Assembly (NCBI GenBank): GCA_020055645.1
Contig: CM034548.1
Coordinates: 8,742,001-8,806,000 of the forward strand
DNA: 64,000 nt
Origin: Tomocerus qinae
Lineage: Eukaryota; Arthropoda; Collembola; Entomobryomorpha; Tomoceridae
Direction of reading: 5' to 3'
Shown here: positions 1 to 64,000 of the stretch, piece by piece
Layout: every line of letters starts with the position of its first letter
Numbering within the stretch: the first letter of the stretch is position 1
Translations under genes and position numbers: made by a program
The notes under the pieces: generated by a model
Database searches by the model: none
The model's input: the letters and a program-made list of their open reading frames with translations, nothing else
Told to the model about the DNA's origin: nothing

Positions 1-3000
1 GAGCTATGTTTCAACACCGAAAGACCTAGGTGGCGACAAAAGGCTTAGAATATCTTTCGGGGGTTCATTGCCAGCGATATACACGCTAAAATACACAGAC
101 AAGGAGCCCCCGATAAATGTGTACACACCGAAAGAGCCGGGTGGCGACAAAAGACTTAGAATATATTTAGGGAGTTCCTTTTCTGTGTTGTGATGAAGAT
201 ACGACACACTTATATGGAACCCTCGAGTTATGTTTCAACACCGAAAGAAATAGGTAGCGACAAAAGGCTTAGAATATCTTTCGGGGGTTCATTGCCAGCG
301 ATATACACGCTAAAATACACAGACAAGGAGCCCCCGATAAATGTGTTTACACCGAAAGAGCCTGGTGGCGACAAACGACTTAGAATATATTTAGGGAGTT
401 CCTTTTCTGTGTTGTGTAGAAAATACGACACACTGATATGGAACCCTCGAGCTATGTTTCAACACCGAAAGACCTAGGTGGCGACAAAAGGCTTAGAATA
501 TCTTTCGGGGGTTCATTGCCAGCGATATACACGCTAAAATACACAGACAAGGATACCCCGATAAATGTGTTTACACCGAAAGAGCCTGGATGCGACAAAA
601 GACTTTGAATATATTTAGGGAGTTCATTTTCTGTGTTGTGTAGAAAATTGGACACACTGATATGGAACCCTCGAGGTATGTTTCAACACCGAAAGACCCA
701 GGTTGCGAAAAAGGCTTAGAACATCTTTCGGGGATTCACTTTTTGTGTTATGTAGAAGCTAAAACACATAAATGGAACTCTCGAGTAATGTTTTAACACC
801 GATATAACAAGGTTGCGACAAAAGGCTTAGAATATCTTTCGGAGTTCATTGCCAGCGATATACACGCTAAAATACACAGACAAGGAGCCCCCGATAAATG
901 TGTACACACCGAAAGAGCCGGGTGGCGACAAACGACTTAGAATACATTTAGGGAGTTCCTTTTCTGTGTTGTGTAGAAAATACGACACACTGATATGGAA
1001 CCCTCGAGCTATGTTTCAACACCGAAAGACCTAGGTGGCGACAAAAGGCTTAGAATATCTTTCGGGGTTCCCTTTCTGCGATATGTACAAGTTTCAACAA
1101 GCAGACAAAGAGCCCTCAAAGTATGCGTTGATACGGAAAGAGAAGAGTGGCGACAAAAGGCTTAGAATATAGTTCGGGGACTCGCTTTCTGTGTTGTGTT
1201 GAAGATACGACACACTTATATGGAACCCTCGAGTTATGTTTCAACACCGAAAGAAATAGGTAGCGACAAAAGGCTTAGAATATCTTTCGGGGTTTCCTTT
1301 TCTGCGGTATGTGCAAGTTTAAACAAGCAGACAAGGAACCCTCGGAGTATGTGTTTATTCGGAAAGAGCAGGGTGGCGACAAAGGACTTAGAATATATTT
1401 AGGGAGTTCTTTTTCTTTGTTGTGTAAAAGATACGACACACTGATAAGGAACCTTTCATCTATGTTTTAACACCGAAACACCTAGGTGGCGACAAAAGGC
1501 TTAAAATATCTTTCGGGGGTTCCTTTTCTGCGGTATGTACAAGTTTAAAAAAGCAGACAAGGAACCCTTGAAGTATGTATTCATACGGAAAGAGCAGGTG
1601 GGAACATAATACTTAGAATACAGTTCGGAGATTCACTTTCTGTGTATGTAGAAGCTAAAAGACAGAAATGGAACTCTCGAGTCATGTTTTAACACCAATA
1701 TACCCAGGTGGCGAAAAAAGGCTTAGAATATCTTTCGGAGTTCATTGCCAGCGATATACACGCTAAAATACACAGACAAGGAGCCCCCGATAAATGTGTT
1801 TACACCGAAAGAGCCTGGTGGCGACAAACGACTTAGAATATATTTAGGGAGTTCCTTTTCTGTGTTGTGTAGAAAATACGACACACTGATATGGAACCCT
1901 CGAGCTATGTTTCAACACCGAAAGACCTAGGTGGCGACAAAAGGCTTAGAATATCTTTCGGGGGTTCCCTTTCTGCGATATGTACAAGTTTCAACAAGCA
2001 GACAAAGAGCCCTCAAAGTATGCGTTGATACGGAAAGAGAAGAGTGGCGACAAAAGGCTTAGAATATAGTTCGGGGACTCGCTTTCTGTGTTGTGTTGAA
2101 GATACGGCACACTTATATGGAACCCTCGAGTTATGTTTCAACACCGAAAGAAATAGGTAGCGACAAAAGGCTTAGAATATCTTTCGGGGTTTCCTTTTCT
2201 GCGGTATGTGCAAGTTTAAACAAGCAGACAAGGAACCCTCGGAGTATGTGTTTATTCGGAAAGAGCAGGGTGGCGACAAAGGACTTAGAATATATTTAGG
2301 GAGTTCTTTTTCTTTGTTGTGTAAAAGATACGACACACTGATAAGGAACCTTTCATCTATGTTTTAACACCGAAACACCTAGGTGGCGACAAAAGGCTTA
2401 AAATATCTTTCGGGGGTTCCTTTTCTGCGGTATGTACAAGTTTAAAAAAGCAGACAAGGAACCCTTGAAGTATGTATTCATACGGAAAGAGCAGGTGGGA
2501 ACATAATACTTAGAATACAGTTCGGAGATTCACTTTCTGTGTATGTAGAAGCTAAAAGACAGAAATGGAACTCTCGAGTCATGTTTTAACACCAATATAC
2601 CCAGGTGGCGAAAAAAGGCTTAGAATATCTTTCGGGGGTTCATTGCCAGCGATATACACGCTAAAATACACAGACAAGGAGCCCCCGATAAATGTGTTTA
2701 CACCGAAAGAGCCTGGTGGCGACAAAAGACTTAGAATATATTTAGGGAGTTCATTTTCTGTGTAGTGTAGAAAATTGGACACATTGATATGGAACCCTCG
2801 AGGTATGTTTCAACACCGAAAGACCCAGGTGGCGAAAAAAGGCTTAGAATGTCTTTCGGGGGTTCATTGCCAGCGATATACACGCTAAAATACACAGACA
2901 AGGATACCCCGATAAATGTGTTTACACCGAAAGAGCCTGGATGCGACAAAAGACTTTGAATATATTTAGGGAGTTCATTTTCTGTGTTGTGTAGAAAATT

Positions 3001-6000
3001 GGACACACTGATATGGAACCCTCGAGGTATGTTTCAACACCGAAAGACCCAGGTTGCGAAAAAAGGCTTAGAACATCTTTCGGGGATTCACTTTTTGTGT
3101 TATGTAGAAGCTAAAACACATAAATGGAACTCTCGAGTAATGTTTTAACACCGATATAACAAGGTTGCGACAAAAGGCTTAGAATATCTTTCGGAGTTCA
3201 TTGCCAGCGATATACACGCTAAAATACACAGACAAGGAGCCCCCGATAAATGTGTACACACCGAAAGAGCCGGGTGGCGACAAACGACTTAGAATACATT
3301 TAGGGAGTTCCTTTTCTGTGTTGTGTAGAAAATACGACACACTGATATGGAACCCTCGAGCTATGTTTCAACACCGAAAGACCTAGGTGGCGACAAAAGG
3401 CTTAGAATATCTTTCGGGGGTTCCCTTTCTGCGATATGTACAAGTTTCAACAAGCAGACAAAGAGCCCTCAAAGTATGCGTTGATACGGAAAGAGAAGAG
3501 TGGCGACAAAAGGCTTAGAATATAGTTCGGGGACTCGCTTTCTGTGTTGTGTTGAAGATACGACACACTTATATGGAACCCTCGAGTTATGTTTCAACAC
3601 CGAAAGAAATAGGTAGCGACAAAAGGCTTAGAATATCTTTCGGGGTTTCCTTTTCTGCGGTATGTGCAAGTTTAAACAAGCAGACAAGGAACCCTCGGAG
3701 TATGTGTTTATTCGGAAAGAGCAGGGTGGCGACAAAGGACTTAGAATATATTTAGGGAGTTCTTTTTCTTTGTTGTGTAAAAGATACGACACACTGATAA
3801 GGAACCTTTCATCTATGTTTCAACACCGAAAGACCTAGGTGGCGACAAAAGGCTTAGAATATCTTTCGGGGGTTCCCTTTCTGCGATATGTACAAGTTTC
3901 AACAAGCAGACAAAGAGCCCTCAAAGTATGCGTTGATACGGAAAGAGAAGAGTGGCGACAAAAGGCTTAGAATATAGTTCGGGGACTCGCTTTCTGTGTT
4001 GTGTTGAAGATACGACACACTTATATGGAACCCTCGAGTTATGTTTCAACACCGAAAGAAATAAGTAGCGACAAAAGGCTTAGAATATCTTTCGGGGTTT
4101 CCTTTTCTGCGGTATGTGCAAGTTTAAACAAGCAGACAAGGAACACTCGGAGTATGTGTTTATTCGGAAAGAGCAGGGTGGCGACAAAGGACTTAGAATA
4201 TATTTAGGGAGTTCTTTTTCTTTGTTGTGTAAAAGATACGACACACTGATAAGGAACCTTTCATCTATGTTTTAACACCGAAACACCTAGGTTGCGACAA
4301 AAGGCTTAAAATATCTTTCGGGGGTTCCTTTTCTGCGGTATGTACAAGTTTAAAAAAGCAGACAAGGAACCCTTGAAGTATGTATTCATACGGAAAGAGC
4401 AGGTGGGAACATAATACTTAGAATACAGTTCGGAGATTCACTTTCTGTGTATGTAGAAGCTAAAAGACAGAAATGGAACTCTCGAGTCATGTTTTAACAC
4501 CAATATACCCAGGTGGCGAAAAAAGGCTTAGAATATCTTTCGGGGGTTCATTGCCAGCGATATACACGCTAAAATACACAGACAAGGAGCCCCCGATAAA
4601 TGTGTTTACACCGAAAGAGCCTGGTGGCGACAAAAGACTTAGAATATATTTAGGGAGTTCATTTTCTGTGTAGTGTAGAAAATTGGACACATTGATATCG
4701 AACCCTCGAGGTATGTTTCAACACCGAAAGACCCAGGTGGCGAAAAAAGGCTTAGAATATCTTTCGGGGGTTCATTGCCAGCGATATACACGCTAAAATA
4801 CACAGACAAGGAGCCCCCGATAAATGTGTTTACACCGAAAGAGCCTGGTGGCGACAAAAGACTTAGAATATATTTAGGGAGTTCATTTTCTGTGTAGTGT
4901 AGAAAATTGGACACACTGATATGGAACCCTCGAGGTATGTTTCAACACCGAAAGACCCAGGTGGCGACAAAAGGCTTAGAACATCTTTCGGGGGTTCCCT
5001 TTCTGCGATATGTACAAGTTTCAACAAGCAGACAAAGAGCCCTCAAAGTATGCGTTGATACGGAAAGAGAAGAGTGGCGACAAAAGGCTTAGAATATAGT
5101 TCGGGGACTCGCTTTCTGTGTTGTGTTAAAGATACGACACACTTATATGGAACCCTCGAGTTATGTTTCAACACCGAAAGAAATAGGTAGCGACAAAAGG
5201 CTTAGAATATCTTTCGGGGTTTCCTTTTCTGCGGTATGTGCAAGTTTAAACAAGCAGACAAGGAACCCTCGGAGTATGTGTTTATTCGGAAAGAGCAGGG
5301 TGGCGACAAAGGACTTAGAATATATTTAGGGAGTTCTTTTTCTTTGTTGTGTAAAAGATACGACACACTGATAAGGAACCTTTCATCTATGTTTTAACAC
5401 CGAAACACCTAGGTGGCGACAAAAGGCTTAAAATATCTTTCGGGGGTTCCTTTTCTGCGGTATGTACAAGTTTAAAAAAGCAGACAAGGAACCCTTGAAG
5501 TATGTATTCATACGGAAAGAGCAGGTGGGAACATAATACTTAGAATACAGTTCGGAGATTCACTTTCTGTGTATGTAGAAGCTAAAAGACAGAAATGGAA
5601 CTCTCGAGTCATGTTTTAACACCAATATACCCAGGTGGCGAAAAAAGGCTTAGAATATCTTTCGGGGGTTCATTGCCAGCGATATACACGCTAAAATACA
5701 CAGACAAGGAGCCCCCGATAAATGTGTTTACACCGAAAGAGCCTGGTGGCGACAAACGACTTAGAATATATTTAGGGAGTTCATTTTCTGTGTTGTGTAG
5801 AAAATACGACACACTGATATGGAACCCTCGAGCTATGTTTCAACACCGAAAGACCTAGGTGGCGACAAAAGGCTTAGAATATCTTTCGGGGGTTCATTGC
5901 CAGCGATATACACGCTAAAATACACAGACAAGGATACCCCGATAAATGTGTTTACACCGAAAGAGCCTGGATGCGACAAAAGACTTTGAATATATTTAGG

Positions 6001-8278
6001 GAGTTCATTTTCTGTGTTGTGTAGAAAATTGGACACACTGATATGGAACCCTCGAGGTATGTTTCAATACCGAAAGACCCAGGTTGCGAAAAAAGGCTTA
6101 GAACATCTTTCGGGGATTCACTTTTTGTGTTATGTAGAAGCTAAAACACAAAAATGGAACTCTCGAGTAATGTTTTAACACCGATATAACAAGGTTGCGA
6201 CAAAAGGCTTAGAATATCTTTCGGAGTTCATTGCCAGCGATATACACGCTAAAATACACAGACAAGGAGCCCCCGATAAATGTGTACACACCGAAAGAGC
6301 CGGGTGGCGACAAACGACTTAGAATATATTTAGGGAGTTCATTTTCTGTGTAGTGTAGAAAATTAGACACACTGATATGGAACCCTCGAGGTATGTTTCA
6401 ACACCGAAAGACCCAGGTGGCGACAAAAGGCTTAGAACATCTTTCGGGGGTTCCTTTTCTGCGATATGTACAAGTTTCAACAAGCAGACAAGGAGCCCTC
6501 GAAGTTTGTCTTTATACGGAAAGAGCAGGGTGGCGACAAAGGATTTTGAATATTATTCGGGGGTTCCTTTACTGCGATATGTACAAGCTAAAATACGCAG
6601 ACAAGGAGCCCCCGATGTATGTGTTCACACCGAAAGAGCAGTGTGGCGACAAAAGACTTAGAATATAGTTCGGGGATTCACTTTCTGTGTTGTTTAGAAG
6701 CTAAAACACAGAAATGGAACCCTCGAGTAATGTTTTAACACCGATATACCCAGGTAGCGACAAAAGGCTTAGAATATCTTTCGGGGGTTCATTGCCAGCG
6801 ATATACACGCTAAAATACACAGACAAGGATACCCCTTTTAATGTGTTTATACCGAAAGAGCCTGGATGCGACAAAAGACTTAGAATATATTTAGGGAGTT
6901 CATTTTCTGTGTTGTGTAGAAAATTGGACACACTGATATGGAACCCTCGAGGTATGTTTCAACACCGAAAGGCCCAGGTGGCGACAAAAGGCTTAGAACA
7001 TCTTTCGGGGATTCACTTTCTGTGTTATGTAGAAGCTAAAACACAGAAATGGAACTCTCGAGTAATGTTTGAACACCGAAAGACCCAGGTGGCGACAAAA
7101 GGCTTAGAATATCTTTCGGGGGTTCATTGCCAGCGATATACACGCTAAAATACACAGACAAGGATACCCCGATAAATGTGTTTACACCGAAAGAGCCTGG
7201 ATGCGACAAAAGACTTTGAATATATTTAGGGAGTTCATTTTCTGTGTTGTGTAGAAAATTGGACACACTGATATGGAACCCTCGAGGTATGTTTCAACAC
7301 CGAAAGACCCAGGTTGCGAAAAAGGCTTAGAACATCTTTCGGGGATTCACTTTTTGTGTTATGTAGAAGCTAAAACACAAAAATGGAACTCTCGAGTAAT
7401 GTTTTAACACCGATATAACAAGGTTGCGACAAAAGGCTTAGAATATCTTTCGTAGTTCATTGCCAGCGATATACACGCTAAAATACACAGACAAGGAGCC
7501 CCCGATAAATGTGTACACACCGAAAGAGCCGGGTGGCGACAAACGACTTAGAATATATTTAGGGAGTTCCTTTTCTGTGTTGTGTAGAAAATACGACACA
7601 CTGATATGGAACCCTCGAGCTATGTTTCAACACCGAAAGACCTAGGTGGCGACAAAAGGCTTAGAATATCTTTCGGGGTTCCCTTTCTGCGATATGTACA
7701 AGTTTCAACAAGCAGACAAAGAGCCCTCAAAGTATGCGTTGATACGGAAAGAGAAGAGTGGCGACAAAAGGCTTAGAATATAGTTCGGGGACTCGCTTTC
7801 TGTGTTGTGTTGAAGATACGACACACTTATATGGAACCCTCGAGTTATGTTTCAACACCGAAAGAAATAGGTAGCGACAAAAGGCTTAGAATATCTTTCG
7901 GGGTTTCCTTTTCTGCGGTATGTGCAAGTTTAAACAAGCAGACAAGGAACCCTCGGAGTATGTGTTTATTCGGAAAGAGCAGGGTGGCGACAAAGGACTT
8001 AGAATATATTTAGGGAGTTCTTTTTCTTTGTTGTGTAAAAGATACGACACACTGATAAGGAACCTTTCATCTATGTTTTAACACCGAAATACCTAGGTGG
8101 CGACAAAAGGCTTAAAATATCTTTCGGGGGTTCCTTTTCTGCGGTATGTACAAGTTTAAAAAAGCAGACAAGGAACCCTTGAAGTATGTATTCATACGGA
8201 AAGAGCAGGTGGGAACATAATACTTAGAATACAGTTCGGAGATTCACTTTCTGTGTATGTAGAAGCTAAAAGACAGAA

Positions 8279-10744
8279 ATGGAACTCTCGAGTCATGTTT
8301 TAACACCAATATACCCAGGTGGCGAAAAAAGGCTTAGAATATCTTTCGGGGGTTCATTGCCAGCGATATACACGCTAAAATACACAGACAAGGAGCCCCC
8401 GATAAATGTGTTTACACCGAAAGAGCCTGGTGGCGACAAAAGACTTAGAATATATTTAGGGAGTTCATTTTCTGTGTTGTGTAGAAAATTGGACACACTG
8501 ATATGGAACCCTCGAGGTATGTTTCAACACCGAAAGGCCCAGGTGGCGACAAAAGGCTTAGAATATCTTTCGGGGGTTCATTGCCAGCGATATACACGCT
8601 AAAATACACAGACAAGGATACCCCTTTTAATGTGTTTATACCGAAAGAGCCTGGATGCGACAAAAGACTTAGAATATATTTAGGGAGTTCATTTTCTGTG
8701 TTGTGTAGAAAATTGGACACACTGATATGGAACCCTCGAGGTATGTTTCAACACCGAAAGGCCCAGGTGGCGACAAAAGGCTTAGAACATCTTTCGGGGA
8801 TTCACTTTCTGTGTTATGTAGAAGCTAAAACACAGAAATGGAACTCTCGAGTAATGTTTGAACACCGAAAGACCTAGGTGGCGACAAAAGGCTTAGAATA
8901 TCTTTCGGGGGTTCCCTTTCTGCGATATGTACAAGTTTCAACAAGCAGACAAAGAGCCCTCAAAGTATGCGTTGATACGGAAAGAGAAGAGTGGCGACAA
9001 AAGGCTTAGAATATAGTTCGGGGACTCGCTTTCTGTGTTGTGTTGAAGATACGACACACTTATATGGAACCCTCGAGTTATGTTTCAACACCGAAAGAAA
9101 TAGGTAGCGACAAAAGGCTTAGAATATCTTTCGGGGTTTCCTTTTCTGCGGTATGTGCAAGTTTAAACAAGCAGACAAGGAACCCTCGGAGTATGTGTTT
9201 ATTCGGAAAGAGCAGGGTGGCGACAAAGGACTTAGAATATATTTAGGGAGTTCTTTTTCTTTGTTGTGTAAAAGATACGACACACTGATAAGGAACCTTT
9301 CATCTATGTTTTAACACCGAAATACCTAGGTGGCGACAAAAGGCTTAAAATATCTTTCGGGGGTTCCTTTTCTGCGGTATGTACAAGTTTAAAAAAGCAG
9401 ACAAGGAACCCTTGAAGTATGTATTCATACGGAAAGAGCAGGTGGGAACATAATACTTAGAATACAGTTCGGAGATTCACTTTCTGTGTATGTAGAAGCT
9501 AAAAGACAGAAATGGAACTCTCGAGTCATGTTTTAACACCAATATACCCAGGTGGCGAAAAAAGGCTTAGAATATATTTCGGGGGTTCATTGCCAGCGAT
9601 ATACACGCTAAAATACACAGACAAGGAGCCCCCGATAAATGTGTTTACACCGAAAGAGCCTGGTGGCGACAAAAGACTTAGAATATATTTAGGGAGTTCA
9701 TTTTCTGTGTTGTGTAGAAAATTGGACACACTGATATGGAACCCTCGAGGTATGTTTCAACACCGAAAGGCCCAGGTGGCGACAAAAGGCTTAGAATATC
9801 TTTCGGGGGTTCATTGCCAGCGATATACACGCTAAAATACACAGACAAGGATACCCCTTTTAATGTGTTTATACCGAAAGAGCCTGGATGCGACAAAAGA
9901 CTTAGAATATATTTAGGGAGTTCATTTTCTGTGTTGTGTAGAAAATTGGACACACTGATATGGAACCCTCGAGGTATGTTTCAACACCGAAAGGCCCAGG
10001 TGGCGACAAAAGGCTTAGAACATCTTTCGGGGATTCACTTTCTGTGTTATGTAGAAGCTAAAACACAGAAATGGAACTCTCGAGTAATGTTTGAACACCG
10101 AAAGACCTAGGTGGCGACAAAAGGCTTAGAATATCTTTCGGGGGTTCCCTTTCTGCGATATGTACAAGTTTCAACAAGCAGACAAAGAGCCCTCAAAGTA
10201 TGCGTTGATACGGAAAGAGAAGAGTGGCGACAAAAGGCTTAGAATATAGTTCGGGGACTCGCTTTCTGTGTTGTGTTGAAGATACGACACACTTATATGG
10301 AACCCTCGAGTTATGTTTCAACACCGAAAGAAATAGGTAGCGACAAAAGGCTTAGAATATCTTTCGGGGTTTCCTTTTCTGCGGTATGTGCAAGTTTAAA
10401 CAAGCAGACAAGGAACCCTCGGAGTATGTGTTTATTCGGAAAGAGCAGGGTGGCGACAAAGGACTTAGAATATATTTAGGGAGTTCTTTTTCTTTGTTGT
10501 GTAAAAGATACGACACACTGATAAGGAACCTTTCATCTATGTTTTAACACCGAAATACCTAGGTGGCGACAAAAGGCTTAAAATATCTTTCGGGGTTCCT
10601 TTTCTGCGGTATGTACAAGTTTAAAAAAGCAGACAAGGAACCCTTGAAGTATGTATTCATACGGAAAGAGCAGGTGGGAACATAATACTTAGAATACAGT
10701 TCGGAGATTCACTTTCTGTGTATGTAGAAGCTAAAAGACAGAAA
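8279..10744 (+). repeat. Tandem 1,233-bp block (11 monomers) present twice in copy 1
   Basis: The sequence from 8,279 repeats from 9,512 with nearly perfect agreement and the same internal order of monomer classes. In super-unit copy 2 the block occurs only once, at about 24,958-26,190. This single-block difference explains the shift of offset from 16,679 to 15,446 between the copies, and points to a local duplication or loss after the large duplication. Confidence 0.85.
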
Positions 10745-13700
10745 TGGAACTCTCGAGTCATGTTTTAACACCAATATACCCAGGTGGCGAAAAAAGGCTT
10801 AGAATATCTTTCGGGGGTTCATTGCCAGCGATATACACGCTAAAATACACAGACAAGGAGCCCCCGATAAATGTGTTTACACCGAAAGAGCCTGGTGGCG
10901 ACAAAAGACTTAGAATATATTTAGGGAGTTCATTTTCTGTGTTGTGTAGAAAATTGGACACACTGATATGGAACCCTCGAGGTATGTTTCAACACCGAAA
11001 GACCCAGGTGGCGACAAAAGGCTTAGAACATCTTTCGGGGATTCACTTTCTGTGTTATGTAGAAGCTAAAACACAGAAATGGAACTCTCGAGTAATGTTT
11101 GAACACCGAAATACCCAGGTGGCGACAAAAGGCTTAGAATATTTTTCGGGGTTCCTTTTATGCGATATGTTCAAGTTTAAAGATGCAGACAAGGAACTCT
11201 CGAAGTTTGTCTTTATACGGAAAGAGCAGGGTGGCGACAAAGGATTTTGAATATTATTCGGGGGTTCCTTTACTGCGATATGTACAAGCTAAAATACGCA
11301 GACAAGGAACCCTTGAAGTATGTATTCATACGGAAAGAGCAGGTGGCAACATAACACTTAGAATATAGTTCGGAGATTCACTTTCTGTGTATGTAGAAGC
11401 TAAAAGACAGAAATGGAACTCTCGAGTAATGTTTTATCACCGATATACCCAGGTTGCGATAAAAGGCTTAGAATATCTTTCGGGGGTTCATTGCCAGCGA
11501 TATACACGCTAAAATACACAGACAAGGAGCCCCGATAAATGTGTTTACACCGAAAGAGCCTGGTGGCGACAAAAGACTTAGAATATATTTAGGGAGTTCA
11601 TTTTCCGTGTTGTGTAGAAAATTGGACACACTGATATGGAACCCTTGCGGTATGTTTCAACACCGAAAGACCCAGGTGGCGACAAAAGGCTTAGAACATC
11701 TTTCGGGGGTTCCTTTTCTGCGATATGTACAAGTTTCAACAAGCAGACAAGGAGCCCTCGAAGTTTGTCTTTATACGGAAAGAGCAGGGTGTCGACAAAA
11801 GACTTAGAATATTATTCAGGGGTTCCTTTACTGCGATATGTACAAGTTTAAAGATGCAGACAAGGAACTCTCGAAGTTTGTCTTTATACGGAAAGAGCAG
11901 GGTGGCGACAAAGGATTTTGAATATTATTCGGGGGTTCCTTTACTGCGATATGTACAAGCTAAAATACGCAGACAAGGAGTCCCCGATGTATGTGTTCAC
12001 ACCGAAAGAGCAGGGTGGCGACAAAAGACTTAGAATATAGTTCGGGGATTCACTTTCTGAGTGATTTAGAAGCTAAAACACAGAAATGGAACTCTCGAGT
12101 AATGTTTTAACACCGATATACCCAGGTTGCGACAAAAGGCTTAGAATATCTTTCGGGGTTCATTGCCAGCGATATACACGCTAAAATACACAGACAAGGA
12201 GCCCCCGATTAATGTGTACACACCGAAAGAGCCGGGTGGCGACAAACGACTTAGCATATATTTAGGGAGTTCTTTTTCTGTGTTGTGTAGAAAATACGAC
12301 ACACTGATATGGAACCCTCGAGCTATGTTTCAACACCGAAAGAAATAGGTGGCGACAAAAGGCTTAGAATATTTTTCGGGGGTTCATTGCCAGCGATATA
12401 CACGCTAAAATACACAGACAAGGATACCCCGATAAATGTGTTTACACCGAAAGAGCCTGGATGCGACAAAAGACTTTGAATATATTTAGGGAGTTCATTT
12501 TCTGTGTTGTGTAGAAAATTGGACACACTGATATAGAACCCTCGAGGTATGTTTCAACACCGAAAGACCCAGGTTGCGAAAAAAGGCTTAGAACATCTTT
12601 CGGGGATTCACTTTTTGTGTTATGTAGAAGCTAAAACACAGAAATGGAACTCTCGAGTAATGTTTGAACACCGATATAACAAGGTTGCGACAAAAGGCTT
12701 AGAATATCTTTCGGAGTTCATTGCCAGCGATATACACGCTAAAATACACAGACAAGGAGCCCCCGATAAATGTGTACACACCGAAAGAGCCGGGTGGCGA
12801 CAAACGACTTAGAATATATTTAGGGAGTTCCTTTTCTGTGTTGTGTAGAAAATACGACACACTGATATGGAACCCTCGAGCTATGTTTCAACACCGAAAG
12901 ACCTAGGTGGCGACAAAAGGCTTAGAATATTTTTTCGGGGTTCCCTTTCTGCGATATGTACAAGTTTCAACAAGCAGACAAAGAGCCCTCAAAGTATGCG
13001 TTGATACGGAAAGAGAAGAGTGGCGACAAAAGGCTTAGAATATAGTTCGGGGACTCGCTTTCTGTGTTGTGTAGAAAATACGACACACTTATATGGAACC
13101 CTCGAGTTATGTTTCAACACCGAAAGAAATAGGTAGCGACAAAAGGCTTAGAATATCTTTCGGGGTTTCCTTTTCTGCGGTATGTACAAGTTTAAAAAAG
13201 CAGACAAGGAACATTTGAAGTATGTATTCATACGGAAATAGCAGGTGGGAACATAATACTTAGAATACAGTTCGGAGATTCACTTTCTGTGTATGTAGAA
13301 GCTAAAAGACAGAAATGGAACTCTCGAGTCATGTTTTAACACCAATATACCCAGGTGGCGAAAAAAGGCTTAGAATATCTTTCGGGGGTTCATTGCCAGC
13401 GATATACACGCTAAAATACACAGACAAGGAGCCCCCGATAAATGTGTTTACACCGAAAGAGCCTGGTGGCGACAAAAGACTTAGAATATATTTAGGGAGT
13501 TCATTTTCTGTGTTGTGTAGAAAATTGGACACACTGATATGGAACCCTCGAGGTATGTTTCAACACCGAAAGACCCAGGTGGCGACAAAAGGCTTAGAAC
13601 ATCTTTCGGGGATTCACTTTCTGTGTTATGTAGAAGCTAAAACACAGAAATGGAACTCTCGAGTAATGTTTGAACACCGAAATACCCAGGTGGCGACAAA

Positions 13701-16222
13701 AGGCTTAGAATATTTTTTCGGGGTTCCTTTTATGCGATATGTTCAAGTTTAAAGATGCAGACAAGGAACTCTCGAAGTTTGTCTTTATACGGAAAGAGCA
13801 GGGTGGCGACAAAGGATTTTGAATATTATTCGGGGTTCCTTTACTGCGATATGTACAAGCTAAAATACGCAGACAAGGAACCCTTGAAGTATGTATTCAT
13901 ACGGAAAGAGCAGGTGGCAACATAACACTTAGAATATAGTTCGGAGATTCACTTTCTGTGTATGTAGAAGCTAAAAGACAGAAATGGAACTCTCGAGTAA
14001 TGTTTTATCACCGATATACCCAGGTTGCGATAAAAGGCTTAGAATATCTTTCGGGGGTTCATTGCCAGCGATATACACGCTAAAATACACAGACAAGGAG
14101 CCCCGATAAATGTGTTTACACCGAAAGAGCCTGGTGGCGACAAAAGACTTAGAATATATTTAGGGAGTTCATTTTCCGTGTTGTGTAGAAAATTGGACAC
14201 ACTGATATGGAACCCTCGCGGTATGTTTCAACACCGAAAGACCCAGGTGGCGACAAAAGGCTTAGAACATCTTTCGGGGGTTCCTTTTCTGCGATATGTA
14301 CAAGTTTCAACAAGCAGACAAGGAGCCCTCGAAGTTTGTCTTTATACGGAAAGAGCAGGGTGTCGACAAAAGACTTAGAATATTATTCAGGGGTTCCTTT
14401 ACTGCGATATGTACAAGTTTAAAGATGCAGACAAGGAACTCTCGAAGTTTGTCTTTATACGGAAAGAGCAGGGTGTCGACAAAAGACTTAGAATATTATT
14501 CGGGGGTTCCTTTACTGCGATATGTACAAGCTAAAATACGCAGACAAGGAGCCCCCGATGTATGTGTTCACACAGAAAGAGCTGGGTGGCTTCAAAAGAC
14601 TTAGAATATAGTTCGGGGATTCACTTTCTATGTTATGTAGAAGCTAAAACACAGAAATGGAACTCTCGAGTAATGTTTGAACACCAAAATACCCAGGTGG
14701 CGACAAAAGGCTTAGAATATTTTTTCGGGGTTCCTTTTATGCGATATGTTCAAGTTTAAAGATGCAGACAAGGAACTCTCGAAGTTTGTCTTTATACGGA
14801 AAGAGCAGGGTGGCGACAAAGGATTTTGAATATTATTCGGGGGTTCCTTTACTGCGATATGTACAAGCTAAAATACGCAGACAAGGAGCCCCCGATGTAT
14901 GTGTTCACACCGAAAGAGCAGGGTGGCGACAAAAGACTTAGAATATAGTTCGGGGATTCACTTTCTGAGTGATTTAGAAGCTAAAACACAGAAATGGAAC
15001 TCTCGAGTAATGTTTTAACACCGATATACCCAGGTTGCGACAAAAGGCTTAGAATATCTTTCGGGGTTCATTGCCAGCGATATACACGCTAAAATACACA
15101 GACAAGGAGCCCCCGATTAATGTGTACACACCGAAAGAGCCGGGTGGCGACAAACGACTTAGAATATATTTAGGGAGTTCTTTTTCTGTGTTGTGTAGAA
15201 AATACGACACACTGATATGGAACCCTCGAGCTATGTTTCAACACCGAAAGAAATAGGTGGCGACAAAAGGCTTAGAATATTTTTCGGGGGTTCATTGCCA
15301 GCGATATACACGCTAAAATACACAGACAAGGATACCCCGATAAATGTGTTTACACCGAAAGAGCCTGGATGCGACAAAAGACTTTGAATATATTTAGGGA
15401 GTTCATTTTCTGTGTTGTGTAGAAAATTGGACACACTGATATAGAACCCTCGAGGTATGTTTCAACACCGAAAGACCCAGGTTGCGAAAAAAGGCTTAGA
15501 ACATCTTTCGGGGATTCACTTTTTGTGTTATGTAGAAGCTAAAACACAGAAATGGAACTCTCGAGTAATGTTTGAACACCGATATAACAAGGTTGCGACA
15601 AAAGGCTTAGAATATCTTTCGGAGTTCATTGCCAGCGATATACACGCTAAAATACACAGACAAGGAGCCCCCGATAAATGTGTACACACCGAAAGAGCCG
15701 GGTGGCGACAAACGACTTAGAATATATTTAGGGAGTTCCTTTTCTGTGTTGTGTAGAAAATACGACACACTGATATGGAACCCTCGAGCTATGTTTCAAC
15801 ACCGAAAGACCTAGGTGGCGACAAAAGGCTTAGAATATTTTTTCGGGGTTCCCTTTCTGCGATATGTACAAGTTTCAACAAGCAGACAAAGAGCCCTCAA
15901 AGTATGCGTTGATACGGAAAGAGAAGAGTGGCGACAAAAGGCTTAGAATATAGTTCGGGGACTCGCTTTCTGTGTTGTGTAGAAAATACGACACACTTAT
16001 ATGGAACCCTCGAGTTATGTTTCAACACCGAAAGAAATAGGTAGCGACAAAAGGCTTAGAATATCTTTCGGGGTTTCCTTTTCTGCGGTATGTACAAGTT
16101 TAAAAAAGCAGACAAGGAACATTTGAAGTATGTATTCATACGGAAAGAGCAGGTGGGAACATAATACTTAGAATACAGTTCGGAGATTCACTTTCTGTGT
16201 ATGTAGAAGCTAAAAGACAGAA
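10744..16222 (+). repeat. 2.9-kb higher-order repeat (about 26 monomers), two tandem copies
   Basis: The order of monomer classes starting at 13,315 recurs at 16,223 (2,908 bp), and a version about 330 bp shorter (three monomers) occupies 10,744-13,314. A partner pair starts at 26,190 and 29,091 in the second super-unit, with spacings of 2,901 and 2,908 bp. A period near 26 x 112 bp is a classic higher-order repeat. Confidence 0.85.
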
Positions 16223-17399
16223 ATGGAACTCTCGAGTCATGTTTTAACACCAATATACCCAGGTGGCGAAAAAAGGCTTAGAATATCTTTCGGGGGTTCA
16301 TTGCCAGCGATATACACGCTAAAATACACAGACAAGGAGCCCCCGATAAATGTGTTTACACCGAAAGAGCCTGGTGGCGACAAAAGACTTAGAATATATT
16401 TAGGAGTTCATTTTCTGTGTAGTGTAGAAAATTGGACACACTGATATGGAACCCTCGAGCTATGTTTCAACACCGAAAGACCCAGGTGGCGAAAAAAGGC
16501 TTAGAATATCTTTCGGGGGTTCATTGCCAGCGATATACACGCTAAAATACACAGACAAGGAGCCCCCGATAAATGTGTTTACACCGAAAGAGCCTGGTGG
16601 CGACAAAAGACTTAGAATATATTTAGGGAGTTCATTTTCTGTGTAGTGTAGAAAATTAGACACACTGATATGGAACCCTCGAGGTATGTTTCAACACCGA
16701 AAGACCCAGGTGGCGACAAAAGGCTTAGAACATCTTTCGGGGGTTCCTTTTCTGCGATATGTACAAGTTTCAACAAGCAGACAAGGAGCCCTCGAAGTTT
16801 GTCTTTATACGGAAAGAGCAGGGTGGCGACAAAGGATTTTGAATATTATTCGGGGGTTCCTTTACTGCGATATGTACAAGCTAAAATACGCAGACAAGGA
16901 GCCCCCGATGTATGTGTTCACACCGAAAGAGCAGTGTGGCGACAAAAGACTTAGAATATAGTTCGGGGATTCACTTTCTGTGTTGTTTAGAAGCTAAAAC
17001 ACAGAAATGGAACCCTCGAGTAATGTTTTAACACCGATATACCCAGGTAGCGACAAAAGGCTTAGAATATCTTTCGGGGGTTCATTGCCAGCGATATACA
17101 CGCTAAAATACACAGACAAGGATACCCCTTTTAATGTGTTTATACCGAAAGAGCCTGGATGCGACAAAAGACTTAGAATATATTTAGGGAGTTCATTTTC
17201 TGTGTTGTGTAGAAAATTGGACACACTGATATGGAACCCTCGAGGTATGTTTCAACACCGAAAGGCCCAGGTGGCGACAAAAGGCTTAGAACATCTTTCG
17301 GGGATTCACTTTCTGTGTTATGTAGAAGCTAAAACACAGAAATGGAACTCTCGAGTAATGTTTGAACACCGAAAGACCCAGGTGGCGACAAAGGCTTAG

Positions 17400-20300
17400 A
17401 ATATCTTTCGGGGGTTCATTGCCAGCGATATACACGCTAAAATACACAGACAAGGATACCCCGATAAATGTGTTTACACCGAAAGAGCCTGGATGCGACA
17501 AAAGACTTTGAATATATTTAGGGAGTTCATTTTCTGTGTTGTGTAGAAAATTGGACACACTGATATGGAACCCTCGAGGTATGTTTCAACACCGAAAGAC
17601 CCAGGTTGCGAAAAAAGGCTTAGAACATCTTTCGGGGATTCACTTTTTGTGTTATGTAGAAGCTAAAACACAAAAATGGAACTCTCGAGTAATGTTTTAA
17701 CACCGATATAACAAGGTTGCGACAAAAGGCTTAGAATATCTTTCGTAGTTCATTGCCAGCGATATACACGCTAAAATACACAGACAAGGAGCCCCCGATA
17801 AATGTGTACACACCGAAAGAGCCGGGTGGCGACAAACGACTTAGAATATATTTAGGGAGTTCCTTTTCTGTGTTGTGTAGAAAATACGACACACTGATAT
17901 GGAACCCTCGAGCTATGTTTCAACACCGAAAGACCTAGGTGGCGACAAAAGGCTTAGAATATCTTTCGGGGGTTCCCTTTCTGCGATATGTACAAGTTTC
18001 AACAAGCAGACAAAGAGCCCTCAAAGTATGCGTTGATACGGAAAGAGAAGAGTGGCGACAAAAGGCTTAGAATATAGTTCGGGGACTCGCTTTCTGTGTT
18101 GTGTTGAAGATACGACACACTTATATGGAACCCTCGAGTTATGTTTCAACACCGAAAGAAATAGGTAGCGACAAAAGGCTTAGAATATCTTTCGGGGTTT
18201 CCTTTTCTGCGGTATGTGCAAGTTTAAACAAGCAGAGAAGGAACCCTCGGAGTATGTGTTTATTCGGAAAGAGCAGGGTGGCGACAAAGGACTTAGAATA
18301 TATTTAGGGAGTTCTTTTTCTTTGTTGTGTAAAAGATACGACACATTGATAAGGAACCTTTCATCTATGTTTTAACACCGAAACACCTAGGTGGCGACAA
18401 AAGGCTTAAAATATCTTTCGGGGGTTCCTTTTCTGCGGTATGTACAAGTTTAAAAAAGCAGACAAGGAACCCTTGAAGTATGTATTCATACGGAAAGAGC
18501 AGGTGGGAACATAATACTTAGAATACAGTTCGGAGATTCACTTTCTGTGTATGTAGAAGCTAAAAGACAGAAATGGAACTCTCGAGTCATGTTTTAACAC
18601 CAATATACCCAGGTGGCGAAAAAAGGCTTAGAATATCTTTCGGGGGTTCATTGCCAGCGATATACACGCTAAAATACACAGACAAGGAGCCCCCGATAAA
18701 TGTGTTTACACCGAAAGAGCCTGGTGGCGACAAACGACTTAGAATATATTTAGGGAGTTCCTTTTCTGTGTTGTGTAGAAAATACGACACACTGATATGG
18801 AACCCTCGAGCTATGTTTCAACACCGAAAGACCTAGGTGGCGACAAAAGGCTTAGAATATCTTTCGGGGGTTCCCTTTCTGCGATATGTACAAGTTTCAA
18901 CAAGCAGACAAAGAGCCCTCAAAGTATGCGTTGATACGGAAAGAGAAGAGTGGCGACAAAAGGCTTAGAATATAGTTCGGGGACTCGCTTTCTGTGTTGT
19001 GTTGAAGATACGGCACACTTATATGGAACCCTCGAGTTATGTTTCAACACCGAAAGAAATAGGTAGCGACAAAAGGCTTAGAATATCTTTCGGGGTTTCC
19101 TTTTCTGCGGTATGTGCAAGTTTAAACAAGCAGACAAGGAACCCTCGGAGTATGTGTTTATTCGGAAAGAACAGGGTGGCGACAAAGGACTTAGAATATA
19201 TTTAGGGAGTTCTTTTTCTTTGTTGTGTAAAAGATACGACACACTGATAAGGAACCTTTCATCTATGTTTTAACACCGAAACACCTAGGTGGCGACAAAA
19301 GGCTTAAAATATCTTTCGGGGGTTCCTTTTCTGCGGTATGTACAAGTTTAAAAAAGCAGACAAGGAACCCTTGAAGTATGTATTCATACGGAAAGAGCAG
19401 GTGGGAACATAATACTTAGAATACAGTTCGGAGATTCACTTTCTGTGTATGTAGAAGCTAAAAGACAGAAATGGAACTCTCGAGTCATGTTTTAACACCA
19501 ATATACCCAGGTGGCGAAAAAAGGCTTAGAATATCTTTCCGGGGTTCATTGCCAGCGATATACACGCTAAAATACACAGACAAGGAGCCCCCGTTAAATG
19601 TGTTTACACCGAAAGAGCCTGGTGGCGACAAAAGACTTAGAATATATTTAGGGAGTTCATTTTCTGTGTAGTGTAGAAAATTGGACACATTGATATGGAA
19701 CCCTCGAGGTATGTTTCAACACCGAAAGACCCAGGTGGCGAAAAAAGGCTTAGAATGTCTTTCGGGGGTTCATTGCCAGCGATATACACGCTAAAATACA
19801 CAGACAAGGAGCCCCCGATAAATGTGTTTACACCGAAAGAGCCTGGTGGCGACAAACGACTTAGAATATATTTAGGGAGTTCCTTTTCTGTGTTGTGTAG
19901 AAAATACGACACACTGATATGGAACCCTCGAGCTATGTTTCAACACCGAAAGACCTAGGTGGCGACAAAAGGCTTAGAATATCTTTCGGGGGTTCATTGC
20001 CAGCGATATACACGCTAAAATACACAGACAAGGATACCCCGATAAATGTGTTTACACCGAAAGAGCCTGGATGCGACAAAAGACTTTGAATATATTTAGG
20101 GAGTTCATTTTCTGTGTTGTGTAGAAAATTGGACACACTGATATGGAACCCTCGAGGTATGTTTCAACACCGAAAGACCCAGGTTGCGAAAAAAGGCTTA
20201 GAACATATTTCGGGGATTCACTTTTTGTGTTATGTAGAAGCTAAAACACATAAATGGAACTCTCGAGTAATGTTTTAACACCGATATAACAAGGTTGCGA

Positions 20301-23300
20301 CAAAAGGCTTAGAATATCTTTCGGAGTTCATTGCCAGCGATATACACGCTAAAATACACAGACAAGGAGCCCCCGATAAATGTGTACACACCGAAAGAGC
20401 CGGGTGGCGACAAACGACTTAGAATACATTTAGGGAGTTCCTTTTCTGTGTTGTGTAGAAAATACGACACACTGATATGGAACCCTCGAGCTATGTTTCA
20501 ACACCGAAAGACCTAGGTGGCGACAAAAGGCTTAGAATATCTTTCGGGGGTTCCCTTTCTGCGATATGTACAAGTTTCAACAAGCAGACAAAGAGCCCTC
20601 AAAGTATGCGTTGATACGGAAAGAGAAGAGTGGCGACAAAAGGCTTAGAATATAGTTCGGGGACTCGCTTTCTGTGTTGTGTTGAAGATACGACACACTT
20701 ATATGGAACCCTCGAGTTATGTTTCAACACCGAAAGAAATAGGTAGCGACAAAAGGCTTAGAATATCTTTCGGGGTTTCCTTTTCTGCGGTATGTGCAAG
20801 TTTAAACAAGCAGACAAGGAACCCTCGGAGTATGTGTTTATTCGGAAAGAGCAGGGTGGCGACAAAGGACTTAGAATATATTTAGGGAGTTCTTTTTCTT
20901 TGTTGTGTAAAAGATACGACACACTGATAAGGAACCTTTCATCTATGTTTTAACACCGAAACACCTAGGTGGCGACAAAAGGCTTAAAATATCTTTCGGG
21001 GGTTCCTTTTCTGCGGTATGTACAAGTTTAAAAAAGCAGACAAGGAACCCTTGAAGTATGTATTCATACGGAAAGAGCAGGTGGGAACATAATACTTAGA
21101 ATACAGTTCGGAGATTCACTTTCTGTGTATGTAGAAGCTAAAAGACAGAAATGGAACTCTCGAGTCATGTTTTAACACCAATATACCCAGGTGGCGAAAA
21201 AAGGCTTAGAATATCTTTCGGGGGTTCATTGCCAGCGATATACACGCTAAAATACACAGACAAGGAGCCCCCGATAAATGTGTTTACACCGAAAGAGCCT
21301 GGTGGCGACAAAAGACTTAGAATATATTTAGGGAGTTCATTTTCTGTGTAGTGTAGAAAATTGGACACATTGATATGGACCCCTCGAGGTATGTTTCAAC
21401 ACCGAAAGACCCAGGTGGCGAAAAAAGGCTTAGAATATCTTTCGGGGGTTCATTGCCAGCGATATACACGCTAAAATACACAGACAAGGAGCCCCCGATA
21501 AATGTGTTTACACCGAAAGAGCCTGGTGGCGACAAAAGACTTAGAATATATTTAGGGAGTTCCTTTTCTGTGTTGTGTAGAAAATACGACACACTGATAT
21601 GGAACCCTCGAGGTATGTTTCAACACCGAAAGACCCAGGTGGCGACAAAAGGCTTAGAACATCTTTCGGGGGTTCCCTTTCTGCGATATGTACAAGTTTC
21701 AACAAGCAGACAAAGAGCCCTCAAAGTATGCGTTGATACGGAAAGAGAAGAGTGGCGACAAAAGGCTTAGAATATAGTTCGGGGACTCGCTTTCTGTGTT
21801 GTGTTAAAGATACGACACACTTATATGGAACCCTCGAGTTATGTTTCAACACCGAAAGAAATAGGTAGCGACAAAAGGCTTAGAATATCTTTCGGGGTTT
21901 CCTTTTCTGCGGTATGTGCAAGTTTAAACAAGCAGACAAGGAACCCTCGGAGTATGTGTTTATTCGGAAAGAGCAGGGTGGCGACAAAGGACTTAGAATA
22001 TATTTAGGGAGTTCTTTTTCTTTGTTGTGTAAAAGATACGACACACTGATAAGGAACCTTTCATCTATGTTTTAACACCGAAACACCTAGGTGGCGACAA
22101 AAGGCTTAAAATATCTTTCGGGGGTTCCTTTTCTGCGGTATGTACAAGTTTAAAAAAGCAGACAAGGAACCCTTGAAGTATGTATTCATACGGAAAGAGC
22201 AGGTGGGAACATAATACTTAGAATACAGTTCGGAGATTCACTTTCTGTGTATGTAGAAGCTAAAAGACAGAAATGGAACTCTCGAGTCATGTTTTAACAC
22301 CAATATACCCAGGTGGCGAAAAAAGGCTTAGAATATCTTTCGGGGGTTCATTGCCAGCGATATACACGCTAAAATACACAGACAAGGAGCCCCCGATAAA
22401 TGTGTTTACACCGAAAGAGCCTGGTGGCGACAAACGACTTAGAATATATTTAGGGAGTTCATTTTCTGTGTTGTGTAGAAAATACGACACACTGATATGG
22501 AACCCTCGAGCTATGTTTCAACACCGAAAGACCTAGGTGGCGACAAAAGGCTTAGAATATCTTTCGGGGGTTCATTGCCAGCGATATACACGCTAAAATA
22601 CACAGACAAGGATACCCCGATAAATGTGTTTACACCGAAAGAGCCTGGATGCGACAAAAGACTTTGAATATATTTAGGGAGTTCATTTTCTGTGTTGTGT
22701 AGAAAATTGGACACACTGATATGGAACCCTCGAGGTATGTTTCAACACCGAAAGACCCAGGTTGCGAAAAAAGGCTTAGAACATCTTTCGGGGATTCACT
22801 TTTTGTGTTATGTAGAAGCTAAAACACAAAAATGGAACTCTCGAGTAATGTTTTAACACCGATATAACAAGGTTGCGACAAAAGGCTTAGAATATCTTTC
22901 GGAGTTCATTGCCAGCGATATACACGCTAAAATACACAGACAAGGAGCCCCCGATAAATGTGTACACACCGAAAGAGCCGGGTGGCGACAAACGACTTAG
23001 AATATATTTAGGGAGTTCATTTTCTGTGTAGTGTAGAAAATTAGACACACTGATATGGAACCCTCGAGGTATGTTTCAACACCGAAAGACCCAGGTGGCG
23101 ACAAAAGGCTTAGAACATCTTTCGGGGTTCCTTTTCTGCGATATGTACAAGTTTCAACAAGCAGACAAGGAGCCCTCGAAGTTTGTCTTTATACGGAAAG
23201 AGCAGGGTGGCGACAAAGGATTTTGAATATTATTCGGGGGTTCCTTTACTGCGATATGTACAAGCTAAAATACGCAGACAAGGAGCCCCCGATGTATGTG

Positions 23301-26300
23301 TTCACACCGAAAGAGCAGTGTGGCGACAAAAGACTTAGAATATAGTTCGGGGATTCACTTTCTGTGTTGTTTAGAAGCTAAAACACAGAAATGGAACCCT
23401 CGAGTAATGTTTTAACACCGATATACCCAGGTAGCGACAAAAGGCTTAGAATATCTTTCGGGGGTTCATTGCCAGCGATATACACGCTAAAATACACAGA
23501 CAAGGATACCCCTTTTAATGTGTTTATACCGAAAGAGCCTGGATGCGACAAAAGACTTAGAATATATTTAGGGAGTTCATTTTCTGTGTTGTGTAGAAAA
23601 TTGGACACACTGATATGGAACCCTCGAGGTATGTTTCAACACCGAAAGGCCCAGGTGGCGACAAAAGGCTTAGAACATCTTTCGGGGATTCACTTTCTGT
23701 GTTATGTAGAAGCTAAAACACAGAAATGGAACTCTCGAGTAATGTTTGAACACCGAAAGACCCAGGTGGCGACAAAAGGCTTAGAATATCTTTCGGGGGT
23801 TCATTGCCAGCGATATACACGCTAAAATACACAGACAAGGATACCCCGATAAATGTGTTTACACCGAAAGAGCCTGGATGCGACAAAAGACTTTGAATAT
23901 ATTTAGGGAGTTCATTTTCTGTGTTGTGTAGAAAATTGGACACACTGATATGGAACCCTCGAGGTATGTTTCAACACCGAAAGACCCAGGTTGCGAAAAA
24001 AGGCTTAGAACATCTTTCGGGGATTCACTTTTTGTGTTATGTAGAAGCTAAAACACAAAAATGGAACTCTCGAGTAATGTTTTAACACCGATATAACAAG
24101 GTTGCGACAAAAGGCTTAGAATATCTTTCGTAGTTCATTGCCAGCGATATACACGCTAAAATACACAGACAAGGAGCCCCCGATAAATGTGTACACACCG
24201 AAAGAGCCGGGTGGCGACAAACGACTTAGAATATATTTAGGGAGTTCCTTTTCTGTGTTGTGTAGAAAATACGACACACTGATATGGAACCCTCGAGCTA
24301 TGTTTCAACACCGAAAGACCTAGGTGGCGACAAAAGGCTTAGAATATCTTTCGGGGGTTCCCTTTCTGCGATATGTACAAGTTTCAACAAGCAGACAAAG
24401 AGCCCTCAAAGTATGCGTTGATACGGAAAGAGAAGAGTGGCGACAAAAGGCTTAGAATATAGTTCGGGGACTCGCTTTCTGTGTTGTGTTGAAGATACGA
24501 CACACTTATATGGAACCCTCGAGTTATGTTTCAACACCGAAAGAAATAGGTAGCGACAAAAGGCTTAGAATATCTTTCGGGGTTTCCTTTTCTGCGGTAT
24601 GTGCAAGTTTAAACAAGCAGACAAGGAACCCTCGGAGTATGTGTTTATTCGGAAAGAGCAGGGTGGCGACAAAGGACTTAGAATATATTTAGGGAGTTCT
24701 TTTTCTTTGTTGTGTAAAAGATACGACACACTGATAAGGAACCTTTCATCTATGTTTTAACACCGAAATACCTAGGTGGCGACAAAAGGCTTAAAATATC
24801 TTTCGGGGGTTCCTTTTCTGCGGTATGTACAAGTTTAAAAAAGCAGACAAGGAACCCTTGAAGTATGTATTCATACGGAAAGAGCAGGTGGGAACATAAT
24901 ACTTAGAATACAGTTCGGAGATTCACTTTCTGTGTATGTAGAAGCTAAAAGACAGAAATGGAACTCTCGAGTCATGTTTTAACACCAATATACCCAGGTG
25001 GCGAAAAAAGGCTTAGAATATCTTTCGGGGGTTCATTGCCAGCGATATACACGCTAAAATACACAGACAAGGAGCCCCCGATAAATGTGTTTACACCGAA
25101 AGAGCCTGGTGGCGACAAAAGACTTAGAATATATTTAGGGAGTTCATTTTCTGTGTTGTGTAGAAAATTGGACACACTGATATGGAACCCTCGAGGTATG
25201 TTTCAACACCGAAAGGCCCAGGTGGCGACAAAAGGCTTAGAATATCTTTCGGGGGTTCATTGCCAGCGATATACACGCTAAAATACACAGACAAGGATAC
25301 CCCTTTTAATGTGTTTATACCGAAAGAGCCTGGATGCGACAAAAGACTTAGAATATATTTAGGGAGTTCATTTTCTGTGTTGTGTAGAAAATTGGACACA
25401 CTGATATGGAACCCTCGAGGTATGTTTCAACACCGAAAGGCCCAGGTGGCGACAAAAGGCTTAGAACATCTTTCGGGGATTCACTTTCTGTGTTATGTAG
25501 AAGCTAAAACACAGAAATGGAACTCTCGAGTAATGTTTGAACACCGAAAGACCTAGGTGGCGACAAAAGGCTTAGAATATCTTTCGGGGGTTCCCTTTCT
25601 GCGATATGTACAAGTTTCAACAAGCAGACAAAGAGCCCTCAAAGTATGCGTTGATACGGAAAGAGAAGAGTGGCGACAAAAGGCTTAGAATATAGTTCGG
25701 GGACTCGCTTTCTGTGTTGTGTTGAAGATACGACACACTTATATGGAACCCTCGAGTTATGTTTCAACACCGAAAGAAATAGGTAGCGACAAAAGGCTTA
25801 GAATATCTTTCGGGGTTTCCTTTTCTGCGGTATGTGCAAGTTTAAACAAGCAGACAAGGAACCCTCGGAGTATGTGTTTATTCGGAAAGAGCAGGGTGGC
25901 GACAAAGGACTTAGAATATATTTAGGGAGTTCTTTTTCTTTGTTGTGTAAAAGATACGACACACTGATAAGGAACCTTTCATCTATGTTTTAACACCGAA
26001 ATACCTAGGTGGCGACAAAAGGCTTAAAATATCTTTCGGGGTTCCTTTTCTGCGGTATGTACAAGTTTAAAAAAGCAGACAAGGAACCCTTGAAGTATGT
26101 ATTCATACGGAAAGAGCAGGTGGGAACATAATACTTAGAATACAGTTCGGAGATTCACTTTCTGTGTATGTAGAAGCTAAAAGACAGAAATGGAACTCTC
26201 GAGTCATGTTTTAACACCAATATACCCAGGTGGCGAAAAAAGGCTTAGAATATCTTTCGGGGGTTCATTGCCAGCGATATACACGCTAAAATACACAGAC

Positions 26301-29300
26301 AAGGAGCCCCCGATAAATGTGTTTACACCGAAAGAGCCTGGTGGCGACAAAAGACTTAGAATATATTTAGGGAGTTCATTTTCTGTGTTGTGTAGAAAAT
26401 TGGACACACTGATATGGAACCCTCGAGGTATGTTTCAACACCGAAAGACCCAGGTGGCGACAAAAGGCTTAGAACATCTTTCGGGGATTCACTTTCTGTG
26501 TTATGTAGAAGCTAAAACACAGAAATGGAACTCTCGAGTAATGTTTGAACACCGAAATACCCAGGTGGCGACAAAAGGCTTAGAATATTTTTTCGGGGTT
26601 CCTTTTATGCGATATGTTCAAGTTTAAAGATGCAGACAAGGAACTCTCGAAGTTTGTCTTTATACGGAAAGAGCAGGGTGGCGACAAAGGATTTTGAATA
26701 TTATTCGGGGGTTCCTTTACTGCGATATGTACAAGCTAAAATACGCAGACAAGGAACCCTTGAAGTATGTATTCATACGGAAAGAGCAGGTGGCAACATA
26801 ACACTTAGAATATAGTTCGGAGATTCACTTTCTGTGTATGTAGAAGCTAAAAGACAGAAATGGAACTCTCGAGTAATGTTTTATCACCGATATACCCAGG
26901 TTGCGATAAAAGGCTTAGAATATCTTTCGGGGGTTCATTGCCAGCGATATACACGCTAAAATACACAGACAAGGAGCCCCGATAAATGTGTTTACACCGA
27001 AAGAGCCTGGTGGCGACAAAAGACTTAGAATATATTTAGGGAGTTCATTTTCCGTGTTGTGTAGAAAATTGGACACACTGATATGGAACCCTCGCGGTAT
27101 GTTTCAACACCGAAAGACCCAGGTGGCGACAAAAGGCTTAGAACATCTTTCGGGGGTTCCTTTTCTGCGATATGTACAAGTTTCAACAAGCAGACAAGGA
27201 GCCCTCGAAGTTTGTCTTTATACGGAAAGAGCAGGGTGTCGACAAAAGACTTAGAATATTATTCAGGGGTTCCTTTACTGCGATATGTACAAGTTTAAAG
27301 ATGCAGACAAGGAACTCTCGAAGTTTGTCTTTATACGGAAAGAGCAGGGTGTCGACAAAAGACTTAGAATATTATTCGGGGGTTCCTTTACTGCGATATG
27401 TACAAGCTAAAATACGCAGACAAGGAGCCCCCGATGTATGTGTTCACACAGAAAGAGCTGGGTGGCGACAAAAGACTTAGAATATAGTTCGGGGATTCAC
27501 TTTCTATGTTATGTAGAAGCTAAAACACAGAAATGGAACTCTCGAGTAATGTTTGAACACCAAAATACCCAGGTGGCGACAAAAGGCTTAGAATATTTTT
27601 TCGGGGTTCCTTTTATGCGATATGTTCAAGTTTAAAGATGCAGACAAGGAACTCTCGAAGTTTGTCTTTATACGGAAAGAGCAGGGTGGCGACAAAGGAT
27701 TTTGAATATTATTCCCTTTACTGCGATATGTACAAGCTAAAATACGCAGACAAGGAGCCCCCGATGTATGTGTTCACACCGAAAGAGCAGGGTGGCGACA
27801 AAAGACTTAGAATATAGTTCGGGGATTCACTTTCTGAGTGATTTAGAAGCTAAAACACAGAAATGGAACTCTCGAGTAATGTTTTAACACCGATATACCC
27901 AGGTTGCGACAAAAGGCTTAGAATATCTTTCGGGGTTCATTGCCAGCGATATACACGCTAAAATACACAGACAAGGAGCCCCCGATTAATGTGTACACAC
28001 CGAAAGAGCCGGGTGGCGACAAACGACTTAGAATATATTTAGGGAGTTCTTTTTCTGTGTTGTGTAGAAAATACGACACACTGATATGGAACCCTCGAGC
28101 TATGTTTCAACACCGAAAGAAATAGGTGGCGACAAAAGGCTTAGAATATTTTTCGGGGTTCATTGCCAGCGATATACACGCTAAAATACACAGACAAGGA
28201 TACCCCGATAAATGTGTTTACACCGAAAGAGCCTGGATGCGACAAAAGACTTTGAATATATTTAGGGAGTTCATTTTCTGTGTTGTGTAGAAAATTGGAC
28301 ACACTGATATAGAACCCTCGAGGTATGTTTCAACACCGAAAGACCCAGGTTGCGAAAAAAGGCTTAGAACATCTTTCGGGGATTCACTTTTTGTGTTATG
28401 TAGAAGCTAAAACACAGAAATGGAACTCTCGAGTAATGTTTGAACACCGATATAACAAGGTTGCGACAAAAGGCTTAGAATATCTTTCGAAGTTCATTGC
28501 CAGCGATATACACGCTAAAATACACAGACAAGGAGCCCCCGATAAATGTGTACACACCGAAAGAGCCGGGTGGCGACAAACGACTTAGAATATATTTAGG
28601 GAGTTCCTTTTCTGTGTTGTGTAGAAAATACGACACACTGATATGGAACCCTCGAGCTATGTTTCAACACCGAAAGACCTAGGTGGCGACAAAAGGCTTA
28701 GAATATTTTTTCGGGGTTCCCTTTCTGCGATATGTACAAGTTTCAACAAGCAGACAAAGAGCCCTCAAAGTATGCGTTGATACAGAAAGAGAAGAGTGGC
28801 GACAAAAGGCTTAGAATATAGTTCGGGGACTCGCTTTCTGTGTTGTGTAGAAAATACGACACACTTATATGGAACCCTCGAGTTATGTTTCAACACCGAA
28901 AGAAATAGGTAGCGACAAAAGGCTTAGAATATCTTTCGGGGTTTCCTTTTCTGCGGTATGTACAAGTTTAAAAAAGCAGACAAGGAACATTTGAAGTATG
29001 TATTCATACGGAAAGAGCAGGTGGGAACATAATACTTAGAATACAGTTCGGAGATTCACTTTCTGTGTATGTAGAAGCTAAAAGACAGAAATGGAACTCT
29101 CGAGTCATGTTTTAACACCAATATACCCAGGTGGCGAAAAAAGGCTTAGAATATCTTTCGGGGGTTCATTGCCAGCGATATACACGCTAAAATACACAGA
29201 CAAGGAGCCCCCGATAAATGTGTTTACACCGAAAGAGCCTGGTGGCGACAAAAGACTTAGAATATATTTAGGGAGTTCATTTTCTGTGTTGTGTAGAAAA

Positions 29301-32300
29301 TTGGACACACTGATATGGAACCCTCGAGGTATGTTTCAACACCGAAAGACCCAGGTGGCGACAAAAGGCTTAGAACATCTTTCGGGGATTCACTTTCTGT
29401 GTTATGTAGAAGCTAAAACACAGAAATGGAACTCTCGAGTAATGTTTGAACACCGAAATACCCAGGTGGCGACAAAAGGCTTAGAATATTTTTTCGGGGT
29501 TCCTTTTATGCGATATGTTCAAGTTTAAAGATGCAGACAAGGAACTCTCGAAGTTTGTCTTTATACGGAAAGAAAAGGGTGGCGACAAAGGATTTTGAAT
29601 ATTATTCGGGGGTTCCTTTACTGCGATATGTACAAGCTAAAATACGCAGACAAGGAACCCTTGAAGTATGTATTCATACGGAAAGAGCAGGTGGCAACAT
29701 AACACTTAGAATATAGTTCGGAGATTCACTTTCTGTGTATGTAGAAGCTAAAAGACAGAAATGGAACTCTCGAGTAATGTTTTATCACCGATATACCCAG
29801 GTTGCGATAAAAGGCTTAGAATATCTTTCGGGGGTTCATTGCCAGCGATATACACGCTAAAATACACAGACAAGGAGCCCCGATAAATGTGTTTACACCG
29901 AAAGAGCCTGGTGGCGACAAAAGACTTAGAATATATTTAGGGAGTTCATTTTCCGTGTTGTGTAGAAAATTGGACACACTGATATGGAACCCTCGCGGTA
30001 TGTTTCAACACCGAAAGACCCAGGTGGCGACAAAAGGCTTAGAACATCTTTCGGGGGTTCCTTTTCTGCGATATGTACAAGTTTCAACAAGCAGACAAGG
30101 AGCCCTCGAAGTTTGTCTTTATACGGAAAGAGCAGGGTGTCGACAAAAGACTTAGAATATTATTCAGGGGTTCCTTTACTGCGATATGTACAAGTTTAAA
30201 GATGCAGACAAGGAACTCTCGAAGTTTGTCTTTATACGGAAAGAGCAGGGTGTCGACAAAAGACTTAGAATATTATTCGGGGGTTCCTTTACTGCGATAT
30301 GTACAAGCTAAAATACGCAGACAAGGAGCCCCCGATGTATGTGTTCACACAGAAAGAGCTGGGTGGCGACAAAAGACTTAGAATATAGTTCGGGGATTCA
30401 CTTTCTATGTTATGTAGAAGCTAAAACACAGAAATGGAACTCTCGAGTAATGTTTGAACACCAAAATACCCAGGTGGCGACAAAAGGCTTAGAATATTTT
30501 TTCGGGGTTCCTTTTATGCGATATGTTCAAGTTTAAAGATGCAGACAAGGAACTCTCGAAGTTTGTCTTTATACGGAAAGAGCAGGGTGGCGACAAAGGA
30601 TTTTGAATATTATTCGGGGGTTCCTTTACTGCGATATGTACAAGCTAAAATACGCAGACAAGGAGCCCCCGATGTATGTGTTCACACCGAAAGAGCAGGG
30701 TGGCGACAAAAGACTTAGAATATAGTTCGGGGATTCACTTTCTGAGTGATTTAGAAGCTAAAACACAGAAATGGAACTCTCGAGTAATGTTTTAACACCG
30801 ATATACCCAGGTTGCGACAAAAGGCTTAGAATATCTTTCGGGGTTCATTGCCAGCGATATACACGCTAAAATACACAGACAAGGAGCCCCCGATTAATGT
30901 GTACACACCGAAAGAGCCGGGTGGCGACAAACGACTTAGAATATATTTAGGGAGTTCTTTTTCTGTGTTGTGTAGAAAATACGACACACTGATATGGAAC
31001 CCTCGAGCTATGTTTCAACACCGAAAGAAATAGGTGGCGACAAAAGGCTTAGAATATTTTTCGGGGGTTCATTGCCAGCGATATACACGCTAAAATACAC
31101 AGACAAGGATACCCCGATAAATGTGTTTACACCGAAAGAGCCTGGATGCGACAAAAGACTTTGAATATATTTAGGGAGTTCATTTTCTGTGTTGTGTAGA
31201 AAATTGGACACACTGATATAGAACCCTCGAGGTATGTTTCAACACCGAAAGACCCAGGTTGCGAAAAAAGGCTTAGAACATCTTTCGGGGATTCACTTTT
31301 TGTGTTATGTAGAAGCTAAAACACAGAAATGGAACTCTCGAGTAATGTTTGAACACCGATATAACAAGGTTGCGACAAAAGGCTTAGAATATCTTTCGGA
31401 GTTCATTGCCAGCGATATACACGCTAAAATACACAGACAAGGAGCCCCCGATAAATGTGTACACACCGAAAGAGCCGGGTGGCGACAAACGACTTAGAAT
31501 ATATTTAGGGAGTTCCTTTTCTGTGTTGTGTAGAAAATACGACACACTGATATGGAACCCTCGAGCTATGTTTCAACACCGAAAGACCTAGGTGGCGACA
31601 AAAGGCTTAGAATATTTTTCGGGGTTCCCTTTCTGCGATATGTACAAGTTTCAACAAGCAGACAAAGAGCCATCAAAGTATGCGTTGATACGGAAAGAGA
31701 AGAGTGGCGACAAAAGGCTTAGAATATAGTTCGGGGACTCGCTTTCTGTGTTGTGTAGAAAATACGACACACTTATATGGAACCCTCGAGTTATGTTTCA
31801 ACACCGAAAGAAATAGGTAGCGACAAAAGGCTTAGAATATCTTTCGGGGTTTCCTTTTCTGCGGTATGTACAAGTTTAAAAAAGCAGACAAGGAACATTT
31901 GAAGTATGTATTCATACGGAAAGAGCAGGTGGGAACATAATACTTAGAATACAGTTCGGAGATTCACTTTCTGTGTATGTAGAAGCTAAAAGACAGAAAT
32001 GGAACTCTCGAGTCATGTTTTAACACCAATATACCCAGGTGGCGAAAAAAGGCTTAGAATATCTTTCGGGGGTTCATTGCCAGCGATATACACGCTAAAA
32101 TACACAGACAAGGAGCCCCCGATAAATGTGTTTACACCGAAAGAGCCTGGTGGCGACAAAAGACTTAGAATATATTTAGGGAGTTCATTTTCTGTGTAGT
32201 GTAGAAAATTGGACACACTGATATGGAACCCTCGAGCTATGTTTCAACACCGAAAGACCCAGGTGGCGAAAAAAGGCTTAGAATATCTTTCGGGGGTTCA

Positions 32301-33050
32301 TTGCCAGCGATATACACGCTAAAATACACAGACAAGGAGCCCCCGATAAATGTGTTTACACCGAAAGAGCCTGGTGGCGACAAAAGACTTAGAATATATT
32401 TAGGGAGTTCATTTTCTGTGTAGTGTAGAAAATTAGACACACTGATATGGAACCCTCGAGGTATGTTTCAACACCGAAAGACCCAGGTGGCGACAAAAGG
32501 CTTAGAACATCTTTCGGGGGTTCCTTTTCTGCGATATGTACAAGTTTCAACAAGCAGACAAGGAGCCCTCGAAGTTTGTCTTTATACGGAAAGAGCAGGG
32601 TGGCGACAAAGGATTTTGAATATTATTCGGGGGTTCCTTTACTGCGATATGTACAAGCTAAAATACGCAGACAAGGAGCCCCCGATGTATGTGTTCACAC
32701 CGAAAGAGCAGTGTGGCGACAAAAGACTTAGAATATAGTTCGGGGATTCACTTTCTGTGTTATTTAGAAGCTAAAAAAAAGAAATGGAACCCTCGAGTAA
32801 TGTTTTAACACCGATATACCCAGGTTGCGACAAAAGGCTTAGAATATCTTTCGGGGGTTCATTGCCAGCGATATACACGCTAAAATACACAGACAAGGAT
32901 ACCCCTTTAAATGTGTTTATACCGAAAGAGCCTGGATGCGACAAAAGACTTAGAATATATTTAGGGAGTTCATTTTCTGTGTTGTGTAGAAAATTGGACA
33001 CACTGATATGGAACCCTCGAGGTATGTTTCAACACCGAAAGGCCTAGGTG
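17400..33050 (+). repeat. Super-unit copy 2 of the satellite (~16-17 kb)
   Basis: This is the near-identical partner of the block at about 450-17,250. The conceptual translations of the repeated stretches are mostly letter-for-letter the same in the two blocks, including rare private variants such as the monomer with an amino-acid reading RIHLGSS (3,201 and 20,331). Relative to copy 1 it has gained a dimer near 20 kb, lost about four monomers corresponding to 3,800-4,250, and lost one 1,233-bp block. It has also gained about three monomers near 27.5 kb, unless copy 1 lost them. Beyond about 33,050 the correspondence with copy 1 stops. Confidence 0.8.
26190..31998 (+). repeat. 2.9-kb higher-order repeat pair in super-unit copy 2
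   Basis: Two successive units of 2,901 and 2,908 bp start at 26,190 and 29,091. They match the pair at 10,744 and 13,315, except that the first unit here keeps the three monomers missing from 10,744-13,314. Confidence 0.85.
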
Positions 33051-36000
33051 GCGACAAAAGGCTTAGAACATCTTTCGGGGATTCACTTTTTGTGTTATGT
33101 AGAAGCTAAAACACAGAAATGGAACTCTCGAGTAATGTTTGAACACCGAAATACCCAGGTGGCGACAAATGGCTTAGAATATTTTTTCGGGGTTCCTTTT
33201 ATGCGATATGTTCAAGTTTAAAGATGCAGACAAGGAACTCTCGAAGTTTGTCTTTATACGGAAAGAGCAGGGTGGCGACAAAGGATTTTGAATATTATTC
33301 GGGGGTTCCTTTACTGCGATATGTACAAGCTAAAATACGCAGACAAGGAACCCTTGAAGTATGTATTCATACGGAAAGAGCAGGTGGCAACATAACACTT
33401 AGAATATTGTTCGGAGATTCACTTTCTGTGTATGTAGAAGCTAAAAGACAGAAATGGAACTCTCGAGTAATGTTTTAACACCGATATACCCAGGTTGCGA
33501 CAAAAGGCTTAGAATATCTTTCGGGGGTTCATTGCCAGCGATATACACGCTAAAATACACAGACAAGGAGCCCCGATAAATGTGTTTACACCGAAAGAGC
33601 CTGGTGGCGACAAAAGACTTAGAATATATTTAGGGAGTTCATTTTCCGTGTTGTGTAGAAAATTGGACACACTGATATGGAACCCTCGCGGTATGTTTCA
33701 ACACCGAAAGACCCAGGTGGCGACAAAAGGCTTAGAACATCTTTCGGGGGTTCCTTTTCTGCGATATGTACAAGTTTCAACAAGCAGACAAGGAGCCCTC
33801 GAAGTTTGTCTTTATACGGAAAGAGCAGGGTGGCGACAAAAGACTTAGAATATTATTCGGGGGTTCCTTTACTGCGATATGTACAAGTTTAAAGATGCAG
33901 ACAAGGAGCCCCCGATGTATGTGTTCACACCGAAAGAGCTGGGTGGCGACAAAAGACTTAGAATATAGTTCGGGGATTCACTTTCTATGTTATGTAGAAG
34001 CTAAAACACAGAAATGGAACTCTCGAGTAATGTTTGAACACCAAAATACCCAGGTGGCGACAAAAGGCTTAGAATATTTTTTCGGGGTTCCTTTTATGCG
34101 ATATGTTCAAGTTTAAAGATGCAGACAAGGAACTCTCGAAGTTTGTCTTTATACGGAAAGAGCAGGGTGGCGACAAAGGATTTTGAATATTATTCGGGGG
34201 TTCCTTTACTGCGATATGTACAAGTTTCAACAAGCAGACAAGGAGCCCTCGAAGTTTGTCTTTATACGGAAAGAGCAGGGTGGCGACAAAGGATTTTGAA
34301 TATTATTCGGGGGTTCCTTTACTGCGATATGTACAAGCTAAAATACGCAGACAAGGAGCCCCCGATGTATGTGTTCACACCGAAAGAGCAGGGTGGCGAC
34401 AAAAGACTTAGAATATAGTTCGGGGATTCACTTTCTGTGTTATGTAGAAGCTAAAAGACAGAAATGGAACTCTCGAGTAATGTTTTAACACCGATATACC
34501 CAGGTGGCGACAAAAGGCTTAGAATATCTTTCGAGGGTTCATTGCCAGCGATATACACGCTAAAATACACAGACAAGGAGCCCCCGATAAATGTGTTTAC
34601 ACCGAAAGAGCCTGGTGGCGAAAAAAGACTTAGAATATATTTAGGGAGTTCATTTTCTGTGTTGTGTAGAAAATTGGACACATTGATATGGAACCCTCAA
34701 GGTATGTTTCAACACCGAAAGACCCAGGTGGCGACAAAAGGCTTAGAACATCTTTCGGGGATTCACTTTCTGTGTTATGTAGAAGCTAAAACACAGAAAT
34801 GGAACTCTCGAGTAATGTTTGAACACCGAAATACCCAGGTGGCGACAAAAGGCTTAGAATATTTTTTCGGGGTTCCTTTTATGCGATATGTTCAAGTTTA
34901 AAGATGCAGACAAGGAACTCTCGAAGTTTGTCTTTATACGGAAAGAGCAGGGTGGCGACAAAGGATTTTGAATATTATTCGGGGGTTCCTTTACTGCGAT
35001 ATGTACAAGCTAAAATACGCAGACAAGGAGCCCCCGATGTATGTGTTCACACCGAAAGAGCAGGGTGGCGACAAAAGACTTAGAATATAGTTCGGAGATT
35101 CACTTTCTGTGTTATGTAGAAGCTTAAAGACAGAAATGGAACTCTCGAGTAATGTTTTAACACCGATATACCCAGGTGGCGACAAAAGGCTTAGAATATC
35201 TTTCGGGGGTTCATTGCCAGCGATATACACGCTAATATACGCAGACAAGAAGCCCCCGATTTATGTGTTCACTCCGAAACAGCCAGGTGGCGACAAAAGA
35301 CTTAGAATATATTTAGGGAGTTCATTTTCCGTGTTGTGTAGAAAATTGGACACACTGATATGGAACCCTCGAGGTATGTTTCAACACCGAAAGACCCAGG
35401 TGGCGACAAAAGGTTTAGAACATCTTTCGGGGGTTCCTTTTCTGCGATATGTACAAGTTTCAACAAGCAGACAAGGAGCCCTCGAAGTTTGTCTTTATAC
35501 GGAAAGAGCAGGGTGGCGACAAAAGATTTTGAATATTATTCGGGGGTTCCGTTACTGCGATATGTACAAGCTAAAATACGCAGACATGGAGCCCCCGATG
35601 TATGTGTTCACACCGAAAGAGCAGGGTGGCGACAAAAGACTTAGAATATAGTTCGGGGATTCACTTTTTGTGTTATGTAGAAGCTAAAACACAGAAATGG
35701 AACTCTCGAGTAATGTTTGAACACCGAAATACCCAGGTGGCGACAAAAGGCTTAGAATATTTTTTTGGGGTTCCTTTTATGCGAAATGTTCAAGTTTAAA
35801 GATGCAGACAAGGAACTCTCGAAGTTTGTCTTTATACGGAAAGAGCAGGGTGGCGACAAAGGATTTTGAATATTATTCGGGGGTTCCTTTACTGCGATAT
35901 GTACAAGCTAAAATACGCAGACAAGGAGCCCCCGATGTATGTGTTCACACCGAAAGAGCAGGGTGGCGACAAAAGACTTAGAATATAGTTCGGGGATTCA

Positions 36001-36289
36001 CTTTCTGTGTTATGTAGAAGCTAAAAGACAGAAATGGAACTCTCGAGTAATGTTTTAACACCGATATACCCAGGTGGCGACGAAAGGCTTAGAATATCTT
36101 TCGGGGGTTCATTGCCAGCGATATACACGCTAATATACGCAGACGAGGAGCCCCCGATTAATGTGTTCACACCGAAACAGCCATGTGGCGGCAAAAGACT
36201 TAGAATATATTTAGGGAGTTCCTTTTCTTTGTTGTGTAAAAGATACGACACGCACTGATAAGGAACCCTCGATCTATGTTTTAACACCG

Positions 36290-37590
36290 AAATACCTAGG
36301 TGGCGACAAAAGGCTTAGAATATCTTTCGGGGGTTCCTTTTCTGCAATATGTACAAGCTAAAATACGCAGACAAGGAGCCCCCGATATTTGTGTTCACAC
36401 ATATTTTTGGGGTTCCTTTTCTGTGTTATTTAGAAGCTAAGACACAAAAATGGAACCCTCGAGTTATGTTTTAACACCGAAGGACCCAGGTGGCTAGAAA
36501 AGGCGTAGAATGTCTTTTAGGGGATTGTTTCTGTGATATATACAAGCTAAAAGACGCAGAGAAAGAGCCCCCGTAGATTGTGTTCACACTGAAAGAGCAG
36601 TGTGGCGACAAAAGACTTAAAATATATTTAGGGGGTTCCTTTTCTGTGTTGTGTAGAAAATACGACACACTGATATGGAAGCCCCGAGGTATGTTTCAAC
36701 ACCGAAAGACCCAGGTGGCGACAAAAGGCTTAGAACATCTTTCGGGGGTTCCTTTTCTGCGATATGTACAAGTTTCAACAAGCAGACAAGGAGCCCTCGA
36801 AGTATGTGTTCATACGGAAAGAGCAAATTGGCGACAAAAGACTTAGAATATAGTTCGGGGATTCGCTTTCTGTGTTGTGTTGAAGATACGACACACTGAT
36901 ATGGAACCCTCGAGCAATGTTTTAACACCGAAATACCCAGGTGGCGACAAAAGGCTTAGAATATCTTTCGGGGGTTCCTTTTCTGCGATATGTACAAGTT
37001 TCAACAAGCAGACAAGGAGCCCTCGAAGTATGTGTTCATACGGAAAGAGCAGGGGGATTCACTTTCTGTGTTATGTTGAAGCTAAGAGACAGAAATGGAA
37101 CATCTCCAGTAATGTTTTAACACCGATATACCCAGGTGGCGACAAAAGGCTTAGAATATCTTTCGGGGGTTCATTGCTAGCGATATACACGCTAAAATAC
37201 GCAGACAAGGAGCCCCCGATGTATGTGTTCACACCGAAAGAGCAGGGTTGCGACAAAAGACTTTGAATATTATTTGGGGGTTCCTTTACTGCGATATGTA
37301 CAAGCTAAAATACGCAGACAAGGAGCCCCCGATGTTTGTGTTCACACCGAAAGAGCAGGGTTGCGCCAAAGACTTAGAATATATTTTGGGGGTTCCTTTT
37401 CTGTGTTGTAGTGATGAAGATACGACACACTGATATGGAACCCTCGAGCTATGTTTTAACACCGAAATATCCATGTGGCGACAAAAGACCCAGACAGCAG
37501 ACTTATAGTATATCTTTCGGGAAATTCCTTTTCTTTGTTGTGTCCCAGCTAAAAAATTCAGAAAAGACCCTTAAAAGTATACATTCTCCA
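36290..37590 (+). repeat. Degenerate right edge of the satellite array
   Basis: Monomers here differ from the interior consensus more than anywhere else. Examples are the truncated unit near 36,395-36,410, a fusion of two half-units near 37,050, and the last remnant at about 37,430-37,590 in which the conserved half has drifted. After about 37,590 no monomer-like sequence continues. Accumulated divergence at a satellite border is expected, because unequal exchange homogenises the middle and not the ends. Confidence 0.85.
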
Positions 37591-38975
37591 TAAAAATAGA
37601 AACATCTCCAAATTTGGGTTTGTATAGGCGTAGGTATGGACGTTTTGAGATGCAATGGGTTTTACGGGCAGAAGCGACATTTTTTGCGTTTTAAGCGATT
37701 ATATCAAATTTTCAGCCTGTTTTCGACTTATTTAACCAAAAAAGACTAAACTTTTTCTCACCACGGGCGAATTCATTTAGTCGAAATTTCCATATTAAGT
37801 TTAAGTCTCCTAACCGAATCGTTTTGTATATGTGGGCCTAGGTCTTTATAAAGGTAGATTTTTGTTGATTTTGTGATTCTTGGAACGATGTTATTTGTAA
37901 ATGAGCTCTAAAAATCAACTTTGGGTTTTGAAAAGGTGTGTTAAGCCAGAGCACAATGGGCTTTATGAGCTTTTCCAAAAGATGAGAAGAGCCGTAGAAC
38001 GAGTACCTAGTAAAGTGTTAAGGAAATAAGCATAAGAAAAAAAAAGTCTGCTCCGGCACATTCAAAAGAAAATAGTTTCAAACTATTAGTGAAAAAAATA
38101 ACACAATAATTTTATTTACATATAAATCGTAATAAGTGTGTAATTAAATATATAGAGAGTGCACATTTTGTAAACTGGAGTTGGACATATACATACAATA
38201 CATAGTAACGATACATTCCCAATTGCATATATTTATTATATATATATTCATTGGCTAGTCACTCCAATGTACGTATTTGTTCAAATTATGTACAATGGAT
38301 TAATATTCTTACTAAGATAATGATGAACAATAATTGTTATGGAGTGCGTCATGAAACGAAAAACATTTTACCAAAATCTTTAAACAGTAATTCAACAACT
38401 TATTAACTGTAATCACACCGCATCGTTAGTTATTTGGCATAGGTATACATTTTACTTTTCGTTTGAACTTTCACTAGTAAATTATGGATATTTTGAGGTA
38501 CAAGGTGCACGTCTAACTAAGTTTTAGTCGTGTAGTAGTAAATATTTTAATTTTTAACATGTGTTAAAGATTTTAATCTTTCAATTAGGCAGAGGTATAG
38601 TCGGTACCGACCCGAACAATATTTTATTTTTTATATTAGGCTATTTGACGTAAAATGCCAGGTAACAAGAATACTTAGTCAATTGTGAAGTAGAAAGTTA
38701 ACTTAGAAACACAATTAAATTAAAACCCAGAAAATGCAAACTTAATTTCCAATTTGTCTGCACTTCATTACAGTCAACATTGAAAATAGCGATCGTCTTG
38801 GGTAGCTACAATTAAATAACTGAATTTATGTAAATAAGTTTGAGATTGTATTAACCAGGCTAATTAATGCATTCATGTTACCTGAAATTACATTTATTCT
38901 TGACATACGATTATTAATGTCATACTAGGTCGGCTACCTTAGCTATTGTTAGTTACACAAGGAATGTACACGGAA
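37591..38975. other. AT-rich sequence without a visible gene
   Basis: No long open frame, RNA gene or recognisable transposon could be seen. The first few hundred bases after the satellite have homopolymer-rich, unique-looking sequence. The rest is AT-rich intergenic DNA. Confidence 0.6.
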
Positions 38976-39236
38976 CAATCATTTCTATCAACAATGTTGC
39001 AGGAATGAATTGCAAATGACATTCATTTATGTCAGCAATGTTGGAGGAATGAATCGCAATCATTTATAATAACAATGTAGGAATGAATTACAATCATTTA
39101 TATTAACAATGTTGCAGGGATTAATTTCAATCATTTATACCAAGGACATTGTAGGAATGAAATACATTCATTTACATCAACAATGTTGTAGGAACGAATT
39201 GCAATTATTTATATCAACAATTTTTCAGGAATGACA
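38976..39236. repeat. Imperfect minisatellite, unit about 38-45 bp
   Basis: The phrase ATCAACAATGTTGCAGGAAT, followed by a variant of GAATTGCAATCATTTATA, recurs about six times with substitutions and small length changes. It is a short, degenerate tandem repeat unrelated to the 112-bp satellite. Confidence 0.85.
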
Positions 39237-39757
39237 AAAAGAATTTCCCTTACTTAATACATGAAACAACAATCAAATTTCTATAGTTACATATCAAAAT
39301 TTGCGCTGGTATGTCTTACTGGAATGTCTTCGTACTCAATTATTACTTTCTTACAGTTTTGTATTGGAAGTAAACCACAAAATGTAATTTTAATCTTTTG
39401 GTGGAATGGTAACTTAAACTGCTTCAAAATAATTTTACCTGTTGTAATACTACTATATTATTTTTGTACCGAATATATTTTTTCAGATAAGTAAAAGAAT
39501 TCCCCCATTTGTCTTCCTTATACTCTACATTACAACAATACTAAGTACTTTTCATACATGTGTATCATACATCAGTAAGTACAAAATTTCAGTGCATTAA
39601 TTCATAAGTATGATTGCGCTTACAAATTACTGGGCACTATTCCAAAAATGTATGAAGTATACAACTTTGGGTGAAGTGTCCCTACTAATGTTAAGCATAG
39701 GAAAGACTTAGGTACAGGCAGAACAACTACAACAATTTATAAATACTAAAACTACGA

Positions 39758-40055
39758 ATACAAATAGCTTGTATACTTATAGACACAACTATATTATACA
39801 AATAGCTTGTAATATTATAGGCACAACTATATTATACAAATAGTTTGTATACTTATAGGCACAACTGAATTAACGTTTTCCCTTATGTCCCCCAATGCAT
39901 ACCTTCATTTACTAATTACTAAATACTTACGAAGGCGTGCTTTGGGTTACATAAAAGTGAAAACATTAATTGTCATAATTGTACAAATAGTTTGTATACT
40001 TATAGTTACAACTATATATTATACAAATAGCTTGTGTAGTACACTCATAGACATA
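39758..40055. repeat. Second minisatellite, unit about 38 bp, in two clusters
   Basis: Units containing ACAAATAGCTTGTATACTTA followed by TAGGCACAACTATATTAT repeat three times at about 39,758-39,870 and about twice more at 39,983-40,055. Unrelated sequence of about 110 bp separates the clusters. Confidence 0.85.
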
Positions 40056-40974
40056 ACTTTTACATGTAACGATCCCTAACTATTTACATATAATATAGTT
40101 TGAATAGATCTTGCAATTTGAGATTCACCAGTAGAATTTCTTATAAGTTAAGTTCATTCATCTATTAATATTAATGTATATTATGCTATTAGAAAAATCA
40201 CTATTGCAATAATTTCGACAAAGTAGAGCTTTAGTAATGTCATTGAATGCGATACGATCAATCTCTTTAATCGGGTTGACGTTGGCGTAATTATATTTAG
40301 TACTGCGAATGTTAAGTTTATAAGTTAATCCGTTTTTTAGAAAAAATTATATAGTATACTGAATATACTTTAATACGATGTGGTAAATACTTACGAATTG
40401 CATTATCCGTTATTAATACCAAATTTGCACAGGGTAGTAGATTTTGTTGGCTACTTAAATTGTTAGCGCATATAATCCTCATGTCAACATCATAACGTGT
40501 TCTATGCGTTACAACGATAGTTTCTAGAAGTCCCTAAAATGCAGTATTTTCTAGTAGACATTATTAACTAGACACCGTGCATTTGTTTGCATTCCACCTG
40601 GAATCCTTAAAAGTATTTATTAGAATACCCTAAAGCTTAAGTAAATATCGATATAACGCTGAAGTGCGAATTGAAATTATAATAGTACGTATATTACTAT
40701 GTTGCCCTTACCTATGTACGGCATTACTAGTTTGAAAAATCTGTGCCTGTTATTATATCATGAAAATGATAGCCTGTGTTAACGAAACCAGATACATCTT
40801 TTTCAACACACTTTTCAGTTGTGAGAATCTCGGTTACTTCTGCCCAAGGACGTAAGAATCCAGTAACATAAGTCCTTTAGCTTACCAATAATTTTAAGAT
40901 TTAAAAAAGAGATAACTTTAGATGGAATGGAGACAAGCTTTTCTGTGAATGGCAGCCATCATACTTCTCATAAA
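40056..40974. other. 3' flank of the PH-actin gene
   Basis: AT-rich sequence downstream of the minus-strand stop at 40,975. No other coding signal was seen. It should contain the 3' untranslated region. Confidence 0.5.
40616..40621 (-). terminator. Possible AATAAA poly(A) signal for the PH-actin gene
   Basis: AATAAA reads on the minus strand about 354 bp past the stop codon. It is the first canonical hexamer I noticed in the right orientation, but such hexamers are common in AT-rich DNA. Confidence 0.25.
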
Positions 40975-43900
40975 TCAAATCAGCCAATGGGAAGGTCCTT
41001 GTCCATCGTCATATTTGACCCTCAGCAATAAAGACTTCTCAAATGCATCTGTGCTGGCGAGAACAGATGCGCCAATATAAGATGCATGGTATCTGTAAGG
41101 AGACGCTTGAACCTAAGGTTAATAAAATTAGAATTAATCAGCGGACATTGTATTTATTGTGCAATACGTATAGGCAATACGTACGTACCTATTTTTTATT
41201 GTAAGAATCAATACTTTTTAATGAAAACCTTACTTTGGGTTTTAAATGAGGAGGACAGAGTTTAGTGACTTCAAATTGTAAACGTTCCACAAAACCAGGT
41301 ATTAATGTACAACCTCCCACAACGAACAGATTTTGAGACATTTCTTTTCTAATGTCAACCCCACAATCCTAACAATGAATAAAGAATAAATATAATTCAA
41401 GCATTGTAACAAGAATGGTTTTCATAAATAATTACCAGCAACAAACTGCCATTACCTGCAAAGACTTATAAATAACTTTGGCGATTCCATCACAATCTAG
41501 ACCATAATATCCAGGATCAAATAATCCCTCCCCAACGCCTCTCAATACATCTTGATTGACGCCAATCAGGTTCGAAAATGACAAAACGTCCCTCAAGTCC
41601 ATTTCCACAACAATTTCTTGGGAATCTTGAGATAGTTTCCGAGTTCCTCCTCCGTTTATACAGATGAAGTTTTCGGATATAAATCTTAATACCAAATTCT
41701 CAGCGGGAGTAGACAAATACAGACCATTTTCCTTTAAAATAGAAAACAATATTATTCACTATGTTATGCCTAAATATATATTTTATGGCATCAGCGTCAA
41801 TTATATTCTTACTTGTGGTCCAAGGCCCTGTCTCAAAGCATGTTTTAATGGTTGGCCTCCTAAAGGAGCTCGACCCCACGCGTGACTTAAAACGAAACCT
41901 TGGCTCACTGGAACAATATCGCAACGTTCACCAACATCACAAATAATTCCATTATCTGCCGAGTATGCCCAAAATGACATAACGCTTTGATGGCACAAAA
42001 GCGCACTTCTAACCTGGATTGTAAGAGAATATTTACATCACACTCTTTTACAAATACTTAATTCGTAGTCAAAGGTATTTAGAATTTTAGCGCATTCTTC
42101 TCACCTGAAAAGTGTGGAACAACAACTGTAAAATACTTTTACGGCAAATACTGTCAACTTTGCGAGGGAGATTCATAATAACTCTGTAATTTTCAGGTTT
42201 TAAGTTCATCTGCTTAAATATTTTCAGTAAAAAGCCTTTAATAGCGGAAACGTCCAATGTATTCTATAGAAAAAATATAAGCATTAATAAAATATACACT
42301 ATCAGCTGGTATAATCAAAACCTATTTTTCTGAATGGAAATATAAGAATGAAAGCTGTTAACTACATCAAAAGGGCTAGTGGGTCCGTGCTTACAAGACC
42401 GCCCACGTCACCATTCGATCAAGGGCTCACTTTCATTCTTCTCCAATCCCGGTTCAGAAAATAAAATTGGTTTAAACACATTTTACAATTCCAATTAAAA
42501 ATTACCTGGCACATTTTAGATGTGCATTCAAATGGAAATCTTATTTTGGACTTCTTCCTATTTTCCGGCAAATACACGTCATTCCCATAAATTACACGAC
42601 CAGTTTCCAAGTTCTCAGACATAACGGCTCCAAAAAATACGGCGGGTAAAGTTGCTGTATATAAAATATGCTGAGTATTAATTTTTAAACTGATTAAGTT
42701 TAGCTTATATTACAAACATGCACAATTATTTGTATATTAACATACGCTGGTGAGTCAAAACTCCTGCTCGAATGTTTGTCGATCCCAAATCAATTAAAAA
42801 TATGTCTCTAAAAGTTGAAGGATTGTTAGCTAATATTGGGGTAGAGAAAGTCACAGATGATAATAACTCTTCTTGTAAGGCAGCAACCCATCGCCCAGCA
42901 TCAGCCGCAGAAGGACATTGAAACACATAATAGTGGCCTTTCTGCAAAATAATTACAAATAACCCTAATCAGTAATCATAATCACTTAATTCACCATAGA
43001 AGTTCACATTTTGAAGAAATATAATATAAAGAGCTTACCCCATCGTCTACTCCGATGATCCTGTTCGTCATACATTTGCTCTGTTTAAAATAGCATCAAT
43101 TATTATATTTTCAGAGTCACTCAAAGTCACAGTTAGTACAATGATCGTTGGCGCGAGTCACATTTCCGTGTCTGTCGATTAATAAAAATACCTGAAAATT
43201 CTTTGGAATTTTAAAGTATTTTAGAGTTGAAAACTGTGAAGATGAACCTCAGGCAGGTGGACAAATTCAGTTTCACATACTTTTAATAATAGGTTGTAAA
43301 TAATCGGGACAAGGACAAACAGAATGAGCCATTGGAACGTAACACAGATTTGCTGTTATCCAATGGCTCACTCATGCATGGCCAAGTAAGTATTCAAGTT
43401 CTAGAACTGCGAGGGTGTGTAATTGATATTTGACTAATATGCCCACGGGATGTCACGAAGACGCCTTCCTGGAATGAAACCACAATTCCCAATCCCATTG
43501 AGTTTGTATCATTCTCCTGAACTGAGACAAGTGTTGCGTGATGGTGTGTGTGGTGAGTGGTGGCCGGGGCATCTTCGCCCTCGCCCACATTCACAAACAC
43601 AATATCTAATGCACAGAAAATAATTAAGTAGCTCTTGTCAGTGTTCGGTGACCAGCTTATTAAAATTACCTGCTAAAATGGCTGAAATGGTTGAAACCTT
43701 TTGTTAACCAATGACTAAAATGGCTGAAATGGTTAAAATGGCCATGGCTACAGATGATACTAAATGAGAAAGGCATTCTTGATTTGGCGGGTAATTCAAA
43801 AAATCTAATTTTTTTTGGCCATTCTAGCCATCAGGCATTTTAGCCGTCTGCGTCCGATTGGCCAAAATCATTTTTAGCCGGCTAAAATGGAACACTGGCA

Positions 43901-46900
43901 AAGGTGTCTAGTTTATGGTGTAGCCTTATTTTTGATATCAATAATGAATATTGAATGTAATTGGGCTGTTTTAGTACTGCCATTACACTCAGGTTCGTTT
44001 CATTGTGATTTTTATTGATGGATACGAGAGATTTTCTTTAGAAGATATCAAGGGGTGTTGTTAGGGAGTATGGGTGTAGTCTCTAAGGCGGGAACTACGA
44101 TGGACTGGGGACTGCCGACGTACCGGAGTGCCTCTAGAATGACCAATCTCATGGTCTCTGTTTGGGTTGTCCGATCCGACGGTTACCATTGGCCCCTGGA
44201 ACCATGACTTTACCGTGTCCCTAAATTCAGGGTTCAAAATAAGAGCTGGTTTAAAAGGAGAGAGGGCCTTAAAGCAACCGTCTGTCTTCAAATATTTCAT
44301 CCACCGTGTCCGTAAGGTAAGGCAGATTGTGGCAGATTGCCCAACTTGACTCATTTCTTCGTATTTTATTTTTTTGGTGGCAGGTGTTGCCGCTAAGACG
44401 CCCTACTTAAGCACTGATAGGGTGTGGCGTAGCCTGCCGTTAATCAAAGTCTTTCTAAGGGATTGGGTCAGGGCTATGTGACCTGCGCCTTTGTCGTCAA
44501 TTATATTAAATATGCTGACGACATTTATGAATATATAATTCTAAAACGGTATCACATATTACCTGTTCTTTACCAACAAATTCTGTAGGGTCTAAGAAAT
44601 CGACACTCCCGCCAATTAAATTAATGGACTGAAATATATCTTGACAGTCTTCTTTCTAGAAAAACCAATAAGGAGATTGTATTATAGGACACACCTCGAC
44701 AAAAACAAGCATTGAGGCAGGTAATTGAGATTTTAACTTATACCTCGTATCCACTAATTTTTCCTGAAGCCACCACAAAATATTTCTTTCTCCAAGCATT
44801 CCAAAATGTCCCCTTCTTTCTATTGCCACTGAGAATGTTTAGGTGGCCAGCCATAAGGTCATTTGGAGAATTTCCATGGCTAACTTGTTTTGGTTCACAC
44901 ATGGTATACAGTCTTTTGAGTAGTGGTTCCTATAATCAAATAATTTTTGTAAAAATTTGGCAAAAAGTGTCTAGAAATGATTTATATTATTCCTACATAC
45001 CGGATCCCATTCATTTGGAATGCGAATGTGTTTTGTGATGATTTCATCTGGGCAAGATTCCTCTTGCGTATCATCAGCTTCATTATCAGCGGCGTATCCC
45101 ATCAGATTATTTGTGGAATGATCGTAATCCGTAACATTAAAATGGTTGACATGTTCACTCACAGATTGTTTTCTTTGGCGAATAGTTTCTGAGCAAAATT
45201 CGGCACAACGTTCCAATTCCTGGTCACTATCCGATGACATTTGGCTTTCTGTTTCTTCTTGTATAACCTCTAACCCTATAGAGATACATTGATTATCTAT
45301 TTTGTGAGTACACACTTCATTACCAAAGCAAATCCCACAGAATATACGAAGAATGTTTCGTCGCCCAAGAGAGATGACTTACCAAAATCATTATATGAAC
45401 TATCTCTAAAATCATCAGCAAAAAAGTCGTATTCTGATTGAGGAGAATTATTTTCTTGTTCTGTGTCATCCACAGCATATTCATACTCCTCTGGATCACT
45501 TCTGTCCTGCTCAACTATTTCAACCTTGTTTTTAGGAGTTTGGGCTAGTATTAGTTTAGCAGCTTGAGGAATCAGACTTCCTATAAATGCATTTAAATCA
45601 AAAAATTAGAAAAACATTTCAATGTGATAAAGGCAGTAGGAGGCAGGTTTCAATACTATAAAAGACAAAACTTAAAGTTGTCAAAATTATTTTCAATCAG
45701 ATGAAAAAAGCATGCAGCAATCCTGTAATTTTCCACCGTTATTTTACAAAAAAATGAAATAAAGCAGACCACTTGAACACTTACCAACAGAAACAGCAGC
45801 ATTTGATTTTGGCTGGGCGTAAATGCACTCATTGGACTTAGGCACGTCATAAATAATGCTCTGAATCACAGACAACAAAAACCATGACAAACGAAATAAA
45901 GCGCACACAATTTTGACGACAAATGATAAAATTATACGCTTTTGAAGCCAATGTAGCAACAATGTATTAGCACTCGCCACTTGCAAAATGTTAATGAGTT
46001 CACCAATGTACGGATTATTTATCGTGCAAATATTTAGTGGTATTTACAGATTATTCGCTACAAACGACGATTATTGGGAATGAACCACACCATTTTATAA
46101 CTAGGGATAACACAACAATCTAATACGAGTGTTTAACACACTTCGCAAATGTCTGTCCTTGGTTCATTTATGATGAGCAAAAACACCTGCCTCAAATTGA
46201 ACATCTCATAACTACAACTTTTGTCTTGTTTATTCTGAAGTTTACTAAGCGGAACAGTACAACATTAATAACACAGGTAAATAGCAATCCCATTTGGCAG
46301 TTAAAATAAGGGTTACCTTTTTCGCATCCTAGCTATCTTTATCATTCGTGTTTACTACTATTGCATTTCTTCATTTTTAGACAGCACATCAGCAGATATG
46401 CATGGCTGAATATTTAATAGACGATACTCGTTGATAAATTACATGAAATGGTTTTGTTTGCACTTCATACTAGAGGAACAGTTGTTCTAAGGTCTTAGAT
46501 ACGTGCATTCACCTACTATGCCCAATATCTACACACATAATAATGCATATTTTTCTGTTTTGCAAACTAACAATAATTGATATTACCAACTATTAATTAT
46601 TATTCATGAAGGCTTATGACAGCATATAGAATACATAAATAGAAATAAGAATTGCGTCATAAGAAAAACGTATAGCCTGTGGCAGGTTATTCTCTTTCAT
46701 AAACAAAACAAGGAAAAACTTTTGCACACGTTCACACGTTTACTTATCCTACATATAAAAACTAGCTGTATACATGTAATAAATATAATGTTTTGAACCG
46801 TTGTGTTTGATCAGGAAAGAGAACTACTATGATTTAGTTAGAATTTCAAATCGCTTACTGAATTGGCTCTAGTATTTAACCTATTTTACTAACTGGTGAG

Positions 46901-47655
46901 CCAGTTCAACGACGCTAACAATGACTTTTTTACAAACTGCAGTCTTCAGTTGTAACACATTTTAACAAATACATACACTATTATTAATCCCTAATTTAAT
47001 TCTTAGGGGGTGATTTTGATAATAATAAACTGTGTCTAATTGCACTTCGATAAGTTAAACCGGGCAAATTCATTCTACGCATCAGATCTGTTTTACTTAC
47101 TTTCAAACTCCGGTATCAAATGCATCACATATGTACTGTACAGTGTACCAACAGCGAATAAATTTTACAATTTGCACGATTACTAATGATTCTTTTTACA
47201 ATATTGACAATAAGACATAATATTACTCTATTCTAATAAACATGAAATGCTAACTGTAAACATGAAATACTTACTGACTATAAAAGTACGAAACACTACG
47301 TATACTTTCTTATATTCCCTTCTACAATTCCGCACGCTTCCAATGATGCAAATATTCACATAACACAGGCTTCTAACGAGTAATAATTTATTATTGCATT
47401 TCAAAACAAAATGGTATTAGTTAACTGTTGCTGTTAAGTAAATTTGCAAAATGCAACAAAGGTGTGAAAATTAGTGTGTGTAACCTTGTTTAAATGATGG
47501 TTCGAAGAATGTTGCTCATCATAATGAGATACATTTTCATATCGGCTTTCACAGTCGTCTAAGGAGCTAACAGTTTCATATAAGGCAGTTTTTGTAGTCC
47601 CATTAGACGTTCCATTAATGGATGACGCGTTCTTGTGCAGGATTTTTGAGCTCAT
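40975..47655 (-). CDS. PH-domain plus actin-fold protein, 14 coding exons, 764 residues
   Basis: Exons, in transcription order: 47655-47485, 45860-45785, 45580-45383, 45275-45001, 44929-44744, 44655-44563, 43080-43039, 42941-42746, 42654-42506, 42263-42105, 42013-41813, 41731-41456, 41368-41234, 41112-40975. All junctions are GT-AG, all phases agree, and the last exon ends in TGA. Residues 1-240 are an acidic, Ser/Asp-rich tail with tyrosine motifs (YETV, YENV, IYDVP, IYAQP). Residues about 267-374 read as a PH domain: a basic WRKKYFVV strand early and the closing helix AGRWVAALQEEL. Residues about 392-764 match actin end to end: phosphate loop IDLGSTNIRAGVL, then LPAVFFGAV, PVSQGFVLSHA, adenosine-site VVGGCTLIPGFVERLQFE and C-terminal YIGASVLAS. 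The second phosphate loop (CDVGERCDIVPV) lacks the usual DG pair, so ATP handling may differ. The start ATG is supported by the tail and phase-0 junction, but exon 1 has a weak donor (GTTACA). Function inferred only: a membrane-phosphoinositide-linked, actin-like scaffold. Confidence 0.88.
43394..43605 (-). other. Exon-like open frame inside intron 6 of the PH-actin gene
   Basis: An open frame of about 70 codons follows an acceptor-like TGTGCATTAG. It includes DAPATTHHTHHHATLVSVQE and GLGIVVSFQEGVFVTSRG. No convincing donor follows, and the flanking exons 6 and 7 join in phase without it. It could be an alternative exon, a remnant of another gene, or chance. The composition is higher in GC than the surrounding intron. 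Confidence 0.3.
43639..43897. mobile_element. Candidate MITE (259 bp) with CAGTGTTC terminal inverted repeats
   Basis: CAGTGTTC at 43,639 is mirrored by GAACACTG ending at 43,897. The interior is itself an imperfect inverted repeat built from GCTAAAATGGCTGAAATGG-like words on the left and their complements on the right. Ends beginning CAGTG suit the hAT superfamily. The flanking eight bases do not form a matching target duplication, so the family call is tentative. It lies in intron 6 of the PH-actin gene. Confidence 0.55.
44040..44510. other. GC-richer foreign-looking fragment in intron 6
   Basis: About 470 bp with base composition clearly above the surrounding AT-rich intron, with words such as GGGTGTGGCGTAGCCTGCCG. 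It holds a 97-codon minus-strand open frame (44,061-44,354) with no recognisable motif. It may be a fragment of an interspersed repeat. I could not assign a family. Confidence 0.35.
45861..47484 (-). other. Intron 1 of the PH-actin gene (1,624 bp)
   Basis: AT-rich sequence between the tyrosine-motif exons 1 and 2, with no repeat or gene recognised. Its 3' end has a strong pyrimidine tract and CTGTGATTCAG acceptor. That tract is responsible for a hydrophobic-looking open frame at 45,744-45,986 that should not be read as a membrane segment. Confidence 0.65.
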
Positions 47656-47700
47656 TTTTGTTTTTTTACAAAACAGTTTTCCCAGACTAAGATGATTTCA
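47656..47700 (-). other. Probable 5' untranslated part of the first coding exon
   Basis: On the minus strand a good acceptor (TATATTTGCAG) ends at 47,701, 45 bases before the ATG. The context before the ATG is ACAAAA. This suggests at least one more, non-coding, first exon upstream that I could not place. Confidence 0.45.
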
Positions 47701-49632
47701 CTGCAAATATAAAAAAATTATTAGAACAATTTCCAATCAAAATATTACATTTTAAATAGCTTATTGCGATTACAATTGATAGTATTTACTTTAGAGTGAA
47801 TTTAGGATGGAATAGACGGTCGTTTCAAACATTTTACCGATAAACAAACCGTGTAGATAAGTGTCGATTTAGAGTCACATTATCAAAAAGAGTAGAAGGA
47901 GGTAGAAGTTAATTTTATTATGTCGTCTCACCGCAGGGAATGTACCTAATGACCTAATCCAATGCTGTTTCTTTAGCTTATGAAATAGTTTTTTAACAGC
48001 CTTTTGGCTTTAGCCATATCGCTGCTACCTATTCACATATAAATATCCTTTTGCTCGAAAATCTTAATTTTCTCCCTAGCAGCCGTTATTCAAGGAAGTT
48101 TAACATTTAACTTGTTGGATTATTATTATCAAATTCTACCTAATCATCTTTACAGAGGTTTGCGTTTACTGTTGCATGTGTGCATGTGATTGTGAGATAT
48201 CGAACGAAGCACTGCATGTAATTGTAACAATTGAACTAGGCATGCATGTAACTATGTAGTCGACTTTGTGCTACTAGACTTGTATTATGTAGTAGTTCTG
48301 AGATAGTGCATGGTAAGTTTTAATGAACAATAAATTAAACAAAAACTACCTGTAGAATTCATACATGCATTAACTACATGTAGTTCTAGTACGACGTATA
48401 TGCCTGAATCCTGAGTGTAAAAAGGTAATGCAAGTTATCATTTCTTTCATCTTTTATCTAACATATAAATCTGAAATGCATGTATTTTCGTACGATGCGA
48501 TACTTATATTCTTTCAATATTACTCCTGGCAAATCCTCAGCTCTATGTACTCGACTAACCTATAACTTTTATATGTTATTCCACATTCCACACGTAGTAG
48601 CAGTATACAAGTATTACTGTACGTCTTTAGATTACGTACCATTACTATTGCATGTCATAATATTATCTCATATCTTGGTTAACTAGTCCCTATATACTGT
48701 AGTAGTACACTTTATATACAAGTTGCTACATACCTTTACATAATATATTACTAGGTTCATTCAATAATTCCCAAGCTTTTCTTAAAATGTATCTAAGTAC
48801 TAAGTAGTGATTATGTAGTGACAGATTGATTTACTGACTAAGATTCAATGAATCCGAAGCCGAACAATGAATCTGCCATACTTTTATAAATAGATGAAAA
48901 ATCTTAAATTATATATTTAATTTAGATCAACACAGAGTTCAGGCTCATAAGTACATGCTGCAATGATTTACTGTAACTGTTATTACATATTTACAACAAT
49001 GGTGACATCGAGAAAAACTTTCTAGGCTCATGGGCTTTGATTTTTCGTCTAGATCACAAGACAACTCAGTCATTAATTATTAGGGACTTTGTAGCATAAC
49101 TAAGGCACAGTGTTTTCTGTGCTTTCTAAAAATAAGTTTCATATTTTCACATCATCACGGTTAGTCAGTTAAGCTCTCAACTATTAAATAATTCTATTCA
49201 TATTAAAATATCAATCTTGTAGTAATGTTAGATACTAGTACTAACAAATTGCATTGAATGAATAAATGAATAAATGCGAAATTAATATATTAAAAAAACT
49301 TAAATTGATCTGAGCTTCTGTTCTTCAGGTCACTATACATCTACATTAAAAGATTCCTAACTTATATTTTTCTAATAGAAATTAACAAAGAAATTTTTAG
49401 TCTTTTCTATACAATAAAATACAAGGAACACTAGATAGGTAGACTAATTTATTAACGACTGTCAGGTAAGGACAGTCAGGAATTAGAACAATTTCTTTTA
49501 AAGATTACATAAATCATTTGATCTAGAATGTTAACTCCCAAGCTTAAGTAGTGTACAAATTAATTTCAAAAAATATGTAAAAGTTTATTAGATAATCCTC
49601 TATTAGGTGCCTTTGTATAAAAATAATATATG

Positions 49633-49666
<34 letters not shown>

Positions 49667-51964
49667 TGTAATAAATAATAAATAATTGTCGTTAGAAAAG
49701 TACAAAATGACTTACACGTATTAAATTGTGATATCCGTTTACATGTTGATGCAAAACTCTTTTAAGTAGATTGCTGGTAAAAAATGGCAAGAAGATTTTG
49801 ACAACGGCAGCTTCAATTGAATTAAGTAAATCAGTCATAGACTTGAAAATAAGTTAAAGGTTGAGTAATTGTTTCTGGAATGGATTTAGAGATTCACTGG
49901 ATCTGGATTTGTATTGACTGAGAATGTGGAACCAGTATCAATAAAGGACCGTGTAAAAAACTGAAATTGATAATAAAACATAATCATTTACATAAATAGC
50001 AATGAAATATGAACATAAACGTAATTTTCTCATTACATATTGCTTGTTGCTGGTAATCATTTTACGAGTTTTCATTAAAGTATTTTTTATTTTGTGTCAT
50101 GTTCAGTGGGGATATAAGAAGTAATAGTTATTAGATCAGATCAAACCAAAACTTAAAATTTAAAAAAAACAAAGTTAAAGTCTCAGTTTCAAACCTTATT
50201 AATGCCATGAATCACCTCTAAGACTGTAGAATATTCAAAATTGTTACATAAAATTATGCATACACACTTTACAATTAAAAAACGAATTAAAGTGTAAAAA
50301 CTGTAGCAATAAAATAACCAAATAGTAAATACTGGTGTTGACATTTATGTAGATTGACATATTGAGGATGTCAGTAACATTTTCTAATCCAGCCAATGAG
50401 GGTTATGGTATTATACGTAACCGACCGGTCTATGGTCTAAATCCGTCATTCTTTAATTGCTAGATTAGACGACTAGAGGTCTGACAATACCACTATCATA
50501 GTTATCAGTTGTCAGTTTTTTGTAGAAAAAAATGTATCAAATCAGTAACACAGAATAAAAAAGGGTCAATCAACATCTTAAATCAAAAATAATTAAAAAG
50601 TATTAAAATACACATTATGCTGAACATTATTATTGTTATTGTTCACAAAGGATGAAGTCACCATAATGATTGGTTGATGACAAGGTCATCATCTATTGAT
50701 CCTACACACTATTAACTTACATTGATCGGATAAATATTGCCTACTTTCAAAATTCAATGAACTGTCATTGCGGCCAACTCATCGATTTAATACCTGATCA
50801 ATAGCTTTAAAGATGTTGCTGAATTATATTATAATTAAATTTAAATATGTTTCCATTGAGAATAAAAACTGCGTACCTTATTATTACTGTTTAGAAAACA
50901 GCAAAGCAAATCACAATTATCACCGCTTTTGTCCTATCTATAACTAGCTTATGACTAAACAAAAGATTTAAACTGCTCTAGAAAAATGTGTCGATGCACG
51001 ATTAAGGCTAAAAATTAAAAAGGGGTAAGTAGTAAGTAATACTGTTTACCTAGGCAGACTAGGTAGGTTGTATTAGCAGTAGGTAGCAATACAAATACCT
51101 AAGTTTTACCCTAGTACCATAGTACCGTAGTAGTAGTACTAGATAGGGATAGAAATTGGGAATAATAGGAAGAGGACGATAATATTATTATTACCTTTGC
51201 AATAAAGATGGGATCAAATCAAATTATTTTACCGAATAATCGAATTATGTCAGAGAAACAGACATTTGGATTTTGGATAGGCATAATTTTAAATGAACAA
51301 CAATAAATAACAATCAGCGCATTTTTGGGAAAATCATTAGAATCATTAGACATTGTTTGTTGGAAATAAAATACTACAAAAAAGTAATTATGAAGAAGCT
51401 GAAGAAGTATGAAAACAGAGATCCAGTCTCTATTAGACAGGTAACAGAGTAAATTTTTATAGGTAGAACAGGTAGGTATTCACCTCTTAGTGCATAAGAA
51501 GAACACCAGATGCTACCCCACTATCAAAAGTAAACTAGCAACCAATGTTAATGCAACAGAGCAACATTCCCAAGGACTGGGAGACAAGAAATTGTTTCTT
51601 TCTATTATTGTTGCCATTCCCTTTCTATCCCAGTGCGTGCAAGGTGCAAGATGAGATGAAGATGAAGAAGATGACTGGGAGATGAGATGGCATTTTGCTA
51701 TGATATGAGATTGAGATGATGCAAAACCATACAAGTTACAAAATGCATAGGTAGTATGATTGCCTACCAACATTTTAAGACTTGTCCTTTTAGGTCACAA
51801 TAACAGCATATGTAACGATCTCTGCCACCGTTGAATGCAGTAGAGACCTTACTATTAAATTGCTCAGGGATTACGGTCCATAATATGAGCTCCCCAGATA
51901 GTTCTCTTAATGATTCTTTACCAAATACTAATAATAAATAATATGGAATGAGTACCAAACCAGA
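47701..51964. other. Intergenic AT-rich region
   Basis: No gene, RNA or recognisable transposon was seen apart from the microsatellite at 49,635. The upstream promoter and a non-coding first exon of the PH-actin gene probably lie here. TAGTA-rich, low-complexity sequence occurs near 51,030-51,150. Confidence 0.55.
49635..49663. repeat. (AT)n microsatellite
   Basis: An uninterrupted run of about 14 AT dinucleotides. Confidence 0.98.
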
Positions 51965-52134
51965 ATGCAGCCGATGTCCAGATGAATCCACAGGAACATT
52001 TACAATCACTAATAAGTCTGATTATATTGTACAAAAGATTGAGTTGAATTCTCAGAGTAGTAAAGCAATATTTGTGTTCATAATTTCCTGTTGTCACTTC
52101 CGTTTTATTGGATTCATCTGGACATCGGCTGCAT
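51965..52134. repeat. Perfect 26-bp inverted repeat with 118-bp spacer
   Basis: The 26 bases at 51,965-51,990 (including GCCGATGTCCAGATGAATCC) are exactly mirrored at 52,109-52,134. Both strands therefore read the same CSRCPDES-like peptide at the arms, which is a by-product of the symmetry. It could be a small foldback element or an inverted local duplication. Confidence 0.9.
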
Positions 52135-52658
52135 GTAAGCAAAAGCAATGCTCAAGCGCTTATGCCGACTCAATTTCAACACAAAAAGCTTCATCATGCA
52201 ATATTAATTGACTAATAAAATAATGATTAGCTAGGTTGAATAGTTCTAAATAAAAGCAGAGCATAAATGCATATCAAGAAACATTTCTGAGTCACTTAGA
52301 AATAGTAGCCTAAATACGTCCTTGAAAGATTGATTCCATAGATTTATTAATGCTGACTTTTTGAATCTATAATTACTACCCATTCCAAGAATAAAGTTTT
52401 ACCGGTAATGCTAAAGATATGGTTTGGTAGTCAATTATCAAAATTAAGTGAATTTTTCCCAGCTTAGGATACCGTAACCACATTTACTTAAAGGCAAAAG
52501 ACTTTAATCTTTATGAGTGTATGACGTCATTGCCCCCTCCGAAATCAACTTCTAAATACGGCACTGATTTGTGAGGCATTAAAGTCTTGTTTAAATGCTG
52601 ATGACATTGGACCAGTCTCAGATTTTATCTGATATTCCATATCTTCTATTCTAGAAAC

Positions 52659-54214
52659 ATGTCGACATTTGAGGAAAGTCGGTTGAGGGCCCTAGAAGAG
52701 GAGAAAACTCCGAAATAAAAAGATTAGAGTCCCAGGCTCCGACGCAAATCCAATTTAACTCCTCTACTGGCGATGGTTGGGAAAATGTGACAATCCGGAC
52801 CTCCATTGAAAATTCGGTAGAATCTGTCAAACCCGGCGGACTATTTGAAGTTGTTTATATAATAGACACAAGCGGAGAACTTCGGGAATACAAAAAATAT
52901 AGACAAATGCAGATTGGAGCTACTAAAGTCGACAACAACGACATAAAATATGTTTCTTGCTAGGGAAGAATGATAAATCGCTGGGAGATTTTAGAGGAAA
53001 GGTGGCGTACCTAAGACAAGTGTACGACCATAGACAGTTTGACGCAAAGGTTGAAGTCAAACGTCTCAACACTCTCGAATCACCTTTCCTACAATGTCTG
53101 AATATCGAACCTAATGGTGATTATGGGACACATTGTTCGAATGAGACTTGTAATGCGTCTCAGGTGAGAAAATATGAAACACGTGAAAATTTTATTTTAA
53201 TCGAAGTAGGAATTATTCTAATTACAATGTTGAATAAAGTATTAAATGACTTGGTTTTCAATCTAATAGACGAGAATGAGAATTGACGTACTCATAGATA
53301 ATATTCCAATGAATTCGTTATCCCTGTTAAATGTATTGCATTCGCGGACCGTGCGCACAGATTCACCCGGACCCGGATTCATCGAGTGTTGCTCTAAGCC
53401 CGGCAAAGAACAAGTTGATTATCTTGGGCAATCGAAAGTTATTGAAATCGATCAACAGATTTCAAAATTTGATGTTTTCGCGACGTAAGTATGAACATCA
53501 TTCGACTTGGTGCTGCATCGTTACCGATATCAAAGAAAGACGAGTAAGGTTATGCAAGTCAATACATATAATATTGTCAAATTTTGAGATGTGATAATCT
53601 CCTTTCTTTTATTATTTTTCATATAGATTCTCTTATTATTTCTTATTCATTCATCTCTTTTTATTAAATTATTCTCAAGCTCCGTGGAGTTGGGCTAGAA
53701 TTCGGCAATAAAAAGGGCCATATTTAAAACTTTGAACCTTTTATCTTTAGACGAATTTGACTGCCTATTCCTTGGCTTTGAAGATACGGAGATGCGCACT
53801 AGCTGAACTCCTACAAACGGTAACCACCACTACCTTATCGAGTACCGATCGGATCCCAGCTAGCTTAGCTAGCTCAGGACTAAATCGCATGGTTTAGCTG
53901 TACATTCCGATAATCACATTATCAAATCACTACCAATCCAGATAAAATTATAACACACTGGTCAAAAAGTATATTTATGGCAATAATTTAGCAAAAAATG
54001 CTGTAACTTATTGCAATTGTTTAATAAAAGTGATTTTACAGAGGTGGTCGACCTAAAATTCGAATTTCAAGATGACCAAGTCAAAATGCTGGCGCTCACA
54101 GGGTCCTATCAAAAGGTTTGGGATTTTATCCTATTTGTAAAACAGACGAGAGCAAAAAGCCGTTTAGCCCTTCACCTATTTGATGCACTACATTACCCAT
54201 TCACCCCAATGTAA
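52659..54214 (+). pseudogene. Unrecognised gene relic, broken, with exon-like segments
   Basis: Three stretches have coding character and splice-like borders. The first (52,659-53,163) starts at ATG, includes FEVVYIIDTSGELREYKKYR and FRGKVAYLRQVYDHRQFDA, and ends at a CAG/GTGAGA donor. The second (53,361-53,484) includes SSSVALSPAKNKLIILGNRK. The third (54,042-54,214) includes VVDLKFEFQDDQVKMLALTG and ends with a stop overlapping AATAAA. The first segment is not open in a single frame, so the locus looks broken, with about two breaks. I do not recognise the family. It could be a decayed host gene or an old integrated virus-like fragment. No database-type evidence is available here to decide. 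Confidence 0.5.
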
Positions 54215-54219
54215 ATAAA
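54214..54219 (+). terminator. AATAAA poly(A) signal after the gene relic
   Basis: The hexamer overlaps the stop codon of the last coding-like segment (54,042-54,214), which supports the idea that this was once a transcribed gene on the plus strand. Confidence 0.45.
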
Positions 54220-54361
54220 GTAAAAATGGTAAACAGGTCTGCTTTTCAAAAATATCTCAGTAATGTCATCACACTTTGTTTATGTACATATGAAATTATT
54301 GAGTAAGCCCATTCATTTTATCCAATGACTTGTATCAAACCTATTTTAATTCGAAGATTGG

Positions 54362-54604
54362 ATTGGGCCAATAGCAATGCAATCGGATTGTCTTTCAATT
54401 GTTAAGTTTCTTATAAGGCTAATATGTTTCCAAAGAAGGTGTAATTTTAGGCGGGGATATGTTTCCAGTGCAATGGTGCAGCATATATCAAGTGAGCTAT
54501 ATCTGTGTAGACGCTGCACCACCCCACTTAAAACAGATATAAGACTTAAGATAAGAAACTCAACAAGTGAAAGTCAATCCGATTGCATAGCTATTGTTCC
54601 CAAT
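54362..54604. repeat. Inverted repeat with 46-bp arms (42/46 matches)
   Basis: The arm at 54,369-54,414 (contains GCAATCGGATTG and AAGTTTCTTAT) is complementary to 54,551-54,596 at 42 of 46 positions. Shorter matching ends (ATTGGG and CCCAAT) lie just outside. A further GGTGCAGC/GCTGCACC pair lies in the loop. It could be a MITE or a hairpin-forming transcript. Confidence 0.85.
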
Positions 54605-55092
54605 TTAGTACTAACCTTTTCTATCAGATAAATATCCCACTATTTTTTAGTAGTTTTTGTCCTATTCCAATAAAAATCATCACAAATGATGCTTTCATTT
54701 TGTAAATATTCAGGAAAGAAGTAAAACAATAGTGATAGGACACTGAATGTGTGAATGTCAATACCATATTTGTCATTTGCGACAATCAGATAAAGGACTG
54801 AAAAAATACCCTTAAAATATTCAATAAGATTGAACCATCATAATTGTTTTACATTTTTTTCTGGCCCCCATGATAAAGCATCGAAGGAAAATGAATGGAT
54901 GTCACCCCAGTTAAAGCTCCTTTGGTAAAAGATATTCCGGAAGACCAAAGGTGTACGTCGTACATCCAATTATGAGTAGAAAAACAACTGGCAGAACCCG
55001 GGAATTTTATCAATAATACCAATAGCCAATAACACAATGGTGTCGTTTAACATCTAATGAGGGGTCTCACTTTTTTAGGTTTTAATTACCCA

Positions 55093-55379
55093 ATGAGAGT
55101 GGAGAAGAAAGGAGAGGCCGTTCCACCTTCAGGATTTGAAAGTAATTGGTCGAGACCATAGTAGTGTCTGGAGTGCCGACTAGATTAAGGGAGATGTTTT
55201 TGGTTGAAATTCGACAACTGACGGGTGTTAGCAGCGATAAAATTTTTCATGGACCCGATGTCTCACGAGTAATCATTCATTTCAAGTCCAAGATCTCTGC
55301 AGCATTAGGACTTCAAAAATTACAGCAAAGATGGCGCAAGGTTCAAGCAAGAGCCTTTGTTCCAAAGATGCACCAATGA
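55093..55379 (+). pseudogene. Broken coding fragment, unrecognised, ends in a stop
   Basis: An ATG-initiated stretch (MRVEKKGEAVPPSG) is followed by a longer open stretch with regular hydrophobic spacing: VETIVVSGVPTRLREMF, then DVSRVIIHFKSKISAALGLQ, and a basic tail ending in a stop at 55,379. The alternation resembles a small RRM-like alpha/beta fold, but that is only an impression. The two stretches are not in one frame, so at least one break is present. It may belong with the relic at 52,659-54,214. Confidence 0.4.
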
Positions 55380-55513
55380 AATAGCACAGAACGATCAACT
55401 GTGACTGGTAGCGAATTAATGGGTCATTTTCAAAAATTATATTTAAACTTATAAATGGTTGTAAAACATTTATCTTATGTCGCAGCCAGAAAAAAATTGG
55501 GAAAAATGGAATT

Positions 55514-56084
55514 CTTATGGCACACAGGAATTTTGTATGGTAAGAAATTTTTGTAAACAGTCTTTTTTAGTATGGTGTGTTATAGAAAACCGTATGAAAC
55601 TTTCTGGTAGTTAAGGGAGTAATGTATGGTACTAATAAGATAGCACTGAAAAAGTCGCCAAGTTAAAAGGTGACAAAGAGGTTATATCAGATACAACTAA
55701 AGCCATACCTCTCGGACAGCGAATAAAAAAGAAGCCGACACGAGCTCTAAGACGACAATAACTTTACCTTAACTTCAGTGACTTATCATTATCAACTGTT
55801 TCATTTACTTGATTATTGAATTGACATTGACTAATGTTACTTGTGTATCTAATTTGCTTTTCTTAATTTTCTAATGCATACAAATAAAAATTATGTACTT
55901 GCAATGACGAACTATTTACATTTTCTATGTCACGTCCACCATTCTTTGTCTCACAATCCTCATAGTACCATACATTATTCCTTTAACTACCAGAAAAATT
56001 CACACGGTTTTCTATAACACACCATACAAAGTACGACTGTTTACTAAAACTTCTTGCCATACAAAATTCCTGCGTGTGTCATAA
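55514..56084. repeat. Long inverted repeat, arms ~122 bp, 327-bp spacer
   Basis: The arm at 55,514-55,635 (with GGAATTTTGTATGG, GTATGGTGTGTTATAGAAAA and TAATGTATGGTACTA) is mirrored at 55,963-56,084 with scattered mismatches and a few small indels. Similarity fades outwards. This is the shape of a foldback element or MITE. No terminal motif or target duplication was identified. Confidence 0.88.
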
Positions 56085-56403
56085 ACTTTAATTCGCAACC
56101 AAAAAATTGTCCAAGTTTTGACCAATGTTTTAGTACCCTTTTACATGTATTTCCCAATAAAATCAGGCTCAGAATTTTATTCTGGGCTTTACAGACTTAA
56201 TTCGCTAAAAACTTCATCGGCCGCTCTGTGGATATACAGGTCAAGGTTGGTTAGGGATAGAATTAAACTTTATGTATGCGATTTTAGTTTAAATATAACT
56301 GTCTCCGAGTTACCAGAGGGTGTTCTATAATCTTCTATTAATTACCCATGCTCAAAATATTCATGCTCCTACACTACATTTTAGTCTATATTGTTTGTAA
56401 AAC

Positions 56404-56449
56404 AATTTTATTGAATTGTATACATGCATGTATACAATTCAATAAAATT
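56404..56449. repeat. 46-bp perfect palindrome
   Basis: Two 23-bp arms meet with no spacer at the centre ACATGCATGT, and every base pairs. The outer part carries AATAAA on both strands. It can in principle extrude a cruciform, or act as a bidirectional poly(A) signal region. Confidence 0.97.
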
Positions 56450-58434
56450 ATCCCTAAAACTAGCTGCTTTGTTGTCTCACTCAGAAATCACACATTTCAC
56501 GCTTTTCTGTCTCACCGACGCAATCTTAATTTAATTATTCATTCTTAATGTTAGCGACAATTTTCATTCGCATGAATAATATATTACGATAGATATGTAG
56601 AATTTGGTTGAATATCAAATCCTCGGTGTCCACATTAATTGTATAATGATTTTCAGGCAAGTCATTTCATTCCGAATTCGCTGGAACTTGGTGACATTTT
56701 GCAAACATGGTGGTAAACGTTTGGTACATACAATATTGCACATTAATTGCATGTGAGAACTTTCATTTTTATTCTTTATTGACCAATGAGTACTACATTA
56801 CTGTTGGCATGGAAGAAATAATATTTGTAGCCTGTTTAGACAACTTAAAAGTGGTTGGAAATACTTGTAATTGTATGTATATTAAATGAAAGAATTCTGT
56901 TATATGGTAATCCATTTTAAATACCATTAATCATCACCGTTTCATTCTACTGCAACATTCTTATAAATAGGCTATATGGCTCTACCGTCTGAATTATCCA
57001 AAAAGGGAGACAATTTTCAATTCAAAACGGAAATGAATCTCGCTTCTCATTAGTGGATGCGTTTTTGAAATTGACCAATGAGAACATAATGAAACAAATC
57101 TCTCCGAAATGACTGTCCATTTTGATTCATTTGAAAAGAGAGCAGGATAATGGTTATAAGATTTTAGATTTTGAATTTCATTGCAACTAAAAGTTAATAG
57201 TCGATTATGGAGTGGACCTCAACGCTGCAACTTAAAAGTTTAGTACAAGTCTTTGCAGAAAAGGAAAAGGAAATATATCTTCATAGACATATTTAACAAA
57301 TTGTAATAAAGACCAAATTCAGATACCAACATTCATTTGCACTGCCAAAGTACAATTCTTATTTTATCTGATAAGCTGATTGCTCTGACAATAGTATTCA
57401 ATTAATATAGGATGGAAATATGCAGGTTTAATTACCTTTAATTGATAGGCGAGGAATACAAATAAACGAAATCCTATATGGTCTGACTGATGCATGGGTC
57501 GGAGTTTTTGGAACCTGTTCACTGAATTTTAATTTTTTGCATTAATTTAACATGTTTTGCATTAATTTAACAAATGGCTAATTAATGACCTGTCAAAATG
57601 ATGGATAACATCAACATTAGCCATTGTGCAGTTGAATTTTGCTTAAACTATGTAATTGCATATAACTGACTGAATATACCTATATAACTGCCCTACCCTT
57701 GCCAATTTCCTACTTCTTTCACACTTGATAATCTTTGAATATGCTAGTTCATGTCATTGCATAGGAAAATCCCCTTGGGACAGCTATCTGTTGTTAAGCG
57801 TTTTCCGACCGCATTTGCAACTATAAAAATACGTTTTCTGACACATATATTTTTTATTTTTTCGACCATAAAATTTTCCCAAATAATGGCTTAAAAAATA
57901 GTGACATTATTTTTATTACTTCAACTGTTTTATTGTTCTTGGAATAGAGTAAGTATATTTGTCCATATTCCCACTAAATGGCTTGGCTTATACCTACCTA
58001 TTATGATGTTTAGAAATATATACTCCAAATGATAAGGAAAATACATGATACTGAAGAAAACGATTAATGACATACTGCTTCAATATTATAATCATATAAA
58101 ATCAAACTGATTTATATTGTTAAGTATTTCTATTTACAACATTTACACAAGTTCGTATCAAATTACAACCAGCAAAATTGAAAGAATAAGATGCAATATA
58201 AAATTGCATGGCACTATATATGCACTATGTATGGCATTTAGGGAAAACATATAATACTATAATATGTGAATAATAACGTACAAGACGATGAGATTATAGT
58301 GCAACTCTTTCAACCCACACACAGGATGGAAAACCGTAATTCTTCCCTCAATGTTTGAAAATTTGTATTTTGTTGTCAGTCTTTGTATCTTTTAGTGTAA
58401 TAATCCATGCTTTTCAAAATAATTCTCCTAATTA
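56450..58434. other. Intergenic AT-rich region
   Basis: No gene recognised. A short direct duplication of TTTTGCATTAATTTAACA occurs at about 57,535-57,572. Confidence 0.55.
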
Positions 58435-58571
58435 CAGGGCCGCAGCCAAGAGGGACAGGGGGCCGCCCCCCCCCCCGAAATCGAAGAAAAGAAAGGAAGT
58501 TTTGCCTTAAAACTTAAAACTTTTTCATTTTTCAATTATTATTTATCTGCCCCCCCCAGTCTGCGGCCCTG
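58435..58571. mobile_element. hAT-like MITE (137 bp) with target site duplication
   Basis: Terminal inverted repeats CAGGGCCGCAG and CTGCGGCCCTG bound a GC-rich short element with C-runs near both ends. The flanking octamers CCTAATTA and CCTAACTA match at 7 of 8 positions. An 8-bp target duplication and CAGGG-type ends are hallmarks of the hAT superfamily. There is no room for a transposase, so it is non-autonomous. Confidence 0.9.
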
Positions 58572-60060
58572 CCTAACTAATTAACTTTCTTTTACACATA
58601 CTGCATTGTTGATAGGTAGCCATTGTCATTACTCATCTAATTGTTGTATCGTGTTAATAGTTTTAATATATTATGATATTGCATTGTCCCATTCTGCATT
58701 TTTAATAATCTTGTCATTAAATAGCATGAGATAACGATAATATTATAACATAATATGTATATAGTGGAAAGGGGTTGACAAATTCACAACGATATATGCA
58801 TTATGATATGTACGTTTATCTCACATAGTGTTTCATGGGCTGAGATAACAACTGGTAAGAAAAATAAGTAAGTAAGTTGATAGGAAATATTACATTGTAT
58901 AGTTTAGCAGGAAAAGCATCTAATAATGTAGAGTTTTTGCTTTATGAGAAGCGGTATTGTAAACTATAATTGTAAACTATATACCACGCATTCACAAGCA
59001 TTCGTGATTTGTAAATGAGACTGACTATCTTTTGACTTGAATATTTGTATCCAATGCTATGACACATTTAAATCCCAGGAACAGAATATTTACAGAGAAT
59101 AGAAAATTCAAAGCATTGCAAATTAGGAGATTCCTAATTCTATTATTAAAAGCATAGTTTTATTCGAATATGCTCGCATTACTGCGATTCACAAATTCTA
59201 GCAAAACTGTAGTGAAATAGCCATAAGGACACAGATGCACCACACCGTGTCAATAAATAGTGAATGCTGTACAAGTAACATTAATAGGGCTTCTTGCGAA
59301 CAAGTGAAAAGTTCACTTCGCTATACATCAACAATAAATGCAAGTAGAAAAGTATTTTTCTGGATATACCAAAAGACTCTTTAGAGTCAGAACCAGAGCA
59401 GCACATACAAATGTAAAAATTGTGATACTCTGCCTGGTACTGTTTCACATTCCATATTGGGTAATTGGATCGTAGCAGATTTTGTGTTGGTCACCAAATC
59501 GTCATTGCCATTTGCTATTGCCTAGTTTAGTTCGCAAAGTTTACATTGCACCTCTCAACTCTCATCTCATACCTCTAAATCTCCAATTCTCAATTTGACA
59601 TTTGACTCCCACCATCACTTTCCATAAAGCTACAGCTTAGCATTAGCGGAGTTACCATACCAGAACAGAACATGCTAGACTAGACTATGTTCGACTACGG
59701 ATATCAGAGATTCTTTTTCATGAAGTTGTAGATTGGGATTAAAGTGAAGAGTACGGATATGAATTTCATGTCATAAAAATAATTAAAAACAGTGCAGGGT
59801 AAAACTTTAGGAATTTTCTTTAACTTATATTGTTAACTACCTGTACATTTACACCTCAATTTTAATCATTTTATCCAATGAATGTGTCAAGTTTCAAACT
59901 TTTTACACCTGAAAACACAGATAGAACTAACCATAACTCACAGATATACAAAACTAAGTTGGATGCTGTCAATAAACTCCAATAAAAAGATACTACATTT
60001 TTATTCTTCGAAACGAAGCCTATAGTATGTATGTTAATGGGAGAGTGTGACATATACTAT
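58572..60060. other. Intergenic AT-rich region
   Basis: Nothing recognisable beyond AT-rich DNA with short chance open frames. Confidence 0.55.
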
Positions 60061-60440
60061 TGAGTAGCATAGACACACATACCGCTCAAGGCTCGAGGAC
60101 TTACTTGTAGTGACTCCCTGAACAGTTTGACTGTTTGGAGAAGCCATTCATTCACCCTGCAGACACAAAATGCCAACAAAGACGACTAAGGCAACTCCGG
60201 TAACTCTTCCACTGGGATGAGGTACCTACTCAGGTGTTTGAATCTCAACTCTACTAAAGCAGTGCATTCAGCTGCATGATGGACCGACGTCTCAACGCAT
60301 TCATGACACAAAGGACAGAGCGGAGACGAAAGATCTTTCGTGTTATAGTGCTAACTACTGAGTTGTGAGTAGAAGGCGTAAAAAGTCCGAAATCTTAAGC
60401 GTCAGAAATTTTAAATTGGACCCGGGGAATGTGGGAGTGA
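60061..60440. other. GC-richer unassigned block with a 16-bp palindrome
   Basis: Base composition rises against the surroundings. ACGAAAGATCTTTCGT at 60,326-60,341 is a perfect palindrome. No open frame or RNA gene is evident. It may be a repeat fragment or a conserved regulatory block. Confidence 0.35.

Positions 60441-64000
<3,560 letters not shown>

What the first reader, a model, noticed from the sequence alone, without database searches (positions are those of the whole stretch)
40975..47655. PH domain fused to a full actin fold
The gene model gives one continuous 764-residue protein with a PH domain (about 267-374) directly followed by an actin fold (about 392-764). I know of no standard Arp class (Arp1-Arp11) with an N-terminal PH domain. 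It could link a phosphoinositide membrane surface to an actin-like module, and may be an undescribed or lineage-specific cytoskeletal protein.
Basis: partly seen in the sequence, partly recalled or inferred. Interest (0 to 1): 0.85.

Follow-up and report, generated by a model that had tools for sequence, protein, structure and literature searches.

The report
PH domain fused to divergent actin-related protein
One intact multi-exon gene, probably from an animal, encodes a PH domain (a type that often binds membrane lipids) joined to a divergent actin-like fold, a combination I did not find described and which may be a membrane-recruited relative of actin.

Summary
On the minus strand, 14 exons (47655 to 40975) join through 13 GT-AG introns into one 764-residue frame. 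Pfam finds PH at 267-371 (E 4e-8) and actin (E 3e-39); profile alignment spans residues 395-756 of the actin fold. The key point is exon 8: one uninterrupted exon carries the end of the PH domain and the first actin phosphate loop, with no methionine between residues 337 and 424. The actin part is 29% identical to actin over 286 residues and joins none of the Arp classes tested with firm support. Only 10 of 23 nucleotide-site positions match actin, as in Arp6 and Arp10, and the second phosphate loop is one residue short. Best reading: a non-canonical actin-related protein placed at membranes by its PH domain and unlikely to form filaments alone. Lipid, nucleotide and actin binding and expression are untested. 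Relatives could not be sought in eukaryotes: the collections scanned are viral and prokaryotic. Ten searches of a partial paper library listed no such protein, some listings being capped.

The parts
47485..47655 (-). exon 1, residues 1-57, start codon; in-frame stop just upstream at 47698-47700
45785..45860 (-). exon 2, residues 58-83: doubled IYxxPKSN motif (Y61 in YDVP, Y71 in YAQP)
45383..45580 (-). exon 3, residues 83-149, acidic tail
45001..45275 (-). exon 4, residues 149-240, acidic tail
44744..44929 (-). exon 5, residues 241-302: start of PH domain, basic stretch 277-291
44563..44655 (-). exon 6, residues 303-333: middle of PH domain
43039..43080 (-). exon 7 (42 nt), residues 334-347: PH domain, mildly supported
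42746..42941 (-). exon 8, residues 348-413: end of PH domain (349-369), linker, and first actin phosphate loop DLGSTNIRAG (398-407), all in one exon
42506..42654 (-). exon 9, residues 413-462: actin subdomain 2 region, shortened
42105..42263 (-). exon 10, residues 463-515: actin fold
41813..42013 (-). exon 11, residues 516-582: actin fold, second phosphate loop DVGERCD (541-547), one residue short
41456..41731 (-). exon 12, residues 583-674: actin fold
41234..41368 (-). exon 13, residues 675-719: actin fold, VVGGCTL (690-696) at the adenosine-site GG
40975..41112 (-). exon 14, residues 720-764 and stop

Best explanation
This is an intact gene for a non-canonical (orphan) actin-related protein with three parts: an acidic, probably disordered N-terminal tail with tyrosine motifs, a PH domain, and a complete but divergent actin fold. 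Shown: the single reading frame, both domains, their fusion inside one exon, and the lack of firm assignment to any Arp class tested. Inferred: the PH domain binds a phosphoinositide or a membrane-bound partner and places the actin fold at a membrane; the fold may still bind a nucleotide but hydrolyses it slowly or not at all; with a shortened and divergent subdomain 2 it does not form filaments by itself but contacts actin or another Arp, most plausibly as a membrane-attached cap, seed or scaffold, somewhat as Arp2/3 and Arp11 sit at pointed ends. The tail may be a tyrosine-phosphorylation docking site (Crk/Nck-type YxxP, recalled), which would tie recruitment to signalling.
For: Gene model and fusion. 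Class: the best 60 of 156 PDB sequences matched are all actin chains (the other 96 not shown). blastp bits of the actin part: ACTB 137, ACTR1A 110, ACTR2 90, ACTL6A 86, ACTR10 78, ACTR6 62, ACTR3 61. Residues private to one class and shared by it are spread over all classes, 5-13% each. Fold: 15 of the 24 positions invariant in seven actin/Arp sequences are kept. Nucleotide site: all six positions of the set that are invariant in those seven (D11, G13, D154, G156, G301, G302) are kept, as are S14, Q137, R210 and E214. Subdomain 2 is 31 residues, against 37 in actin and 17 in Arp10; pointed-face positions are 21% identical to actin with 8 of 33 gapped, barbed-face positions 34% with 5 of 50 gapped. 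PH: RKKGTFWNAWRKKYF at 277-291, basic residues where PH domains usually hold lipid head groups (recalled).
Against: No test of lipid, nucleotide or actin binding; no expression data; no second species. Only 10 of 23 nucleotide-site positions examined match actin (ACTR6 and ACTR10 10, ACTL6A 8, ACTR1A 17), K213 is S and the second phosphate loop is one residue short without a histidine at or next to 161, so even nucleotide binding is uncertain. The better conservation of the barbed face is also seen in five of the six other Arps compared, ACTR6 being the reverse, so it is weak evidence for a pointed-end role; the interface lists are recalled. Ranking actin first is not proof of orphan status: with ACTL6A as query, two distant Arp4 chains rank just below an actin. 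Two YxxP motifs were reached in 112 of 2000 shuffles and the doubled motif in 18 of 500; the one YxN motif is what chance gives (1195 of 2000).
Confidence: 0.55

Rival explanations
1. Two neighbouring genes, a PH protein and an Arp, wrongly joined in the gene model.
For: No transcript data. Intron 6 is long (1482 nt) and could hold a promoter.
Against: Exon 8 holds the PH end and the actin phosphate loop without interruption, and no methionine lies between 337 and 424. A break at intron 6 would split the PH domain, whose score needs exons on both sides.
Confidence: 0.04
2. A divergent ortholog of Arp10/Arp11 (ACTR10, the dynactin pointed-end cap) that gained a PH domain.
For: The best tree of 11 rows joins it with human ACTR10, support 79/86; both have a shortened subdomain 2 and share the local pattern WGxxPLGG. 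By phmmer ACTR10 ranks fourth of seven.
Against: Both are very long branches and the program warns of a false join. AU tests reject none of six other placements (p 0.08-0.21). ACTR10 ranks fifth of seven by blastp and shares no excess of private residues (16 of 153; ACTL6A 18 of 142). Dynactin membership could not be tested.
Confidence: 0.13
3. A family already present in public protein databases in many invertebrates, simply without a paper or a name (compatible with the best explanation, so odds do not add to one).
For: An intact 14-exon gene with a preserved fold suggests long selection; the collections scanned hold no eukaryotes by design, so finding nothing there says nothing.
Confidence: 0.6
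4. The PH domain no longer binds lipid and serves as a protein-protein module, and the actin fold is a nucleotide-free pseudo-actin scaffold.
For: Many PH domains bind lipids weakly or not at all (general knowledge); the PH part has no close relative of known structure (best E 0.09, PLEKHA3); 13 of 23 nucleotide-site positions differ from actin and the second phosphate loop is short.
Against: Basic stretch 277-291 kept; D11, G13, S14, Q137, D154, G156, G301 and G302 kept.
Confidence: 0.33

Closest known systems
Conventional actin (ACTB)
   Same: Fold aligned over 345 columns of a seven-sequence profile; D11, G13, S14, Q137, D154, G156, R210, E214, G301, G302 kept
   Different: 29% identity over 286 residues, 13 of 23 nucleotide-site positions differ, shorter subdomain 2, long N-terminal extension with PH domain
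Arp10/Arp11 (ACTR10)
   Same: WGxxPLGG pattern, shortened subdomain 2, nearest in the tree though unresolved, same number of nucleotide-site matches to actin
   Different: The human protein has no PH domain (417 residues); keeps K18 and K213 but lacks Q137; no excess of shared private residues
Dictyostelium filactin
   Same: Long N-terminal extension before an actin domain (PMC2441452, passages seen)
   Different: Its actin domain is extremely close to conventional actin (same passages); 'PH domain' and 'pleckstrin' do not occur in that paper's main text
Drosophila Arp53D, non-canonical Arp
   Same: Divergent actin fold with an extended N-terminus; there the N-terminus is necessary and sufficient for localisation, and the fold did not detectably join actin structures without it (PMC8291977, passages seen)
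   Different: Extension of about 40 mostly unstructured residues, not a PH domain (same passages)
Plant Arp8 (F-box plus actin fold; recalled)
   Same: An actin fold fused to an unrelated N-terminal domain
   Different: F-box, not PH

Membership tests
PH domain (PF00169) | Curated Pfam score reached | tested here: met
   34.0 bits whole protein, cut-off 25.1, profile positions 4-102 of 105; 36.7 bits for exons 5-8 alone
PH domain, phosphoinositide-binding subset | Binds phosphoinositides | not testable with these tools
   Only a basic stretch at 277-291 seen
Actin superfamily (PF00022) | Curated Pfam score and whole fold | tested here: met
   135.2 bits, cut-off 27; hhalign 345 columns, E 2e-32; the first third alone is weak
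Conventional actin | High identity and intact nucleotide site | tested here: not met
   29% identity; 10 of 23 nucleotide-site positions
Arp1, Arp2, Arp3, Arp4, Arp6 | Closer to that class than to actin | tested here: not met
   All score below ACTB; but distant true members can also rank at or below actin (two Arp4 chains)
Arp1, Arp2, Arp3, Arp4, Arp6 | Forms a clade with that class | tested here: inconclusive
   Not in the best tree, but AU does not reject any, p 0.08-0.21
Arp10/Arp11 | Forms a clade with ACTR10 | tested here: inconclusive
   79/86 support, long branches meet
Arp10/Arp11 | Part of dynactin pointed-end complex | not testable with these tools
   none
Arp5, Arp7, Arp8, Arp9 | Closer to that class than to actin | not tested
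   Not in the tree; none is among the 60 of 156 PDB matches shown
Non-canonical Arp | Divergent actin fold outside canonical classes | tested here: inconclusive
   Outside the six Arp classes tested by score, by private residues; tree unresolved
Non-canonical Arp | Male-germline expression, young age | not testable with these tools
   no expression or species data

The most novel reading that the evidence does not exclude
A new Arp class: a phosphoinositide-recruited, tyrosine-phosphorylation-regulated actin-related protein that nucleates or caps actin directly at membranes, so that membrane targeting and the actin-like seed lie in one polypeptide instead of being split between a nucleation-promoting factor and Arp2/3.
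Probability: 0.2. Interest if true: 0.85.

Novelty: new variant of a known kind. Interest (0 to 1): 0.55.

Why it matters
Canonical Arps work inside multi-subunit complexes whose membrane recruitment comes from other proteins (general knowledge). An actin fold carrying its own PH domain would be a self-targeting module, and a direct way to ask what an actin fold does when anchored to a membrane. It would also add domain fusion to the list of how non-canonical Arps arise in animals.

Tried and rejected
Search for relatives: whole protein against viral and prokaryotic contigs (17 pattern stretches: 31, none a relative) and a degenerate pattern of the first phosphate loop in viral contigs (0). 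Expected for a eukaryotic gene. The whole genome is not held. A satellite pattern in viral contigs, to learn the source, found nothing.

Arp10/11 membership: suggested by the WGxxPLGG pattern and the tree, not upheld by blastp rank, private residues or firm support.

Structure prediction and fold search: not run. The tool admits only proteins that the window's DNA gives letter for letter; the spliced protein does not meet that, so I did not send it.

Literature: ten searches; no paper on a PH-actin protein in the rows listed. Some listings were capped (20 of 72; 20 of 122; 10 of 27; 7 of 8). Passages were read of PMC8291977, PMC2441452 and PMC11817969 (there the actin and PH Pfam entries belong to two different mussel genes); the other papers were seen as listings only. 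The library lacks most subscription journals.

NCBIfam: only sub-threshold matches, the best syringactin at 48.6 bits against a cut-off of 300.

Full report
The window is eukaryotic. Its first 37 kb are a tandem satellite of about 113 bp; from 38 kb on, 2-kb bins have G+C of 29-38%. No genome is held for it. Open frames at 62.7-63.8 kb match the Hsp70 family, and one of them is closest in the PDB to Hsp105 (E 8e-34, against 5e-19 for Sse1), which suggests an animal. That is inference from few available structures, and I could not name the organism.

The gene. On the minus strand I built a model from splice sites and frames. All 13 introns hold an in-frame stop if retained, and random chains of AG..GT-bounded segments of the same lengths carried 26 stops or more in 300 of 300 draws. 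An in-frame stop lies just upstream of the start. The frame is undamaged, so this is not an obvious pseudogene. Transcription is not shown.

The domains. Pfam places PH at 267-371 and actin on the C-terminal part. Removing exon 6 or 7 lowers the PH score, exon 7 by only 2 bits. Profile alignment to seven actin and Arp sequences covers residues 395-756, and 15 of the 24 positions invariant in those seven are kept. The first third of the fold is the weakest part: alone it misses the Pfam actin model and draws a sub-threshold DUF4910 match, yet aligns to the actin N-terminal half by profile comparison with E 6e-5 and probability 65%. It holds the first phosphate loop, DLGSTNIRAG (398-407).

The fusion. 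Exon 8 (42941-42746) encodes residues 348-413: GHYYVFQCPSAADAGRWVAAL (349-369), the end of the PH domain, and after 28 residues the phosphate loop of the actin fold. No methionine lies between 337 and 424. An actin protein starting at its own ATG would have to begin inside the PH domain or lack its phosphate loop. The two-gene rival is therefore unlikely, though only cDNA can close it.

Which Arp is it? The 60 shown of 156 PDB sequences matched are all actin chains. As a yardstick, ACTR10, ACTR2 and ACTL6A queries find their own class first and actin after; but two distant Arp4 chains rank just below an actin, so actin first is not proof of being outside a class. Against seven human sequences the blastp order is ACTB, ACTR1A, ACTR2, ACTL6A, ACTR10, ACTR6, ACTR3, and the phmmer order ACTB, ACTR1A, ACTL6A, ACTR10, ACTR2, ACTR3, ACTR6. 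The tree of 11 rows joins it to ACTR10 with 79/86 support, but the program flags two long branches meeting, and six other placements are not rejected, p 0.08-0.21. With ACTR10 left out, its place is unresolved. Private residues shared with each class: ACTB 7 of 66, ACTR1A 10 of 84, ACTR2 12 of 98, ACTR3 8 of 130, ACTL6A 18 of 142, ACTR6 8 of 153, ACTR10 16 of 153. I call it an orphan with respect to these classes; Arp5, 7, 8 and 9 were not in the tree.

Function. Of 23 nucleotide-site positions examined (list recalled), 10 equal actin: D11, G13, S14, Q137, D154, G156, R210, E214, G301, G302. That is the same count as ACTR6 and ACTR10, more than ACTL6A (8) and fewer than ACTR1A (17), ACTR2 (19) and ACTR3 (17). 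K18 is R and K213 is S; the second phosphate loop is one residue short, and no histidine lies at or beside 161 (the place of the gap differs). I infer at best nucleotide binding with poor or absent hydrolysis. Subdomain 2, which makes the pointed-end contact in filaments, is short and divergent, while the barbed-face positions are somewhat better kept (34% against 21%); five of the six other Arps show the same lean and ACTR6 the reverse, and the interface lists are recalled. The PH domain keeps a basic stretch, RKKGTFWNAWRKKYF. Its nearest solved relatives are far (PLEKHA3, E 0.09), so its lipid preference cannot be guessed. The 240-residue tail has 18 basic and 49 acidic residues and in exon 2 a doubled IYxxPKSN; YDVP is a classical Crk-type SH2 docking motif (recalled). 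Shuffles reach two YxxP in 112 of 2000 and the doubling in 18 of 500: a lead only.

Novelty. A full actin fold behind a PH domain is not among the Arp layouts I recall, nor in the passages seen of three papers, nor in the rows listed by ten searches, several of them capped. Because no eukaryotic sequence collection was available, I cannot say whether it is lineage-specific or a widespread but unnamed family; I think the latter likelier than not. I rate it a new variant of a known kind, the non-canonical Arp.

Noticed in passing
1-37403: Satellite array of about 113-bp units (about 325 copies to 36357, with a 224-bp dimer period), filling more than half the window.
   Followed up: partly
62731-63840 (+): Open frames of an Hsp105/Hsp110-type chaperone gene near the window end.
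   Followed up: partly
38975-39241 and 39758-40019: Two small tandem arrays, units about 37 and 38 bp, between the satellite and the gene.
   Followed up: no
55521-56076: Inverted repeat with 121-nt arms, 87% complementary, 314 nt apart, possibly a miniature transposon; a second pair at 54369-54596.
   Followed up: no
44562-43081: Intron 6, 1482 nt, one of the two long introns of the gene, holds a 113-codon open frame (44061-44402, minus strand) with no Pfam match and repeated AAAATGGCTGAAATGG-like stretches; possibly an inserted element.
   Followed up: no
51942-55379 (+): Five open frames of 75-119 codons without Pfam matches.
   Followed up: no
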